A stretch of DNA of 64,000 nucleotides from a bacterium (lineage in GTDB: Bacteria; Eisenbacteria; RBG-16-71-46; CAIMUX01), in NCBI GenBank assembly GCA_030431975.1, contig JAUIHP010000003.1:293925-357924 (forward strand). The letters run 5' to 3'. Positions 1-64,000 of the stretch are shown here, piece after piece. Every line of letters starts with the position of its first letter. The stretch's first letter is position 1. The position numbers and the translations under genes are program-made. The notes under the pieces are model-generated. The model ran no database searches. It saw nothing but the letters and a program-made list of their open reading frames with translations, and was not told the DNA's origin.

Positions 1-7
1 CCGCCGA

Positions 8-44
8 AATGAGGCCGTGTCCAGTTCATGGGCACGGCCTCATT
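8..44 (+). terminator. Stem-loop terminator of the gene left of the window
   Basis: A perfect 12-bp inverted repeat (AATGAGGCCGTG at 8-19, CACGGCCTCATT at 33-44) encloses a 13-nt loop. No coding region covers it, and mdh starts 210 bp downstream. The T-run that follows is poor (GCTTGGATCGTTTT), so it could also be a 3'-end-protecting hairpin. It may work in either direction. Confidence 0.6.
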
Positions 45-71
45 GCTTGGATCGTTTTCCGGTGCCATACT
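43..71 (+). promoter_or_regulatory. Candidate sigma70-type promoter for mdh
   Basis: TTGCTT (43-48), a 17-nt spacer and CATACT (66-71) give a plausible -35/-10 pair in the otherwise empty 210-bp region between the leading hairpin and mdh. Spacing is ideal and each box matches consensus only partly. It would leave a leader of roughly 180 nt. Prediction by eye only. Confidence 0.3.
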
Positions 72-255
72 CTCCGGCTTGCCACCCGAGGATTGCCGAC
101 TGGGTCTCGACCATCACGGTCTTCTCTTCAACAGACTTCCGTGAATCGCAGGGTTGAGCGGAGCCTCGCGGGAACTGCCCCCAGCACGGGCTGGGCATAG
201 TAGGGAGTCATCATCACTCCGCCGAGTTCGAATGCGGAGGAAAAGGAGTTCGCAA

Positions 256-1233
256 ATGGTCAAGCGCGTCGCCGTGACGGGAGCCGCCGGTCAGATCGGA
301 TACAGTCTTTTGCCGCGAATCGCGACCGGGGAAATCTTCGGTCCGGAGACGCAGGTCCGGCTGCAGTGTTTGGAACTGACGCCGGCTTTGGAGTCGCTGA
401 AAGGCGTTGCCATGGAACTCGACGACTGCGCCTTCCCGCTGCTGACGGAAACCGTTTGTACAGATAATCTGGAAGAAGCCTTCGAGGGCGCGGACCTTGT
501 CCTTCTCGTCGGTTCCAAGCCACGTTCGGCCGGAATGGAGCGGAAGGATCTGCTCCTCGACAACGGCCCGATCTTCACGGGCCAGGGAAAGGCCATCGAG
601 GCCGCGGCAGGACCCAATGTCCGAGTCGTTGTCGTCGGAAACCCCTGCAACACGAACTGCCTGATCGCCATGAACAACGCCAAGAGCGTTCCGGCCGATC
701 GTTGGACCGCGATGACGCAACTCGATCACAACCGTGCGCAGGCGCAACTCGCGCTGAAGGCGGGAGTCGACTCGACAGAAGTGAAGAACATCGTCATTTG
801 GGGTAACCACTCGAACACGCAGTTCCCGGATTGGAGTCACGCCACCATCGGCGGGAAGCCGGCGGCGGACGTCATCGGCGACGACGCCTGGCTGAAGAAC
901 ATCTTCATCCCGACCGTGCAGGAGCGCGGAAAGGCCATCATCGAGGCGCGCGGAAAGTCTTCGGCCATGTCCGCAGGCAGCGCCGCACTCGATCACGCGC
1001 GCTACCTGTTTCAGGGCACCCCCGACGGCGAGTGGACGAGCATTGCCATTGTTTCCGACGGCAAGTACGGAGTGCCGGAGGGGCTCATTTGTTCCGTTCC
1101 GGTGACCTGTCCCGGGGATGGAACCTACAAGGTCGTCGAAGGACTTGAGTTCAGCGACTTCGGCCAGGACAAGTTCCAGAAGTCGATCGACGAGCTGAGC
1201 GCGGAACGGGACACGGTCAGCGGGCTGCTCTAG
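256..1233 (+). CDS. mdh: NAD-dependent malate dehydrogenase
   Basis: A 325-residue cytosolic enzyme interconverting malate and oxaloacetate in the TCA cycle. The N-terminus carries the dinucleotide loop [18 protein letters not shown], the substrate/catalytic segment TQLDHNRAQ (Asp and Arg) and the proton-relay His in IWGNHSNTQ follow in the expected order. Length and motifs fit the cytosolic-type MDH family with the GAAGQIGY signature. The start was chosen at ATG 256 because GGAGGAAAAGGAG lies just upstream and the conserved Rossmann strand begins at once; the open frame runs further upstream but looks non-coding. The gene stands alone and is followed by a terminator at 1323-1350. Confidence 0.96.
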
Positions 1234-1322
1234 CCCAGGTTCGCGTCACGCCGACTCAAGGGTCATCCGGGCGCTTTGCTCCGACTCATCTCTTCATCGT
1301 AAATCCAAGGTCCACATGCGAG

Positions 1323-1350
1323 CGGGCGCCCAATTTGGGTGCCCGTTTCT
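1323..1350 (+). terminator. Rho-independent terminator after mdh
   Basis: CGGGCGCCC (1323-1331), loop AATTT and GGGTGCCCG (1337-1345, one G-T pair) are followed by TTTCT. It lies between the mdh stop and the tex start. Confidence 0.7.
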
Positions 1351-1399
1351 CGCCAGCCCAGGACGATTCCGCGATCTCCACGCGTCATGAAAGGATTCC

Positions 1400-3663
<2,264 letters not shown>

Positions 3664-3667
<4 letters not shown>

Positions 3668-6333
3668 CGATTCCCCAACCAAACGAATTTCGCAGTGCGG
3701 GAGACCCCGATGTCCCCGCGAAGCCGGAGATGATAGACCCCGCCGGGCAACGAGAGACCGATGATCTGCATACCGTCCGGCGTCGATCGAAGCTCTCGAG
3801 TTTCGATGACCCTGCCCTTTGCATCCACGACCATGGCTTGTACGTGGTCTCCCAGATCCGTGGGGGCCCGAAACTGAAGTTCCCCGCGTGCGGGCATGGA
3901 ACTCAGGAAAACGATCCGATCGACTTGCTCGTCCAGCTCTGGGGAGTCGTTCGGGTCTTCAGGGTCGTTCGGATCATCCGGGTCGTTGGGATCGGAGCAG
4001 TCAACAGAGTCCGCCGCTGCGGGGGCTCCGAATCCGATCAGCTCTCCGCAGGGACTCCTCTGTGGCGCACAGGGAGAACACGGCAGCAGATTGTAGTCGC
4101 CGGAACTCGCCGTGAACTCGCCGCACGTGCCCGGTGCCACGAATCTCGGATCTGACGAGACCAGGTCTTCTGTCGTCAGGTCGCCGCCTTCGTTCTGCAC
4201 CTCATGAATGTCCAAGGCGCTGCAACGGACTTCGAGGAGGCTGTGCTCCTGAACCTGCACGGCGGACTTTCCGGGACTTCCACAGTTACTCCAGACAATC
4301 GACCGATCCAGAGAAACGGACGAGCCGCCGGACGCCAGAACCGTGCTGTTGACCGTTGAGTTGTCCGCGATGGTCGAGTTCGAAACTCGTACGTCCGATT
4401 CACCTACGACCACAAGGACCGGTTCAAGGCCGGATGCGCCCGCGATGAGGCAGCCGTCGATGTCGACTTCGGAATCGCGAATGACCAGATGGCCGTTTTC
4501 CGCAGACGGTTCCCGCACCTCGCATCCACGCATCGTGAGGCCACAGTTTGTTGCGATGCCGATGGAGCCGGAGCCGAAGTTTCCTCCATCCACTCCGCTG
4601 CGGGAACGGTTGCTGCGAAACGACACGCTCTCGAAGTTGTGTTGACCTCCCTCCAGGAGGAACCCGACGACTCCATCCGCCTGGTTGTCGTGAACCGTTG
4701 AGTTGGAAACGTGCAGCGAGCCCTTTGCCCCTTTGGAAAGAAACGTCGGCAGCCTCGTCGTTCCGCTGAGTTCCAGGTCCTCGATGTTCGCGACCGCGCC
4801 CTCCACATGAATTCCGCCGCCGTTGGAAAGAAGCCGGCAAGCCGACATCTCCAGGGAGCCGCCCTCGATCTGAACCGCCGCGTCGCCGGTGTTCTCTATC
4901 GAGCATCCCAAAAGGGTTGTTTCGCCGTCGGTCGCGTGAACGGCATGGGCAAACCCGTGCAGTCCTACGTGCTCGAGATGGAGACTCGCTTGCACGGAGG
5001 TAAGCGCCGCGGACTCCGGAGTACCTGTAATGAGCGGAGGCTCTCCTCCAACCCCGACCACCGCGATGTCCCTTCGAATCGTGGGAAGTCCCTCGACTCC
5101 AGAGACCGGTGGAGCTGATATCACTCGGATCGTCCTACTGCCGTCCGGAGCGGATTCCATGGCCGACTCCAAAGCCAAACGAAGCGTCGGGTGTGTGGTG
5201 GGGACTTCGATCGGACTGGAGTCGAGAAACGGGACCGTCGCGGAACTCGCTCCGATCGTCTCTCCGCAGGGCGAGTTCTTGGCGAGGGCGGGGGAGACCG
5301 GATCGCAAAGCCCATAGAGGACCTCGCAATTGTCCGGAGTCGTTTCGACAGCAACGGACGTGCCCAGCATGCCGGCGAATCTGGGAGCCGCTCCCAGGTT
5401 GCCCTCGCCGTAGTCTTCCAGGTCCACGCCCCCGACATCGCCCACGATCGAACAGTCGATCTGAATCTTCCCGCCGCCCATAAGGTCGAGTGGTGTGGGG
5501 CGATTGTTCCAGAGCACGCTCCGCTCGATCCGTATTTCGGCGTCTTTGGTCTCAGTCGTAATCGAAGGTCGGTGGCTGTGGCCCGACCCGTTGTTCGCTA
5601 CTGTCGAGCGGGTCATCCGCAACGTTCCGCTGCCATCGACAGAAGCGATCGATCCCCCGTTCTCGACGAGGAAGCAACGATCGAGGGACGCCTCACCGTG
5701 CACCAGGACCGCTGTACCCATGCCTCCGGCGAATCGGCAATCGGTGAATGCGGCCGTGCTCGTCGGATCGACGAAGACCGTTGCCCGAGCCGGGGAGCCT
5801 GAAGGGTAGTCGTAGCCGTCGTTGTCCCAGAAGTCGGAGTCCACTGCCGTCACGACGGAGTGGTTGCTTACACGGAGAGCCGATCCAGGTTGGAAGAGAG
5901 TGTTGTCGCGGAATGCACACCTCTTCATTTCCAGAGTTGCCGAATCGACATTCAGGGCCCACGCGAAGTCCACGGGAGAAGACCTGAACCCGGAGAATCC
6001 GACATCCTCGAGTACGGCACTTGCGGAGCCGTCCACGGTCATCCCCGTGCGTCCCGAGTACACAATGACGGTTTGGTCGCTCCCGGCCCCAAGGATGTAC
6101 AGATCCTTTCCGCCGAACGTGATTCGCGAGTTCCCTTCACCGCTGAATTTTCCGGCGGCCACACGGACCGTGTCTCCGGTGTCGGCGGCGTGGATCCCGG
6201 CCTGGATGTTGGGGTAGACGGATGGAACTTCCAGAACGGCCGCCCCGGCCGCCCCTCCGGACGCCGTGACGAGGAAGAGAAGAAGTAGAGGACACCGCAC
6301 GAACCGGCGCAATGAGCCGATTGAACCAACCAT
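3664..6333 (-). CDS. Secreted parallel beta-helix protein
   Basis: 889 residues, function unknown. A signal peptide (Arg-rich n-region, LLLLFLVTA core, cleavage near AAGA) is followed by EVPSVYPNIQAGIHAADTGD, a typical opening of secreted right-handed beta-helix proteins. A second similar opening (EVPTTHPTLRLALESA) occurs near residue 380, so the helix appears duplicated. Many short DGSGTL / SNSTIADN-type coils follow. A linker of DPNDPDDPNDPED type (18-bp repeats, 3943-3994) leads to a C-terminal beta domain with a VVDAKGRVIET turn as in sorting or FlgD-Ig tails. The start at 6333 has AAGGA upstream. The gene is divergent from the acyl-CoA ligase. No catalytic signature was recognised, so it may be an adhesin or polysaccharide-binding protein. 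Confidence 0.85.
3943..3994 (-). repeat. 18-bp repeat encoding DPNDPD linker
   Basis: About three copies of an 18-bp unit (plus-strand form GGGTCGTTCGGATCATC) encode Asp-Pro-Asn-Asp-Pro repeats in the linker before the C-terminal domain of the beta-helix protein. Confidence 0.65.
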
Positions 6334-6469
6334 AGAAGGATTCCTTTCGGGCGGGGCTTTGCGGATCGTAGCATCTCCTCCCGCCGTGGCGACCCTCGAT
6401 CGGCTTCCGTTGAGAAAACTCATGCCAGAGATTAGGGTTGCCCAAAGCTGACAACGGCGAGGACTTGCG

Positions 6470-8170
6470 GTGACCCAGATCTGGCACAAATCCTATGATT
6501 CCGATGTTCCACCGGAGATCGAACTCCGCGATTTGACCCTCGGTGACGCCCTGGCCGAGACGGTGGAGCGGTTTCCCGACCGGATCGCGCTCAGCTTCCT
6601 CAACATGAAGCTGACCTACGCCGAGCTCCTCGAAGAGACCGATCGTTTGGCGACGGCTCTGGCCCAACTCGGAGCGGGCAAGAACTCGAAGATCGCCATC
6701 CAGATGCCGAACTCACCGCAGACGATGATCGCGTTCTATGCGACGCAGCGTCTCGGCGCGCAGGCGGTGATGACAAATCCGCTGTACGTACCGAGGGAGA
6801 TCGAACATCAGTGGAACGACGCCGGCTGTGAGTTTGCCGTCGTTGCCGACTTTCTCTTCGATCAGAAGATCCGGCAGATTCGCGACAAGCTGCCCGTTCG
6901 GGAGTACGTCATCGCTTCCATTCCGGAGTACCTGCGCTTTCCCCTGAAGCAACTGGCTCCGCTCAAACTGAAGCGGGCCGAACCGCCGTTGGTCGCCAAG
7001 GTTTCACGGGGTCCGGGCATCCACTTCTTCCGCGAGTTGATCGGGAAGACGGAAAGGGCACTTCCCGAGGTGCATATCTCGATGGACGACGTTGCGGTCC
7101 TTCAGTACACCGGCGGGACGACGGGCGTCTCCAAGGGCGCGATGCTGACCCACGGCAACCTCTCCTACAACACGCAGCAGATTTGGTCCTGGTTCACGGG
7201 ACTGGCAGCTGGCCAGGAGGTGATCCTGGGTGCGCTTCCGATGTTCCACATTTTCGGAATCACCTGTGTTGCCTGTCTCGGATCCTTCTGCGGTGCGGAG
7301 ATGGCGATGGTGGCCAATCCTCGGGATATTCCGATGCTGGTCAAGACGTCGGAAAAGCGTCGGGTGACGATCTTCTTCGGCGTGCCCGCGATGTACCAGG
7401 CGATCAACCAGTTCAAAGGGATCGAGAATCGCGACCTCAATGCGATTCGGTACTGCTTTTCGGGATCGGCCCCGATGCCCATCGAAGTGCAGAAAGAGTT
7501 CGAACGTCTGACCGGCGCCGTCATTCTGGAGGGGTACGGCCTCACCGAGACGTCGCCCGTCGCCACCGTCAATCCACTCAAAGGTCAGCGCAAGATCGGC
7601 TCCATTGGTCTCCCTGTTCCCAACACTGGATTTCGGATCGTCGACGACGACGGGAACGATGTTCCCACTGGCGAGGCAGGGGAGATCCTTCTTCGCGGAC
7701 CGCAGGTTTTTCCGGGGTACTGGAAGCGGGAGAGCGAGCGCGCCGAGTCTTTCAACGAGGAGGGTTGGTTCCGAACCGGCGACCTCGGAACGATGGACTC
7801 CGAGGGGTATGCCCGTATCGTCGGTCGGAAAAAGGACATGATCCTGGCTTCCGGCTACAACATCTATCCGGACGAGATCGACCAGGTTTTGTCCACCCAT
7901 CCCGCCGTCCACGAGAGTTGCACGATCGGAGTTCCCGATCCCAAGCGGGGCGAGACCGTCAAAGCTTTCGTCGTGCTGCACGAAGCGGGCAGCGCCTCCG
8001 CGGACGATCTCATCGCCCATTGCCGGGAGAACCTGGCTGCCTACAAGGTGCCCCGCTTCGTCGAATTCCGCGACGAACTTCCCCGCAGCTCTGTCCTCAA
8101 ACTTCTTCGGCGCGTGCTGAAAGAGGAAGAATTGAACCGAATTCAGGGACAGAATAAAACCGACGGGTGA
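6470..8170 (+). CDS. fadD: Long-chain fatty-acid--CoA ligase
   Basis: 566 residues, ANL adenylating superfamily. It activates a fatty acid with ATP and CoA for beta-oxidation. The AMP-binding P-loop YTGGTTGVSKGAM lies near residue 210, GYGLTETSP near 355, the hinge/adenosine motif WFRTGDLG near 420 and the C-terminal domain GRKKDMILASGYNIYP near 450. Length matches FadD. The start is GTG 6470 behind GGCGAGGA. The fadN, fadA and fadE genes that follow support a fatty-acid role. Substrate chain length cannot be read from sequence. Confidence 0.92.
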   Translation: MTQIWHKSYDSDVPPEIELRDLTLGDALAETVERFPDRIALSFLNMKLTYAELLEETDRLATALAQLGAGKNSKIAIQMPNSPQTMIAFYATQRLGAQAVMTNPLYVPREIEHQWNDAGCEFAVVADFLFDQKIRQIRDKLPVREYVIASIPEYLRFPLKQLAPLKLKRAEPPLVAKVSRGPGIHFFRELIGKTERALPEVHISMDDVAVLQYTGGTTGVSKGAMLTHGNLSYNTQQIWSWFTGLAAGQEVILGALPMFHIFGITCVACLGSFCGAEMAMVANPRDIPMLVKTSEKRRVTIFFGVPAMYQAINQFKGIENRDLNAIRYCFSGSAPMPIEVQKEFERLTGAVILEGYGLTETSPVATVNPLKGQRKIGSIGLPVPNTGFRIVDDDGNDVPTGEAGEILLRGPQVFPGYWKRESERAESFNEEGWFRTGDLGTMDSEGYARIVGRKKDMILASGYNIYPDEIDQVLSTHPAVHESCTIGVPDPKRGETVKAFVVLHEAGSASADDLIAHCRENLAAYKVPRFVEFRDELPRSSVLKLLRRVLKEEELNRIQGQNKTDG

Positions 8171-8397
8171 GCCGAGGGCCCTCGGCCGATAGATGAAGTA
8201 GGGCCGATCGATCGGTGCACGGGCTCAGGGAAGTGCCCTTCGCGGCGGAAACGCAGTCCGGAGTGCTGCGACCGCAACCCGAGGCGCGGTCGAGCATCCA
8301 TAGTTCGAGCATCATATCGAGGATCCTGGTTGGTGGATCCCAGTTCGAGCATCCGTAGTTCGATGCGGTCACGCCGACAAGAGAACGAGGAGTATCC
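8171..8397 (+). promoter_or_regulatory. Palindrome- and repeat-rich control region before fadN
   Basis: This 227-bp gap holds a perfect 16-bp palindrome (GCCGAGGGCCCTCGGC, 8171-8186) directly after the fadD stop. A perfect 12-bp palindrome (CCGATCGATCGG, 8204-8215) follows. Then come about four copies of a 15-bp repeat, GTTCGAGCATCCATA, between 8288 and 8358. Either palindrome could be a regulator site, and the first could also form a transcript-end hairpin. No known operator consensus was recognised. Confidence 0.4.
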
Positions 8398-10860
8398 ATG
8401 TCCGACGAGATTCGCTCCGCCGCCGTCCTCGGTGCCGGAGTCATGGGCGCCGCTATCTCCGCCCACCTTGCCAACGCGGGGATCCCGAACCTGCTGCTCG
8501 ACATGAAGCCCAAAGACTTGAGCGATCGGGAGGCGGCCGCGGGGGCAACCCTGGACCATCCCGCCGTTGCCAACCGCTTTGCCGCGATGGGCCTCGAGCG
8601 AGCCAAGAAATCCAAACCGGCCTCGTTCTTTTCGAGAAGGGGTGCGGCTCTCGTTCAAGTCGGAAACTTTGACGACGACATGGACAAGCTGGCCGGGGTC
8701 GACTGGGTCATCGAAGCGGTTGTGGAAAACCTGGACATCAAACGCTCTTTGTATGAACGGGTCGGAAAGCACCTCGGCCCCAATGCCGTCATCAGCAGCA
8801 ATACGTCCGGTCTCTCCGCGGCCGCTCTCAGCGACTGTCTGCCTGCCGAGCTTCGTTCCCGTTTCCTGGTGACCCACTTCTTCAATCCGCCTCGGTATCT
8901 CCACCTTTTGGAACTGGTGCGCGGACCGGAGACAGACGCGAAGGTGTACGAACGCCTGGCCCGTTTCGGTGAAGACCGATTGGGGAAGGGGATCGTTCAC
9001 GCCAAGGACACTCCCAACTTTATCGCCAACCGCATCGGCACCTACGGGCTGGTTCATGCCGTCCGTCTCATGATCGAGGACGGCTACACGATCACCGAGG
9101 TCGACAAGCTGACCGGGAAGGCGATCGGCCGCCCGAAGAGCGCGACGTTTCGCACCGCGGACCTTGTCGGGCTCGACACTCTGATCCACGTCGCCGCCAA
9201 CATGTACGAGAACCTTCCCGACGATCCGGAGCGGGAGCTGTTTCAGCCACCCGAGTTCGTACAGCAGATGGCCGAGCGGAAGTGGTTGGGCGAAAAGACC
9301 GGGCAGGGCTTCTACAAGAAGGAAAGGGGAGCCGACGGAAAGTCGCAGATCCTACGCCTCGATCCGAGTTTGATGGAGTACGTCGAGCAGGGAAAGGTCG
9401 CGTTGCCCTCGCTGGAGTTGGCCAAGAACATCGAAGACTTGGGAGACCGACTGAAGACCCTCGTTTCCGCGCCGGACCGTGGCGGAAACTTCCTGTGGAA
9501 GAACCTCAGCGCCACGCTTTGCTACGCCGCCGACCGGATTCCCGAAATCAGTGACGACATCGTCAACGTCGACCGTGCCCTGCGATGGGGCTTCGGTTGG
9601 GAAATGGGGCCGTTCGAGGTTTGGGACGCGATCGGGGTCGAAGCGTCGTGCAAACGCCTGCGGGATGAAGGCCGCACGGTTCCCAAGCTGGCCGAGCAGG
9701 TGTTGGCTGCCGACGGCGCCTTCTACTGCAGTGGTCGGCGTAACGACGGAAGTGCCAGCGTCGGAACCGGGAACGGAGCGGGGAACGGGTCTGGCACGCT
9801 CTACTTCGATTTGTCGACGACCGGGTACCAGCCCGTGCCGAAGAGCGAGAAGGTCCTGGAACTTTCCGATCTCAAGAGCAGGGGGACGCTTCTCGACAGC
9901 CCGGACGCCACGTTGATCGATCTCGGAGACGGCGTCGCCTGCCTCGAGTTCCACACCAAGATGAACACGATCGGTCCCGGCGTCATTCAGATGATCGAGA
10001 AGAGTCTCGACTTCGTCGAGTCGGACGACGCCTGGAAGGGTCTGGTCATTGGGAACGAAGGTGACAACTTCTGCGTCGGCGCGAACCTTCTTCTCGTTCT
10101 GACCGAACTCGACGATGAGAACTACGACGATGTCGACTGGATGGTTCGGAAGTTCCAGGACGTCAATCAGAAGATCCGCTTCTCTCAGCGACCGGTCGTG
10201 GTTGCGCCGTTTGGACTGACGCTGGGCGGCGGATGCGAGATCGTCCTCGCCGCCGACAAGATCTGTGCTTCCGCAGAGACTTACATTGGTCTCGTCGAGT
10301 TGGGTGCTGGAATCATTCCTGCCGGCGGAGGCTGCAAGGAGCACGTCAAACGTATCCACGAGCGCGCGCCGGAAGGTGTCGGTGTCGACCTGTTTCCGTA
10401 CGTGCGAAAAGCGTTCGAGACCATCGGCATGGCCAAGGTGGCGACGAGCGCGGTCGAGGCGCAGGAGTTGGACCACCTGCGCGAGACGGACAACGTCGTC
10501 ATGAATCGCGATCACCTGATCTGGGAAGCGAAGCGCGCGGTGCTGGCCATGGATGCCGCGGGCTACGAACCGGGGCGCCCCCGCCGGGACATCCGCGTCG
10601 TCGGAGAGCCGGGTCTGGCCGCACTGCGGGCCGGGATCCACAACATGCACGCCGGCGGTTACCTCACCGACTACGAAACGATCCTGGGCGACAAGCTGGC
10701 TTGGGTGCTTTGCGGGGGAGAAGTCGCCGCCGGGTCTCGGGTCGACGAACAGTATCTGCTCGACCTGGAGCGTGAAGCGTTCATGACGTTGTGCGAAGAC
10801 GGACGCACGCTTCAGCGCATGGAACACATCCTCAAGACCGGCAAGCCGCTTCGGAACTAA
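8398..10860 (+). CDS. fadN: 3-hydroxyacyl-CoA dehydrogenase / enoyl-CoA hydratase (FadN type)
   Basis: 820 residues, catalysing the hydration and second oxidation of beta-oxidation. The dehydrogenase half comes first, as in Bacillus FadN and unlike E. coli FadB/FadJ: NAD loop AAVLGAGVMGAAI at residues 8-20, active-site THFFNPPRYLHLLELVRG near 160, and a C-terminal helical domain. The hydratase half begins near residue 500: oxyanion-hole stretch GNEGDNFCVGANL, then GLTLGGGCEIVLAAD and GLVELGAGIIPAGGG with acidic catalytic positions. A short Gly/Asn-rich insert (GTGNGAGNGSG) sits in the linker near residue 455. Start is ATG 8398. It probably forms a functional pair with the thiolase 19 bp downstream. 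Confidence 0.93.
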   Translation: MSDEIRSAAVLGAGVMGAAISAHLANAGIPNLLLDMKPKDLSDREAAAGATLDHPAVANRFAAMGLERAKKSKPASFFSRRGAALVQVGNFDDDMDKLAGVDWVIEAVVENLDIKRSLYERVGKHLGPNAVISSNTSGLSAAALSDCLPAELRSRFLVTHFFNPPRYLHLLELVRGPETDAKVYERLARFGEDRLGKGIVHAKDTPNFIANRIGTYGLVHAVRLMIEDGYTITEVDKLTGKAIGRPKSATFRTADLVGLDTLIHVAANMYENLPDDPERELFQPPEFVQQMAERKWLGEKTGQGFYKKERGADGKSQILRLDPSLMEYVEQGKVALPSLELAKNIEDLGDRLKTLVSAPDRGGNFLWKNLSATLCYAADRIPEISDDIVNVDRALRWGFGWEMGPFEVWDAIGVEASCKRLRDEGRTVPKLAEQVLAADGAFYCSGRRNDGSASVGTGNGAGNGSGTLYFDLSTTGYQPVPKSEKVLELSDLKSRGTLLDSPDATLIDLGDGVACLEFHTKMNTIGPGVIQMIEKSLDFVESDDAWKGLVIGNEGDNFCVGANLLLVLTELDDENYDDVDWMVRKFQDVNQKIRFSQRPVVVAPFGLTLGGGCEIVLAADKICASAETYIGLVELGAGIIPAGGGCKEHVKRIHERAPEGVGVDLFPYVRKAFETIGMAKVATSAVEAQELDHLRETDNVVMNRDHLIWEAKRAVLAMDAAGYEPGRPRRDIRVVGEPGLAALRAGIHNMHAGGYLTDYETILGDKLAWVLCGGEVAAGSRVDEQYLLDLEREAFMTLCEDGRTLQRMEHILKTGKPLRN

Positions 10861-10879
10861 CGGAAACGGAGTATCGACC

Positions 10880-12076
10880 ATGAGCTCGAACGGCAATGAA
10901 GCAGTCATCGTTTCCGCGAAGCGGACGGCGGTGGGGAAGGCGCCACGTGGCGCACTGCGCGAAACGCGGCCCGATGATCTCGCGGCTGCCGTTTTCAAGA
11001 GTCTGACCGACGAAGTGACCGGTCTCGATCTGCAGTTGATCGACGACGTCGTCCTTGGCTGCGCCATTCCGGAAGGTCCGCAGGGCCTGAACGTGGCTCG
11101 GCTCGCTGCACTCCGGGCGGGACTTCCCTTCCATGTCCCGGCCATGACCTTGAACCGATTCTGTTCCAGCGGACTTCAGTCCATCGCGCAGTCCTGTGAC
11201 CGCATCCAAACCGGACAGGCCGACATCGTCATTGCCGGCGGTACGGAGTCGATGAGTCTGGTTCCGATGGAAGGCTTTCGCTTCATGCCGAACCCTGCGC
11301 TGGTCCGCGAGATGCCGGACGCGTATCTCTCCATGGGGCACACTGCGGAGAACGTGGCAACGAAGTACGAAGTGTCCCGCCAGGATCAGGACGCGTTTGC
11401 CCTTCGCAGCCATGAGCGAGCCTTGGCGGCCGTTCGCGATGGCCGATTCGTCGACGAGATCGTTCCGGTCGAAGTCGTCAGCAAGAAGGCTGCGCCCGGC
11501 GGCAAGGCAACCGAGACGAAAGGAACCTTCGCTCAGGACGAAGGCCCTCGTGCGGACTCCAGCCTCGAGGCCCTGGCCGCTCTGCGTCCCGCCTTTCGTA
11601 TGGGCGGTTCCGTCACCGCCGGCAACAGTTCGCAGACCAGTGACGGCGCAGCGGCGGCACTACTCATGAGTCGGCAGAAGGCGGAGGAGTGCGGTGCGAC
11701 CCCGATGGCCCGGCTCGTCGGGTACGCGGTGGCCGGGGTTCCGCCGGAGATCATGGGCATCGGTCCCGTCGAGGCCATTCCCAAGCTGCTCTCCAGAACC
11801 GGACACGCGATCCAGGACATCGATCTCTTCGAGATCAACGAAGCGTTTGCCGCGCAGGCCATCCCCGTGGCCCGTGAACTTGGCATTCCGGATGATCGCC
11901 TCAATGTGAACGGTGGGGCCATCGCTTTGGGGCATCCACTGGGCGCCACGGGCGCAAAACTGACGGCGACGTTACTCCACGAAATGAAACGACGTGGGTC
12001 TCGGTTGGGCATTGTCAGTATGTGTGTCGGCGGGGGAATGGGAGCCGCCGCGCTCTTCGAAAATCTACAGGTCTGA
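10880..12076 (+). CDS. fadA: Acetyl-CoA C-acyltransferase (3-ketoacyl-CoA thiolase)
   Basis: 398 residues. It cleaves 3-ketoacyl-CoA to acetyl-CoA and a shortened acyl-CoA. Thiolase signatures are complete: acyl-accepting Cys in NRFCSSGLQSIA near residue 93, NEAFAAQ, NVNGGAIALGHPLGATGA with the catalytic His, and SMCVGGGMGAA with the second catalytic Cys near the C-terminus. The start has GGAG upstream. It is 19 bp behind fadN and surely co-transcribed. Biosynthetic acetoacetyl-CoA thiolase is the alternative, but the context favours degradation. Confidence 0.94.
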   Translation: MSSNGNEAVIVSAKRTAVGKAPRGALRETRPDDLAAAVFKSLTDEVTGLDLQLIDDVVLGCAIPEGPQGLNVARLAALRAGLPFHVPAMTLNRFCSSGLQSIAQSCDRIQTGQADIVIAGGTESMSLVPMEGFRFMPNPALVREMPDAYLSMGHTAENVATKYEVSRQDQDAFALRSHERALAAVRDGRFVDEIVPVEVVSKKAAPGGKATETKGTFAQDEGPRADSSLEALAALRPAFRMGGSVTAGNSSQTSDGAAAALLMSRQKAEECGATPMARLVGYAVAGVPPEIMGIGPVEAIPKLLSRTGHAIQDIDLFEINEAFAAQAIPVARELGIPDDRLNVNGGAIALGHPLGATGAKLTATLLHEMKRRGSRLGIVSMCVGGGMGAAALFENLQV

Positions 12077-12219
12077 CGGTGCGGGCCCAGACACGCGCCG
12101 AACTCGGGCCCTGTCTGCGCGCCGAGCGCGGGTCGGGCCGCACGCCGGGCCGCGGGTCAAAAACTCAGGTGTGATCGCGGTCACTGAACAAACGGAATCC
12201 GCAGGTGAGGGTTGGAATC

Positions 12220-14004
12220 ATGATGACGGACACCAAGATCAAATCGGGCCAGTTTCTCCTCCGCACTCCGGATCTGGAAGAGTTCTTCGTTCCGGAGAAA
12301 CTCGCTGAGGAAGAGAAGTCCTTCTCCGAAACTGTCGGCCGCTACTCCCGCGAAAAGATCCTTCCGAAGCGAGCCGAGGTCGACGCGATGACCGAAGGTC
12401 TCATTCCGCAGCTGCTGCGCGGGCTCGGGGAGCTCGGAACCTTCATGCTCGATGTGCCGGAGGCTTTGGGCGGCGTCGGCGCCAGCAAGAAGGCCGCGAT
12501 GCAGGTCGCGGAGTGGATGGGCGCTTCGGGCGCCACCGGCGTGGCGGCGATTGCGCAGGCCGGGATTGGTGGACTCCCGATCATCTACTTCGGAACGGAC
12601 GAGCAGCGCGAGAAATACCTGCCTGGAATCATGAGTGCGGAGATCATCACTGCCTACGCTCTGACCGAGCCTGGAAGCGGCTCCGACGCGTTGTCCGCCC
12701 GGACCACGGCGACCTGGAACGAAGAGAAGCAGGTCTACGTTCTGAGTGGCGCCAAACAGTTCATCACCAACGCGGGTTTTGCAGACATCTTCATCAGCTT
12801 CGCCCAGGTCGATGGCGACAAGTTCACCTGCTTCATCCTCGAGAAGTCGATGCCGGGTCTTTCCACAGGCGCGGAAGAGAAGAAGATGGGCTTCACCGGA
12901 TCGTCGACGCGCAGTGTCATCCTCGAGAACGTCGAGGTCCCGAAGGAGAATGTTCTCGGCGAGATTGGGAAGGGACACCGCATCGCCTTCAACGTTCTCA
13001 ACATCGGTCGCCTGAAACTCGCGCCCGCTACCTTGGGCGGCGCCAAGATCTCGCTGCGGGAGGGGGCAACCTACGCGCGGGACCGGAAGCAGTTCGGAAA
13101 GTCGATTGCGGAGTTCGGGGTGATCCAGCAGAAGCTCGCCATTGCGGCGAGCAAGACCTACTGCGCCGAGTCGATGTGCTACCGCACGGCCCACGTCATC
13201 GATCGATTCGCGGACGATCTGGCGGATGGGGCGACGGATCCCGCCGATCCGACGGTTCAGGCGTTGAAGGAGTTCGCCGTCGAGTGCTCGATCAACAAGG
13301 TCTACGCAACGGAAGCGCTCGACTACGTCGTCGATGAAATGCTTCAGGTTCACGGAGGGTACGGATACATCCAGGAGTACCCGATCGAGTCCATCTACCG
13401 TGACTCCCGCATCAATCGGATTTGGGAAGGTACCAGCGAGATCAACCGCATGATCGTGACCGGCACGTTGCTTCAGCGGGCGATGAAGGGCGAGCTTCCG
13501 CTCATGGCCGAGATCCAGAAGTTGACATCAGAGCTGATGGAGCGTCGTGGCCGGACCGAACCGACCGACGGCACGCTCGGGCCCGAGCAGGACTCGATTT
13601 CACTCGCGAAGAAGATGACCCTCTTTGCCGCCGGGGTCGCCGCCCAGAAGTTCCTCATGACCCTCGACCAGCAACAGGAGGTTCTCTCCTGGCTGGCCGA
13701 CATGGTCATTCAGGTCTACGCCATGGAAAGCGCACTGCTCCGCACTCTCAAACTGGAGTCGGAACTCGGCGCCGATGAACTCGCCGCCCGCATTGCGGCC
13801 GTCGAACTGGCCGTGGCCGACGGCTTCCACCTCTGCGAGGAATCGGGCCGCTCCGTCCTGGCCGCCTCCCACAAGGGAGAGGAGCTTCGGAGTTCGCTCT
13901 CGCTCTTCAGGAAACTGACCCGCAGGGACCCCATCGACCGGGTCGCCGCCGGCCGGACGCTGGCCAGGTTCGTCGTCGAGCGGGAAGGCTACCCGTTCGG
14001 ATAG
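12220..14004 (+). CDS. Acyl-CoA dehydrogenase, long form
   Basis: 594 residues, FAD-dependent first oxidation of beta-oxidation. The core has AYALTEPGSGSDAL (flavin/substrate loop), KQFITNAGFADIF, GFTGSSTRSV, RKQFGKSIAEFG and GGYGYIQEYPIESIYRDSRI, then IWEGTSEINRMIV at the catalytic-Glu region. About 180 residues follow the core, as in VLCAD-like or large bacterial FadE-type enzymes that act on long chains. Two adjacent ATGs (12220, 12223) follow GTGAGG; 12220 was taken, and an upstream in-frame GTG at 12205 is less likely. A GC-rich 143-bp gap separates it from fadA, so it may have its own promoter. Confidence 0.92.
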   Translation: MMTDTKIKSGQFLLRTPDLEEFFVPEKLAEEEKSFSETVGRYSREKILPKRAEVDAMTEGLIPQLLRGLGELGTFMLDVPEALGGVGASKKAAMQVAEWMGASGATGVAAIAQAGIGGLPIIYFGTDEQREKYLPGIMSAEIITAYALTEPGSGSDALSARTTATWNEEKQVYVLSGAKQFITNAGFADIFISFAQVDGDKFTCFILEKSMPGLSTGAEEKKMGFTGSSTRSVILENVEVPKENVLGEIGKGHRIAFNVLNIGRLKLAPATLGGAKISLREGATYARDRKQFGKSIAEFGVIQQKLAIAASKTYCAESMCYRTAHVIDRFADDLADGATDPADPTVQALKEFAVECSINKVYATEALDYVVDEMLQVHGGYGYIQEYPIESIYRDSRINRIWEGTSEINRMIVTGTLLQRAMKGELPLMAEIQKLTSELMERRGRTEPTDGTLGPEQDSISLAKKMTLFAAGVAAQKFLMTLDQQQEVLSWLADMVIQVYAMESALLRTLKLESELGADELAARIAAVELAVADGFHLCEESGRSVLAASHKGEELRSSLSLFRKLTRRDPIDRVAAGRTLARFVVEREGYPFG

Positions 14005-14165
14005 CCGAGAATCGGCCGGACCGGATCTTGCAGCGAATCCAAGTGCAAGCGCCGGCTTCGAACCGATCCTAACAGCGGTGTTTGGCTGTACCGCAGGACC
14101 CAACAAGCGCCTTGCACCCAGTGACGATCCTGAAGTATCCTAAAGACAAGTCCAGCAGAGGTTTA

Positions 14166-14441
14166 ATGGCTATGGAGCGTTCATTCGAGTTCGAGGCACT
14201 ACCGCAGCACCTGAAAGATTGGGTGACGTCGAAGGCGATCGAAGGGCGATATAGAAGTACCGGCGCTTTCATCGAAGAGCTGCTCGAGCGCGTCCGGGCC
14301 AAAGATGCTGAACGCGACCAGTCCCTCGCTGACGCGGCAATCCAGCGCGGGATCGACTCGATGGCTCGGGGCGAGGGGAAGCTCCTCGACGACGTGCTGG
14401 ACGAGTTGTACGAGAAGCACGGCTTGCGCAGAGGAGCATGA
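14166..14441 (+). CDS. ParD/CopG-like antitoxin
   Basis: 91 residues, charged, no membrane segment. The first 30 residues (SFEFEALPQHLKDWVTSKA, then RYRSTGAFIEELLERVRA) match the short strand plus two helices of ribbon-helix-helix antitoxins, which bind their own promoter and neutralise the partner toxin through the C-terminal half. The start is ATG 14166 behind AGAGG. The stop overlaps the toxin start by 4 nt (ATGA), the usual arrangement for type II pairs. Confidence 0.78.
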   Translation: MAMERSFEFEALPQHLKDWVTSKAIEGRYRSTGAFIEELLERVRAKDAERDQSLADAAIQRGIDSMARGEGKLLDDVLDELYEKHGLRRGA

Positions 14442-14752
14442 CCTACAAGGTCATCATCCAGCCTGAAGCCCAGCAACAACTTTCCGAAGCGTTCTCTTGG
14501 CTCGCCGAGAACAAGTCCGGCTACGCCCCCGCGTGGCGTAACTCCCTTTTGCGCGCCGCAAAGTCTCTCGAGGAAATGCCCTTTCGATGTGCGCTGGCTC
14601 CGGAGAACCCTCGATTCGATCTCGAACTAAGGCATCTTCAGTTCGGAAAGGGAAAGAGCTCGTACAGGCTCATCTTTACGGTCGAACGGAACGAAGTTCA
14701 CGTCCTTCATGTCCGCCACGGACACAGGAAGGCTCTGGAAGGAGCCGACTGA
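14438..14752 (+). CDS. ParE/RelE-family toxin
   Basis: 104 residues. The opening YKVIIQPEAQQQLSEAFSWL and the closing YRLIFTVERNEVHVLHVRHGHR fit the plasmid-stabilisation ParE/RelE fold: helical hairpin followed by a curved sheet, with basic residues at the C-terminal strand. Family members inhibit gyrase or cleave mRNA, and the target cannot be assigned here. Four-base overlap with the antitoxin. Confidence 0.82.
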   Translation: MTYKVIIQPEAQQQLSEAFSWLAENKSGYAPAWRNSLLRAAKSLEEMPFRCALAPENPRFDLELRHLQFGKGKSSYRLIFTVERNEVHVLHVRHGHRKALEGAD

Positions 14753-14880
14753 GGACGTCCGCTTTGTGAGGACCCCGGGCGGCCTTGCTCGGATAGATTT
14801 CAGCCGAGAAAGAAACGTGAATCGCGGCTAGAATCCCCAAGGAAGGTGCCCGAGCGACGCACCTCGAAGGAAGGATTCTC

Positions 14881-16311
14881 ATGGCGGTCAATCTGGACGA
14901 AGCAGCTCTGCTTCAGGCGGAACGAGAGTTCCGCGAGTCTCACCCGGAGTACGAAACCACCTCACGCTGCGACGAGCTCCGCGAGAAGGACTTCGCACGC
15001 CTCGATGCGGCCGACCACGCCTATCTGGACTACACGGGCGGAGGGCTCTACGCCGCCTCCCAGATCGCGCGACACCAGCAAATGCTGGCGGACAACGTCT
15101 TCGGAAACCCGCATTCGGTCAACCCGACCTCGTTGGCCATGACGGACCTGTGCGAGCAGGCGCGCAAGCGGGTCCACAAATTCTTCCGGGCGTCTGAGGA
15201 AGAGTACGCCGTCATCTTCACGTCGAATGCCTCCCACGCCCTCAAGCTGGTGGGGGAGAGCTACCCCTTCGGTCCCGGCGACCACTACCTCATGACCTTC
15301 GACAACCACAACTCGGTGAACGGCATCCGCGAGTACGCAAAGGCCCGGGGTGCGGCCGTCTCCTACATTCCGCTGGCTCTGCCCAACATGCGGACGCCGA
15401 TGTCGGAGTTTCGAAACTACATTCGCGACAACCGAACCGGGAACAACGACCTGTTTGCCTACCCGGCCCAGTCGAACTTCTCCGGTGTGCAGCATCCGCT
15501 GGAGTACATCGGCGAAGCTCAGGCCGAGGGATGGGATGTCGTCCTTGATGCTGCGGCGTACGTTCCAACGAACTCGTTGGATCTTTCCGTGCACAAGCCG
15601 GACTTCATGGCCCTGTCCTTCTACAAGATGTTCGGCTACCCGACGGGTATCGGGGCTCTCGTCGCCAAGCGTTCGAAGTTGGCCAAGCTGCGCCGGCCCT
15701 GGTTTTCCGGCGGAACGATCACCGTTGCCTCGGTCCAGGGCGATCGTTACTACATGGCCGAAGGTGAAGCCGCCTTTGAGGACGGGACGCTCAACTATCT
15801 GACCATCCCTGCGGTGACGATCGGGCTCGACTACCTGGACGAGGTCGGAATGGAGAACATCCACGAGCGATGTTGTTGCCTCGCAGACTGGCTCCTTCAC
15901 GAACTTCCCAAAATCCGTTGGAGCAACGGACGACCCCTCGCTCGCATTTACGGCCCCTGCACCACCAACCACCGCGGCGGCACCGTCACCATGAACTTCT
16001 ACGGTCCGAACGGTGAAGTCATCGATCACCTTCGGGTGGAAGAAGAGGCGGCGCGGGACAACATCTCCATCCGAACGGGCTGTTTCTGCAACCCGGGCGG
16101 GGGAGAGGTGGCGCTGGATCTCACCGAGAACGAACTCGTCGGTTGCTTCACTCAGCCGCACATCGTCGAGTCGGCCAAGTTCACACCTGAAGACTTCCGT
16201 ATGTGTGTGGACGGCAAGAGCACGGGCGCCGTGCGTGTTTCCTTCGGTCTGGCCAGCAACTTCCGGGATGCGTACCGATTCGTCCAGTTCGCGCGACGCT
16301 TCGTCGAATGA
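14881..16311 (+). CDS. Class V aminotransferase / cysteine-desulfurase-like (MoCo-sulfurase N-domain type)
   Basis: 476 residues, PLP fold type I. HAYLDYTGGGLYAASQI opens the domain. SNASHALKLVGESYPF binds the cofactor phosphate. The likely Schiff-base Lys is in ALSFYKMFGYPTGIGAL near residue 254. RTGCFCNPGGGEVAL near residue 400 supplies Cys in the position used by eukaryotic molybdenum-cofactor sulfurases for the persulfide. The C-terminal MOSC domain of those enzymes is absent. Likely role: sulfur transfer from cysteine, or a related beta-elimination. The start ATG 14881 has GAAGGA upstream. Its stop overlaps the next gene by 4 nt, so the two are coupled. Confidence 0.8.
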   Translation: MAVNLDEAALLQAEREFRESHPEYETTSRCDELREKDFARLDAADHAYLDYTGGGLYAASQIARHQQMLADNVFGNPHSVNPTSLAMTDLCEQARKRVHKFFRASEEEYAVIFTSNASHALKLVGESYPFGPGDHYLMTFDNHNSVNGIREYAKARGAAVSYIPLALPNMRTPMSEFRNYIRDNRTGNNDLFAYPAQSNFSGVQHPLEYIGEAQAEGWDVVLDAAAYVPTNSLDLSVHKPDFMALSFYKMFGYPTGIGALVAKRSKLAKLRRPWFSGGTITVASVQGDRYYMAEGEAAFEDGTLNYLTIPAVTIGLDYLDEVGMENIHERCCCLADWLLHELPKIRWSNGRPLARIYGPCTTNHRGGTVTMNFYGPNGEVIDHLRVEEEAARDNISIRTGCFCNPGGGEVALDLTENELVGCFTQPHIVESAKFTPEDFRMCVDGKSTGAVRVSFGLASNFRDAYRFVQFARRFVE

Positions 16312-17369
16312 AAGAATCGCTGCGACAATTCCTGACCGGACTCGTCGACTATGCGGGGCTCTTTCCGCCGGCCGAGTTGGATCTCGATAGGGCCATGTCG
16401 AACTACCTGACGTATCTCGGTTCCGACGACCGGTGGATGCTGGGTCCGTTCATCGTCCCGGAAGGTCGGTTTCATGCTGCGGCCCTTCTGGTGCCGAACG
16501 GTTCCGAGGTTTGCCGCTTCTCCGTCCTCTTGAAGGGTGAGTCCGGGACGGAGTGGGCGGCGTCACTGGACGAACAGCTGGGCCGTTTGAAAGACACCGT
16601 TTCGCGCAATCGCCACGTCGAGGTGGCCGCGTTCGAATTGCGGATTCCGGCGATTGCATCGGAGGACGAGACGTCGGCCCGCGAGTGGTTGAAGGTTCTC
16701 GTAGACGGAACCCGCGAATGGGACGTCCCCGTGTTTGTCGAAGCCGAGCGGGATGAAGACTGGGAGGCTCGGTGGAAGCGGGTCGTTCGCGCCGTTGCCG
16801 AGATCAACGCAGCCTTGTTGGAGAATCAATCCCCAACCCAATCCCGGGCCCAATCCGCGACCGAGTCAGCGACCCAATCCCGGGCCCAATCCGCGACACA
16901 ATCCGCGACCGGGGTTCATTCCGACGGCGATCCACGCACGCACGGCGTCCGAATTGGATTCAAGGTCCGCTGCGGCGGCGTTGTTGCCGATGCATTCCCG
17001 TCCGTCGAACAGGTGGCGAGCGCACTCTGGTGGACAGCGGAGCACGACGTTCCGATCAAGGCGACCGCGGGCCTTCACCACCCGCTTCGCCATCGTCACG
17101 AACCTCTGGATGTCGACATGCATGGTTTCATCAACGTGTTTGGAGCCGCCGTTCTGTCCCGGCAGGGAGCGCCCTTGAACACACTGAAACAACTGATCTC
17201 GGAGACCGACGTGCGCGGCTTCGATTTCGCGGACGATGCCCTTCGCTGGCGAGATGAAACGATCACAACCAACGCCATTCGGGAGGCCCGCCCGTCGGTG
17301 GTGTCCTCTTTTGGCAGCTGCAGCTTCGACGAGCCTCGCGAGGACCTACGCGCTCTCGGCTTGCTCTAG
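16308..17369 (+). CDS. Conserved-looking protein of unknown function
   Basis: 353 residues, soluble. The first block (residues 5-60) contains FLTGLVDYAGLFPPAELDLD and LGPFIVPEGRF. The last block contains VRCGGVVADAFPSVEQVA, IKATAGLHHPLRHRHE and HGFINVFGAAVL, which look like well-conserved, possibly TIM-barrel-like strands. I do not recognise a named family. Between the blocks, residues 174-201 are Gln/Ser/Ala/Thr-rich and encoded by seven 12-bp repeats (16827-16910). ATG 16308 overlaps the stop of the aminotransferase (ATGA). It is followed after 81 bp by fumarylacetoacetase, so a link to aromatic catabolism is possible but unproven. Confidence 0.75.
   Translation: MKESLRQFLTGLVDYAGLFPPAELDLDRAMSNYLTYLGSDDRWMLGPFIVPEGRFHAAALLVPNGSEVCRFSVLLKGESGTEWAASLDEQLGRLKDTVSRNRHVEVAAFELRIPAIASEDETSAREWLKVLVDGTREWDVPVFVEAERDEDWEARWKRVVRAVAEINAALLENQSPTQSRAQSATESATQSRAQSATQSATGVHSDGDPRTHGVRIGFKVRCGGVVADAFPSVEQVASALWWTAEHDVPIKATAGLHHPLRHRHEPLDVDMHGFINVFGAAVLSRQGAPLNTLKQLISETDVRGFDFADDALRWRDETITTNAIREARPSVVSSFGSCSFDEPREDLRALGLL
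16827..16910 (+). repeat. 12-bp tandem repeat (x7) in unknown gene
   Basis: Seven 12-bp copies of CAATCCCGGGCC / CAATCCGCGACC type encode QSRAQSAT-like residues. The array lies in frame between two conserved-looking blocks of the 353-residue protein. Confidence 0.9.
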
Positions 17370-17450
17370 TGCGTGAGTCGACATGAAGGTCTGCCGCGGT
17401 AGCGGTCGTCTTGAACGACTCAGCCACAATACACAGGAGATTCGAAATTC

Positions 17451-18719
17451 ATGGACGAAACGACGCAGCCCGAACTTCGGTCCTTCATCCCGGTCAAGCC
17501 GGACTCGGACTTCCCGATTCAGAATCTTCCATACGGAGTCTTTCGCCGTGTCGATGGTCGCCGCGCCGTTGGGGTTGCGATCGGAGATCAGGTTCTGGAT
17601 CTGACCGAAGCGGAGTCGGCCGGTCTCCTAAAGACGTCGTACTTCGGGGAGCCGTCACTCAACGCGTTCATGGGAGCCGGTCGTGAGGTCTGGCGTTCCG
17701 TCCGTGCCCAGGTGTCGCAGTTGTTGCGGGAGGATGTCACGACGTTGCGGGACGACGCCGACATGAGGGATCGGGTCCTTGTCCCGCAGTCCGAAGTCAC
17801 GATGGAGCTGCCGGCGGAAATCGGAGACTACACGGACTTCTACTCGTCCCGGGAACACGCGACCAACGTCGGAACGATGTTCCGAGGCGCTGACAACGCG
17901 CTGATGCCGAACTGGCTGCACTTACCTGTCGCCTACCACGGTAGGGCCAGTTCGGTCGTTCCCACCGGAACCGCGGTGCACCGCCCGTGCGGACAGACTC
18001 GCCCCAACGATGAGGAACCTCCGGTTTTCGGGCCCTCGCGACTGGTCGACTTCGAACTCGAGATGGGATTCTTCGTCGGCCCCGGTTCGACTCTGGGCAA
18101 CCCGATTCCCGTTGAAAACGCCGCCGACCACATCTTCGGGATGGTGCTGGTCAACGATTGGAGCGCACGCGATATCCAGAAGTGGGAGTACCAACCGCTC
18201 GGCCCGTTTCTCGCCAAGAACTTCGCGACGACGATCTCGCCCTGGGTCGTGACCATGGATGCGCTCGAGCCGTTTCGTTGTGCGGGTCCCACGCAAGATC
18301 CCGAGCCCCTACCGTATCTCCGCTCGTCCGGTCCTCAGGCATTCGACATTCAGCTCGAAGTCGGACTCAAGACTCCGAAGATGCAGACGGCCGCCAGCAT
18401 TGCGCATTCCAACTTCAAGTACATGTACTGGAGCGTGGTGCAGCAGCTCGCTCATCACACCGTCACCGGTTGCAACGTTCGTCCCGGCGACCTCATGGCG
18501 TCGGGCACGATCAGCGGCCCGGACAAAGGATCCCGGGGATCTCTTCTGGAACTGACTTGGAGAGGCACCGAACCCTTGCAGTTCGAAACCGGAGAGGAGC
18601 GGAAGTTCATGCAGGACGGTGATGAACTCTGGCTTTCCGGATACTGCCAGGGAGAGGGTTACCGGGTCGGCTTCGGCGAGTGCCGGGGCGAAGTCCTTCC
18701 GGCGAAGACTCGGGGTTGA
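17451..18719 (+). CDS. fahA: Fumarylacetoacetase
   Basis: 422 residues. It hydrolyses 4-fumarylacetoacetate to fumarate and acetoacetate, the last step of tyrosine/homogentisate breakdown. Seen: an N-terminal SH3-like part ([20 protein letters not shown]), then the FAH domain with the metal-binding [18 protein letters not shown] near residue 125, [25 protein letters not shown] (Glu ligands), [19 protein letters not shown] and [20 protein letters not shown]. Length matches full-length FAH. GGAGATTCGAAATTC precedes the ATG. It is convergent with kynB. Confidence 0.96.
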
Positions 18720-18800
18720 GTCGAGGGGCGGGAACAGCGAGGCCAGCAGGTAAACGCGCCCGACTGAACCCTCCGACTGAACCCGTCCGACCTCGGGACG

Positions 18801-19436
18801 TCAGCGTTCGATGAGCACGGCTCGCACCGGGCTGGCGCAACCGCCCACGATCGGCAACGGAAGCGCGCACAGCTCGTAGGTTCGCGCCTCGACCCGGGAC
18901 AAGTCCAGGTTCTCCAGCCAGTGCAGGCCCGCCTTTCGCAACGCGTGATGGGCGGACAGCTCTTTGGAATCGAATCGATCCACACTCGGTGTGTCGATGC
19001 CGACCAGAACCACTCCCGCTTCCGCGCAGCGCTCACAGGTCATTGGATCAAAGGCCGGAAAGTCTTCCGGGAAGTGGGTCCAGTCAATCTCGGTCGTGGT
19101 TCGAAAGAGCAGACGCGGCGCCGCATCGAAGTCGGCCTGGTCGAGTCCGTCGAGAACGGAGGGCGGGATCAGGCCGCGCGAGTCCGGGCGTGCGTCGACG
19201 ACGCGCGCGGGTCCGAGGAATGCTTCCAAGTCGAGTTCGTGAGCGGCGCGGGCGCCATCCGCGACATGCAGTGGGGCGTCCGTGTGCGTGCCGACGTGCG
19301 GACTGGTTCGAAGCTCCGAAAGGTTGACCGATTCTCCATCTGCGATGCGAAGCGACCAGCTCAGCTTGAACTCGGTATCGCCGGGCCAGGCGGCGGTGCG
19401 GGCTTCGAGCGGCCGACTGACGTCGTGGATCTTCAT
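18801..19436 (-). CDS. kynB: Kynurenine formamidase (cyclase family)
   Basis: 211 residues. It hydrolyses N-formylkynurenine to kynurenine and formate. The metal-binding motif HVGTHTDAPLHV lies near residue 50, and VLVGIDTPSVDRFDSKEL is typical of KynB. The closing LCALPLPIVGGCASPVRAVL also fits. Length agrees with the ~210-residue family. Start at 19436 (MKIHDVSRPL) is preceded by ATGGAG. It lies 112 bp downstream of kynU on the same strand, giving consecutive steps of tryptophan degradation. KynA (tryptophan 2,3-dioxygenase) is not in this window. Confidence 0.92.
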   Translation of the reverse strand: MKIHDVSRPLEARTAAWPGDTEFKLSWSLRIADGESVNLSELRTSPHVGTHTDAPLHVADGARAAHELDLEAFLGPARVVDARPDSRGLIPPSVLDGLDQADFDAAPRLLFRTTTEIDWTHFPEDFPAFDPMTCERCAEAGVVLVGIDTPSVDRFDSKELSAHHALRKAGLHWLENLDLSRVEARTYELCALPLPIVGGCASPVRAVLIER

Positions 19437-19548
19437 GTTGCGCTCCATTCCATTGGGACATCCAACTCCATGGCGTCGCGCTCCATCGTCGCGGGAACGG
19501 CCCGCTTCGACTTCGTGCATCGATGTCGTGCCGTTTCTCCGGAGACAA

Positions 19549-20754
19549 TCAGGTGACGGTCGGTCTTTCCTCGTTCTCGAAAGTTCGGTACTCGCCGTTG
19601 TTCAGGATCTCGACGATCGCTTGAAGCGCGGCGTCCACCTCCGACTCGGTGCTGTAGAAATGCGGCGCCATCCGAATGCCCGCCTCCGGCCGATAGTCGA
19701 TGAGGATCTTCCGGGCCAACAAAGCCTGGGACACGCCATAGGCATGGGGTGGCTCCAGGCTGACCGTGCCTCCGCGACGCGTCGAATCGAGCGGGGTTCG
19801 AACTTTCCATCCTTCCCGTTGCGCGAAGTCGATGATGCCTCCCGTCAGCCGGAGGCTTTTTTCTCGAATGGCTTCGACTCCCGCGTCCATGATCACGGCA
19901 AGCCCGGGTTCGGCCGCGCGAAGCGATGGAATCGATGGCGTCCCGTGAAGGAAGCGGGCGATCCCCTCCGCCGGTCGCATCGGTGGAAGCTCGAATCCGA
20001 AGGGGCGCTCGTGTCCCATCCACCCGGCGACGCGGGGCTGCAATGTGTCCAGTAAATCCGGGCGCACATAGAGAAACGCCACACCGGGACCGCCCAGCAG
20101 CCACTTCAAGTTTCCGCCGACTGCTGCGTCGGCGCCGCATTCGCGAAGCGAAAACGGAACGACGCCGGCGGAGTGGTAGCAATCCAGCAGCACTTTCGCG
20201 CCGACCTGGTGTGCTTTGGCGACCACGGCATGGATGTCGTGGATGAAGGAACTCCGGAACGCGACGTGCGAAATTGCGACGACGGCCGTCTTTTCGTCGA
20301 TTGCGTCCAAAAGGCGATCCGTCTCCACGCCAACCCCATCGCTGTCGGCCGGAACCGAGACAAGGTCGAAACCGGAGTCTCTGGAGATCCCGTCGTAGAG
20401 GTAGAGCACTGAAGGGAAGTCCAGGTCGGTGGCGACGATTCGGTTTCGCTGTGGCGTCGGTGTCACCGAGGAGAGAAAGACGGCCGAGGCGAGCGTGACG
20501 TTGGGCTGCATGCAAATCGAGTCCGGCTCTGCGTCCAGAAGACGAGCCATCTGGTTTCCGAATGAGAGCGGCAGCTCCCACCAACCTTCGCGCCAGGCCT
20601 GCACCCCGCGCTTCGTCCACTCATCGGCGTACCGTCCCAATCCCTGTCGAGCGGCCCGGGGCATCGCTCCCAGGGAGTGACTGACCAGATAGTTCGACGT
20701 TTCCAGGATGGGAAACTCCGGGCGAAACCGAAGCAGGGGATCCTGAGTCTCCAG
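19549..20754 (-). CDS. kynU: Kynureninase, probable CTG start
   Basis: 401 residues from the proposed start. A PLP enzyme cleaving kynurenine to anthranilate and alanine. Family features: ETSNYLVSHSLGAMP, FGNQMARLLDAEPDSI, the substrate/cofactor stretch ATDLDFPSVLYLY, DCYHSAGVVPFSL, and the PLP Lys in GGNLKWLLGGPGVAFLYVRP near residue 225. The frame is open far upstream, but residues before LETQDPLLRF look non-coding. No ATG, GTG or TTG is well placed. CTG at 20754 follows a perfect AAAGGAG with a 7-nt spacer. The alternative ATG at 20841 would overlap the divergent sigma gene's ATG and lacks that site. Confidence 0.9.
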   Translation of the reverse strand: METQDPLLRFRPEFPILETSNYLVSHSLGAMPRAARQGLGRYADEWTKRGVQAWREGWWELPLSFGNQMARLLDAEPDSICMQPNVTLASAVFLSSVTPTPQRNRIVATDLDFPSVLYLYDGISRDSGFDLVSVPADSDGVGVETDRLLDAIDEKTAVVAISHVAFRSSFIHDIHAVVAKAHQVGAKVLLDCYHSAGVVPFSLRECGADAAVGGNLKWLLGGPGVAFLYVRPDLLDTLQPRVAGWMGHERPFGFELPPMRPAEGIARFLHGTPSIPSLRAAEPGLAVIMDAGVEAIREKSLRLTGGIIDFAQREGWKVRTPLDSTRRGGTVSLEPPHAYGVSQALLARKILIDYRPEAGIRMAPHFYSTESEVDAALQAIVEILNNGEYRTFENEERPTVT

Positions 20755-20839
20755 TTTGGGGCTCCTTTGATTCGCGTTGGCGGACGGCCCAGATTTTACA
20801 ACGATCCAGATTCCGCGTAGACCGTGTAGGCTTGGAACC

Positions 20840-21466
20840 ATGAGTTCGGATCGCACCCAAAGGGACGGTTCCTCGGAACCGGAAGAGCGAGATCCCCGAA
20901 CCCAGGGCCCTCCGCCGAGGGAGGTACTGGTCGGGGTCACGCTACGGGAGCCCCGACATCTTCAGACCTTCTTCGATCGCTACTTTGATCTGGTTCACGG
21001 GCTTTCGTACCGACTGGTCGGCGGAACTCTCTGCGAAGATGTCACGCAGGAGGTCTTCTTCAAGGTACACCGCGCGGCGCACCAATTGGATCCCGATCGG
21101 GACCCCAGATATTGGCTGACTGCAATTACTTACAATACCTGCCGAGAATTCTGGCGCTCGGGTGCTCACAAACTGAGCCAGAAGACCGTATCTATCGACG
21201 AAAGTCCCGAAGTCGGGGTCCGGGCTCCTGACCGTTCACGCAATCCGGAGGAGGAACTCCTACGGCGTGAACGGGCGCGATCCGTTCAGAACGCCATCCA
21301 GCAACTGGCCGAACCGTTGCGAGTGGCGGTTGTCCTTCATGACTATCAGGGGCTCGGACACGACGAGGTGGCGACGATCACCGGGGTCACGCATGCGGCT
21401 GCACGCAAGCGGTACTCCCGAGCCTTGGCCGAGTTGGCCAAGCTGCTGAAGCAGAAGTGGGTATGA
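20840..21466 (+). CDS. ECF-type RNA polymerase sigma factor
   Basis: 208 residues. Region 2 (HLQTFFDRYFDLVHGLSYRL, EDVTQEVFFKVHRAAHQ, PRYWLTAITYNTCREFWR) covers residues 40-110. Region 4 (IQQLAEPLRVAVVLHDYQGL, then VATITGVTHAAARKRYSRAL) covers 150-205, with the usual helix-turn-helix. About 30 charged residues precede region 2. The gene is divergent from kynU and overlaps the FecR-type gene by 4 nt (ATGA), so that protein is the likely anti-sigma or signal partner. Confidence 0.92.
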   Translation: MSSDRTQRDGSSEPEERDPRTQGPPPREVLVGVTLREPRHLQTFFDRYFDLVHGLSYRLVGGTLCEDVTQEVFFKVHRAAHQLDPDRDPRYWLTAITYNTCREFWRSGAHKLSQKTVSIDESPEVGVRAPDRSRNPEEELLRRERARSVQNAIQQLAEPLRVAVVLHDYQGLGHDEVATITGVTHAAARKRYSRALAELAKLLKQKWV

Positions 21467-22428
21467 CCGAGTTCAGTTCTGACGAGAAGAGAGCCCAAGC
21501 GGCCGTGCGAGAACTCGATGTGGCTCCGGCGGACCCGGAGTACCGGTTTCGGCTGGAAAGGGTTTTCGTCGACGGATCGATCGAGGGGCGTCGCCCCGGG
21601 GCAGCTCGCGACAACACGCTTGGCGGCGCCGCAACCGACGCGGGGATCGTCTCCGGGGCGGATTCCCGGACGGATTCCCCAACGAACCCACGAACGGATT
21701 CCCAAACAGATTCCCAAACAGACTCCCGGACGGACTCCCATTCGAGTTTGCCCGCGACAGTGGCTCGACGCCGCGCCCGTTGGCTTCGCCGTCCGGTTGG
21801 GTTCGCCCTGGCGGCCGCGGCAGTGGCTACCGTTCTCTTCACTCTGATCCAGTTCCGCGGAAATGAAGGACCGTGGCAGATCGTCGAGGTTACTGGTTCC
21901 GGTACGGTCTGGATCGACGGCAGGCCTGTTTCGTCCGCGGACTTGCGTGGCTCGGACCTGGCCGGGGGCGCCCAGATCGCCCTGGATGCCAATGTTGTCC
22001 TGGAGGTGGTGGCCGATCACCGGTACGCCCTGGAGATCATCCCGGGCAGCACGGTGACCCTTCCGACCTCGACCAGCCCTGGACACGACGTTTGCCGCGT
22101 CGATACCGGGATGGCCCGATTCGTCACCGGATCCGAGTTTTCCGGGACGGAACTCTCGGTATCGACCCTCGATGCGGAAGTGCTCGTCCACGGTACGACC
22201 TTCTCCGTCATGGCCGATCACGAAAAGACCTGCGTCTCCGTGTATGAAGGGGAAGTCGAGGTCCGCCACATGAACGGCGCCGTTCTCCCCGTGCCGGCCG
22301 GCGACTGCCGAACCATTCCCCGCCGTCGCGGGGGAGACGTGGTCGTGGATCCGTTGAATGCGATACAGCGGGTCAATCTCGGGCGCTGGCACGACCGTTC
22401 CGGACTCCATTTCGCGGCCGCCAGATAG
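21463..22428 (+). CDS. FecR-domain membrane protein, probable anti-sigma partner
   Basis: 321 residues. A short cytoplasmic part (residues 1-100), one membrane helix (VGFALAAAAVATVLFTLIQF near 110-130) and a periplasmic FecR domain follow. The FecR domain includes VVADHRYALEIIPGSTVTLP, CRVDTGMARFVTG, SVSTLDAEVLVHGTTFSVM and VYEGEVEVRHMNGAV. FecR proteins control ECF factors across the membrane, and coupling to the sigma gene by ATGA supports this. The cytoplasmic tail contains 28 residues encoded by seven 12-bp repeats (21661-21744), lying between the sigma-proximal part and the membrane helix. Confidence 0.85.
   Translation: MTEFSSDEKRAQAAVRELDVAPADPEYRFRLERVFVDGSIEGRRPGAARDNTLGGAATDAGIVSGADSRTDSPTNPRTDSQTDSQTDSRTDSHSSLPATVARRRARWLRRPVGFALAAAAVATVLFTLIQFRGNEGPWQIVEVTGSGTVWIDGRPVSSADLRGSDLAGGAQIALDANVVLEVVADHRYALEIIPGSTVTLPTSTSPGHDVCRVDTGMARFVTGSEFSGTELSVSTLDAEVLVHGTTFSVMADHEKTCVSVYEGEVEVRHMNGAVLPVPAGDCRTIPRRRGGDVVVDPLNAIQRVNLGRWHDRSGLHFAAAR
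21661..21744 (+). repeat. 12-bp tandem repeat (x7) in FecR-type gene
   Basis: Seven 12-bp units such as GATTCCCGGACG and GATTCCCAAACA encode DSRTDSQTDS-like residues. Unit size, copy number and core (ATTCCCGGAC) resemble the array at 16827-16910. Confidence 0.9.
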
Positions 22429-22679
22429 CTCGACCGGCCAGCACGACCGGTGCCAGCCCGGTCCACCGTTCCTCATCGGGTCTCGATTTCCGCCCGTACC
22501 TCCGGTACGCTTCTCCACTTGGCAAACAACCCACGATCGCATCGATGAGCGGCGCACCTCTCCCAGCCCTCTTTGACGATCAGGCTCAATCGTGAATCTC
22601 CGTCCGGCCTCGCGTCCCGTCGGCTCTATGCAACGAGCTCGGGTCGCCCGTGCGCCTGGTCGGAGCAGAGGACCTCTAC

Positions 22680-24107
22680 ATGGAGCTGGAGAGACTTTTC
22701 CGCGAGCTGGCACCCGACGTGGACTTCTGCTCGCTGCGCTACGAAAGCGAACGAAGCGAGTCCCTGCATGTTCGGCAGGACGTCCCCTTGCCGGTAGGCT
22801 CGGATGCGGATGTCGGGGCTATGGTGACCGTAATCGACAAAGGCGGTCTCGGGTATGCCGCGACGCCGGACTTGTCGCGCTCGGGCTTGGAACGTGCCTT
22901 GCGGCGGGCCGCGGATTGGGCCAAGGCCACGGCCGGACATGGGGTCACCGACTTCTCCGCGATCGAGATGCCGCATCCGACCGGCAGCTATGCGACCCCG
23001 GTCGAGAAAGCCTGGGACTCGTTGGATCTCGCGTCGAAAGTGGACATGCTGGTTGCCGAGTCGAAGAGGCTCAAGACCGACGATCGGGTTGTCGACTGGC
23101 AGGTCGGTCTCGACTACAACCACCGCGAAACGGTCTACCTGACTTCCGAAGGCGGGAAGGTCGAGCAGAGCTTCGACTTCATGGTTCCGGGCATCGACGT
23201 GACCGCGCACGCCGACGGCGAAACGATCAGCCGTTCCCTGGGCGGACGCGGCGCTTGTCGACAAGGCGGCCTCGAAGTACTGGACGCCGTCCGCTTTCGC
23301 GAGGTCGGACCGGAGTTGGTCGAGGATGCTTTGGCGCTCCTCTCCGCGCCACCGTGTCCGAGTGGCGACATGGATCTGGTCTTGGCGCCGGACCAGATGA
23401 TTCTGCAGGTGCACGAATCGATCGGGCATCCGCTCGAGCTGGACCGGATTCTCGGCGATGAGAGAAACTACGCCGGCCGAAGCTTCGTCACCCTGGACAT
23501 GTTCGGTTCGTTCCGTTACGGCTCTGATCTGCTCAACATCACCCACGATCCGAGTCGGCCGTTCCAGTTCGCGAGCTATGCCTTCGACGACGAGGGAAGT
23601 GCGTCCGAGCGCGAGTATCTGATCCAGAACGGAATTCTCGTTCGCGCGCTTGGTGGATGCGTCTCCCAACACCGGGCTGGTGTGCCAGGTGTTGCCAACT
23701 CGAGGGCCAGCAGTTGGAATCGACCGCCCATCGACCGAATGGCCAACGTCAACCTGGAGCCCGGAACATCGAGCCTGGAAGAGATGATCGGTTCCGTGGA
23801 AAACGGTGTCTACATGAAGACCAACACGAGCTGGTCCATCGACGACTCCCGGAACAAGTTTCAGTTCGGTTGTGAGTGGGGGCAGCGCATCGAGAACGGA
23901 CGGCTGACTCATCTGGTCAAGAAACCGAACTACCGCGGAATCTCCCGAACTTTCTGGAGGAACTTGGCCGCGGTCGGCAACGAAGACACGCTCGAAGTCT
24001 TGGGAACCCCGAACTGCGGAAAGGGTGAGCCGAGTCAGGCTGCCCGCGCAGGACATGCGGCGCCGGCTTGTCTCTTCCGTGACACCGCCGTGTTTGGAGG
24101 CGAGTAA
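22680..24107 (+). CDS. tldD: TldD-type metalloprotease subunit
   Basis: 475 residues. The TldD/TldE (PmbA) heterodimer is a cytosolic zinc protease that trims unfolded or leader peptides. The zinc motif HESIGH (HExxxH) is near residue 245 in LQVHESIGHPLELDRI. Further family stretches are YDDEGSASE-like YAFDDEGSASE and GVPGVANSRAS. ATG 22680 was chosen because AGAGGA lies 7 nt upstream; an in-frame GTG at 22650 would add 10 residues. Two bases separate it from pmbA. Confidence 0.92.
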   Translation: MELERLFRELAPDVDFCSLRYESERSESLHVRQDVPLPVGSDADVGAMVTVIDKGGLGYAATPDLSRSGLERALRRAADWAKATAGHGVTDFSAIEMPHPTGSYATPVEKAWDSLDLASKVDMLVAESKRLKTDDRVVDWQVGLDYNHRETVYLTSEGGKVEQSFDFMVPGIDVTAHADGETISRSLGGRGACRQGGLEVLDAVRFREVGPELVEDALALLSAPPCPSGDMDLVLAPDQMILQVHESIGHPLELDRILGDERNYAGRSFVTLDMFGSFRYGSDLLNITHDPSRPFQFASYAFDDEGSASEREYLIQNGILVRALGGCVSQHRAGVPGVANSRASSWNRPPIDRMANVNLEPGTSSLEEMIGSVENGVYMKTNTSWSIDDSRNKFQFGCEWGQRIENGRLTHLVKKPNYRGISRTFWRNLAAVGNEDTLEVLGTPNCGKGEPSQAARAGHAAPACLFRDTAVFGGE

Positions 24108-24109
24108 GG

Positions 24110-25432
24110 ATGCGCGATCACTTCTATGACCTGGTCGAAGCCCAGAACTCGACACTTCTATCCGACGAAGTCCTGCTGGCCAGTTTCCGCGGTGAGAACT
24201 CCGACTTCTTTCGGCTGAACGGCGGCAAGGTTCGCCAAGCCGGAAGCGTCAGCCAGCACGGCGTCGGCCTGCAATTGATCCGAGGTGAAAAGACGGCCCG
24301 AACCGCAGTCGAACTCACTCTCGACTCGGCCGCGGACAGGGCTTTGGTCCGCAGCGCGATGGAGAAACTTCGGAAGAGCCTGGAGTTCGTTCCGGCCGAT
24401 CCGCACCTTCACTATGAAACGGTTCCGACATCGACGGAGGTCGTGAAGGAAGATCAGCTTCCAACCGCTGAGTCGGTCCTCGCGAAGACGGTGTCGGCCG
24501 TCTCCGGGCTAGACTTCGTCGGATCCTATGCCTCGGGCAGCATGGTCTACGGCTTTGCGAACTCCCTCGGGCAGCGGAACTGGCATCAGTCCCACAGCTT
24601 CATCCTCGACTGGAGCCTTTACCACGTCGAAGACCGGGCGGTGAAGGCGAGCTACTCCGGGTTTGAATGGAAGGATGAAGAGTTCCAGCAACGTCTGGAA
24701 TCCGCTCGGTCCGATCTCGAGGTCATGAAGCGCGATCCGATGACGATCGAGCCGGGGAAGTACCGGGTCTATCTCGCACCCGACGCCGTCGCCGAGTTTG
24801 TCGGGACGATGTCCTGGTCGGCGTTCGGCGTTCGCAGCCAGAAGACCAAGCAGTCCTCACTCCGCCGACTGGCCGAGGGCGAGGCTCAGTTCGACCCGCA
24901 GGTGACGGTAATGGAAAACACGGCCGATGGCCTCGGCCCGGGCTTTCAACGGGAAGGCTTTCTCAAGCCGGATGCGGTGACCTTGATCCGGGACGGTAAG
25001 ATTGGGGATCCGCTCGTCTCCGCCCGTTCCGCCAAGGAATACGGAATCGCTAGTAACGGCGCCGATCCTTGGGAGGGACCCGTCTCGTTCGACATGGCTC
25101 CCGGCGAACTTCCGAAGGGCGAGGTTCTGGCCCGGCTGGGGACCGGCCTCTACGTCAACAACCTGTGGTACATGAATTACTCCGATCGCGATTCGTGCCG
25201 AATGACGGGGATGACCCGCTTTGCCACGTTCTGGGTCGAGGATGGAAAGGTGGTGGCCCCGGTCAAGGTCATGCGATTCGACGAGTCCGCCTACCGGGTC
25301 CTGGGGGAGGAACTCGAGGGTATGACCCGGGAGAGGGAGATGATCGCGGCCTCCGAGGCCTACGGCGGACGCTCTCCGCAGAGCTTCCGGGTTCCGGGGG
25401 TCCTGGTTCGGGCCTTTGAGTTCACTCTTTGA
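24110..25432 (+). CDS. pmbA: TldE/PmbA-type partner subunit
   Basis: 440 residues, partner of TldD in the heterodimeric protease. It has the same overall fold but lacks the HExxxH motif, as expected. Recognisable stretches: FFRLNGGKVRQAGSVSQHGV, DFVGSYASGSMVYGFANSLG, GLYVNNLWYMNYSDRDSCRM and MTRFATFWVEDGKVVAPVKVM. It begins 2 bp after the tldD stop and is translationally coupled. The substrate peptide is unknown; no obvious RiPP precursor is visible nearby. Confidence 0.9.
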   Translation: MRDHFYDLVEAQNSTLLSDEVLLASFRGENSDFFRLNGGKVRQAGSVSQHGVGLQLIRGEKTARTAVELTLDSAADRALVRSAMEKLRKSLEFVPADPHLHYETVPTSTEVVKEDQLPTAESVLAKTVSAVSGLDFVGSYASGSMVYGFANSLGQRNWHQSHSFILDWSLYHVEDRAVKASYSGFEWKDEEFQQRLESARSDLEVMKRDPMTIEPGKYRVYLAPDAVAEFVGTMSWSAFGVRSQKTKQSSLRRLAEGEAQFDPQVTVMENTADGLGPGFQREGFLKPDAVTLIRDGKIGDPLVSARSAKEYGIASNGADPWEGPVSFDMAPGELPKGEVLARLGTGLYVNNLWYMNYSDRDSCRMTGMTRFATFWVEDGKVVAPVKVMRFDESAYRVLGEELEGMTREREMIAASEAYGGRSPQSFRVPGVLVRAFEFTL

Positions 25433-25447
25433 GCCGGTAGAGTTTTC

Positions 25448-25477
25448 TTGATCTGAGCCTGGCGTTCGGGCCATTAT
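25448..25477 (+). promoter_or_regulatory. Candidate promoter for rpmG
   Basis: TTGATC (25448-25453), an 18-nt spacer and CATTAT (25472-25477) lie in the 79-bp gap between pmbA and rpmG, about 35 bp before the start codon. Visual prediction only. Confidence 0.4.
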
Positions 25478-25511
25478 CGTGGACTGACGTCAAAAGGAAA
25501 GGAGGGAGCCG

Positions 25512-25673
25512 ATGGCTGCCAAAGGGGATCGTATTCACATCAAGATGAAGAGCACTGAGAGTCCGTTCATGTACCACTCGGAGAAGAACAAGCGGAAGCA
25601 CCCGGACCGGCTCCAGCTGCGGAAGTACGATCCGGTTCTCCGGAAGCACGTCCTCTTCAAGGAAGAGAAGTAA
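25512..25673 (+). CDS. rpmG: 50S ribosomal protein L33
   Basis: 53 residues. The sequence has GDRIHIKMKST, FMYHSEKNKRKHPDRLQLR and the C-terminal KYDPVLRKHVLFKEEK, matching the bacterial L33 pattern (family Y-x-T-x-KNKR and K-[FY]-[DC]-P). There are no cysteines, so this is the zinc-free form. AAAGGAGGG stands 6 nt before the ATG, a very strong ribosome site as expected for a ribosomal protein. It is a monocistronic unit with a candidate promoter ahead and a terminator behind; the usual secE/nusG neighbours are absent. Confidence 0.95.
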   Translation: MAAKGDRIHIKMKSTESPFMYHSEKNKRKHPDRLQLRKYDPVLRKHVLFKEEK

Positions 25674-25765
25674 ATAGCCTGCGCGATGCGCCGTAGAGCG
25701 CCGTGAGATAGAGTTCGGGCGGTGCCTGAACGCTGACTCTCTCCTTCCCATACGCGACGAGCCTC

Positions 25766-25800
25766 GGATCCGCCTTCACGCGGGTCCGTTCTTGTTTTTT
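25766..25800 (+). terminator. Rho-independent terminator after rpmG
   Basis: GGATCCGC and GCGGGTCC pair (one G-T) around CTTCAC and are followed by GTTCTTGTTTTTT. Confidence 0.85.
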
Positions 25801-25910
25801 GCCACCGGACCTTGGGCTTGGCACGGCAAATGACGAGAAAGAGTCGTAGGGGCGGTCGGGTTTTCGGCCGGATCGTCCAGCTTCCAGGGCCTTCGGGCTC
25901 CGGAGGAACC

Positions 25911-25976
25911 AAAGGAGACGACGGGAAGCCTCGACTTGGAGAGGGGGAGGCTTGCCGGGCGTCTCCTTTCCTTTTT
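25911..25976 (+). ncRNA. Bipartite hairpin, possible small-RNA 3' end or orphan terminator
   Basis: AAAGGAGACG (25911-25920) pairs perfectly with CGTCTCCTTT (25960-25969). Inside it AAGCCTC (25926-25932) pairs with GAGGCTT (25947-25953). The sequence then reads CCTTTTT. A second hairpin with a TTCG tetraloop lies just upstream (25887-25906). Since the rpmG terminator lies over 110 bp earlier, this second terminator-like element suggests a separate short transcript between 25801 and 25976. No known RNA family was recognised. Confidence 0.4.
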
Positions 25977-26303
25977 CTCCCGCACCAGCCCCGCCGGAAT
26001 TCTCCTCTCGGATCCTCCGACGGCTTCGCGAGGGTCGCTTCCTGGCTTCCGCAATCGATTCGTCCAACCAAGGCAACGGCCGGCGTGCGCCCACCTTCGA
26101 AAGTGTTCGAAATCGGATGTGCGATTGCGTGCGGAATTGTTCGGCTCCGGACGACCCACGTTTACGAGGAAACGTCGGGGGCTGCCGCCGTTGCTCCAAG
26201 GTCACATGTGTTGCCCTGGGTCCCGGCCGTCTCGACCGAAAAGGTAGGTCAAACCCGTCCGACCTCCAGACCCAGCGGGTCACCCTCGGGGCCAAACAGA
26301 ATC

Positions 26304-26319
26304 TGGCATGGACTTTACA
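26304..26319 (+). promoter_or_regulatory. Near-consensus sigma54 -24/-12 site
   Basis: TGGCAT-N5-TTACA compares with the sigma54 consensus TGGCAC-N5-TTGCA. The -24 GG is present but the -12 GC is AC. It sits 45 bp before the start of a sigma54 activator, so it could serve autoregulation. The -12 mismatch is serious. Confidence 0.25.
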
Positions 26320-26363
26320 TGTCCGAGACCAACTCTCCCCGCTGGACGATGGAGGTCCGACGA

Positions 26364-28244
26364 ATGAACAGAAGTGAATTCATGTCCCTGAAAGACTCCG
26401 ACCACGATCCTTTGCGAGACTTGGAAGAAGCCGAGGAACTGCTCGCCGATCTGAACGAGCCCGGAGTTCCCGGCTGGGGCGGGGCATCCAGCCCGTCCCA
26501 CTTCGGCGAGCCCAGCCTTCAGGAGATGAAGGCGAAAGCGCAGGCCGCCAGTGAGTCCGAAGCCTTCAAGGCCCTGGCAGATGTCGCCACCACGATTACG
26601 GCGAATCTCGACTTTCCGTCGCTGGCCCGACAAATCCTCGACACGGCCATCCAGACCGTCGGGGCCGAGCGCGGAATCATTTTTCTCGGCGACGATCGTG
26701 ACGAAGAACTGGTTCCCATGGTGGCGCGCTCTCTGCGAGGCGAGGACGTCGGGCAGATCGAGCGGGTCAGCCGAACGGTTCTCCGGCGCGGCCGTGAAGG
26801 GCACGCCATTTCGACGGGCGATGCGGTCAACCATCCCGGCCTGGTGGACAGCCCGAGCATTCAGCTCAATCAGCTCCGTTCCATCATCTCCACTCCGCTC
26901 GCAGCGCGGGGACAAACGATCGGCGTGCTCTACGTCGACAGTCCGGACCGCACGTCTGCCTTTCCATCCTATGCCGAGAAGTTTCTTGTAGCCTTCGGCG
27001 GTCTTGCCGCGGTGGCGATCGAAAACGCCCGTCTCCACGGCGACATCATGCGCGAGAACCGGAGGCTTCGTCGACGACTGCACTCGATGGAGTCCTTTGG
27101 CCGAATCGTCACGGTCTCGCCAAAGATGGTTTCGATGTTGCGACGGGCCAGCATGGTCGCCCAGTCGGACGCGCCGATCATGATCCTCGGAGAAAGTGGT
27201 ACCGGCAAAGAGCTCCTGGCCCGCTCCATACATGAGTCGGGACCGCGTTCATTGAACGCGTTCGTTGCCCACAATTGCGCAGCCGTGCCGAAGGAACTGA
27301 TGGAGAGCCTCTTCTTTGGACACACCAAAGGGGCGTTCACCGGTGCGACCCGTGATTCTATTGGGCTCTTCCGCCAAGCCGACCGCGGGACTCTCTTTCT
27401 CGATGAGTTTGCCGACCTCAACCTCGAACTGCAGGCCAAGTTCCTTCGTGTTCTCGAGGACGGATTGGTCCGTCCCGTGGGCGGCCAGCACGAAGTGCAG
27501 GTCGACTTCCGGCTTCTGACGGCGACCAGCCGATCGATGGACGAAGCGGTCGAGCGTGGGGCCTTTCGGGAGGACCTCTTCTACCGCACCAACGTCCTCG
27601 AGGTACGAATCCCCCCGCTGCGTGAGCGGCTCGAGGACATCCCGGTTCTGGTCGACCACTTCCGCGACAAGCACACGGTGGAAGGAAGGGGATCCTGTCG
27701 ATTCTCTTCAGGCGCGATCGAACTCATGCAGTCCCTTCCCTGGCGCGGAAACGTGCGTGAACTGGAGAACGTGGTCCAGCGAGTGTTGATCCTTTGCGAG
27801 AAGCCGGTCGTGGAAGCGGACGAGGTTCGCCGACTGGTTCCCCGGCCGCTCCGAATTCGATTGGGCGACGTTCCTGCGGACGGTAGAACCGATGCACATT
27901 CGGGGTTTGCGGCAGGCTCTGCCGGTGCCGGTGCCGGTTCGGGTGCGGGCCGAGAACCGGGGATCAGTGGGGAGATTAGGGATAGCGGCGCCAATCCGGC
28001 CGCAGCTTCGTCCGGATGGTCAGAGCCGAACGAGCAGGGCGAAGTGGAGATCTCGAGTTCGACCGTCTTGCCGTCTCCATCGGCTCCGCCGCCCGAGACG
28101 CTGGAACAACAGGAGAAGCTTTCGATCGCCCGAGCTTTGGTCAAGGCGGGCGGGAACAAGTCGAAAGCCGCTCGCATCCTGGGGCTTCATCGAAACTCGT
28201 TGCTGCGAAGGTTGGAGAAACTTCAGATCGTCTGGATCGACTAA
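26364..28244 (+). CDS. GAF-domain sigma54-dependent activator, Fis-type HTH
   Basis: 626 residues. Order: a short acidic N-terminus, a GAF sensor domain (about 65-220: FPSLARQILDTAIQTVGAER, then IISTPLAARGQTIGVLYVDS), and a AAA+ domain with Walker A GESGTGKELLARSIHESG near 275. The GAFTGA loop that contacts sigma54 is near 323, Walker B GTLFLDEFADL near 345. A Fis-type helix-turn-helix (NKSKAARILGLHRNSLLRRL) ends the protein. The start was set at 26364 because GGAGG lies 8 nt upstream; the open frame reaches back to 25812 through non-coding sequence. A Gly/Ala/Ser linker near residues 515-535 comes from 6-bp repeats. Ligand and target promoters are unknown. Confidence 0.9.
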   Translation: MNRSEFMSLKDSDHDPLRDLEEAEELLADLNEPGVPGWGGASSPSHFGEPSLQEMKAKAQAASESEAFKALADVATTITANLDFPSLARQILDTAIQTVGAERGIIFLGDDRDEELVPMVARSLRGEDVGQIERVSRTVLRRGREGHAISTGDAVNHPGLVDSPSIQLNQLRSIISTPLAARGQTIGVLYVDSPDRTSAFPSYAEKFLVAFGGLAAVAIENARLHGDIMRENRRLRRRLHSMESFGRIVTVSPKMVSMLRRASMVAQSDAPIMILGESGTGKELLARSIHESGPRSLNAFVAHNCAAVPKELMESLFFGHTKGAFTGATRDSIGLFRQADRGTLFLDEFADLNLELQAKFLRVLEDGLVRPVGGQHEVQVDFRLLTATSRSMDEAVERGAFREDLFYRTNVLEVRIPPLRERLEDIPVLVDHFRDKHTVEGRGSCRFSSGAIELMQSLPWRGNVRELENVVQRVLILCEKPVVEADEVRRLVPRPLRIRLGDVPADGRTDAHSGFAAGSAGAGAGSGAGREPGISGEIRDSGANPAAASSGWSEPNEQGEVEISSSTVLPSPSAPPPETLEQQEKLSIARALVKAGGNKSKAARILGLHRNSLLRRLEKLQIVWID

Positions 28245-28248
28245 AGGC

Positions 28249-28288
28249 GAAAGGGGTGGAAGCCGCGCGGCACCACCCCTTCGTTTCG
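28249..28288. terminator. Bidirectional-type terminator between convergent genes
   Basis: AAGGGGTGG (28251-28259) pairs with CCACCCCTT (28273-28281). The loop itself holds the palindrome GCCGCGCGGC. CGTTTCG follows on the plus strand, with an A-rich CGAAA on the other side. It can serve both the activator gene and the convergent outer-membrane gene. Confidence 0.6.
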
Positions 28289-28362
28289 ATCTTCCGGAAG
28301 CGTCACCTGGTAGCGAGTGACTTTCCGCAAGCCTCTGTGCTTCGTAGTCCTTGGGACCCCGT

Positions 28363-29082
28363 TTAGTTCAGGTCGACCGAGAGCATGAAGGACACGGCAT
28401 TGAGGCCGAATCCAAACTCGGAAGTATCGACCTCTCCGGAGTTGTCCCCGATCGTGACTTCGGTCGTCCCACCCTCGAGGACGAGTCCGACGCGGTACTC
28501 AGCTCCGAGCTGAACACCGTCGAAGATCTCCGCGACGAAACCAAGGATTCCACCTGCTCCGAAACCGAAGGCGCTGTTCTCGTACTTGCGGTTCTGGGAG
28601 TCATCTTCGCGCGTCTGCTCGAACGTACCGCTGGACAAACCGAATCCGCCGATCACACCCATGTACGGGTTGACGCGAGCTGTCGGGGGAGCCATGAACT
28701 TCTCGAGTGCTCCGCTGACGCCGAAGGCGAAACCACTTGTCTCGTTCTTGTTGCTTCCTTCCGAAGGCTCGTTGGACTCGCTGAGGAAGGCGAGATCCAC
28801 GCCGGCTCGGAGCGCCGTTCCGTCGCTCAGGAAGTGACGGAAACCCACGCCGCCGCCGGGGGCGGAGGTGCTCAGTCCGGAGCTTCCTGCCTCGTCCGGG
28901 ATGTTGATTGAAGGCGTGATGCCGCTGTTGTAAGGAATGGCGCCCAGGTTCGACAACCCGGCGAAGCTGAAGACCAGCTGCTGACTTCCTGCGTCCGTCT
29001 CCATGTTCGCTGCGGCCGAGCCTGCAAAGAGCGTGGCCATGGCGATACCCAGAATCATTCGCTTCATCGTGTTCTTCCTCAT
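28363..29082 (-). CDS. Outer-membrane beta-barrel protein (OmpA/OmpW-like size)
   Basis: 239 residues. A signal peptide (KRMILGIAMATLFAGSAAA) is followed by alternating hydrophobic/polar strands and Gly-rich turns: LVFSFAGLSNLGAIPYN, GGGVGFRHFLSDGTALRAGV, ARVNPYMGVIGGFGLSSG, VQLGAEYRVGLVLEGGT. It ends in SFMLSVDLN, a strand typical of barrel C-termini. This is an 8-10-strand porin-like barrel, exact family not recognised. Two starts are possible: ATG 29082, or ATG 29067 preceded by GAGGA. It probably has its own promoter, being 144 bp behind citrate synthase. Confidence 0.82.
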   Translation of the reverse strand: MRKNTMKRMILGIAMATLFAGSAAANMETDAGSQQLVFSFAGLSNLGAIPYNSGITPSINIPDEAGSSGLSTSAPGGGVGFRHFLSDGTALRAGVDLAFLSESNEPSEGSNKNETSGFAFGVSGALEKFMAPPTARVNPYMGVIGGFGLSSGTFEQTREDDSQNRKYENSAFGFGAGGILGFVAEIFDGVQLGAEYRVGLVLEGGTTEVTIGDNSGEVDTSEFGFGLNAVSFMLSVDLN

Positions 29083-29226
29083 TTTCGTCCTGAAAGGGAG
29101 TTGGTGTTCCTTCTCTGCATGTCCCTGGCTCCCTTGGGACCGGCTGAGACAGCGAGCGCCCGGTCAGAGACCGAGCGCCCAGAAGGATAGGTCGCCTGCC
29201 GAAGAAAGCAAGCGATCGTTCGGAGG

Positions 29227-30471
29227 TTACCGTTCGCTCATCGGAACGTAATCCACGGAGGTCGGGCCGGTGTAGACGGCCCGCGGACGGAAGATTCGGT
29301 TGTCTCCCAGATACTCGAGCGCCCGAGCCGTCCAGCCGCTGATGCGACTCGCAGCAAAGATCGGCGTAAAGATCGCCGTTTCAATGCCCATGGCCCGGTA
29401 GACGATCCCCGAGTAAAAGTCGACGTTGGGGAAGATCTTCTTCTCCGTGCCGAGTCCTTCGGTGACGGCCTTCTCGAGGCGGATGGCCGTCTCGTAGAGT
29501 GCCTTCATCTCCGGATCCGCCGAAGTCAGCTTCGCAGCGAGAGGCCCCAGGATCCGTGCCCTGGGGTCATAGGCTTTGTAAACGCGGTGCCCAAACCCCA
29601 TGACCTTGCGCTTCTGCTCGCGAGCCTTGGTGAACCAGGCTTCGACGTTGTCCGGGTTTCCGATCTCTTCCAGCGTGTAGAGAACCTGCTCGTTGGCGCC
29701 GCCGTGGAGCGGGCCTTTGAGGCTGGCGATTCCGGCCACGATCGATCCATACATGTCCGAAAGGGAGGAGTTGACGACCATCGTCGTAAAGGTCGAGGCG
29801 TTCATCCCGTGATCGGCGTGAAGAATGAGAGCGACGTCCATGACACGCGCCGTTTTCGCATCCGGCTCTTCGCCGTTCATCGCGTAGAGCAGTCCCTGGG
29901 CGAGCGTGTGATTGGGCTTGGGATCGACCGGGTCCTTTCCGTGACGAAGCCGTGCGATGGCTCCGACCAGGAGTGGAATCTGCGCGATCAGTCGGATGGC
30001 GACTTCCGTTTCTGCCTCGACGGTCGTGGTGTCTGCAGTCGGGTCCCAGTTTCCGAGGAACGAGACGGCAGTCCGGAGTGCCGACATCGGATGGGTCTCG
30101 TTGATCGGCATTTCCCGAAGAACCTGAATAACGCTCGGAGGAAGCTGACTGTAGGAGCGGAGCTTCTCTTCGAATGCGGCCAGCTCGGCAGAAGTCGGAA
30201 GATGCCCGTTCAGCAGCAGAAACGACGTTTCCTCGAACGTCGAATGCTCGGACAAGTCGAACACGTCGTAACCACGGTAGATGAGCCAACCCTTGCTTCC
30301 GTTGACGTATCCAATCTTGGTATCCGCGGCGATCGCGCCGGCCAGACCGCGATCCACCGAACAATCGACGGGATACGCGACGGATCCGGTGAATGCGGGT
30401 TCGGGCTCTTCGCTGGTTTCCTTCCGGGCGGTGGCCGCAGCGGCTTGGATCAGTTCGCGAATTTCATCCAT
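29227..30471 (-). CDS. gltA: Citrate synthase
   Basis: 414 residues, TCA-cycle entry enzyme condensing oxaloacetate and acetyl-CoA. Catalytic residues are in place: His in LKGPLHGGANE, His in VMGFGHRVYKAYDPRA and Asp in FPNVDFYSG; LHADHGMNAST is also conserved. The short N-terminal extension (residues 1-30) precedes GLAGAIAADTKIGYVNG. Length is near that of short-type citrate and 2-methylcitrate synthases, and the latter activity cannot be excluded. The start at 30471 has GGAAG upstream. Confidence 0.94.
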   Translation of the reverse strand: MDEIRELIQAAAATARKETSEEPEPAFTGSVAYPVDCSVDRGLAGAIAADTKIGYVNGSKGWLIYRGYDVFDLSEHSTFEETSFLLLNGHLPTSAELAAFEEKLRSYSQLPPSVIQVLREMPINETHPMSALRTAVSFLGNWDPTADTTTVEAETEVAIRLIAQIPLLVGAIARLRHGKDPVDPKPNHTLAQGLLYAMNGEEPDAKTARVMDVALILHADHGMNASTFTTMVVNSSLSDMYGSIVAGIASLKGPLHGGANEQVLYTLEEIGNPDNVEAWFTKAREQKRKVMGFGHRVYKAYDPRARILGPLAAKLTSADPEMKALYETAIRLEKAVTEGLGTEKKIFPNVDFYSGIVYRAMGIETAIFTPIFAASRISGWTARALEYLGDNRIFRPRAVYTGPTSVDYVPMSER

Positions 30472-30626
30472 GACGGCTTCCTTTTCCTATGGGATGGAGT
30501 CGAAGCCCCTAGGTTATCAGAAACGTTTGCGATGTCCAGATTCGTCGGTGTTTGCGCGGATAACCCTGATACCCGCGGGCTGAAGCAGTGGCTGCTGTGC
30601 CCGGACGAGCCCCCGTTTTGGGGCGA

Positions 30627-31574
30627 TCAACCGGGTCCCGCCCCCGGTTCGAAGGAGATCAACTCGCGGACCCGCCTTTGGGTCGAGGTTTTGCCGTCGA
30701 CGGACAGGGTTCGGAACGTCTCTTCCCGGACCCAGCCGAGGCTGTCCACCAGCCAGAAGTCAAACTGAGTCGTGGCCTCCCAGCTGGCGACGAAGCCGAT
30801 TTCGATCTGTTCGGAGCTCTCGATTTGAAAGCGCTTGGCCGCCGGCCAGGTTCCGGCGGGAGTCTCGATCTCTTCGGGGCCGACGAAACGGACCTGGACA
30901 TCCACTGCCTGGTCCACGTTGACGCCGTCCACGGTCACGGTCGTGTCCAGGAAGGCGACGGTCCTCGGTGACCGGTCCTGACTTGCATTGTCAGCGATGA
31001 CCCAGGGAAAGGATCGCTCGAGGGCCCAGCCGATGAGGTCCGGACCGGGGGAGAGTTCGAAGACGTGATCCGCTTCGGGGTCGAACATCGAGAGACGCTC
31101 GTCGGAAAACGAGTAGAAGGAGGAGTCCGGCTGCGCGCCGCCGGTTTCGATGAGCTGTTTGTACTCCAGTCCCTGCAGGACCCGGGTGCCTTGAACTTCC
31201 CGAGTCAGCGTTCCCTGGAAAGACAATTGGGCTGGCGGTGACGCGAGCCACGAAGAGCGATGCTGCGGGTTCTCGCCGAGACCGACGGTGCCCGATCTTT
31301 CGATGGTTTCCGCGAACGTCCAGCGGTTGCCTTCGTCCAGAGGTACCAGGTCTGCGGAGACTTCATCAGGCTCCTGAGGGTCCGGCTCCGTGCTGTCAGA
31401 GCAGGCCACGAGAGTGAGTCCGAGCGCGAAGAGAAACCATGCGCGAGTGGCGGAGGCGAGATGGAAGCGGAGGAGGAGCCGCGCGGCGAGATTCGGCGGG
31501 AGGAGATTCGGCCGGGCGAGACTCCGGCGACCGGGCACGCTGGGTATGAGTTTTGGGGAGACCCGGGGGCTCAT
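30627..31574 (-). CDS. Putative lipoprotein of unknown function
   Basis: 315 residues. The hydrophobic stretch WFLFALGLTLVAC with a lipobox Cys near residue 59 predicts a lipid-anchored exported protein, though the n-region before it is unusually long and Arg-rich. The mature part begins with an acidic linker (SDSTEPDPQEPDEVS) and LVPLDEGNRWTFAETI, then beta-rich sequence ending LRTLSVDGKTSTQRRVRELI. The PLDEGNRWTF opening resembles PLNEGTVWDY in the protein at 44860-45543. The start at 31574 is favoured by AAGGA 8 nt upstream; ATGs at 31583 and 31595 are alternatives. Confidence 0.65.
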   Translation of the reverse strand: MSPRVSPKLIPSVPGRRSLARPNLLPPNLAARLLLRFHLASATRAWFLFALGLTLVACSDSTEPDPQEPDEVSADLVPLDEGNRWTFAETIERSGTVGLGENPQHRSSWLASPPAQLSFQGTLTREVQGTRVLQGLEYKQLIETGGAQPDSSFYSFSDERLSMFDPEADHVFELSPGPDLIGWALERSFPWVIADNASQDRSPRTVAFLDTTVTVDGVNVDQAVDVQVRFVGPEEIETPAGTWPAAKRFQIESSEQIEIGFVASWEATTQFDFWLVDSLGWVREETFRTLSVDGKTSTQRRVRELISFEPGAGPG

Positions 31575-31593
31575 TGTCGGCATCCTTCCGTCC

Positions 31594-33900
31594 ATGAGTT
31601 CGCCACCAGAGACGATCATACACCCGGCGTCCGGTGTCCCCGACGGTTCCGGGTCGCACGCGGGAGGCCGGACGGCCCTTCCGTGGGTCGGCCGGGGCAC
31701 CCTGTGGCTGGTGCTCGTTTTTCTGGTCACCTTCGTTGCCTACTTCGGAGTTTGGCAGAACGGATTCGTCTACGACAGCGCGACTCTTGTCGAGGGGAAT
31801 GAGCGTGTCCACGGGCTCGACCGTCTGGGTGAGATCTTTCAAACCGAGTACTGGAATCTGTCCGGCGTCGAGTCCCGTCTCTATCGTCCCGTGACCTTGG
31901 CCAGCTACGCCCTGCAGTGGGGACCGAGCGCAGGGGATCCGGGGCCCTTTCATTGGACCAACCTTCTACTGCATCTGCTGGTCGTCGCGCTGCTCTGGCG
32001 GCTGCTCGTCCTGGCTTTGGGAGCGAAGACCACAGGGAGCCCCGCCGGCTTGTCCGCTCTCTTCGGGGCCACGTTTTTCGCTCTCACACCCGTTCACAGT
32101 GAGGCCGTCATTACGGTAGTGGGACGGGCGGATCTGTTTGTTGCCGTTGCCCTGCTGTCTGTTCTCCTCGTACTACGGGCGGCGGAAAGAAACGCCCGCT
32201 TGTATCCCGTCGCCCTGGTGCTTTCGGGGTTTGCCGTTCTCAGCAAAGAGTCGGGGTTTCTCGTTCCCGCCTGGGTCCTGGCGGCGCATGTCGGTGGGTT
32301 CCTCCGAGGTCGGACTTCCTCGGGCCGCGTCGCATGGCTTCCGAATCTGGCCTGGACCGGCGGTGGTTTGGCTCTGGCGTGGGCGCTTCGTTTCCAGGCG
32401 CTCCGCGACGTCGCCTCCCCTGTGGTCTATGTTGACGACAACGTACTGGCCGAGTCGGGTTTCCTGGAACGAGTCTTCAATGCGTCGCGCTTCTTCTGGC
32501 GATACCTGGAGCTTCACCTTCGGCCGGACAAGCTCTCCGCTGATCACGGACTTCGCGCGTTGGAGGCGATCGAGACCGGCGCACCGGCGAACGTCCTGGC
32601 CGCGCTGGCCCTGATCGCGATCGGGACTTGGTTGATGTGGCGGGCGGTGCGACGGGTCCAGCTCAACGAATCGAAGTCCGGCTGCGCGCCGCTTTGGCTC
32701 GGAGCTGCACTTTACGTCGGGACCCTCGTTGCCTCCGGCAACTTCTTCTTTCTCATCGGAACCACCTTCGGCGAGCGGCTGACCTATCTGCCTCACATCG
32801 GGTTGGCGCTGGTCCTGGGTGCGACGATGCGACTTCTTCTGGCCCGGCTCCCGAAACAGGACCGAACCGTGACGCAGGACCGGACCGTGAAGCAGGACCG
32901 GACAGCGAATCGGGACCGGGAGCTGCCTGACACGGACGGACTGAGTCGGAACGAGCCGCCGATGCCAGCGGGACGTGTCAGCGCGGTCGGCCTGGCCGTC
33001 TTCGCCCTTGCCGTCCTTCTGGTTCTCGTCTCCGCCAACGCAACGCGGGCGCGCGTCGAAGATTGGCGCAGCGAGGAAACGCTTTTCGCCGCGGCGGTCC
33101 GCGCTCAGCCGCAGAGCTTTCGGGCCTGGGCTCTTCATGGCAACGCTCTGTTGCAAAGTGGAGACGTCGACAGCTCCCGAACGGCCCTTTCGCGTTCCAC
33201 AGAACTGTTCGATCGATATCCCCAAGCCTGGGTGGACCTGGTTGCCCTCGAGTACAACGCCGGCAACTTCGAGGTTGCGGCGGATCATGCATCCCGACTT
33301 CGGGAGGTCGTGCCCAATCACGTTTACGGATACCTCGCGACGGCGGCGTTTGCGATGCGCCAAGGTGATCTGCAACGAGCGCGAGCGGAGATCGAACTCG
33401 GCTGTGAGCGACATCCGACGTCGTTTCAGTTGGCGGAACTTGCGGGCCAGATCGGTCTTCAATCACAGGACTGGGAGTTTGCGCAGCAGGGGTTTCTTGC
33501 CGCACTCGAGTTGGCGCCACGCAGTCGGACTTCCTGGCGCGGACTGGCGGCGGCCTCTTTGGGTTCCGGAGACTGGGACGAAGCCGTGCGAGCCTATTCC
33601 AGTTGGGCGGACTTCGAACCGAGCTGGGAGCCGGTCAACGGTTGGGCCTGGAGCCTTTATCAACGCGCGAGCCGGGACCCCGAGGCTGCGCGGGATCGTG
33701 ATTTGGAAAGGGCCGAGGAGCTGAGTCGTGGTGCACTGCAAGCCGTGCCGGAAGGCTATTGGCGGTATGTGGCGGAAACGTTGTCCCATGTACTCGAGGC
33801 GCAAGGGAAGAACGCGGAAGCCCGTGAAGTTTTGGAAGAGCTTGTCCGCCGGCATCCCGAGGAAACGTCTTTCGGTGACCGACTCCGCCGGTTGGAGTGA
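31594..33900 (+). CDS. TMTC-like membrane protein with TPR repeats
   Basis: 768 residues. The N-terminal half has about 10 membrane helices and the pattern NGFVYDSATLVEGNERV, SRLYRPVTLASYALQW and HWTNLLLHLLVVALLWRLL, as in TMTC/Pmt-like C-type glycosyltransferases. The C-terminal ~270 residues are tetratricopeptide repeats (SFRAWALHGNALLQSGDVDS, YPQAWVDLVALEYNAGNFEV). Family members are predicted lipid-linked sugar transferases with TPR substrate-binding domains. The junction between the halves contains 18-bp repeats encoding QDRTVK-type residues. ATG 31594 overlaps the minus-strand lipoprotein's upstream ATG, and no good ribosome site was seen, so the start is uncertain. Confidence 0.8.
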   Translation: MSSPPETIIHPASGVPDGSGSHAGGRTALPWVGRGTLWLVLVFLVTFVAYFGVWQNGFVYDSATLVEGNERVHGLDRLGEIFQTEYWNLSGVESRLYRPVTLASYALQWGPSAGDPGPFHWTNLLLHLLVVALLWRLLVLALGAKTTGSPAGLSALFGATFFALTPVHSEAVITVVGRADLFVAVALLSVLLVLRAAERNARLYPVALVLSGFAVLSKESGFLVPAWVLAAHVGGFLRGRTSSGRVAWLPNLAWTGGGLALAWALRFQALRDVASPVVYVDDNVLAESGFLERVFNASRFFWRYLELHLRPDKLSADHGLRALEAIETGAPANVLAALALIAIGTWLMWRAVRRVQLNESKSGCAPLWLGAALYVGTLVASGNFFFLIGTTFGERLTYLPHIGLALVLGATMRLLLARLPKQDRTVTQDRTVKQDRTANRDRELPDTDGLSRNEPPMPAGRVSAVGLAVFALAVLLVLVSANATRARVEDWRSEETLFAAAVRAQPQSFRAWALHGNALLQSGDVDSSRTALSRSTELFDRYPQAWVDLVALEYNAGNFEVAADHASRLREVVPNHVYGYLATAAFAMRQGDLQRARAEIELGCERHPTSFQLAELAGQIGLQSQDWEFAQQGFLAALELAPRSRTSWRGLAAASLGSGDWDEAVRAYSSWADFEPSWEPVNGWAWSLYQRASRDPEAARDRDLERAEELSRGALQAVPEGYWRYVAETLSHVLEAQGKNAEAREVLEELVRRHPEETSFGDRLRRLE
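32857..32925 (+). repeat. 18-bp tandem repeat in TMTC-like gene
   Basis: Three and a half copies of CAGGACCGGACCGTGAAG encode QDRTVK at a cytosolic or periplasmic loop between two membrane segments. Confidence 0.8.
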
Positions 33901-34011
33901 CCATTGGTTCCCGAGGACCCTTCGGAGGTTGTTCCCGTTCCGAGTGTTCCAACCGTGATCGCAGGCGTTTCCTCGAGTGAACCTGCAAGCGATCAAGGCT
34001 AGTCTCTCTGG

Positions 34012-35259
34012 ATGGCCGAAGACCGCACCTACATCGTGGTTCACTATGCGGAGCTTGGAACCAAAGGGAAGAACCGGGCTTTCTTCGTCGGCGTCCTGCG
34101 GAGAAACATTCGGCGCGCCCTAAGCGGGTTGCCTTTGGGATCGATCCGCACCAGTGCCGGCCGAATCCACGTCGAGATCCTGACCCCTCCCGATCAGCCT
34201 GAGGTCGCCGAAGCATGCCGGCGTCTAGAGAAGGTGCTGGGCATCGCCTGGATCGCTCGTGCCGAGGTGCTGCAGGGGCGACCTCTGGATCGATTGGAGC
34301 AGGAAGCGAAAGACCACTTTCTGGAGGTCCTGAGGAAGCGGCCCGAGACTTGCTCTTTTGCCGTGAAGTGCTCGCGGGCGGACAAGGACTTTCCCGTCCA
34401 CTCTCCGGAGATCAATCGCCGGGTCGGTTCGGCCGTCAAGTTGGCGAGCGGTCTCGATGTTGATATCCGGAATCCTGATCTCACCCTTTACATCGAGTTG
34501 CTGCCGGACCGGTTGCTCTACTACTGCGATCGGACTGAGGGACAACGAGGGCTTCCGGTCGGCGCCTCCGCGCGCGTTCTTTCGTTGCTCAGTTCCGGCA
34601 TCGACAGTCCCGTCGCTTCCAAGCGCATCATGACGCGCGGGTGTCATGTCAGCTTCGTGCATTTCCACAGCGTTCCGTACACGCAACGTGCGTCCGTGGA
34701 TCTGACCGAGGAACTGGTGCGAGTTCTGGGTGCGTACCAGCCGCGATCGGAACTCGTTCTCATTCCGTTTGCCGAACTGCAGCGGAAGATCGCTCTGGAA
34801 GCGCCGTCCGCGATTCGGGTCGTGCTCTACCGTCGCTACATGCTGCGGCTGGCCGAGATCGTGGCAAAGAAGGTGCGCGCGCGGGCGCTCGTAACCGGTG
34901 AATCGATCGGGCAGGTCGCCAGCCAGACCGTCGAAAACATTGCCGTCATCGAAGACGCGGCCACGCTGCCGATTCTTCGTCCGCTGATTGCGATGAGTAA
35001 GGAAGAGATCATCCGCGAAGCGCGCGTGCTCGGAACGTACGAGATCTCGACGCAGCCCTACGAAGACTGTTGCGGGTACCTGATGCCGAACAACCCGCAG
35101 ACGCATGCGCAGCTGGCGGAGGTTCTCGCGGCGGAAGAGAAGCTGGGACCGATGACGGACTTGATGCGAGGAACCATCGACCGGGCCGAGGAACGTGTGT
35201 TTCGAGGGCAGGAACGCATCCGGTCCGGCGGCGGCTCGCACCCTGTCTCGCCGGAGTAG
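34012..35259 (+). CDS. thiI: tRNA 4-thiouridine synthase ThiI (no rhodanese domain)
   Basis: 415 residues. It adenylates and thiolates U8 of tRNA, and in some species supplies sulfur to thiamine. The N-terminal ferredoxin-like/THUMP part contains HYAELGTKGKNRAFF. The PP-loop SSGIDSPVASKRIM is near residue 193. YEDCCGYLMPNNPQT near residue 345 holds the Cys pair at the family's catalytic position. The protein ends without the rhodanese domain of E. coli ThiI, so sulfur must come from another carrier or directly from a cysteine desulfurase. The start at ATG 34012 has a weak ribosome site. Confidence 0.93.
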   Translation: MAEDRTYIVVHYAELGTKGKNRAFFVGVLRRNIRRALSGLPLGSIRTSAGRIHVEILTPPDQPEVAEACRRLEKVLGIAWIARAEVLQGRPLDRLEQEAKDHFLEVLRKRPETCSFAVKCSRADKDFPVHSPEINRRVGSAVKLASGLDVDIRNPDLTLYIELLPDRLLYYCDRTEGQRGLPVGASARVLSLLSSGIDSPVASKRIMTRGCHVSFVHFHSVPYTQRASVDLTEELVRVLGAYQPRSELVLIPFAELQRKIALEAPSAIRVVLYRRYMLRLAEIVAKKVRARALVTGESIGQVASQTVENIAVIEDAATLPILRPLIAMSKEEIIREARVLGTYEISTQPYEDCCGYLMPNNPQTHAQLAEVLAAEEKLGPMTDLMRGTIDRAEERVFRGQERIRSGGGSHPVSPE

Positions 35260-35268
35260 ATTCGTCGG

Positions 35269-36357
35269 TCAGTCGCGTTGGCTCTTCAATACGTATCCGA
35301 TGAGCTTGTAGAGGATTCGGGCGCCGACGTTGCCATCCCAGTCCGAATTCTCGGTCGGGTCCGGCGCAACCTCACACAGATCAAAACCGATGAGCTTCCG
35401 CCCGGACGCGACCACGGTCGCCAGCAGTTGGGTGAACTGCGCAAAGCTCAAGCCGCCCGGGACCGGAGTTCCCGTGTTGGGGCAGAGCGCCGGATCGAGT
35501 CCGTCGATGTCCACGGAAACGTAGACCTCCTGCGGAAGCTCGCTGGCAATGCGCTGACAGATGTCCAGCCACGGCGTTCCCCGGCCGAGTTGGCCCTGCA
35601 GGTGAGCGTCGAAGAACGTTCGAATGCGCGGGTCCGTCTCGATCCGTTTCGCTTCGACCTGTCCCAGGTCTCGAATGCCGACCTGAACCAACCGCTGAAC
35701 CTCGGGGATCTCTTCGAGGACGTTGTGGAAGATGGATGCGTGACTCCACTGAAATCCCATGTAGGCGGGACGCAGATCTGCGTGGGCGTCGATCTGGAGA
35801 ACTCCGAAGTCCGCGTACCGACGACCGAGAGCGCGCAGAAGACCCAGAGGGGAGGAGTGGTCTCCGCCGATCAGACCGATGAGCTTTCCTTTCTGCAGCC
35901 ACTCCGTGGCGACCTCATCCAGCCGCTCGTTGACGCGGGAACTGAGTTCGTCGACGCGCGCGAACGTCTCCTTCTGCGGATGGTCGTCGGGGACGGGAAA
36001 CTCTGCGCCTTCTCCCTTGGTCTCTTCGAGGATGGAGTTGACGCGGGACCGAGCCTCGCGGCTCCAGTTCTGAACCTCGTGGACCCAGCCCATGTCACCC
36101 GCTTCGAGCAGGGCGATCCCGCGCTCGTAGGGTCGCCCGGTCTCGACGTCAAAGAGGTCGACCTGGCGACTGGCCTCGAGAATGGCCGACGGTCCGTACT
36201 CGGCGCCGGTTCCGTAGGTGACGGTCGCTTCCCACGGGACGGGAAGAAGCACGACTGCGGCTTCTTCCGGAGTCGTCGGAAGTCCGAAGATGCCGTCTCC
36301 CGTACCGGGTGAGTCGGGATCAAAGGCTGAAGAATGAGATTCCGGGTTCTTGTCCAC
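35269..36357 (-). CDS. Agmatinase/arginase-family ureohydrolase
   Basis: 362 residues, binuclear Mn enzyme hydrolysing a guanidino or formimino group. Metal motifs: LIGGDHSSPLG, QIDAHADLRPAYMG and VYVSVDIDGLDPALCP. An insertion near residues 90-150 (HEVQNWSREARSRVNSILEE and following) is larger than in typical SpeB, as in a subset of agmatinase-like proteins, so the substrate is open. The start is GTG 36357, with GGAGG 8 nt upstream. It is convergent with thiI, whose stop is 9 bp from the end of this gene. Confidence 0.88.
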   Translation of the reverse strand: MDKNPESHSSAFDPDSPGTGDGIFGLPTTPEEAAVVLLPVPWEATVTYGTGAEYGPSAILEASRQVDLFDVETGRPYERGIALLEAGDMGWVHEVQNWSREARSRVNSILEETKGEGAEFPVPDDHPQKETFARVDELSSRVNERLDEVATEWLQKGKLIGLIGGDHSSPLGLLRALGRRYADFGVLQIDAHADLRPAYMGFQWSHASIFHNVLEEIPEVQRLVQVGIRDLGQVEAKRIETDPRIRTFFDAHLQGQLGRGTPWLDICQRIASELPQEVYVSVDIDGLDPALCPNTGTPVPGGLSFAQFTQLLATVVASGRKLIGFDLCEVAPDPTENSDWDGNVGARILYKLIGYVLKSQRD

Positions 36358-36433
36358 TCTGCTTGCCTCCTCGGAACCGCCCGTCGCGGACGTTCCGCCC
36401 GTCGCCCATCGTCCACTGCCGTCGCCGTCGCCG

Positions 36434-36509
36434 CTGCCTGCGACGGCCTGCGACTGCCGTCGCCGCTGCCGCTGCCTGCGAGGGCCTGCGACTGCCGTCG
36501 CCAATGCCA
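36434..36509 (+). repeat. Two 38-bp direct repeats upstream of ureohydrolase and boxC
   Basis: CTGCCTGCGACGGCCTGCGA and the following bases recur with a 38-bp period (copies starting at 36434 and 36472), flanked by GCCGTC triplet runs. The period is not a multiple of three, and the 300-bp region 36358-36657 has no convincing gene. This is the divergent promoter region of the ureohydrolase and boxC. Confidence 0.7.
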
Positions 36510-36657
36510 GCCGCGACGCCAGACGCAGCGATCCTCCTTAGCCGCCAGCGATACTCCCACCTTCACGCTCGCAGTCCAACCCGAACCGGCGGCGGAAACT
36601 CTTCGCTTCACAACAAAAGGGATGCTTTGAACGGGCTGCCACGGCAGAATCCGTCGG

Positions 36658-38301
36658 ATGGAACGCATTCTCTTCGAAACCGATCCCGACCGCTACAAGC
36701 ACTGGAAGCTGGAGTTCGACGGCGCCACCGCCATCCTCCAGATGGACGTCCAGGAAGATCAACCGCTTCATGACGGCTACGTCCTCAAACTGAATTCCTA
36801 CGATCTCGGTGTCGACATCGAACTCGCAGATGCCATTCAGCGCCTGCGTTTCGAGCATCCCGAGGTGAAGACCCTTCTCGTTCGCAGCGCCAAGGACCGG
36901 ATCTTCTGTTCCGGCGCGAACATCTTCATGCTCGGCCTCTCCAACCACGGGTTCAAGGTGAACTTCTGCAAGTACACGAACGAGACCCGGCTCTACCTGG
37001 AAGACCTTGTCGAGGAGATCGGTGTCCACACCGTCTGTGCAGTCAACGGAGTCTGCGCGGGCGGTGGCTACGAGCTGGCCCTGGCCTGCGAGAAGATTCT
37101 TCTCGTCGACGACGGCAATGCCGCGGTCTCGCTGCCGGAAACCCCGCTCCTGGCGGTTCTGCCGGGTACGGGTGGCCTGACCCGGGTCGTCGACAAACGG
37201 AAAGTGCGTCGGGACCTCGCGGACGTGTTTTCGACCGTCGCCGAGGGAATCCGGGGGGCGCGCGCTGCGAAGTGGAACCTGGTGGACGGCGTCTACCCTC
37301 GAAGTCAGTTCGAGGATCGCGTCAGTGATCAGCTTCAGCGTCTGAACGAGTCTTCGAGCCGCAATGACGGCAACGATCCCATACGACTCGAGCCCTTGGG
37401 CGGGACCTACACCGACACCACGATCGAGCATCGATTCGTTCGTGTCGAGATCCAGCCTGAAGAGCGGACGGCAACGCTCGTGCTGCAGGGTCCGGGGTCG
37501 GATGAACCGACCGATGCGGCCGGCATGCGTGCGAAGTCGCAGGACCTGTGGGCGTTCCGAGCTTTCCGTGAGCTGGACGATGCCCTGCTCCATCTGCGGT
37601 TCAACCATCCGACCGTCGGTCTCCTACTGCTCAAAACCGAAGGTGATCCGGAGGCGGTTCTCCGTGTGGATGCGGCGTTGGTCGCGGAGCGGGACAAGGA
37701 TTTCTTCGTTCGCGAAATCGTTCTCTACATGCGTCGAGTTCTGCAGCGGCTCGATATCACCGCGCGTTCCCTCTTCGCCATCCTCGAACCGGGCTCCTGC
37801 TTTCATGGATCGCTTCTCGAACTGGCTCTGGCCTCCGACCGCAGCTACATGCTCGATGATCCGGACAACGTCGTTACTGTCGGCCTCAGCGAGCTGAACT
37901 TTGACGTGTTGAAGACCCATCAGGGTCTGACGCGGCTGGAAACCCGTTTCTACGGTGAGCCGAACCAGGTCGAGGAACTACGCGGCCGGATCGGTGAAGC
38001 CTTGGAGCCCGAGGACGCCGACGAGTTGGGATTGGTGACGTTCATTCCGGACGATATCGACTGGGAGGACGAGATCCGCATTGCCGTCGAGGAACGAGTT
38101 TCTCTGTCTCCGGACGCCTTGACCGGGATGGAAGCCAATCTACGTTTGCCTGGTCCGGAGACGATGGCGACCAAGATTTTTGGCCGGTTGTCCGCATGGC
38201 AGAACTGGATTTTCACCCGGCCAAATTCGACGGGGGAGAGCGGCGCGCTCACCCTTTACGGGAAGCCCGCGCGCGCCGAGTTCGATTGGCGGAGGACGTA
38301 G
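36658..38301 (+). CDS. boxC: Benzoyl-CoA-dihydrodiol lyase (BoxC)
   Basis: 547 residues. In the aerobic benzoyl-CoA (box) pathway it opens 2,3-epoxybenzoyl-CoA to a dialdehyde-type product plus formate. Two crotonase-like halves are visible: residues 1-250 (RIFCSGANIFMLGLSNHGFK, VNGVCAGGGYELALACEKIL, LPGTGGLTRVVDKRKVRRDL) and residues 270-520 (NHPTVGLLLLKTEGD, EPGSCFHGSLLELALASDRS). Length and N-terminal RYKHWKLEFDGATAILQMDV fit BoxC. The start at 36658 has only a weak ribosome site. It is 179 bp ahead of boxB. Confidence 0.93.
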   Translation: MERILFETDPDRYKHWKLEFDGATAILQMDVQEDQPLHDGYVLKLNSYDLGVDIELADAIQRLRFEHPEVKTLLVRSAKDRIFCSGANIFMLGLSNHGFKVNFCKYTNETRLYLEDLVEEIGVHTVCAVNGVCAGGGYELALACEKILLVDDGNAAVSLPETPLLAVLPGTGGLTRVVDKRKVRRDLADVFSTVAEGIRGARAAKWNLVDGVYPRSQFEDRVSDQLQRLNESSSRNDGNDPIRLEPLGGTYTDTTIEHRFVRVEIQPEERTATLVLQGPGSDEPTDAAGMRAKSQDLWAFRAFRELDDALLHLRFNHPTVGLLLLKTEGDPEAVLRVDAALVAERDKDFFVREIVLYMRRVLQRLDITARSLFAILEPGSCFHGSLLELALASDRSYMLDDPDNVVTVGLSELNFDVLKTHQGLTRLETRFYGEPNQVEELRGRIGEALEPEDADELGLVTFIPDDIDWEDEIRIAVEERVSLSPDALTGMEANLRLPGPETMATKIFGRLSAWQNWIFTRPNSTGESGALTLYGKPARAEFDWRRT

Positions 38302-38480
38302 GCCGTCGGGAGTCTCGCCTTCGGATTTCGCTCTAGCGGCGGATGCTCGTTTCTCCGACAATGGCGGCACCACAGTTTCTACGAATCGGCCTCGGCCGGT
38401 TCAAGCCTATCCGCGCCGCCAGGAAAGCGATGCCGGACTGCAATCCATCATCGCGGTCCGGGCGTTCATGGAGACGAATC

Positions 38481-39911
38481 GTGAGCACGATCGACCACTA
38501 CGACAAGATCCCGAACAACGTAAACCTCCAGCGTGACCGCAAACTGCAGCGGGCCCTGGAGAAATGGCAGCCGAACTTTCTGAAGTGGTGGATGACCATG
38601 GGGCCGGAAGGCTTCCAGCTGGACGACATCTATCTTCGGACGGCGATTTCGGCCGACTCTGACGGCTGGGCTCATTTCGACTACGTCCGGATGCCGGACT
38701 ATCGTTGGGGGATCTTCCTGGCCGACCCGGTCGAAGGACGGACCATCGGGTTCGGGGACGTTTCCGATGTTCCGGCCTGGCAGCAGGTTCCCGGTGAGCA
38801 CCGCAACGCGCTGAAAAGGCTGATCGTCACCCAGGGAGACACCGAGCCCGCCTCGGTCGAGCAGCAGCGCCTGTTGGGACAGACCTGTCCGTCCCTCTAT
38901 GACCTCCGGAATTTGTTCCAGGTCAATGTCGAGGAAGGCCGCCATCTTTGGGCTATGGTCTATCTGCTGCACAACTACTTCGGTCGCGACGGTCGCGAAG
39001 AGGCGGAAGCGTTGCTCTACCGCAACAGTGGCGATGTCGACCATCCCCGTATTCTTTCCGCCTTCAACGAGCCGATTTCCGACTGGCTCCACTTCTACAT
39101 GTTCACCTTCTTCACGGACCGCGACGGCAAATTCCAGCTGCTCTCGCTGGCCGAGAGTGGCTTCGATCCGCTGGCGCGGACGTGCCGCTTCATGCTGACC
39201 GAGGAAGCGCACCACATGTTCGTCGGCGAGACGGGAGTCCTTCGGGTCGTCCAGCGTGCATGTGAGTTGATGAAGGAGCACAAGAACGAGGACGTACGTG
39301 CGCTCGGAGGCATCGACCTTCCGCTCGTTCAACGCTATCTCAACTTCTGGTACTCGACTTCACTCGATCTCTTCGGCGGCGAGGTCTCGAGCAACGCCGC
39401 GCAGTACTTCGGGGCGGGTCTCAAGGGCCGCGCCTACGAACAGAAGAAGTACGAGGATCACGTCATTCTCGAAGACACCTACGTCGTCCCGACACCGGGA
39501 ACGGACATGGTTTCCGAAGACACCGTGCCGATGCGCAATGCTCTCAACACCGTTCTGCGGGACAGCTACACGGAAGATTGCCAACGCGGGGTCGACAAGT
39601 GGAATCGCGCCATCGAGAAGGAAGGAATCAACTTCACGCTCTCGCTGCCGCACGTCGGTTTCAATCGCCGAATCGGCGTCTTCTCGGATCAGCCGATCAC
39701 ACCGGATGGGCAGTACATCTCGCAGGAAGACTGGGATTCGCGTCGTGCCGACTGGTTGCCGAGTGATGAGGACCAGCAGTACGTGGCCTCACTCATGACC
39801 ACGGTCATGGAGCGCGGCAAGATCGCGAACTGGATCGCGCCTCCGAGCAAGGGGATCAAGGGGAAGCCGTTCGACTTCGAGTACGTGCGGAAGTACGCGG
39901 AAGAGAAATAG
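38481..39911 (+). CDS. boxB: Benzoyl-CoA 2,3-epoxidase subunit BoxB
   Basis: 476 residues, diiron oxygenase forming 2,3-epoxybenzoyl-CoA. Two ExxH motifs supply iron ligands: NVEEGRHLWAMVYLL near residue 150 and LTEEAHHMFVGETGVL near 240. The N-terminus (IPNNVNLQRDRKLQRALEKW) fits BoxB, as does the length. The start is GTG 38481 (MSTIDHYDK), with GGAGA 8 nt upstream; the open frame extends to 38343 but that part is unlike the family. The reductase BoxA, benzoate-CoA ligase and the aldehyde dehydrogenase BoxD are not present in this window. Confidence 0.94.
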   Translation: MSTIDHYDKIPNNVNLQRDRKLQRALEKWQPNFLKWWMTMGPEGFQLDDIYLRTAISADSDGWAHFDYVRMPDYRWGIFLADPVEGRTIGFGDVSDVPAWQQVPGEHRNALKRLIVTQGDTEPASVEQQRLLGQTCPSLYDLRNLFQVNVEEGRHLWAMVYLLHNYFGRDGREEAEALLYRNSGDVDHPRILSAFNEPISDWLHFYMFTFFTDRDGKFQLLSLAESGFDPLARTCRFMLTEEAHHMFVGETGVLRVVQRACELMKEHKNEDVRALGGIDLPLVQRYLNFWYSTSLDLFGGEVSSNAAQYFGAGLKGRAYEQKKYEDHVILEDTYVVPTPGTDMVSEDTVPMRNALNTVLRDSYTEDCQRGVDKWNRAIEKEGINFTLSLPHVGFNRRIGVFSDQPITPDGQYISQEDWDSRRADWLPSDEDQQYVASLMTTVMERGKIANWIAPPSKGIKGKPFDFEYVRKYAEEK

Positions 39912-39991
39912 TCGCGCAAACGCGAGGATGTGGCGAAGAAGGCGCTGCGGGTGACCTACGACCTGAGCGCCCAGGATACCTTGAGGGATCC

Positions 39992-40459
39992 TTACTCGGT
40001 CGGCTTTCCGGGTAACGGTCCCTCGATCTCTTCCAGCTTGTTTCGCAACCACTCCGGGATCGGCATGGCCCGTTCCGTCTTCCAGTCAAACGCAACTTTG
40101 ATCGTGTGCGCCCTGGCCACTTCACGGCCGGAGATGGTTTCCGTCAGCTCGTAGTCCATCTGAAACGAACTTCGGCTCATCCACGATGTCCGCAGGCCGA
40201 TGCGTAGCTTCTCGCCGACTTTGAGGGGGCTAAGGAGATCGAGGTTGATGTGCGCGATGACGAAGGGAACGGTTCCGTAGTCGGGCTGGATCCGCTTCCA
40301 GTACTCCTGTCGCGCCACTTCGAGATAGGTCACATAGACGGCGTTGTTGACGTGCCCCATGGCGTCGGTGTCGCGAAAACGCGGCTCGATCTCGACGTGG
40401 ACACGAAACTCTCTGTCGCCCGGCGCTTTCGCACCCTCTGTCGCCTCGTTCCCGGTCAT
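39992..40459 (-). CDS. Hotdog-fold acyl-CoA thioesterase
   Basis: 155 residues, 4-hydroxybenzoyl-CoA-thioesterase/YbgC family. RFRDTDAMGHVNNAVYVTYL carries the catalytic Asp region (family pattern D-x-x-GH-x-NN). NLDLLSPLKVGEKLRIGLRT and RSSFQMDYEL complete the fold. It hydrolyses an acyl- or aroyl-CoA. The place next to boxB suggests release of stalled benzoyl-CoA-type intermediates, but it is transcribed with rnhB on the other strand. AGGTGGTGAG precedes the ATG. Confidence 0.86.
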   Translation of the reverse strand: MTGNEATEGAKAPGDREFRVHVEIEPRFRDTDAMGHVNNAVYVTYLEVARQEYWKRIQPDYGTVPFVIAHINLDLLSPLKVGEKLRIGLRTSWMSRSSFQMDYELTETISGREVARAHTIKVAFDWKTERAMPIPEWLRNKLEEIEGPLPGKPTE

Positions 40460-40507
40460 CTCACCACCTGTCGCTGCATCGTTCGTTGTCGCTTCGCCTT
40501 CACGGGA

Positions 40508-41308
40508 TCAATTCCCGAACAAGGAGAGCTGGCGTCCGCCCCAGTGAAAGCCGGCACGATGAATGGGGGACGGACCGAGCTTTTCCAGCGCGGCCAGATG
40601 GCTGGGGCAGCCGTAGCCTTTGTGTTCGGCGAATCCGTAGCCCGGATACTTCTTGTCGAGCTCGACCATGAGCCGGTCCCGATGGACCTTGGCGAGAATG
40701 GAAGCGCAGGCGACGCAGTGAATGGAGGCGTCGGCCTTGACGCGCGCTTCCTGCGGCCAGGGGAGTCCGACCAATTCGTGGGCGTCGACAACGACCAGCT
40801 CCGGTTCCGGATCGAGTGCCCGTAGCGCGCGGTCCATGGCGAGGAAGCCTGCGTTGCGGATGTTGATCCGGGAGATGTCGTCCAGGTCCGCTTCACCGAC
40901 CGCGAAGCAAACCGCGCGCTCTTTGATTTCGATGGCCAACTCCTCGCGCTGTTCGGGACGAAGCTGTTTGGAGTCGTTGGCGCCTTCGATGCGAGTTTCC
41001 GGTGGAAGGATGACGGCCGCGGCTACGACAGGACCGGCGAGAGGGCCGACTCCGACCTCATCGGTACCGGCGATCCGTTCGATTCCGGTGGCCCAGCGTT
41101 CTCTCTCGAAGGCGAGCAGGTCGTCCATGCGACGCGATTCGGCTCTCGAGCGCTCCGCCTTTCGGGCCAGGCTATCGCCGAGTTGGCGTACACCTTTCCG
41201 CTCGTCCGACCGAAGCTTCCCGATCATCTGCGGGGACGCCGTCTCACCCTGCTCGGCGAAGCGCCGTCTCAATTCCGAAAGAGAGGAGTCGCGAACCGGT
41301 TTCGTCAC
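40508..41308 (-). CDS. rnhB: Ribonuclease HII with GVG in place of GRG
   Basis: 266 residues. It cuts RNA primers or single ribonucleotides in DNA. Acidic active site: GTDEVGVGPLAGPVVAAAV near residue 80 (Asp, Glu), VVVDAHELV and VKADASIHCVACASILAKVH. HKGYGCPSHLAALEKLGPSP closes the domain. About 75 residues precede the catalytic core, more than in many RNase HII proteins. The motif normally reads GRG; here Arg is Val (codon GTC). The start is GTG 41308 with GGAGG 10 nt upstream. It lies between the SH3 gene and the thioesterase on the same strand with short gaps. Confidence 0.92.
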   Translation of the reverse strand: MTKPVRDSSLSELRRRFAEQGETASPQMIGKLRSDERKGVRQLGDSLARKAERSRAESRRMDDLLAFERERWATGIERIAGTDEVGVGPLAGPVVAAAVILPPETRIEGANDSKQLRPEQREELAIEIKERAVCFAVGEADLDDISRINIRNAGFLAMDRALRALDPEPELVVVDAHELVGLPWPQEARVKADASIHCVACASILAKVHRDRLMVELDKKYPGYGFAEHKGYGCPSHLAALEKLGPSPIHRAGFHWGGRQLSLFGN

Positions 41309-41328
41309 GTCGCAAGTTCCTCCTGCGA

Positions 41329-42078
41329 CTAGAACCGAATCTGAAACACGTTGGCGCGGAACTCTCCGGTTCCGGGATCGAAGGCGAGCCGCGAAGGTTC
41401 ACCGGCCGGACTCAACGACGCGCTGTCATTGCCGCCGCCACCGATCAAATGCTGGACGAGGAAGAGCCCGAAGAGTCCACCCGCCACGATGCCGTAGAGC
41501 TTGGCTTTGTCGTCGTGGTCGGCGGTCTCTTCCCACTTCACCTCAGCTGCCTCGTCGTCGCCGGCCAATGCGAGTGCCTCGTACTCATCAAAGGTGTCGT
41601 TACCCTGCAGGCGTTCATAGACGGCGTAGCTCCCGAGTCCGGCCGCAGCCAGGAAGGTTGTCCACTTGAGGATCCCGCCAAAGCCGGTGCCGCCGCTCGA
41701 TCCGGAGTTGTAGGTTTCGCGTCGTTCCTGCTGCTGCGGGGGCGGAGGTGGCGTGTCGCGCCGGTCCTCGACCGGCGGCGGAGGCGGGGTCGCGGGCACA
41801 GCCGCTCCTTTCGAGACGTATCGATTCGAAACCCACCCGATCGTGCCGTCGTTGAGTTCGATCTGAACCCAACCGGAGTCTTCCCGGAGCCCCAGGACCT
41901 GGTCGCCTTGTTTGACCGAGGCAAGAATGTCGAAGTCCGTTCCCGGACCCGAACGGACGTTCAGAGATCGGGCCGTGATGGTGACTTCGAACCGGTCTCC
42001 CTGGGCCAGCGCCACGGTCGGCAATACCGTCTGCAGAACCATGGAAAGGGCGATGAAGACTGCGAAAACGCGACGCAT
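41329..42078 (-). CDS. Exported SH3-domain protein with two membrane helices
   Basis: 249 residues. Signal peptide (RRVFAVFIALSMVLQTVLPT, cleavage near ALA). A bacterial SH3 domain follows at residues 30-90 (TARSLNVRSGPGTDFDILAS, SGWVQIELNDGTIGWVSNRY), which typically binds peptidoglycan. Then comes a Pro-rich linker (PPPPPVEDRRDTPPPPPQQQ) and two short hydrophobic helices (TTFLAAAGLGSYAVYERL; LYGIVAGGLFGLFLVQHLIG). Start at 42078 with GAAGGAG 5 nt upstream. It is the first gene of a three-gene minus-strand unit with rnhB and the thioesterase. Function unknown, probably envelope-associated. Confidence 0.82.
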   Translation of the reverse strand: MRRVFAVFIALSMVLQTVLPTVALAQGDRFEVTITARSLNVRSGPGTDFDILASVKQGDQVLGLREDSGWVQIELNDGTIGWVSNRYVSKGAAVPATPPPPPVEDRRDTPPPPPQQQERRETYNSGSSGGTGFGGILKWTTFLAAAGLGSYAVYERLQGNDTFDEYEALALAGDDEAAEVKWEETADHDDKAKLYGIVAGGLFGLFLVQHLIGGGGNDSASLSPAGEPSRLAFDPGTGEFRANVFQIRF

Positions 42079-42201
42079 GCGAACTCCTTCGGGGCTGTCC
42101 CCACGTCTTGAACTGACGGATCGGACGGTCCCAGGGATGCTAACCCATCCTTTTCGGGAGGAATAGGCCGCGGGTGGACAGACATGGACCTCGGGCGCCG
42201 G

Positions 42202-42231
42202 TTCTTCGATCGGGACGGGTTGCTGTACAAT
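42202..42231 (+). promoter_or_regulatory. Candidate promoter for the BNR-repeat gene
   Basis: TTCTTC (42202-42207), an 18-nt spacer and TACAAT (42226-42231) lie 32 bp before the ATG, in the 184-bp divergent region. The -10 box is good and the -35 box is weak. Confidence 0.4.
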
Positions 42232-42262
42232 TGTCCGGAACCTCTCTCGGAAGGATCGACGC

Positions 42263-44860
42263 ATGAAGTCCCTCTCTCGCTCACTCTTTGTCCTTTCCGG
42301 ACTCACCGCCCTTGCCGCTCTGGTCTTTGTGACCGGCCGTCCCGGGCCTTCCTCCGGTCCGGAGATCGGCAAAGCTGCCGGTAAGATTCCCAACGACTGG
42401 TTCCACGTGCAGCGGGCCTATCCGGAGACGGACTACCCCCACCAGGCCGTGACCCGAGCCGTCGAGTCGGCCCGGGCCGACTTTGCGGCGTTGGGCCGGG
42501 CCGTTGGCGGACAGGATGCGATCGGCCCCGAAGACCACAGCTTCGGATCCCGCGGAACGACGCCTGGCCAGTGGGACCTCGCCGGGCCGGTCAACATCGG
42601 CGGGCGCATCACGGCCCTGACGGCTCACGAGGACGAACCGGACCGGATCTACGCCGGAATCGCAGCCGGCGGGGTGTTTCGCTCCACCGATGGCGGAGCG
42701 AGTTGGGCTCCAATCTTCGACGAGACCGGAGTCCTTTCGATCGGCGACATCGAGATCGATCCGGTGAACCCTGACATCATTTACGTCGGCACCGGAGAGG
42801 CCAACGCGAGCGGAGACAGCTTCGCGGGAAACGGGATGTATCGCTCGACGGACGCCGGGGATACTTGGACTTCGATCGGTCTGGAAGACTCACGCCACAT
42901 CGGGCGGATCGTCATCGACCCTTCCGATACGGATCGCATCTTCGTCGCGGTCATGGGCGGGCTCTGGTCGACGGGGACGAATCGCGGGGTCTACCGGACG
43001 ACGAATGCCGGCGCGAACTGGGAGCAGATTCTCTACATCAGCGACACGACGTCAATCGTGGATCTGGCCATCGACCCGGTCGACCCGAGCCGGGTCTACG
43101 CCGCGTCGTGGGAGCGGCTGCGCGGGCCGGACTTCCGAATGGTCGCCGGGGAGACGAGCGGAGTTCATCGCTCGACCGACGGCGGCGACTCCTGGAGTGA
43201 GCTGACGAATGGTCTTCCGTCCGGTTCCGACGTCGGCCGGATCGGTTTGGCGTTGGCGCCGAGCGACCCGCAAACGATCTATGCCATTTACGCGGATGAC
43301 CCGGGCTACTTCGCCGGTCTCTTCAAGACCACGAACGGAGGGGACAGCTGGTCCCGAGTCAACGACAGCGCGATCGACGATGTCTTCGCCTCCTTCGGTT
43401 GGTACTTCGGGACGGTGCGTGTGAGCCCAACCAATCCGGATGAGGTCTACGCGATGGGGCTCATCCTCTACCGGTCCGGCAACGGCGGAAACACCTGGAG
43501 CGAGCGATTCCAGGGGGCGCACGTCGATCATCACGACCTTTGGATTGATCCCAACGACGACAATCGCATGTTCCTGGCTTCCGACGGTGGGGTCTACATC
43601 TCGGACAACGCCGGTTCCAACTGGTCGCATGTACAAACGCTTCCGATCACGCAGTTCTACGCGGGCACGGTTGATCCTCAACTTCCGGAACGGGTCTACG
43701 GCGGAGCCCAGGACAACGGAACCTCGCGGACGGTCACCGGAGACATCGACGACTGGGAGCCCGTCTACGGAGGCGACGGATTCTATTGTCTGGTCTATCC
43801 CACGAATTCCAACCGCATCTGGGCGTCCTGGCAGAATGGGAACCTGGTCTACACTTCGAACGGCGGCAACTCCTGGTCTTCGGCGACCAACGGAATTCCC
43901 TCTTCCGACCGTAAGAACTGGAACACTCCCGTCGTCATGGATCCGTCCGACCCCGACCGGCGCTATTACGGCAGTCACCGCATGTGGAGATCCACTTCGA
44001 GTACCGCATGGACGAACATCTCCGGCGACCTGACCGACGGTGGAAGCGGTGGCTATCATACGATCACGACGATTGCGGTGGCGGCCACCGACGGCGACCG
44101 GATCTATGTCGGCACCGCCGACGGCCGCGTGCACACGACGTCCAACGGTGGCTCCAACTGGACGGCCATCGAAGCCGGTCTGCCCGATCGTTGGGTGACG
44201 CGCGTTGCAGTGGATCCGTTCGATGACGAGGTCGCCTACGTCGCGCACTCCGGCTACCGCTGGGACGAAGCGACACCTCACCTTCACCGCACAACGGATG
44301 CGGGAGCGACCTGGACAGCCATCGACGGCGACCTGCCCGACGCGCCGGTCAATGCCTTCCTTGTTGATCCGGAAGCCTCGAACCGTCTCTTTGCCGGAAC
44401 GGACGTGGGTGTGTACATCTCGCAGGACACGGGCGCGACCTGGGAGCCCTTCGGCTCCGGGCTGCCGATTTGTGTCATCCACGATCTGCACTTCCACGCT
44501 CCGACCCGGTCGCTGGTTGCATTTACTCACGCGCGCTCGGCCTACCGCACGACGGTGTCGGCGACGACCGATGTTGCGGGGAGCGAGTCGAACAGTGAAA
44601 CGTGGATCGCGTTGCGGAGTCGGAATCCGTTTCAAGACGACGTGCGCGTGCAGCTGCAGATGCCTTCCGGGTTCGAGACCGGTCGTCTGTCCATCTTCGA
44701 CGCACAGGGGCGCGAGATGGGATCCCAGGTTGTTTCGCGGGAAGCTACGGGACGAGAGGTCGTTCCAACCGGAGTGGCTGCGCTCGCACGAGGGGTCTAC
44801 TTCGTGCGTTGGGGAAGCGCCACGGAAGCCTGGGGGACCGTGCGGATCGTCAAAGACTGA
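42263..44860 (+). CDS. Secreted BNR/VPS10-like beta-propeller protein
   Basis: 865 residues. A signal peptide (SRSLFVLSGLTALAALVFVT) precedes repeated Asp-box/BNR units: GVFRSTDGGASWAPI, GMYRSTDAGDTWTSI, GVYRTTNAGANWEQI, GVHRSTDGGDSWSEL, GLFKTTNGGDSWSRV and more, alternating with DP-x-[ND]P-[DE]-x-[IV]YA strands. This matches sortilin/VPS10-like and xyloglucanase-type propellers, probably two propellers. The C-terminal ~85 residues (LSIFDAQGREMGSQVV, ARGVYFVRWGS) form an Ig-like sorting tail. No glycosidase residues could be assigned. A candidate promoter lies upstream, and the stop overlaps the next ATG (TGATG). Confidence 0.87.
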   Translation: MKSLSRSLFVLSGLTALAALVFVTGRPGPSSGPEIGKAAGKIPNDWFHVQRAYPETDYPHQAVTRAVESARADFAALGRAVGGQDAIGPEDHSFGSRGTTPGQWDLAGPVNIGGRITALTAHEDEPDRIYAGIAAGGVFRSTDGGASWAPIFDETGVLSIGDIEIDPVNPDIIYVGTGEANASGDSFAGNGMYRSTDAGDTWTSIGLEDSRHIGRIVIDPSDTDRIFVAVMGGLWSTGTNRGVYRTTNAGANWEQILYISDTTSIVDLAIDPVDPSRVYAASWERLRGPDFRMVAGETSGVHRSTDGGDSWSELTNGLPSGSDVGRIGLALAPSDPQTIYAIYADDPGYFAGLFKTTNGGDSWSRVNDSAIDDVFASFGWYFGTVRVSPTNPDEVYAMGLILYRSGNGGNTWSERFQGAHVDHHDLWIDPNDDNRMFLASDGGVYISDNAGSNWSHVQTLPITQFYAGTVDPQLPERVYGGAQDNGTSRTVTGDIDDWEPVYGGDGFYCLVYPTNSNRIWASWQNGNLVYTSNGGNSWSSATNGIPSSDRKNWNTPVVMDPSDPDRRYYGSHRMWRSTSSTAWTNISGDLTDGGSGGYHTITTIAVAATDGDRIYVGTADGRVHTTSNGGSNWTAIEAGLPDRWVTRVAVDPFDDEVAYVAHSGYRWDEATPHLHRTTDAGATWTAIDGDLPDAPVNAFLVDPEASNRLFAGTDVGVYISQDTGATWEPFGSGLPICVIHDLHFHAPTRSLVAFTHARSAYRTTVSATTDVAGSESNSETWIALRSRNPFQDDVRVQLQMPSGFETGRLSIFDAQGREMGSQVVSREATGREVVPTGVAALARGVYFVRWGSATEAWGTVRIVKD

Positions 44861-45543
44861 TGAACGTTTCGAACAAGTCTGACCAAGGTTCGATGCGATC
44901 GACCGCCTACGCCTGTGCGCTCCTTGCCTTCTTTCCTCTGAACGAGGGGACCGTCTGGGATTACATGGGCCGCGACACCGGGCGGGCCGAGAGGCAGGTC
45001 GTGGTCGGAAGGACCGTTGTCCTTGGGGACTCCGTCTCCGTGGTGGAGTTCCAGAACAGCGACTCCAACGAGGGACTGCAACAGATGTGGTTCGTCGACA
45101 GCACGGCGGTCCGGTTCACCGGCTTTCAGCGTCCGAAGGAAGGCGACGGCGTACTCTACCGTCCGCCTCTTCGGATGGTGGAGCTTCCGGTCGAGAACGG
45201 TGCGACCTGGATCGACACCGTCGACGTACTCCTACTTCCCGACACCACGTTCGTTGCGTCTGTCACCATCGAGTTTGAAGTGATGGCTGCGGAGTCCACG
45301 CTTGTGCCGAAGGGCACGTTCTTCAGTTATGAGATCGAGCAACGAACTGCGGAGCCGGCTCCGGAAATGCTGCAGCGGTATGCGTTGACCGGGCGACGCG
45401 GCGAGCTGGGAACGGTGTGGTGGAGCGACGGCCGCGGTCGCATCCGGTACGTGGGGGACGATGCCTACGAACTGACATCGTTCACGCCGACGCCGGTGAT
45501 TCGGACGTCCTGGGGAGAACTCCGTCGCATCTTGGGACGCTGA
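44860..45543 (+). CDS. Exported protein of unknown function
   Basis: 227 residues. A weak signal sequence (MRSTAYACALLAFF, from residue 12) is followed by FPLNEGTVWDYMGRDTG, then beta-rich sequence (VVLGDSVSVVEFQNSDSNEG, MVELPVENGATWIDTVDVLL, RRGELGTVWWSDGRGRIRYV). The PLNEGTVWDY start is like that of the lipoprotein at 30627-31574. ATG 44860 shares one base with the stop of the propeller gene (TGATG), so translation is coupled and the two products may act together outside the cell. Confidence 0.65.
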   Translation: MNVSNKSDQGSMRSTAYACALLAFFPLNEGTVWDYMGRDTGRAERQVVVGRTVVLGDSVSVVEFQNSDSNEGLQQMWFVDSTAVRFTGFQRPKEGDGVLYRPPLRMVELPVENGATWIDTVDVLLLPDTTFVASVTIEFEVMAAESTLVPKGTFFSYEIEQRTAEPAPEMLQRYALTGRRGELGTVWWSDGRGRIRYVGDDAYELTSFTPTPVIRTSWGELRRILGR

Positions 45544-45574
45544 CGATCCAGGTGGGTGGTCGGTACACGTTTTC

Positions 45575-47878
45575 TTATCTGGTGACTCGGACGACCTTGA
45601 TCTCCTGTCCCTCGTTTCCCCGGGCCCAATACACCCCTGCGGGGACCGTTCTTCCCCGGGCGTCCGTGAAGTCCCAGTCGGCCTTGGTTTCACCGTCTTC
45701 AAATCGAGTCCAGGTTTCACTGATGCGTCGACCGCGCGCGTCGAAGATTGCGACAGGAAGGGAAGAACCGTCCTTTCCAGGATCGCTCGTCGGTCCCAGG
45801 TGAAGGGTGACGTGTCCGTTGGCCGGATTGGGTACGGCCCGCAGGTCGAGAACGACGGGGGGCGCGTCCGGGACGATCGCACGAGCGATGAGATTGCGCG
45901 TCATGGTTTGAACGACCGGATCGTCCGCCAGTCCCCAGCACCAACCCGTCGTTCCGCCATTGAAGACAAAGGAGCGCTCCGTTTCCCGAATGGCGACGAG
46001 TGCGTTCCCGGTCGCGGTTTCATCGTAGGCATTCCAGCATTCGCTCATGCCGAGCAGCTGGAACTCGGAAGGGTTTCCACTGGGGTCGAGGATGATGGGC
46101 GCACCGGGCGAGTCGGGGTCCTTTCGCAGGGGAGCGCCGTCGACTTCGTATCCTGCGATGGCATAGTCCTGTCCGAAGACGGCACCGTTCTGAACCCCGG
46201 TTCCTTCGAAGATCCAGTGGTCCTCGTTGTGGCTACAGAAACCACCGTACCCGAGCAACCAGTCGTAGTCGCATGGGCAGTCCGACCGGGTCGACCAGTT
46301 GACCATTCCTCCGTGGCGCCAGCTCGTTCCCAGCAACTCCGCTCCCGAGCGGTTGACGGGTTCCGAGTCCCACCAGTTGGTAACGCGGGACGGGTCGATG
46401 TTTTGATACGGGTCTTGGCCGAACCGGTACTTGTAGCAGACGAGTCGCTCTCCGGTCCCGGGCTCCACCGGGTCGTCGGCATCGACGAGGCGAGTTTGCC
46501 ACCAGCAGGTGTTTCCGCTGAAAGAAAGGAGCGAGCCTCCGTCGGCGACGAATGATTCGACGTTGGATCGCATCTCACCCGTCCAGTACTCGCTGTGCCA
46601 GGTCAAAACGACGGCATCGTACTGCTTCAGCCATTCTCCCCGGCGATGCAGGTCGAAATCGTCGGCCGTCCCGAACGGGATGCCTTCCCGATGTAGCCAG
46701 CGGACGAGGTGAACCGGCGTGTGATAGAAACCCCAGTAGCCGTGGCTGTTCGGGCGCTCGAAACTGACCTCTGCCGTCGGAGGCGAGGTGTAAAAGCTCG
46801 CGCCTCCCCAGCGGTTGTAGGCCTGGTCTGTGTGGCTGGGAAGCACCACGAGAAGTTTGGCCTCGGGGACTCGTTCGCGTACGACGAAGGTGTCCCATTT
46901 TCGCTGGTATCCGTCGTCGACCTTGACCGTGTAGACCCCACTCTTCCAGTGAGTCGGGATGGAAATGCGATGACTGACCGGCCAGCCGCAGCCGTTCCGC
47001 CACGGTTCTTCCCGCGTCGGAGGGAGGGTCAGTCCGCCCAACTCGACGGGTCCGTAGACCAGGCGTGGCCGATCTTCCTCGGACCACACTTCTACCGTGG
47101 CCTGTCCGTCAGGGGCAGAGATATGCACATCGATAGTCTCTCCCGAGGTAACCGAGGTCGGCTTTGCATAGAACTCCAGAGGCTCGACCTCCTGACCACC
47201 TCGAATCTCGAAGTCGTCGAGCCAGAAGCGCCCGGCGCGGAGGACCTTCGAATAGGAGAGACCAAACGTGACCCAGCAGAATCCGGGGGCATCCCCGGCG
47301 GACGGGTTGAAGGAGACGGTGAACTCCCGAGGTTCGCTCATGTCCTCGCCGACCAATTGCAGCAGGGGTTCGCCATGAATCCAGGTGCCGTCCAACGCTT
47401 TGTAGACGACCTCGACCTGAAACGGAGAGTCGGGCTGTTCGATCTGCAGCTTGAAGCTCAGCGTGTAGTCACGATTCATGGCCGGCAGGAAGATGTTGGG
47501 TGCGGCGATCCGGTAGTTGAGTGTTCGCAACGGGAGATCGGCCCGTATTGACGGAGCTTCCATCCCGTGGACCGTCGTATCGCGGTAGGTGTCGAAGAAG
47601 GGTCGGTGTGCGACCGGACCCGTCGACCATCCGCGAGGGAGGCCGGTCCTGGCATCCGCATTGGTGAAGTCTTCGGTATGGATGACCTCGCCGGCCATCA
47701 CCGTTGGGCAGATCGCCGCCACGGCGAGGAACGAGCCAAGGACCGAGCCAAGCACCGAGCCAAGCACCGAGCCAAGCACCGAGCCCAGGAGAAGTCGACG
47801 AAGGCCGGTTGCTCGTTGCGAGTCGGCAGAAGGGTTCGAGGCCGGCGAAAGCGACGGGACGAAACTCTTTGGGATCAA
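45575..47878 (-). CDS. Secreted protein with DMFase-beta-like domain and sorting tail
   Basis: 767 residues. The signal peptide core consists of LGSV repeated from 12-bp DNA repeats, then FLAVAAICPTVMAGE. A jelly-roll-like domain (about 75-200) follows. The central part resembles the C-terminal domain of N,N-dimethylformamidase beta subunits: HLVRWLHREGIPFGTADDFD, YDAVVLTWHSEYWTGEMRSN, FVADGGSLLSFSGNTCWWQT. The last ~85 residues (LRAVPNPANGHVTLHLG, IFDARGRRISETW, VPAGVYWARGNEG) are a FlgD-Ig/sorting-type tail. The start is uncertain: TTG 47878 has GGAG 9 nt upstream. An amidase role is only suggested by similarity. Confidence 0.75.
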   Translation of the reverse strand: MIPKSFVPSLSPASNPSADSQRATGLRRLLLGSVLGSVLGSVLGSVLGSFLAVAAICPTVMAGEVIHTEDFTNADARTGLPRGWSTGPVAHRPFFDTYRDTTVHGMEAPSIRADLPLRTLNYRIAAPNIFLPAMNRDYTLSFKLQIEQPDSPFQVEVVYKALDGTWIHGEPLLQLVGEDMSEPREFTVSFNPSAGDAPGFCWVTFGLSYSKVLRAGRFWLDDFEIRGGQEVEPLEFYAKPTSVTSGETIDVHISAPDGQATVEVWSEEDRPRLVYGPVELGGLTLPPTREEPWRNGCGWPVSHRISIPTHWKSGVYTVKVDDGYQRKWDTFVVRERVPEAKLLVVLPSHTDQAYNRWGGASFYTSPPTAEVSFERPNSHGYWGFYHTPVHLVRWLHREGIPFGTADDFDLHRRGEWLKQYDAVVLTWHSEYWTGEMRSNVESFVADGGSLLSFSGNTCWWQTRLVDADDPVEPGTGERLVCYKYRFGQDPYQNIDPSRVTNWWDSEPVNRSGAELLGTSWRHGGMVNWSTRSDCPCDYDWLLGYGGFCSHNEDHWIFEGTGVQNGAVFGQDYAIAGYEVDGAPLRKDPDSPGAPIILDPSGNPSEFQLLGMSECWNAYDETATGNALVAIRETERSFVFNGGTTGWCWGLADDPVVQTMTRNLIARAIVPDAPPVVLDLRAVPNPANGHVTLHLGPTSDPGKDGSSLPVAIFDARGRRISETWTRFEDGETKADWDFTDARGRTVPAGVYWARGNEGQEIKVVRVTR
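47729..47788 (-). repeat. 12-bp tandem repeat (x5) inside a signal peptide
   Basis: Plus-strand units CACCGAGCCAAG (five copies) read on the minus strand as codons for L-G-S-V. They form the hydrophobic core of the signal peptide of the DMFase-like protein. Confidence 0.9.
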
Positions 47879-48079
47879 CGCGTGAATCTCCGTTGGTTGG
47901 ACAGAAGGTTCTCTCGAAAACTCGATGAGTACGGCGGGGAGCCGAGTTCTGACTACCAACGGTTCGCTAGGCGGGCCTTTCGCGGGTCGGGTGACCGAAC
48001 AACCTACGGAGTTTCAGTAGGACGACCAATAATCAAGAGTGTAGGGAAAAGGTCTACCGAAGTTCAATACCTCACTGGC

Positions 48080-48114
48080 GCAGACGGACGGACGCAGACG
48101 GACGGACGCGGACG
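48080..48114 (+). repeat. 14-bp intergenic tandem repeat
   Basis: Two and a half copies of GCAGACGGACGGAC lie in the 347-bp non-coding interval 47879-48225. This interval otherwise shows only a stem-loop at 48156-48183. Confidence 0.7.
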
Positions 48115-48155
48115 AAACTCGAAAGAAGCCTGCCAAGGTCGAGGACGGGGCGAGA

Positions 48156-48183
48156 GCGGCGATCACCGCGAAGTGATCGCCGC
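48156..48183 (-). terminator. Perfect 11-bp stem-loop after the TGA-interrupted gene
   Basis: GCGGCGATCAC / GTGATCGCCGC pair perfectly around CGCGAA, 43 bp beyond the stop of the minus-strand reading frame. No U-run follows, so it is either a Rho-type 3'-end hairpin or a palindromic protein site. Confidence 0.45.
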
Positions 48184-48225
48184 CGAGCCTGATGTCCGAA
48201 TGGCTCCCGAGGCCGCGAGGCCCGG

Positions 48226-49278
48226 TTACTTCAATCGCACCACTCGAGTGGCATAGTCAAAGCCGCCTGCCTGCATCTTCACCCAGTAGACGCCTGCCGA
48301 CAGAGCGTGACCTGCGTCGTCCGTTCCGTCCCAGACGACTTCGTGCGCTCCCGCATCCCACGGGCCGTCCGCGATCGTTCGGACGCGGCGCCCGGCGGCG
48401 TCGAAGACGCGAACGTCGACCTCTCCGGACTCGGCAAGCCGGAAGGCAAGCGTCGTTCGCGGATTGAACGGGTTTGGACGAGCGGGTTGCAGCGAGGTTG
48501 CAAGAACCTCGGATCCCCCGCCGTTCGGCGGAGTTCCCGAGTCGGTGCTCGTGCACGGGTTCTCGCACAGGCCGGGTAGGTTGCCCACTCCGTAGATCCA
48601 CTCCAGGGCGGAGCGGAGCTCGTTCGCTGCGGCCTCGATGATTCGGGCCTCGGACGGTAGGCATTCGTCGACTGGATCGACGCTCGAAAGCAGGTGATAG
48701 GACACGCCGTCCAGGATCGTGCGGTAGTTGTCGGTCGTCAGGTCTTCACTGACGATCTGGGCGAACTGGGTCTCACTGCCGAGGTTGTCGACGCGGGCGT
48801 AGACACGGTTGCCGACGCCTGGACCGGCCGCCCCCAGGACGTCGAAGCTGTATTTGATCGGGCACCAATTGCCGAACGCATCATACTCGTAGTCGCCGGT
48901 GGAGTTGGCCGTGCCGTAGAGTTCCCCGCCGGCTGCGGGAGCTTCGATCCGAACACAGTAGGCTTCGTCCCCCGAGTAGTCGGCGTACCGGTCGTCGAGA
49001 TGTATCGCCCCGATCTGGGTCAGCAACGCAGCCGCCTGCACCTTCATGGTGTTGGCGATCCCGTTCCCGTTCAGGATGAGGCCTTGCCGGGTTGTCATTC
49101 CTTCACAAATGTCGGCGGACAGCCAGTCCGAGAACATCATGTAGTCCTCGGGATAAAGCATCGAAGAGATGTTGGACGTTCCGGTGTTGAGGAGGATTCC
49201 CCGGTATCCCAGGAGCTGTCCGAGCGTGCAACCGTTGTTGGCGAATTCTGAGGCCCCCCGGGCCATCGGAGCTCGCCA
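48226..49278 (-). CDS. 3' part of the TGA-interrupted secreted protein (FlgD-Ig tail)
   Basis: The 350 codons after the in-frame TGA continue the upstream reading frame with no shift (WRAPMARGASEF, GCTLGQLLGYRGILLNTGTS, YMMFSDWLSADICEG). They end in a FlgD-Ig/sorting domain: ARPNPFNPRTTLAFRLAESG, VRVFDAAGRRVRTIADGPW, LSAGVYWVKMQAGGFDYATR. The first ATG in this frame is at 49266; it has no ribosome site, and the part has no signal peptide of its own. An independent gene is therefore unlikely. It should be read as the C-terminal third of one ~1080-residue protein, either by UGA read-through or Sec insertion, or as the remnant left by a nonsense mutation. Confidence 0.8.
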   Translation of the reverse strand, partial: WRAPMARGASEFANNGCTLGQLLGYRGILLNTGTSNISSMLYPEDYMMFSDWLSADICEGMTTRQGLILNGNGIANTMKVQAAALLTQIGAIHLDDRYADYSGDEAYCVRIEAPAAGGELYGTANSTGDYEYDAFGNWCPIKYSFDVLGAAGPGVGNRVYARVDNLGSETQFAQIVSEDLTTDNYRTILDGVSYHLLSSVDPVDECLPSEARIIEAAANELRSALEWIYGVGNLPGLCENPCTSTDSGTPPNGGGSEVLATSLQPARPNPFNPRTTLAFRLAESGEVDVRVFDAAGRRVRTIADGPWDAGAHEVVWDGTDDAGHALSAGVYWVKMQAGGFDYATRVVRLK

Positions 49279-49281
49279 TCA
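49239..49281 (-). promoter_or_regulatory. In-frame TGA plus SECIS-like hairpin
   Basis: The TGA (49281-49279) is followed by 11 nt, then GA, an unpaired T, GGCCC, loop GGG, GGGCC and TC: an upper stem-loop with a bulged U. An outer 6-bp stem TGGCGA / TCGCCA (49278-49273 with 49244-49239) closes it. As I recall it, the E. coli fdhF SECIS also has 11 nt between UGA and the upper stem, a bulged U and a G-containing apical loop. High GC makes chance hairpins common. Confidence 0.4.
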
Positions 49282-51468
49282 GGAACTGGCATCTAAAGCG
49301 TCGAACCGGTCGAAGTCGACCTCCAGCGACTCCAAGGCTTTTTCGATGTAGTACTCCGCGCCGGCATTGAAAGCGTCCACGTAAAGGAAGCACGGATACT
49401 TCAGTACCCCGCCATCGTCCCGCCATCGCGGAAGAATCTCGAATTCGAGCGAGAACCCACCGGATGTGTCCGGCAGCAGAAAGCTCTGTGAGCTTCCGAT
49501 GAAGTTGCTGCTGACGAAGTAGTCGACCTGGGTCCCCGGGAAGAGAACGCCGTCAGCGATGATCTCGTTCGCTTCGGTGAGTTCTCCAGATCCGTCGTCG
49601 AAGTCGTCGTCGTCCTCCCTGAAATAGGAGACGAACTTGTTGTTCGCCGTGTTCGTGCCGACTTGGAACGAGTCCATGAAGGCGAACGTCCACTCCGCGT
49701 TCTCGCCGTCGATGGTCCTTCCGTCAGCTACCTTGTCCCGCCACGTGGTGTAGCGGGAGTCAGCGGCCGGCCCGATGTTTGGAATGCGGAACCACAGCTT
49801 TGCCTCCCACTGGGTCTCGGGGTCGCTTCCGGCGAGTGGACCTGAGACGTAAAGCGAGTCACCGAGAATGATCGGGGGTGTGGGCCCAAAGTTGCGGCTG
49901 CGGGTTACATCCGCATTGCCGGGCATCGTCGGGTCATTGACTTGCGTCCCTTGGGCAAAACCGTCCTGGAAACGGAGGCCGTTGTCGAAGCTGATCGGAG
50001 GAGCGATGGCCACCTTGGTCACGCGGATCGTGATGTTATCGATCAGGGGAGTGAAGTTCGTCTGGTCCGTGCAGACGGATTCCGAGATGGAGAAGGCATC
50101 ACACGAGGAATAGATCTCATAGATGAACCGTACCTGCTCGGCGTCCGGAGGGACCGGCACGTCCGCAGACGTCGCGGAGTTGATGTTTTCGGTGCAGGCG
50201 GGATCTTCCCCCACGAAGGAGAAGCTGTTCTGTCCGACACGTCCCGACCAGGACTGGGCTCCGGTCAGTTCGCAGGTGAAGGGATAGTAGTCCCACCCCG
50301 GCCGGTAGAACACCCCGTTGGCTTGGGGCAGGATGCTGTACTGCGACCATCGCGCAAAGATAGTGGTCAAACCGGGGCCCGGAAGCTGCGCGTCGTTGGC
50401 CAGGTCCACCGGACCGGACCGCGCCTCGACACGAGTTCCGTACTTCTGTTCATCGTCGTCGTCATGGAACTTCAGGACATTGCCCGCCAGTTCGCAGGTG
50501 CAGGCGTAGGCGTCCTCGATGACGTAGTTACTCACGGGCACGGCGTCGAGATAAGTGCCGTTTCCGGGACACGCCTCCGCCGTCCACCCATCCAGACCAG
50601 CTTCGAAGGTGCTGAGCGTTCCATCGACGGAAACATCGTCGAAGCCGCAGGCGCCGTAGTCGGTCGAATAACGCGCATCCTCGTCCGACCATCCGCCGTC
50701 TGAAGTGACTTCAAAGACGATGCGGTACCCGGATTCGCCGGCGAAATCGGCTGCGGTGAGCGTTTCCGAGTCGGTCACGCCCACCGGAGGTGAGTCCGGA
50801 TGGTCCGGGGCCAGGCCGATTTCACCGTCGTACCGTCTCAGTTCCGTGCGGTTGCCGCTCGGTTCGGTAACCAGGTATACGGAGGTGAAGTCGAAGTTGG
50901 GTTCGGTCTCGTTGAAGTGGACCCAGCTGAGGTCGACATCACTCGTTCCGTCGTGCGTGAAGAGCGGACTGACCAACCGCTGGCACCAGGTGTTGCCGTA
51001 GCCGACGCCGGCTTCCCAGCAGAGCTCCGCGGCTTCCGTTCCGGTCGCTCCACACCATGCAGAGCCGAGGCCGGAAAGAACTGGCGCGGCGAGGTCGTGC
51101 TCCGGGTCCGCGTCCCAACCCGAGTCGTCGACGCGACGGAAGTAGACCCCGATCTGATCGGTGATGTCCGTCGCATACCAGCCTTCGAGCGGGTCGGATC
51201 CTCCGTTGTCGAACGTCCACTTTCCTCCCAGCACGGCAAAGCCGTCCTCGTCGATGTACCCGAACGAAAGCGTGTCCGCCGCAACGCGGGACTGGACCAC
51301 TCCCTGGGGATGATTCGGTGGATAGTCGTGCAGGTTGTCGCCGATCTGCGGCGCCAGCATGTCCAGAGGAGGATCGGGCTCCCTGGCTTCTACCAATGTG
51401 GACATCAGCAGAAGACACGAGCCCATCCCCAGGACCCCAGTCAGGGTCAAGGTCGTTCGGATGGTCAT
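49279..51468 (-). CDS. 5' part of a large secreted protein ending at an in-frame TGA
   Basis: 729 residues to the TGA. Signal peptide: TIRTTLTLTGVLGMGSCLLL with cleavage near VEA. The mature part is Asp/Gly-rich and beta-rich with MAM/jelly-roll-like segments (GFDDVSVDGTLSTFEAGLDG, SYRIVFEV-like YRIVFEVTSDGG) and several Cys pairs. It approaches the TGA with FLYVDAFNAGAEYYIEKALE, then LEVDFDRFDALDASS, a Rossmann- or protease-like strand pattern that continues after the stop (LGQLLGYRGILLNTG). It is transcribed alone on the minus strand. I do not recognise a named family. An extracellular hydrolase or surface protein is plausible. Confidence 0.78.
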   Translation of the reverse strand: MTIRTTLTLTGVLGMGSCLLLMSTLVEAREPDPPLDMLAPQIGDNLHDYPPNHPQGVVQSRVAADTLSFGYIDEDGFAVLGGKWTFDNGGSDPLEGWYATDITDQIGVYFRRVDDSGWDADPEHDLAAPVLSGLGSAWCGATGTEAAELCWEAGVGYGNTWCQRLVSPLFTHDGTSDVDLSWVHFNETEPNFDFTSVYLVTEPSGNRTELRRYDGEIGLAPDHPDSPPVGVTDSETLTAADFAGESGYRIVFEVTSDGGWSDEDARYSTDYGACGFDDVSVDGTLSTFEAGLDGWTAEACPGNGTYLDAVPVSNYVIEDAYACTCELAGNVLKFHDDDDEQKYGTRVEARSGPVDLANDAQLPGPGLTTIFARWSQYSILPQANGVFYRPGWDYYPFTCELTGAQSWSGRVGQNSFSFVGEDPACTENINSATSADVPVPPDAEQVRFIYEIYSSCDAFSISESVCTDQTNFTPLIDNITIRVTKVAIAPPISFDNGLRFQDGFAQGTQVNDPTMPGNADVTRSRNFGPTPPIILGDSLYVSGPLAGSDPETQWEAKLWFRIPNIGPAADSRYTTWRDKVADGRTIDGENAEWTFAFMDSFQVGTNTANNKFVSYFREDDDDFDDGSGELTEANEIIADGVLFPGTQVDYFVSSNFIGSSQSFLLPDTSGGFSLEFEILPRWRDDGGVLKYPCFLYVDAFNAGAEYYIEKALESLEVDFDRFDALDASS

Positions 51469-51592
51469 TACTTCCCTCCCAAAAGCAAAGTGTCGGCGAG
51501 CAGGTCAAGTCGGCAGCAGGCTCGGAATACTTCGTGAGAACGAAGGCACGAGCCGAGAGGGGGGACGCAAGCGGCTACCTTTGCGGAGACTA

Positions 51593-52582
51593 TCACACCT
51601 CTGAATCGAGCGCGCGCTTCAACAGATCTGTCTCGGCGTTGGCCCCCGAGAGAATGACGCCGACGCGGCGGCCACGAAAGGTCGCGGCCTTTCCGCGCAG
51701 ACCGGCAAGCCCAGCGGCTCCGGCCGGCTCGACGATACTCTTCAGGTACCGTATCGCGACACGCATCGCAGCCAGCATCTCCTCTTCTTCAACAAGGAGA
51801 AAGTCGGTAAGTCCTTCCTTTAGGGCAGCCCGCGTGAACTCATAGGAGGACCGGGTGGCCAGACCGTCGGCGATGGTCTGCGCGGTCTCGGTCGTCACCT
51901 TTGCTCCCGCCGACCAGGAGAGTTGTTGAGCCGGAGCCTTTGCGGCCTGCACTCCGTAGACTTCCGTCTGCGGAGATCGTTCCCGGATCACGGTGAGTGC
52001 TCCGACGGCCTGAGAGCCGCCCCCGATCGAAACGAAGAGAGCATCGAGAGCCGGAGCCTGGTCGAGAAACTCATCCGTGATGGTCGCCGCTCCGGCGATG
52101 ACCCCGCGATTGTTCGTCGAATGAAGGGTGGCCAGCCCCTCCGCCTTTGCGAGTCGAGCCGCCGTTTCTACGGACTCGTCGTAGTCAGCCCCTTCCTCGA
52201 TTAGGCGTGCGCCGAAGGAATGGATCGCAGCGTTCTTCTCGGGATTGTTTCCTTCGGGAACGCAGATCGTTACGGGGACACCGAGTGCCTGTCCCGCGAA
52301 GCAGATGCCGAGACCGTGATTGCCCCGGGTTGCCGCAATGACTCCACGGGATCTTTCTTCCGGACCCAGGAGGCTCATCGCGGACAAGCCGTTTCGAACC
52401 TTGAAGGCGTGGGTCGGCTGCAGGTTCTCGTGCTTCACCCAAACTTCAACGCCGCCCAGGGCTTCGTCCAGCAACGGGTAGTTGCGTACCGGAGTCGGTT
52501 CCAGGAACTCGCGAAGCCGAACCCGCGCGTCCCGGACGTCGTCGTAGGAGATCGGCCAGGTTTCCGGAGACTCGGTCGTCAT
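51593..52582 (-). CDS. Threonine/serine dehydratase-like PLP enzyme
   Basis: 329 residues, fold type II. The PLP Lys is in QPTHAFKVRNGLSAMSLLG near residue 62 (family SFKxRGA). AATRGNHGLGICFAGQALGV covers the substrate loop and SIGGGSQAVGALTVI is in the position of the Gly-rich phosphate loop. IVEPAGAAGLAGL and GVILSGANAETDLLKR close the domain. No ACT regulatory domain, so this is a catabolic-type or related ammonia-lyase. Because TRGNHG and GGGSQ differ from textbook signatures, a related activity such as a racemase is possible. It lies 36 bp behind sthA on the same strand, with a direct repeat (TCAAAGGTCGAT) in the gap. Confidence 0.86.
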   Translation of the reverse strand: MTTESPETWPISYDDVRDARVRLREFLEPTPVRNYPLLDEALGGVEVWVKHENLQPTHAFKVRNGLSAMSLLGPEERSRGVIAATRGNHGLGICFAGQALGVPVTICVPEGNNPEKNAAIHSFGARLIEEGADYDESVETAARLAKAEGLATLHSTNNRGVIAGAATITDEFLDQAPALDALFVSIGGGSQAVGALTVIRERSPQTEVYGVQAAKAPAQQLSWSAGAKVTTETAQTIADGLATRSSYEFTRAALKEGLTDFLLVEEEEMLAAMRVAIRYLKSIVEPAGAAGLAGLRGKAATFRGRRVGVILSGANAETDLLKRALDSEV

Positions 52583-52618
52583 CTCAAAGGTCGATTCAGA
52601 GTTCGATTCAAAGGTCGA

Positions 52619-54037
52619 TCAGGGCACAGGGGGTGGCGGCTCGTCCGCCTGTGCCGGCCCGACCTTGTTGTATCCATCGAGTGCCGCCACCTTGTAGCAC
52701 TCGGCAAACGTCGGATAGTTGAAGACGTTCTGCACGAAGAAGTCGAGAGTACCGCCCAACGCCATCGCCGTTTGTCCGATGTGAACGAGTTCGGTCGCGG
52801 CCGTGCCGATGATGTGCACGCCCAGGATCTTTCGAGTCTCCCGGTGGAACAGGAGTTTGAGCAGTCCTGAGTCGTCTCCCAAAATTGCGCCGCGTGCGAT
52901 CTCCCGGTAGCGGGCCACGCCGAACTCGTACGGGACCTTGTCCTGGGTGAGTTCTTCCTCGGTTCTTCCCACCATCGAGATTTCAGGAATCGCATAGATC
53001 CCGTACGGAAACAGATGGGGCAACGCCTGGATTTCGATCCCGAAGGCATGGCAGGCGGCGTGGCGTCCCTGGTACATCGAAGTCGAAGCCAGAGAGGGAA
53101 AACCGATGACATCTCCCACCGCGTAGATCCCGGGAACCGACGTCTCGTAATGCTCGTCGACGGTGAGTCGACCCCGATCGTCGGTCTGTAACCCCGCAGC
53201 CTCCAGATTGAGGCTTTGGGTGTTTCCGGTGCGTCCGATCGAGTAGAGCAGCACGTCGGACACAATCTTCTTGCCGGACTCGAGGACGGCCTCGGCATCG
53301 CCATTGTCGCGGATCAGGACGGATTGCACGGACTCCCCGAAGCGGAAGGTGACGCCCATGTTCCGCATTTGGTAGGTCAGAGCGTCGGAGATCTCGCGGT
53401 CCAGGAATCCCAAAAGGCTGTTGCGCTTGTCGACGAGAGTGACTTCCACTCCGAGAGAGGCAAACATCGACGCGTACTCGCTACCGATGACGCCCGCTCC
53501 GACGACGGTCATGGTCCGGGGAATCTCACCGAGATGAAGAATGCCGTCCGAATCGATCAGGGCCTTTCCGTCCAGGTCTATATTCGAGGGTCGGTTCGGC
53601 GTGGTGCCCGTGGCGATGATGACCTTGTTGGCCTCCACTTCGCTCTGACGGTCCTCCGTCTGGATCTCGATCCGATTCGGGGAAACGAAACGCCCCGTTC
53701 CGGCGAGAAGCGCGACCCGGTTGCGGAGCATCTGATCACGGATGATTCCCAGTTCCCGATCGATGACGGAATTGCAACGAACCAGGACGTCGGCCATCGT
53801 GATGGGGATGGCCGAAGAAAGCCCGGCGATGGCCAGGCCGCGTCCCTGGACACGGGTCAGGTGGAGGATCGCCTCCCGCAAGGTCTTGGACGGGATGGTG
53901 CCGGTATGGAGGCAGACCCCGCCGACCGAGGTCTTGCGTTCGATGATGGCGACTTTCTTTTCGAGTTTGGCCGCTTGGATGGCTGCACGTTGGCCGGCCG
54001 GGCCGGAGCCGATGACAACGAGATCGTAGGTTTCCAT
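52619..54037 (-). CDS. sthA: Soluble pyridine nucleotide transhydrogenase
   Basis: 472 residues, flavoprotein exchanging hydride between NADPH and NAD. FAD loop VIGSGPAGQRAAIQAAKLEK at the N-terminus. The segment GGVCLHTGTIPSKTLREAIL has only one Cys where disulfide reductases have CxxxxC, the mark of SthA. NAD(P) loop TVVGAGVIGSEYASMFASLG, FAD-binding GIYAVGDVIG, and a dimerisation domain with IGQTAMALGGTLDFFVQNVF follow. Start at 54037 (METYDLVVIG). It probably balances NADPH from TCA and beta-oxidation flux. Confidence 0.94.
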   Translation of the reverse strand: METYDLVVIGSGPAGQRAAIQAAKLEKKVAIIERKTSVGGVCLHTGTIPSKTLREAILHLTRVQGRGLAIAGLSSAIPITMADVLVRCNSVIDRELGIIRDQMLRNRVALLAGTGRFVSPNRIEIQTEDRQSEVEANKVIIATGTTPNRPSNIDLDGKALIDSDGILHLGEIPRTMTVVGAGVIGSEYASMFASLGVEVTLVDKRNSLLGFLDREISDALTYQMRNMGVTFRFGESVQSVLIRDNGDAEAVLESGKKIVSDVLLYSIGRTGNTQSLNLEAAGLQTDDRGRLTVDEHYETSVPGIYAVGDVIGFPSLASTSMYQGRHAACHAFGIEIQALPHLFPYGIYAIPEISMVGRTEEELTQDKVPYEFGVARYREIARGAILGDDSGLLKLLFHRETRKILGVHIIGTAATELVHIGQTAMALGGTLDFFVQNVFNYPTFAECYKVAALDGYNKVGPAQADEPPPPVP

Positions 54038-54281
54038 GGGTGCGATGATGACGTCATCGGACGATCGATACAAGATCCGGACGAGAGACCCACGATCCCG
54101 GTCTGAAGGCAGCGCTGCCCTGAAAGCAGCGCTGCGTCGCGGGAATTGAGGTAGGGTCGAAGCTGGTCGCCATTGCGTGCGCGACCGGCGACCGACAAAA
54201 CGGCGACCGGTGAACGCAAGAAGCGGCGAACGACATGACGGTGACCGGCGCCGTACCTGTGAGATTTGGAGGATACATCCC

Positions 54282-54923
54282 GTGCCCATCGTGACCGTGT
54301 CCCGCGAGTACGGCTCCGGCGGACAGAGTTTCGGACGTGCCGTCGCCGAGCGGATCAAGGCGGACTTTCTCGATGCGAAGCTCGTTCTGGAGGTCTCGAA
54401 CCGCCTGCGCTGTGCTCAGGAAGTCGTCGAACAGTGGGACGAAAGGGGAGAGGGCCTGATCGTACGGTTGCTTCGGGCCATGCAGTCAGCGCACCCGGAA
54501 ACGGTCGCTCCCGCACCGGTCTCCTCCGATGCCTTTTCCTCCGCGCCGTCCCCGGATCGCGTCGCCGCCACCGTTCGTGAAGTGATCCTGGAGGAAGCGC
54601 GCTCGGAGAACGCCGTCTTTGTCGGCCGCGGAGCGGTGTTCGTACTCAAAGACCATCCACACGCACTGCATGTTCGACTGATCGCCGACTTCGATGCGCG
54701 GGCCGCCTGCATCGCGGACCGTTTTGGTCTCTCTCCGGAAGAATCGAAAGCTCGGGTCGAGGCCGCCGACCGGGACCGCTCCCGATACATTCGCCATCAC
54801 TTCGGCACCGATTGGAACGACCCGAAACACTACGACGTCGTCTTCAACACATCTCGCACGCCGATGAACCAGATTGTCGACTCCTCCCTCCTTCTGCTGC
54901 CGCAGAAAGGAGACGAGAGCTGA
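54282..54923 (+). CDS. Cytidylate-kinase-like protein
   Basis: 213 residues. The opening PIVTVSREYGSGGQSFGRAV has the altered P-loop (GSGGQSF) of the cytidylate-kinase-like family. FVGRGAVFVLKDHPHALHVR and HHFGTDWNDPKHYDVVFNTS are also typical. Family members are predicted nucleoside-phosphate-type kinases, and their true substrate is mostly unknown. The start is GTG 54282 with GGAGG upstream. The 244-bp gap before it contains GCGACCGG-type short repeats. The stop overlaps the proposed CTG start of the MFS gene (CTGA). Confidence 0.85.
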   Translation: MPIVTVSREYGSGGQSFGRAVAERIKADFLDAKLVLEVSNRLRCAQEVVEQWDERGEGLIVRLLRAMQSAHPETVAPAPVSSDAFSSAPSPDRVAATVREVILEEARSENAVFVGRGAVFVLKDHPHALHVRLIADFDARAACIADRFGLSPEESKARVEAADRDRSRYIRHHFGTDWNDPKHYDVVFNTSRTPMNQIVDSSLLLLPQKGDES

Positions 54924-56179
54924 GTCGATTTCTGCGAGCCCTCAGTAGCGGGTTCACCGCTCTAAGACATCGGAACTATCGACTCTTCTGGTCGGGCGGC
55001 GTGGTCAGCCTCATGGGTGCGTGGATGCAGTCCGTGGCCCAGTCGTGGCTCGTCCTCGAGCTGACGGACTCGACCTTTTACGTCGGTCTGGTCATTGCCC
55101 TGCAGTTCACGCCCATTCTCCTTTTCGGTTTGGTCGGCGGTGTGCTCGCCGATCGGTTCGACAAGCGAAAGATCCTGCTCGTGACCCAGAGCCTGGCTGC
55201 CCTTCAAGCGCTCGTGCTGGCCAGCCTGACTTTGTCTGGTGTCGTCGAGGGCTGGCACGTGATGGCCCTGGCAGGAACACTCGGACTGGTCAACTCGATG
55301 GACATGCCGACGAGACAGTCCTTCGTCTCCGAATTGGTGGGGAAGAAGGACGTCATGAATGCCGTGGCCCTGAACACCTCGGCCTTCAACCTGGCGCGGA
55401 TCGTTGGTCCGGCCATCGCGGGTCTTCTCATCGCCCGCTTCGGCGTGGGTATCGCATTCCTCATCAACGGCGTTTCGTTCGTCGGTGTTCTCGCGGCGCT
55501 CGCTGCCATGCGACCACAGGAACTCTTCCGAGCGGAAGGGAAGAGCCGGGATGGTCTCCGCGAAGGACTGGTCTCCGGCCTTCGGTACGTCCGGGAAACT
55601 CCGGTCGTCCAGATTCCAATCGTGCTCGTCGGTGTCGTGGCCACGTTCGGAATGAACTTCAATGTACTCCTGCCCGGTATGTCCCGCGACATGTTCGACA
55701 TCGGGTCGGAGGGGTTCGGACTTCTCATGTCGGCAATGGGCTTCGGGTCGCTGCTCTCCGCTCTTCTCATCGCGTTTCTCGGCAAGATCGATCCCGTGCC
55801 GACGATGGTTCGCGGCTCCCTGGCCTTCTCCGTCCTCGTCACCGTGTTTGCGCTCTCCCCGTCGTTTCCCTGGATCGGACTCGTCGTGCTCAATCTCATG
55901 CTCGTCGGCTTCGCCACGATCTCGATGACGGCCACAGCCAATACTTCGATCCAACGTGCCGCGCCCGATCACCTTCGCGGACGCGTCATGAGTGTCTACG
56001 TCAGTATCTTTGCCGGGACGATGCCCATCGGCAGCCTTTTCGCGGGTGGCGTGGCCGCCCGTTACGGACCGGAGGCGGCACTGTGGGGAGGCGGCCTCAT
56101 CTGTCTGGTCACGGGGATCTGGGCATGGTTGCGCGCGCGCCGTCTTTCCGAAACGGAGTTGGATCAGACACGGGCCTAG
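54920..56179 (+). CDS. MFS exporter, probable CTG start
   Basis: 419 residues, 12 predicted membrane helices. It fits the EntS/MFS_3-like group of drug or siderophore exporters: FTALRHRNYRLFWSGGVVSL, QSVAQSWLVLELTDSTFYVG, the loop-2 motif GGVLADRFDKRKILLVTQS, and SMDMPTRQSFVSELVGKKDV. The family begins a few residues before FTALRHRN, but no ATG, GTG or TTG lies there. CTG 54920 overlaps the upstream stop (CTGA) and follows AAAGGAG by 7 nt. The only upstream alternative is TTG 54812, buried in the kinase-like gene. The exported substrate is unknown. Confidence 0.9.
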   Translation: MSRFLRALSSGFTALRHRNYRLFWSGGVVSLMGAWMQSVAQSWLVLELTDSTFYVGLVIALQFTPILLFGLVGGVLADRFDKRKILLVTQSLAALQALVLASLTLSGVVEGWHVMALAGTLGLVNSMDMPTRQSFVSELVGKKDVMNAVALNTSAFNLARIVGPAIAGLLIARFGVGIAFLINGVSFVGVLAALAAMRPQELFRAEGKSRDGLREGLVSGLRYVRETPVVQIPIVLVGVVATFGMNFNVLLPGMSRDMFDIGSEGFGLLMSAMGFGSLLSALLIAFLGKIDPVPTMVRGSLAFSVLVTVFALSPSFPWIGLVVLNLMLVGFATISMTATANTSIQRAAPDHLRGRVMSVYVSIFAGTMPIGSLFAGGVAARYGPEAALWGGGLICLVTGIWAWLRARRLSETELDQTRA

Positions 56180-56251
56180 GGCGTCGGACAATCTTCCCGG
56201 GTATACTCAGGAGCGGCCGATGACTCTAAACTTGGAGGAACCGGGAACGCC

Positions 56252-56848
56252 GTGGACGAGTCCAGCCGCAATCGGATCACGGAACTCCTCGACGTCGTCG
56301 GGGCCGGAGATCACGCGACTTCCGAAGAACTGTTGCAGTTGCTGTACCAGGATCTCCGGAAACTGGCGCAGTCGCGGATGGCGAAGTTGCCGCCGGGCGA
56401 CACGCTGCAGCCGACGGCCCTCATTCATGAAACCTATATGCGGCTCGTCGAGCGAAGCCCCGATGCCTGGGACGGAAAGGCGCACTTTTTTGGGGCCGCC
56501 TCGCAGGCCATGTGGTGGATCCTGGTCGAGCGCGCTCGTGAGAAATCGCGGATCAAGCGCGGCGGTCGGTGGCAGCGGACGGCCCTGACCACGAACCTGG
56601 ATCTGGCCGAACTATCGGCGGATGACAAGGCTCTCGACTTTCTCGCGTTGGATCAGGCTCTGGAGAAACTGGGCAAGGACACTCGTCGCGGGAAGGTCGT
56701 GTTTCTTCGTTTCGTGGCCGGATTCAGCGTGGAAGAAGCGGCCGAGGCGTTGGGTGTCACCTCGCGCACGGTCGAACGGGATTGGCACTTCGCCCGACTC
56801 TTTCTCCTCAACGAGCTGGCCGCGGACACGGACACGAACACGGAATAG
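56252..56848 (+). CDS. ECF-type sigma factor paired with the giant kinase
   Basis: 198 residues. The region 2 pattern (LLQLLYQDLRKLAQSRMAKL, LQPTALIHETYMRLVER, FFGAASQAMWWILVERARE) and region 4 (VVFLRFVAGFSVEEAAEALG, SRTVERDWHFARLFL) fit the ECF subfamily found beside Ser/Thr kinases in Acidobacteria, Planctomycetes and relatives. The start is GTG 56252, with GGAGG 11 nt upstream. It ends 12 bp before the kinase gene, so the two form one unit. The kinase probably controls this sigma factor by phosphorylation, an inference from the known family arrangement. Confidence 0.9.
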   Translation: MDESSRNRITELLDVVGAGDHATSEELLQLLYQDLRKLAQSRMAKLPPGDTLQPTALIHETYMRLVERSPDAWDGKAHFFGAASQAMWWILVERAREKSRIKRGGRWQRTALTTNLDLAELSADDKALDFLALDQALEKLGKDTRRGKVVFLRFVAGFSVEEAAEALGVTSRTVERDWHFARLFLLNELAADTDTNTE

Positions 56849-56860
56849 CGTTTCGCCATC

Positions 56861-59800
56861 GTGAACGACTCGATCGACAAAGCCGAAGCGGCGTATTGGA
56901 CGATACGGGAGATGTCTCCTGAGGAGCAGGCGGAGGCCCTCCTGCAGTTGGCGGCGGAAGACAGCGAAACCGCACGGATCGTGCGGGACCTTCTTCGGAC
57001 GGAAAGCCGGGATACCGGGCAGGCGTTGCAACCCGGCAGCGCCTGGTCAGCTGAATCTGAACTCGACCCAGACCTCGACCCCGACCTCGACCCAGACCCT
57101 GACCCCGACCCAGAATCTCTTCCGTTCGATTTCGAAGTCGGCCAGCACCTCGGTCCCTACGTCATTCAAGCGGAGATCGGACGTGGCGGAATGGGTGTCG
57201 TCTACTCCGCGCGTGACACGCGGCTGCAACGCGACGTTGCCCTGAAGGTCCTACCCTCTGGAGCCGGCACCGAAAAGCAGCGTGCGCGAGTCGAACACGA
57301 AGCCCGCGCTTTGGCCTCACTCAACCACCCCAACATTGCCACCGTCTATTCGCTGGAAGAACACTCGGGTGCGCGCTTCTTTACGACGGAACTCATCGAC
57401 GGGAAGAGTGTCCGGTTGTTGCTCGGCCCAGGTCCGCTTCCTCTGGAACGGACTCTGGACATCGCAATGGGCGTCGTCGACGGACTAAACGCGGCTCACA
57501 CGGCCGGCCTCGTTCATCGGGATCTCAAACCGGACAACGTCATGGTCACCTCGGACCACGAGGTGAAAATCCTCGACTTCGGAATCGCCACTTTGCGCGG
57601 ACATGGGCCGGACAAGGGTGCGGCCGGGACTCCCGGATACATGAGCCCGGAGCAGGTCGCCGGAAAGGATCCCGATCCCGCCATGGACATTTGGGGTTTG
57701 GGTTGTCTGCTCTTCGAATGTCTTAGCGGCGAGCCGCCGTTCCTCGGCTCCACCGAAACGAACCGCCTGCGGGGCAGCCTCGCCGCGGACGTCGATTGGC
57801 GCAGGCTCCCGGTCGCCATTCCCGAGGGCTTGAGAGCGGCCCTCGAACTGGCGCTCCAGAGAGATCCCGAGTCGAGACCGGATGTCCATGACATTTCGCT
57901 CCTGCTGGCTGAGGCCGCCGGCCGGGATGCCGGCAAGACGGGGCGAGATCGCGACCAGGTTGGAAACTTGCGGCCGGGGAAGAATCGTTTTGTCGGCCGG
58001 GTTCGGGAGCTCATGGAGCTCGACCGAATTTTGCGTGAAGGGCAGGTCGTGACTCTCGTCGGCTTGGGCGGAAGCGGCAAGACCCGGTGCGCACACGAGT
58101 ATGCATTGAGAAGACGAGGCCGATACCGCGACGGCGTATGGATCGTCGACCTGTCCTCTTCCGATGAAGTTGGCGTCGGGACGGTCGTGGCCCGCGCCCT
58201 GGGTGTCACCGAAGCGGCTGGGATGTCGATGGACGAGACACTTCGCGGCCATCTCCAAAACTCTGAACGTCTGTTGGTGCTGGACAACTGTGACCTACGA
58301 TTGGCCGAAGTGCAGCAGTTCGTCGAGGAGGTTGTTCCAGTGAGTCGGGAGCTCCGACTCCTTCTCACCTCCCGTTCGGTCGTGGGTGCTTCGCAAGAGT
58401 TCGTTCTTCCTTTGGGACCGCTTCCGGTTCCGTCTGCCCCCGCCGTCACGGCGGCAGAAATCGCCGGGAAGGATTGCGTGCGGCTCTTCGTGCAAAGAGC
58501 CTCCGAGCGGGATGCTGATTTCGTTCTCGACGACGGCAACGCAGCGGATGTCGCAGAGATCTGTCGCTTGGTCGAAGGGATCCCACTTGCCGTCGAACTG
58601 GCGGCGGCGAGAGTTGAAACGTTGACGCCGTCCGAGATACGGAAGCGACTGGGTGATCGACTTCGGCTCCTCTCTCGTGGTGACGCAGAGGCGAAGCGCC
58701 ACCGGTCTCTGCGAGCGGCCCTCGATTGGAGCTACGAGCTTTTGTCGGAGCCGGAGCGGCAGGTCTTGCGCCGCCTCTCCGTCTTTCGCGGAGGGTGGAG
58801 CTTGGATGCGGCAGAGTTCGTCTGTGAGGGCGATGCTGTCGCACGGGAAGACGTTCTCGACCTGATCTCAGACCTGCAGAATAAATCATGGGTCGCCGCT
58901 TCCGTGGGTTCCGGATCGGCGGGATACGCACGTTCCGGTCTGTTGGAAACCGTCAGGGAATACGCTGCAGCCCGACTGGATGCGGAAGAAGACGACCGTT
59001 TGTCGACGCGCCGCCATCGAGAATGGTGTTTTCGCTTTTCGAGAGAGGCGGAGTCGATCTTGGCCGCGGACCCCGGCTCCGGAGGACGGGATCCCGCCGC
59101 GGTGTTGCGGGAGGCCTCGGCCAACCTCGAAAACTGCCGAGTCGCAGCTCACGAAGCCGTGGCCGACGGTGATCCTGTCGTTGGGCTGGACATCGCGGGA
59201 TACCTGGCCCCGATTTGTTACCGGCTTGGATTGTGGACGGAAGGCCGCGAGCTTTCTCTTCGGCTGCTGTCGGACACTCTGCCGGCGGACACGCAGCGCG
59301 ACGGACTTGGAGATGACGACCACCCCGACGAGATCCGCGACCTGGCCCACTCCCGAGTTCGCCTGCGCGCGTGGGCCGGACACTTCGCGTTCAATCAGGG
59401 CGACTTGAAGGACGCTGAAACCGAATTCACGTACTGTCGATCGGAGTACGAACGCTTAGGGAATCTCAAGGAGCAGAGCAACATCCTTCGGGCTCTCGGA
59501 GGCGTCGAGCAACACCGAGGGAGCTACGACAAGGCGTTGGAGTTTCATCGGGCGGCGTTGTCCGCAGCCGAAGAGGTCGGCGACCCGCAGGGCATCGCCG
59601 GAGCCCTGAGCGAAATCGGCTCGACGTTGCTTTTTCTCTGGGAGTTCGAGGAAGCGCGTTCCTGCCTGGAGCGGGCGTTGGGACTGTCGCGCGCGACCCT
59701 CAATGACCTCGCGACCGCAACGCTGGTCAGCAACCTCGGTGGGGTGTCATTTCGGTTGAAGGACTTTGAGTCGGCGTTGCAGTACTACGACGAAGGGCTC

Positions 59801-60235
59801 TCTCTTTGCGAGGCCGTGGGAAACAAGCGGGGAGTTGCCGTGGCCCGGCTCAATCTCGCCTCAGCCCACTTGGCGCTGCAGAATGTGGAAGCGGCGAAGG
59901 CTGAGGCCGAGGAAGGACTGCGCCTGGCCGTGATCATCGGCAATCGCCTCTATCTTCCGGATGGACTACGAATCCTTGCGGCGGTTTCCGCCGAGCTTGG
60001 ACACGAGGACGATGCGGTGAGGATTCTGGCGGCCGCCGAGAGCGCGAGCCGGGAGATGGAGCTGAATCCTGCCGAGGCCGAGCGCGCGGAATCGGAGGAC
60101 CTGGCCGGGCGACTGCGCGATCGCCTCGGAGCGCCCAGGTTTGAAGGCCTTTGGGGCCGGGGCTCTCGGGCAGGGCTCGGAATTCTCGAGGAATTGGGAC
60201 TCGCCGCAGGACAAAGTCCATCGGCCCAGAGCTGA
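56861..60235 (+). CDS. Ser/Thr kinase - AAA/NB-ARC-like ATPase - TPR protein
   Basis: 1124 residues. Residues 1-65 are a helical stretch, then an acidic DPDLDP linker (12-bp repeats 57065-57112). The protein kinase domain (about 95-350) has GRGGMGVVYSARD, ALKVL with the ATP Lys, HRDLKPDNVM near 218, DFGIATL and GTPGYMSPEQVA. An ATPase domain follows with P-loop VTLVGLGGSGKTRCAHEY near 400 and LLVLDNCDLRLAEVQQF (Walker B-like), then a winged-helix region (RSLRAALDWSYELLSEPERQ). The last ~250 residues are TPRs (SYDKALEFHRAALSAAEEVG, FESALQYYDEGLSLCEAVGN). No membrane helix. It looks like a cytosolic signal-integration protein. Start GTG 56861 has a weak ribosome site. Confidence 0.9.
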   Translation: MNDSIDKAEAAYWTIREMSPEEQAEALLQLAAEDSETARIVRDLLRTESRDTGQALQPGSAWSAESELDPDLDPDLDPDPDPDPESLPFDFEVGQHLGPYVIQAEIGRGGMGVVYSARDTRLQRDVALKVLPSGAGTEKQRARVEHEARALASLNHPNIATVYSLEEHSGARFFTTELIDGKSVRLLLGPGPLPLERTLDIAMGVVDGLNAAHTAGLVHRDLKPDNVMVTSDHEVKILDFGIATLRGHGPDKGAAGTPGYMSPEQVAGKDPDPAMDIWGLGCLLFECLSGEPPFLGSTETNRLRGSLAADVDWRRLPVAIPEGLRAALELALQRDPESRPDVHDISLLLAEAAGRDAGKTGRDRDQVGNLRPGKNRFVGRVRELMELDRILREGQVVTLVGLGGSGKTRCAHEYALRRRGRYRDGVWIVDLSSSDEVGVGTVVARALGVTEAAGMSMDETLRGHLQNSERLLVLDNCDLRLAEVQQFVEEVVPVSRELRLLLTSRSVVGASQEFVLPLGPLPVPSAPAVTAAEIAGKDCVRLFVQRASERDADFVLDDGNAADVAEICRLVEGIPLAVELAAARVETLTPSEIRKRLGDRLRLLSRGDAEAKRHRSLRAALDWSYELLSEPERQVLRRLSVFRGGWSLDAAEFVCEGDAVAREDVLDLISDLQNKSWVAASVGSGSAGYARSGLLETVREYAAARLDAEEDDRLSTRRHREWCFRFSREAESILAADPGSGGRDPAAVLREASANLENCRVAAHEAVADGDPVVGLDIAGYLAPICYRLGLWTEGRELSLRLLSDTLPADTQRDGLGDDDHPDEIRDLAHSRVRLRAWAGHFAFNQGDLKDAETEFTYCRSEYERLGNLKEQSNILRALGGVEQHRGSYDKALEFHRAALSAAEEVGDPQGIAGALSEIGSTLLFLWEFEEARSCLERALGLSRATLNDLATATLVSNLGGVSFRLKDFESALQYYDEGLSLCEAVGNKRGVAVARLNLASAHLALQNVEAAKAEAEEGLRLAVIIGNRLYLPDGLRILAAVSAELGHEDDAVRILAAAESASREMELNPAEAERAESEDLAGRLRDRLGAPRFEGLWGRGSRAGLGILEELGLAAGQSPSAQS
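57065..57112 (+). repeat. 12-bp tandem repeat (x4) in kinase gene
   Basis: Four copies of GACCCAGACCTC / GACCCCGACCTC encode an acidic DPDLDPDLDP linker just ahead of the kinase domain. Confidence 0.85.
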
Positions 60236-60336
60236 CGAGACATGCTAATCTCCGCGGTTTGAAGGCCACCAGCAGGCTGGTGGGAAAACTGCTCGTCGAC
60301 CGCGAAAGCGGCGAGGATGAAGGGATTCTCGAACCG

Positions 60337-61350
60337 TTGAGCCCGATCCGATCCACCGTATTCCATTTCCGCGCGTTCCTTCTTGCCCTCGGTTTTCTGG
60401 CCGGCCTGCAGTCGGCGACGATCGTGGCTGCCGCGGAAACTCAGTCTCCGGTCGCGACGTTTTCATTCGTCGCACATGATCCTGAATCCGGAATCTCCGG
60501 CGTGATCGTCGCCTCCAAGTTTTTTGCTGTCGGTTCCGTGGTGCCCTGGGCCAACGCCGGGGCCGGCGCCATCGCGACTCAGGCCCACGCCAACACCACA
60601 TTCGGACCCAAGGGCATCGAGTTGTTGACCGCGGGGAAGAACGCTTCCGAGACTCTCGCCGCGCTTCTCGAAGACGACGAAGGGCGGGAAAGTCGCCAGG
60701 TCGGCATCGTGGATGAATACGGCGGATCCGCGACCCACACCGGCAAAGAATGCATGGACTGGGCGGGAGGACGTTCCGGCCCCGGGTGGGCCGCCCAGGG
60801 CAACATCCTGACCGGTCCCGAGGTCGTCGACCAAATGGCGGAGTCCTTTCAGTCAACGGCGGGAGAGTTCCTTGGAGATCGACTGATGGCCGCTCTGGAA
60901 GCCGGCGACGCTGCGGGCGGAGACAGCCGGGGCCGCCAGTCCGCAGCCCTTTACCTGGTGGCCGAGGGGAAAGGCTACGCCGGCTTCAACGACATTCTCT
61001 GCGACATTCGGGTCGATGATCACGCAGACCCGATCGCAGAGTTGCGACGTGTTTACAATGTCTGGCTCCCGAACCACCTGATCTACGAAGGATACCGGCT
61101 GGTCGAGGAGGGCATGTTCGAAGAGGCCATCCGACAGGGACGTCGAGCCGCCGAGCTCGATCCGGACTCCGGAGAGCCTTACTACCATTTGGCTTGCTAC
61201 TATTCCCGATCCGGTGACGCCGGTCAGGCCATGCACTATCTTGGCTGGGCGGTGGAGCTGAATTCGGATCTGAAGAAGCAGGCAAAGACCGATCCGGACC
61301 TCGGGCCTCTCCGCCATCGTTCCGATTGGTCGACGATCGTTTCCAACTGA
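60337..61350 (+). CDS. Secreted DUF1028 (Ntn-hydrolase-like) protein with TPR tail
   Basis: 337 residues from the proposed start. A signal peptide (TVFHFRAFLLALGFLAGLQS, cleavage near AAA) is followed by TFSFVAHDPESGISGVIVAS, GSVVPWANAGAGAIATQAHA and HTGKECMDWAGGRSGPGWAA, all typical of DUF1028. Its fold is Ntn-hydrolase-like and its substrate unknown. The C-terminal ~90 residues are TPR-like (LVEEGMFEEAIRQGRRAAEL, EPYYHLACYYSRSGDAGQAM). The start is uncertain: TTG 60337 gives a normal signal peptide with AAGGGA upstream, while TTG 60259 would add 26 residues. Confidence 0.78.
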   Translation: MSPIRSTVFHFRAFLLALGFLAGLQSATIVAAAETQSPVATFSFVAHDPESGISGVIVASKFFAVGSVVPWANAGAGAIATQAHANTTFGPKGIELLTAGKNASETLAALLEDDEGRESRQVGIVDEYGGSATHTGKECMDWAGGRSGPGWAAQGNILTGPEVVDQMAESFQSTAGEFLGDRLMAALEAGDAAGGDSRGRQSAALYLVAEGKGYAGFNDILCDIRVDDHADPIAELRRVYNVWLPNHLIYEGYRLVEEGMFEEAIRQGRRAAELDPDSGEPYYHLACYYSRSGDAGQAMHYLGWAVELNSDLKKQAKTDPDLGPLRHRSDWSTIVSN

Positions 61351-61382
61351 ACCGCTCCGCGAACCGAAGGAGAAATCGAATC

Positions 61383-62249
61383 ATGCAAATCGTCGACAAA
61401 GGAAGTCTGACCTTCGGTCACAGCCCGGATCCGGACGATGCCTACATGTTTTACGGGTTCGCCCAGGATGAAGTACACGTCGAGGTCGACTCCGGAGGCG
61501 AGACGCATCGATGGAAGGTCGAGCATCTACTCGAAGATATCCAGTCGCTCAATGAGCGTGCGTTGAAGGGTGAGCTCGAGATCACGGCCATCTCTGCGCA
61601 CGCCTATCCGCACGTCGCCGAGAACTATCATGTGATGCGCACCGGCGTTTCCATGGGGGATGGCTACGGCCCGATCATCGTGACCCGTGAGCCTTGCACG
61701 CTCGAGGAACTCAAAGGCAAGAAGATCGCGATCCCCGGGAAGATGACCACGGCCAATCTCGTGCTCAATCTCTACCTTCCGGATCACCAGCCGGTGAACG
61801 TCTTCTTCGATCAGATCCAGAAAGCCGTTCGCGACGGCGAGGTCGACGCCGGTGTCCTCATTCACGAGGGACAGCTGACGTATGCTGCAGACGGCGTGCA
61901 GAAGATCGCCGACCTCGGCGTCATGTGGCAGGAAGAAACCGGGCTTCCTCTGCCGCTCGGTCTCGATGTCGTTCGCAAGGACCTTGGAGAAGATGTTGGG
62001 GCCGCCTGCACACGCGCCCTTCGCGCCTCGATCGAGTACGCGCGCAAGCACCACGAAGCCGCCATGACCTACGCCCTCGACTACGGCCGAGGCCTCGATA
62101 TGTCCCTGGGCGACCGGTTCGTCGGCATGTACGTCAACGACTGGACGGTCGACATGGGCGACAAGGGTGAGGCGGCGCTTCGGACACTGCTCGAGCGGGG
62201 TGCGAAAGCCGGGCTCATTCCCAAGGTGCCGGATTTGAAGTTGGTGTAG
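61383..62249 (+). CDS. mqnD: 1,4-dihydroxy-6-naphthoate synthase
   Basis: 288 residues, periplasmic-binding-protein fold but cytosolic. It converts cyclic dehypoxanthinyl futalosine to 1,4-dihydroxy-6-naphthoate in the futalosine route to menaquinone. Conserved: LTFGHSPDPDDAYMFYGF, EITAISAHAYPHVAENYHVM, KGKKIAIPGKMTTANLVLNL, VDAGVLIHEGQLTYA (His) and GLPLPLGLDVVRKDLGED. The start at ATG 61383 has GGAG upstream. It faces mqnC with only 12 bp between the stops. Confidence 0.93.
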   Translation: MQIVDKGSLTFGHSPDPDDAYMFYGFAQDEVHVEVDSGGETHRWKVEHLLEDIQSLNERALKGELEITAISAHAYPHVAENYHVMRTGVSMGDGYGPIIVTREPCTLEELKGKKIAIPGKMTTANLVLNLYLPDHQPVNVFFDQIQKAVRDGEVDAGVLIHEGQLTYAADGVQKIADLGVMWQEETGLPLPLGLDVVRKDLGEDVGAACTRALRASIEYARKHHEAAMTYALDYGRGLDMSLGDRFVGMYVNDWTVDMGDKGEAALRTLLERGAKAGLIPKVPDLKLV

Positions 62250-62261
62250 GTCTTTCGACGG

Positions 62262-63383
62262 TCAGACTGCGGGCTGAGCCGTTTCGAATCTCCGAAGCCG
62301 CTCATAGAGCGTCGTCCGCTGTACCGGCACGAATCCCGCCTCCTCGATCAGAAGCTTCGTCTCTTCGACGGTTGTCTTGTTGTCGTGACCGGTTGCGAGG
62401 TGAACGTTTTCCTCGAAGAGGGTCCCCCCGAAGTCGTCGGCTCCGAAGTTGAGAGCGACGACCCCGGTCTTCTTACCCTCACTGAACCAGGTCGCCTGGA
62501 CGTGGTCGAAGTTGTCGAGGAAGAGTCGGGACGCGGCAAGGATGCGAAGGTACTGCGCCGCGCCCGCCGGCTTGCGCCCGGACTCTTCGACATACTTCTG
62601 CATCGGTGTGTTCCCACGCTTGTAGGACCACGGAACGAAAGCGGTGAAGCCGTGATGCAAGTCCTGCAGCTCACGAATGTGATTCCAGTGCTCGACGATG
62701 TCTTCCGGTTCTTCGATGTGGCCGTACATCATCGTGGCGGTCGACTTCATTCCGAGTTCGTGCGCTTCACGGTGAACCTGGATCCAGGTGTCGACGCCGC
62801 CCTTCTTGGCTGCGACCTTCATTCTTACGCGGTCACTGAGGATCTCGGCGCCGCCTCCGGGAAGGGAGTACTGCCCCGCAGCCCGAAGTTTCTCCAGGAC
62901 TTCGCGGGTCGTCAGGTCCGAGGCCTTCGCCATCGTGTGGATCTCGGAAGCGGTGAAGAAGTGGGGAGTCACTTCGGGGTACCGCCGAAGCGATTCGGTG
63001 ACCAGATCGATGTAGAACTGGAGAGGGATCTCAGGATTGTGGCCGCCCTGCAGTAGGACCGTCGTCGCACCGTCCCGGGCGGCGTTTCCGACCTTCTCCA
63101 TCACCTCTTCGACAGTGAGCGTGTAGCCCTCGGCGTGACCGGGCTTGCGGTAGAAGGCGCAGAACGCGCAGTCGGTGACGCAGATGTTCGTGTAGTTCGG
63201 ATTGGAGTCGATGACGAAGGTCACTTCATCCGCCGGACTCTTGCAATTCCGCACCTCGACGGCGAATCTACCCAGGTCGGTGAGGGGCGCCTCCGTCAGC
63301 ATGAAGATCCCGTCGGAATCATCCAGACGTTCGTTCGCCTGGAGTTTGTCAGCGATCCGGGCCAGTGCGCGCGCAGCGGTCAT
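62262..63383 (-). CDS. mqnC: Cyclic dehypoxanthinyl futalosine synthase, radical SAM
   Basis: 373 residues. It cyclises dehypoxanthinyl futalosine, the step just before MqnD. The [4Fe-4S]/SAM motif CVTDCAFCAFYR (CxxxCxxC) follows VIDSNPNYTNI, as in MqnC rather than MqnE. TTVLLQGGHNPEIPLQFYID, AAGQYSLPGGGAEILSDRVR and FVPWSYKRGNTPMQKYVEE are further family stretches. Start at 63383. It is on the opposite strand to mqnD with a 12-bp gap, so the two steps are not in one operon here. Confidence 0.93.
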   Translation of the reverse strand: MTAARALARIADKLQANERLDDSDGIFMLTEAPLTDLGRFAVEVRNCKSPADEVTFVIDSNPNYTNICVTDCAFCAFYRKPGHAEGYTLTVEEVMEKVGNAARDGATTVLLQGGHNPEIPLQFYIDLVTESLRRYPEVTPHFFTASEIHTMAKASDLTTREVLEKLRAAGQYSLPGGGAEILSDRVRMKVAAKKGGVDTWIQVHREAHELGMKSTATMMYGHIEEPEDIVEHWNHIRELQDLHHGFTAFVPWSYKRGNTPMQKYVEESGRKPAGAAQYLRILAASRLFLDNFDHVQATWFSEGKKTGVVALNFGADDFGGTLFEENVHLATGHDNKTTVEETKLLIEEAGFVPVQRTTLYERLRRFETAQPAV

Positions 63384-63461
63384 GGAGTTCTCCTCATGTT
63401 CGCTGGTGTCAGAACGTGCGGTAAGCCCGAAGGGTAGCAGAGGAACTAGGGCCGTTGGTTC

Positions 63462-63485
63462 GAAGAACCGTCGCGGAGGTTCTTC
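63462..63485 (+). promoter_or_regulatory. Stem-loop in the region before the repeat lipoprotein
   Basis: GAAGAACC (63462-63469) and GGTTCTTC (63478-63485) pair perfectly around GTCGCGGA. The left arm can instead pair with the preceding GGTTC, giving two exclusive hairpins. The 283-bp interval 63384-63666 shows no gene. Confidence 0.35.
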
Positions 63486-63666
63486 GTCTCGAAACGAAAA
63501 GTCGTATCTGACTGGGTCGGAAATCCCACTGCAGCCTGTACGGCACTTGCGCAGAGAACGGGAAGATCGGTTCCAGCTCCTGTATCTGGCAGCGCCTCAA
63601 TGGCTTGGGGTCGGAGGCGAGACTCAGACGCCGGTCGAAACTCAACGTGATCAAGGAGACAGTTGG

Positions 63667-64000
63667 ATGAGACACACGGGTCGATTGTTGTGGGGCGCCT
63701 TGTTGATCTCCGGTGCCGCGCTCTTCTCGGGCTGCATGTCTGACTCGGAGGGTCCGCTGGGACCTGCCAGCCCTGAAGTCGAGGCCGCGGAGCAACGCGT
63801 CATCGCCGTCCCATGGAAGGACAGGCTCGGCAACGGTAACGGTAACGACAACGGAACCAACGGGAACGACAACGGGACCAACGGTAACGACAACGGGACC
63901 AACGGGAACGACAACGGAACCAACGGGAACGACAACGGGACCAACGGGAACGACAACGGGACCAACGGGAACGACAACGGAACCAACGGGAACGACAACG
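63667..64000 (+). CDS. Repeat-rich lipoprotein, truncated by the window end
   Basis: Starts at ATG 63667 with AAGGAG 8 nt upstream and stays open to the window edge (111 codons visible). The n-region MRHTGRLLWG, a hydrophobic core and the lipobox LFSGC with Cys near residue 23 predict a lipid-anchored outer-envelope protein. After SDSEGPLGPASPEVEAAEQR and a basic VPWKDRL stretch the sequence becomes NGNDNGT repeats encoded by 21-bp units. The mature domain lies beyond the window. The repeat may be a flexible surface tether. Confidence 0.82.
   Translation, partial: MRHTGRLLWGALLISGAALFSGCMSDSEGPLGPASPEVEAAEQRVIAVPWKDRLGNGNGNDNGTNGNDNGTNGNDNGTNGNDNGTNGNDNGTNGNDNGTNGNDNGTNGNDN
63832..64000 (+). 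repeat. 21-bp tandem repeat in the terminal lipoprotein
   Basis: At least seven near-identical 21-bp units (AACGGGAACGACAACGGGACC and variants) encode NGNDNGT. The array runs off the window. Confidence 0.9.

Follow-up and report, generated by a model that had tools for sequence, protein, structure and literature searches.

An in-frame TGA followed by a SECIS-like hairpin is probably read as selenocysteine in a predicted exported protein of an Eisenbacteria genome

The closest described counterparts of the hairpin reported here are the SECIS elements of the E. coli formate dehydrogenase genes. In fdnG and fdoG, the UGA is followed by an upper stem that begins at position 15 (counting from the U of UGA, as for all hairpin positions below), with a bulged U17, five pairs and a triloop that starts at G23. 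The fdhF SECIS is of the same design and also has the bulged U17. More generally, bacterial SECIS elements have been modeled as hairpins with an apical loop of 3-9 nt, a stem of 4-16 bp, a G in loop position 1 or 2, a UGA-to-loop distance of 16-37 nt and a minimum free energy (MFE) of -7.5 or lower (PMC13188914). Table 1 of the same source gives the motif UxxK for the Sec-containing loop of SelD, and the motif GxUxG for NF004836, a CTP synthase C-terminal region-related selenoprotein (glutamine amidotransferase). The exchange of Cys and Sec has been the main route to the discovery of prokaryotic selenoproteins (PMC13188914, PMC12013277). Proteins with a FlgD-Ig tail and T9SS type A cargo (TIGR04183) carry a C-terminal sorting tail.

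Here we describe a gene in a 64,000-nucleotide stretch of Eisenbacteria DNA, which we call the window, that resembles T9SS type A cargo in its sorting tail and differs from it in that the tail lies downstream of an in-frame UGA. With a probability of roughly 0.8, we take the TGA at 49281-49279 to encode selenocysteine, the gene product being a predicted export substrate of T9SS type. Selenocysteine is the best reading because of the machinery encoded in the genome, the constraint on the downstream part, the hairpin and, above all, a stop position that is shared with other proteins. The features of the locus are as follows.

48226..51468, minus strand: gene for a predicted exported protein, 1080 codons, with one in-frame TGA; the undecoded product has 729 aa
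49282..51468, minus strand: residues 1-729, upstream of the TGA; the structure model shows mainly beta strands
49279..49281, minus strand: in-frame TGA, codon 730, likely selenocysteine; four other database proteins end one residue before it
49239..49278, minus strand: SECIS-like hairpin with, in the computed fold, an outer 7 bp, 2 bp, 2 bp, bulged U17, 5 bp and triloop GGG
48589..49404, minus strand: alpha/beta domain, about residues 689-960, class I glutamine amidotransferase/ThuA-like (model m2b8637674045, Foldseek, VIA-align)
48226..48477, minus strand: C-terminal FlgD-Ig / T9SS type A sorting tail, about residues 998-1080 (PF13860, TIGR04183)

As originally predicted, the frame opens on the minus strand with the ATG at 51468, runs for 729 codons to the TGA at 49281-49279 and continues without a shift for 350 codons, through a FlgD-Ig tail, to the TAA at 48228-48226; both the open reading frame and the PF13860 match confirm this. 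The TGA is the only one in the frame, and the alignment with uninterrupted relatives of about 1,060-1,150 aa spans the whole product of 48226..51468. Bacterial selenoproteins are recognized by an in-frame UGA that is flanked on both sides by an intact, conserved frame, and this gene has that feature. Residues 1-729 match no Pfam family above cut-off, and ARAGORN found zero tRNA genes in the 64-kb window. The homologs that carry an organism name, and nine loci from further genome contigs, belong to Candidatus Eisenbacteria. The genome that contains the TGA gene (6.19 Mb in 59 contigs, 97% complete) holds eleven copies of the protein, the TGA gene included. Four of the eleven stand close together on one strand of contig C22, at about 238384-255748 (L035, L037, L033 and L034), a group that resembles a locally expanding array.

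The neighborhood of the TGA has features that would suit a plain nonsense mutation, or a base or assembly error, in one of these eleven copies; the gene would then be a young pseudogene or really intact, and the hairpin would come from GC-rich codons. While the codons after the TGA are good for the downstream part overall, as first noted, this does not extend to codons 722-741, which form the worst-adapted 20-codon stretch of the gene and include a TTA with a share of 0.004 among Leu codons. The codons and residues immediately before the TGA also differ from those of the paralogs, and a conserved Gly is replaced there (Gly716 to Glu), which is what a decaying or misassembled patch might show. 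Moreover, a stray in-frame TGA at a Trp position is known in the genome of a relative (G016). We consider mutation or error unlikely in view of the results on shared stops, paralog codons and constraint that are given below. The stray TGA of the relative is the only one in the frame of its gene (L104, G016:C116) and lies in the N-terminal part, where the adjacent copy has Trp; we rejected it as an instance of site 730 because its position is different, and it is likely a plain stop or an error.

The original prediction called for a search of the genome for selA, selB, selC and selD, with the absence of selB and selC to be counted against it. All four were detected above curated cut-offs, with scores of 493.7 bits for selA, 344 bits for selB (366.5 when the neighbor in frame is included), 373.2 bits for selD and 70.7 bits for tRNA-Sec (cut-off 47). 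The selD gene itself has one TGA inside and reads MVTCAG-TGA-ASKLAPEDL at that point, indicating that the organism very likely decodes UGA as Sec independently of the gene described here. Since a complete Sec system explains the codon, we set aside a changed genetic code as a reading of the TGA. Across the phylum, selD is present above cut-off in 41 of 47 genomes and has a TGA within it in 29 of those 41; in the eight loci that we read, the TGA always stands at CAG/SAG-TGA-A. Sec seems to be common across the phylum. Some phylum genomes have SelD within a long frame of 743-892 aa; at L122, L124 and L125, this frame has GCACK in place of Sec. In G007 and G010, a long SelD frame that lacks a TGA occurs alongside a short one that contains a TGA. 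A search of the TGA gene's own genome for a Sec formate dehydrogenase as a second selenoprotein gave six matches, none with a TGA and none above cut-off.

Downstream of the TGA come 11 nt and then GA-(U)-GGCCC, the loop GGG (positions 23-25) and GGGCC-UC. The spacing of 11 nt, the bulged U, the GGG loop and the upper pairs all agree with the hairpin first proposed, and the outer stem, put at 6 bp in that proposal, is 7 bp long (UGGCGAG/UUCGCCA) and is followed by an inner 2 bp. As controls, fdhF, fdnG and fdoG DNA of E. coli K-12 was folded alike. The computed fold of fdnG and fdoG at positions 15-32 equals that of the window pair for pair, with the same seven pairs, the single bulged U17 and the triloop from G23. 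The fdhF geometry that had been invoked for this locus is matched in the upper fold of fdnG and fdoG, whereas the computed fold of fdhF differs. Under the same folding program, both fdhF and the genome's own selD show 0 of the 7 fdnG pairs, indicating that the exact fdnG geometry is not required for Sec generally. SelD (TIGR00476) is like the TGA gene in having an in-frame TGA in the same genome, and in several of its relatives the stem closes a small loop with GG, but its fold lacks the bulged U and is differently spaced. The window hairpin also departs from those of the E. coli formate dehydrogenases: its loop is GGG and theirs GUC, it is far more stable, its lower part is more fully paired, and the SelB in question is from another phylum. 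We know of no relation between the product of the TGA gene and the E. coli formate dehydrogenases as proteins.

The window hairpin agrees with the bacterial SECIS model outlined above, having a loop of 3 nt, G23, a UGA-to-loop distance of 19 nt, a stem of 16 bp over the whole interrupted stem and an MFE of -22.3 kcal/mol, but the filter is a weak one, as 31% of 7,936 codon positions pass a similar criterion (loop of at most 14 nt, any energy). The 43-nt fold from the TGA has -22.6 kcal/mol (z -2.55) and was equaled in stability by 2 of 200 shuffles; equal stability was reached at 17 of the 7,936 codon positions, which come from 12 window ORFs. When 70 nt are folded, the structure does not stand out (z -1.14; 31 of 200 shuffles equally stable). 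We derived the pair mask from fdnG, itself a control, when its match with the window had already been noticed, so a small factor for this choice has to be allowed in reading the following counts: the seven fdnG pairs occur at 17 of 127,914 window positions (both strands), at 6 positions if U17 is added and at 4 if a G at 23 or 24 is added as well, and among the 1,511 TGA triplets of the window only codon 730 is followed by the fdnG upper pairs.

When the peptide WRAPMARGASEFAN was held fixed and codons were drawn by usage, the same pairs arose in 730 of 20,000 draws (3.7%) and equal stability in 1,277 of 20,000 (6.4%). The amino acids thus account for much of the hairpin, whose weight as evidence is moderate, and the 3.7% is a point in favor of mutation or error. 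We also compared 45 distinct homologous DNA sites, drawn from paralogs in the same genome, phylum genomes and loci from further genome contigs. The seven pairs are present at one of these, namely the TGA-bearing one; each of the remaining 44 lacks a TGA and forms between 0 and 4 of the 7 pairs. Relative to five paralogs in its own genome, the TGA gene has Arg (CGA) in place of Lys after the Trp, plus a rare TCA codon, and both take part in the pairing. A two-sequence covariance model run over the whole genome returned the window's own site only and no further hairpins, as expected of an overfitted model.

The strongest evidence for selenocysteine is the stop position that four relatives share with the window gene. 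We searched with the 550-residue piece that ends at the TGA, and proteins of 0.55-1.75 times the query length were returned, a length range that excludes most full-length relatives and shows shortened ones. All 25 proteins retrieved were mapped on the window protein, and five of them end at residue 729: the locus's own P0018 and four others, P0242 (...DYNDASS), P0251 (...DYLDVSS), P0252 (...DYLDAAS) and P0253 (...DYQDASS), which are known here from protein sequences alone. The remaining 20 have other end points; many reach the normal C-terminus, and some are named 'partial'. Four proteins that stop exactly at this site are not explained by a merely variable position, and the same stop residue in all of them argues against a mutation or error peculiar to the window gene. 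Their genes may combine a TGA with a SECIS. The DNA of P0242 was absent from the viral contigs searched. No other stop at the site was seen among the matches listed for the 47 phylum genomes, 17 of which match, and those of nine further contig loci that cross the site by tblastn have no TGA there.

The converse search, with the 350 residues after the TGA as query, retrieved 209 proteins, of which the best 120 were taken and 29 mapped. Among the matches listed, P0131, P0133, P0134, P0136 and P0143 start at residues 735-747, besides the locus's own P0121; the start of P0131 is possibly a contig edge. The aligner used to map ends misplaced some of them, including those of P0137, P0138 and P0246; P0137, whose start was so affected, begins just downstream of the site and reads MGAYNPGGYGNNGCTLEQLLGYR. 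The contig assigned to P0137 has 17,734 bases, as have those of P0252 and of P0107, an uninterrupted paralog, so that P0137 would be the downstream half of P0252; for both P0242 and P0028 the contig has 73,500 bases. From these equal sizes, which are no proof, stop-bearing and sense copies seem to share one genome. The downstream halves of P0242, P0251 and P0253 were not among the matches listed, for which the 8,000 candidates with the most shared words were scored.

Proteins that begin shortly after the TGA raise the idea of a split gene, with two polypeptides that assemble and the second made from the in-frame ATG at 49266, 12 nt past the TGA. An ORF does run over 48226-49266, and the database protein P0121 starts there. 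Such a break, however, would cut the alpha/beta domain after its second strand and would fall within a DASS-x-WxAPMxR-like motif that is common in homologs. In addition, the second part would have no N-terminal signal-like stretch, yet its C-terminal tail is an export signal. We give a split gene very little credence.

We examined the residue that homologs have at position 730, where Cys or Sec would favor the original prediction and random residues would not. Among the best 120 of 930 homologs, 117 have a residue at the site (Asn in 61, Cys in 20, Ser in 19, Gly in 11, His in 2, Pro in 2, Tyr in 1 and Trp in 1) and three, P0018 among them, have a gap. Cys homologs at the Sec position, another mark of selenoproteins, therefore exist (20 of the 117 listed), though Asn is commoner and the residues vary, so the expectation is borne out only in part. 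The site is unusually changeable between Asn, Cys, Ser and Gly. In 15 of the 20 Cys rows a further Cys stands two residues earlier, where the window protein has Ser and the stop-ended rows have Ser or Ala; these CxC rows suggest that a disulfide or a metal-binding pair may be present in some copies. In the paralogs of the same genome the place of residue 730 is mostly Asn or Ser, and in some homologs it is the second Cys of CxC. The paralog codons at the site are AAC, AGT, AGC, GGA and GTG. From the Asn and Ser codons, more than one base change is needed to reach TGA, which argues against a plain nonsense mutation.

For the part before the site, we built a tree of 112 rows with SH-aLRT support, in which rows with fewer than 350 residues there and rows past the first 112 were omitted. 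The residue classes together require 39 changes on this tree. Stop-ended rows occur at three places, with P0242 at one, P0251 at another and P0252 together with P0253 at the third, the latter two places being near each other; the window gene has a fourth. Stop-ended rows and window gene need at least four changes, so that Sec would have been either gained several times or lost very often.

If the TGA had destroyed the gene, the part behind it might be expected to decay. We found that it does not: in residues 746-1000, none of the 46 highly conserved columns (at least 90% agreement among 46 close homologs) is broken in the TGA gene, compared with 0 to 11 in the 46 other rows. Elsewhere in the TGA gene, broken columns number 7 of 149 in residues 60-704, 1 of 8 in residues 705-745 and 2 of 19 in the tail. 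Likewise, the mean ratio of downstream to upstream dN is 1.44 in the five pairs that include the TGA gene and 1.46 in the ten pairs of uninterrupted paralogs, five of the ten paralogs in the genome having been used. Synonymous sites are near saturation, so dN/dS carries little information. The protein past the TGA is as constrained as its uninterrupted paralogs, and the gene is not decaying downstream, a result that again speaks against mutation or error.

In model m2b8637674045, residue 730 lies in the loop after the second strand of the alpha/beta domain, and residues of about 689-960 have the alpha/beta fold of class I glutamine amidotransferases. The likely nucleophile elbow, LILNGNG at 797-803, which was placed by eye and not by superposition, has no Cys. 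The full-length model gave low-TM matches only against the PDB, over beta domains. NF004836 is similar in being amidotransferase-like by name and in having one Sec, but its GxUxG probably resembles the nucleophile elbow, whereas the protein described here is large and exported and would have its Sec in a different loop; NF004836 was not among the NCBIfam matches of the two halves of the window protein (E 0.1).

As for export, the N-terminus has by eye a hydrophobic, signal-like stretch. The tail matches PF13860 (FlgD-Ig) with 52.1 bits (cut-off 27) and TIGR04183 (T9SS type A) with 23.8 bits against an NCBIfam cut-off of 23, while Pfam PF18962 stayed below cut-off (17.7 versus 27). The sorting tail joins this protein only if the TGA is decoded. 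When the genome was searched with the half that bears the tail, 150 of 317 candidates were scored, giving 150 matches that lie mostly in the tail region alone; a large exported proteome is predicted from these tail matches. The next long ORF downstream on the same strand (45575-47959) has a DMFA2_C domain and a sorting-tail match below cut-off; its product is possibly a second exported protein.

Under the selenocysteine reading, SelB would bind the hairpin after the UGA and deliver Sec-tRNA to it, so that the organism's own SelA, SelB and tRNA-Sec would decode the TGA and yield the 1080-residue predicted exported protein instead of the 729-residue fragment. Ribosomes that are not so served would stop at the UGA and release a fragment without the sorting tail, and the complete protein, guided by its tail, would leave the cell by a type IX-like secretion route. 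Residue 730 might then act as a redox or metal-binding selenol, which is the least certain of these steps, and the Sec form would be one specialized copy among the eleven in the genome. The original prediction had also raised a read-through switch that decides on the sorting tail. This may arise as a side effect of incomplete decoding; nothing that we found favors regulation.

Leaky or regulated read-through could also proceed by way of a near-cognate tRNA (Trp or Cys) that acts at a low rate and doses the tail-bearing protein. The stop does precede the sorting tail, so that the two products would differ in export, and hairpins after stop codons can promote read-through. Such a process, however, has no need of the selenium genes, all of which are present, nor of a hairpin that equals the fdnG SECIS position by position, and most relatives of the same design have a sense codon at the site. 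We regard read-through without selenocysteine as highly improbable. The extracellular selenoprotein first proposed for this locus is instead favored by the sel genes, the hairpin, the downstream constraint and the four proteins that end at residue 729.

Compared by name only, this family does not appear in a table, published in 2026 (PMC13188914), that names 119 families and subfamilies of prokaryotic selenoproteins, and no family name in that table suggests T9SS cargo. NCBIfam (E 0.1) returned no selenoprotein family for the two halves of the window protein or for P0001, P0252, P0137 and P0242, and our literature search found no selenoprotein report tied to Eisenbacteria or to a C-terminal sorting domain, co-mentions of FlgD being judged unrelated. 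The mechanism is already known, whereas the family, its export and its frequent interchange with Asn would be new. More tentatively, and at somewhat less than even odds, we propose that one loop position in a large exported Eisenbacteria family switches repeatedly between Asn, Ser, Gly, Cys and selenocysteine, with UGA and SECIS gained independently in several lineages while sister copies keep Asn or Ser. If true, this would be an extracellular selenoprotein family that gains Sec repeatedly and mostly from residues other than Cys, contrary to the usual rule, by which Sec is exchanged with Cys. A family with Asn as the commonest replacement could escape searches that require Cys at the site. 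It would further give an example of a selenoprotein that is exported and probably bound to the surface, and extend selenium use beyond the usual enzymes in a candidate phylum.

Elsewhere in the window, 56861-60235 encodes a protein of 1124 aa in which protein kinase, NB-ARC and TPR domains are combined, and 61326-63383 holds adjoining menaquinone-synthesis-type genes (VitK2_biosynth; CofH/MqnC radical SAM) on opposite strands.
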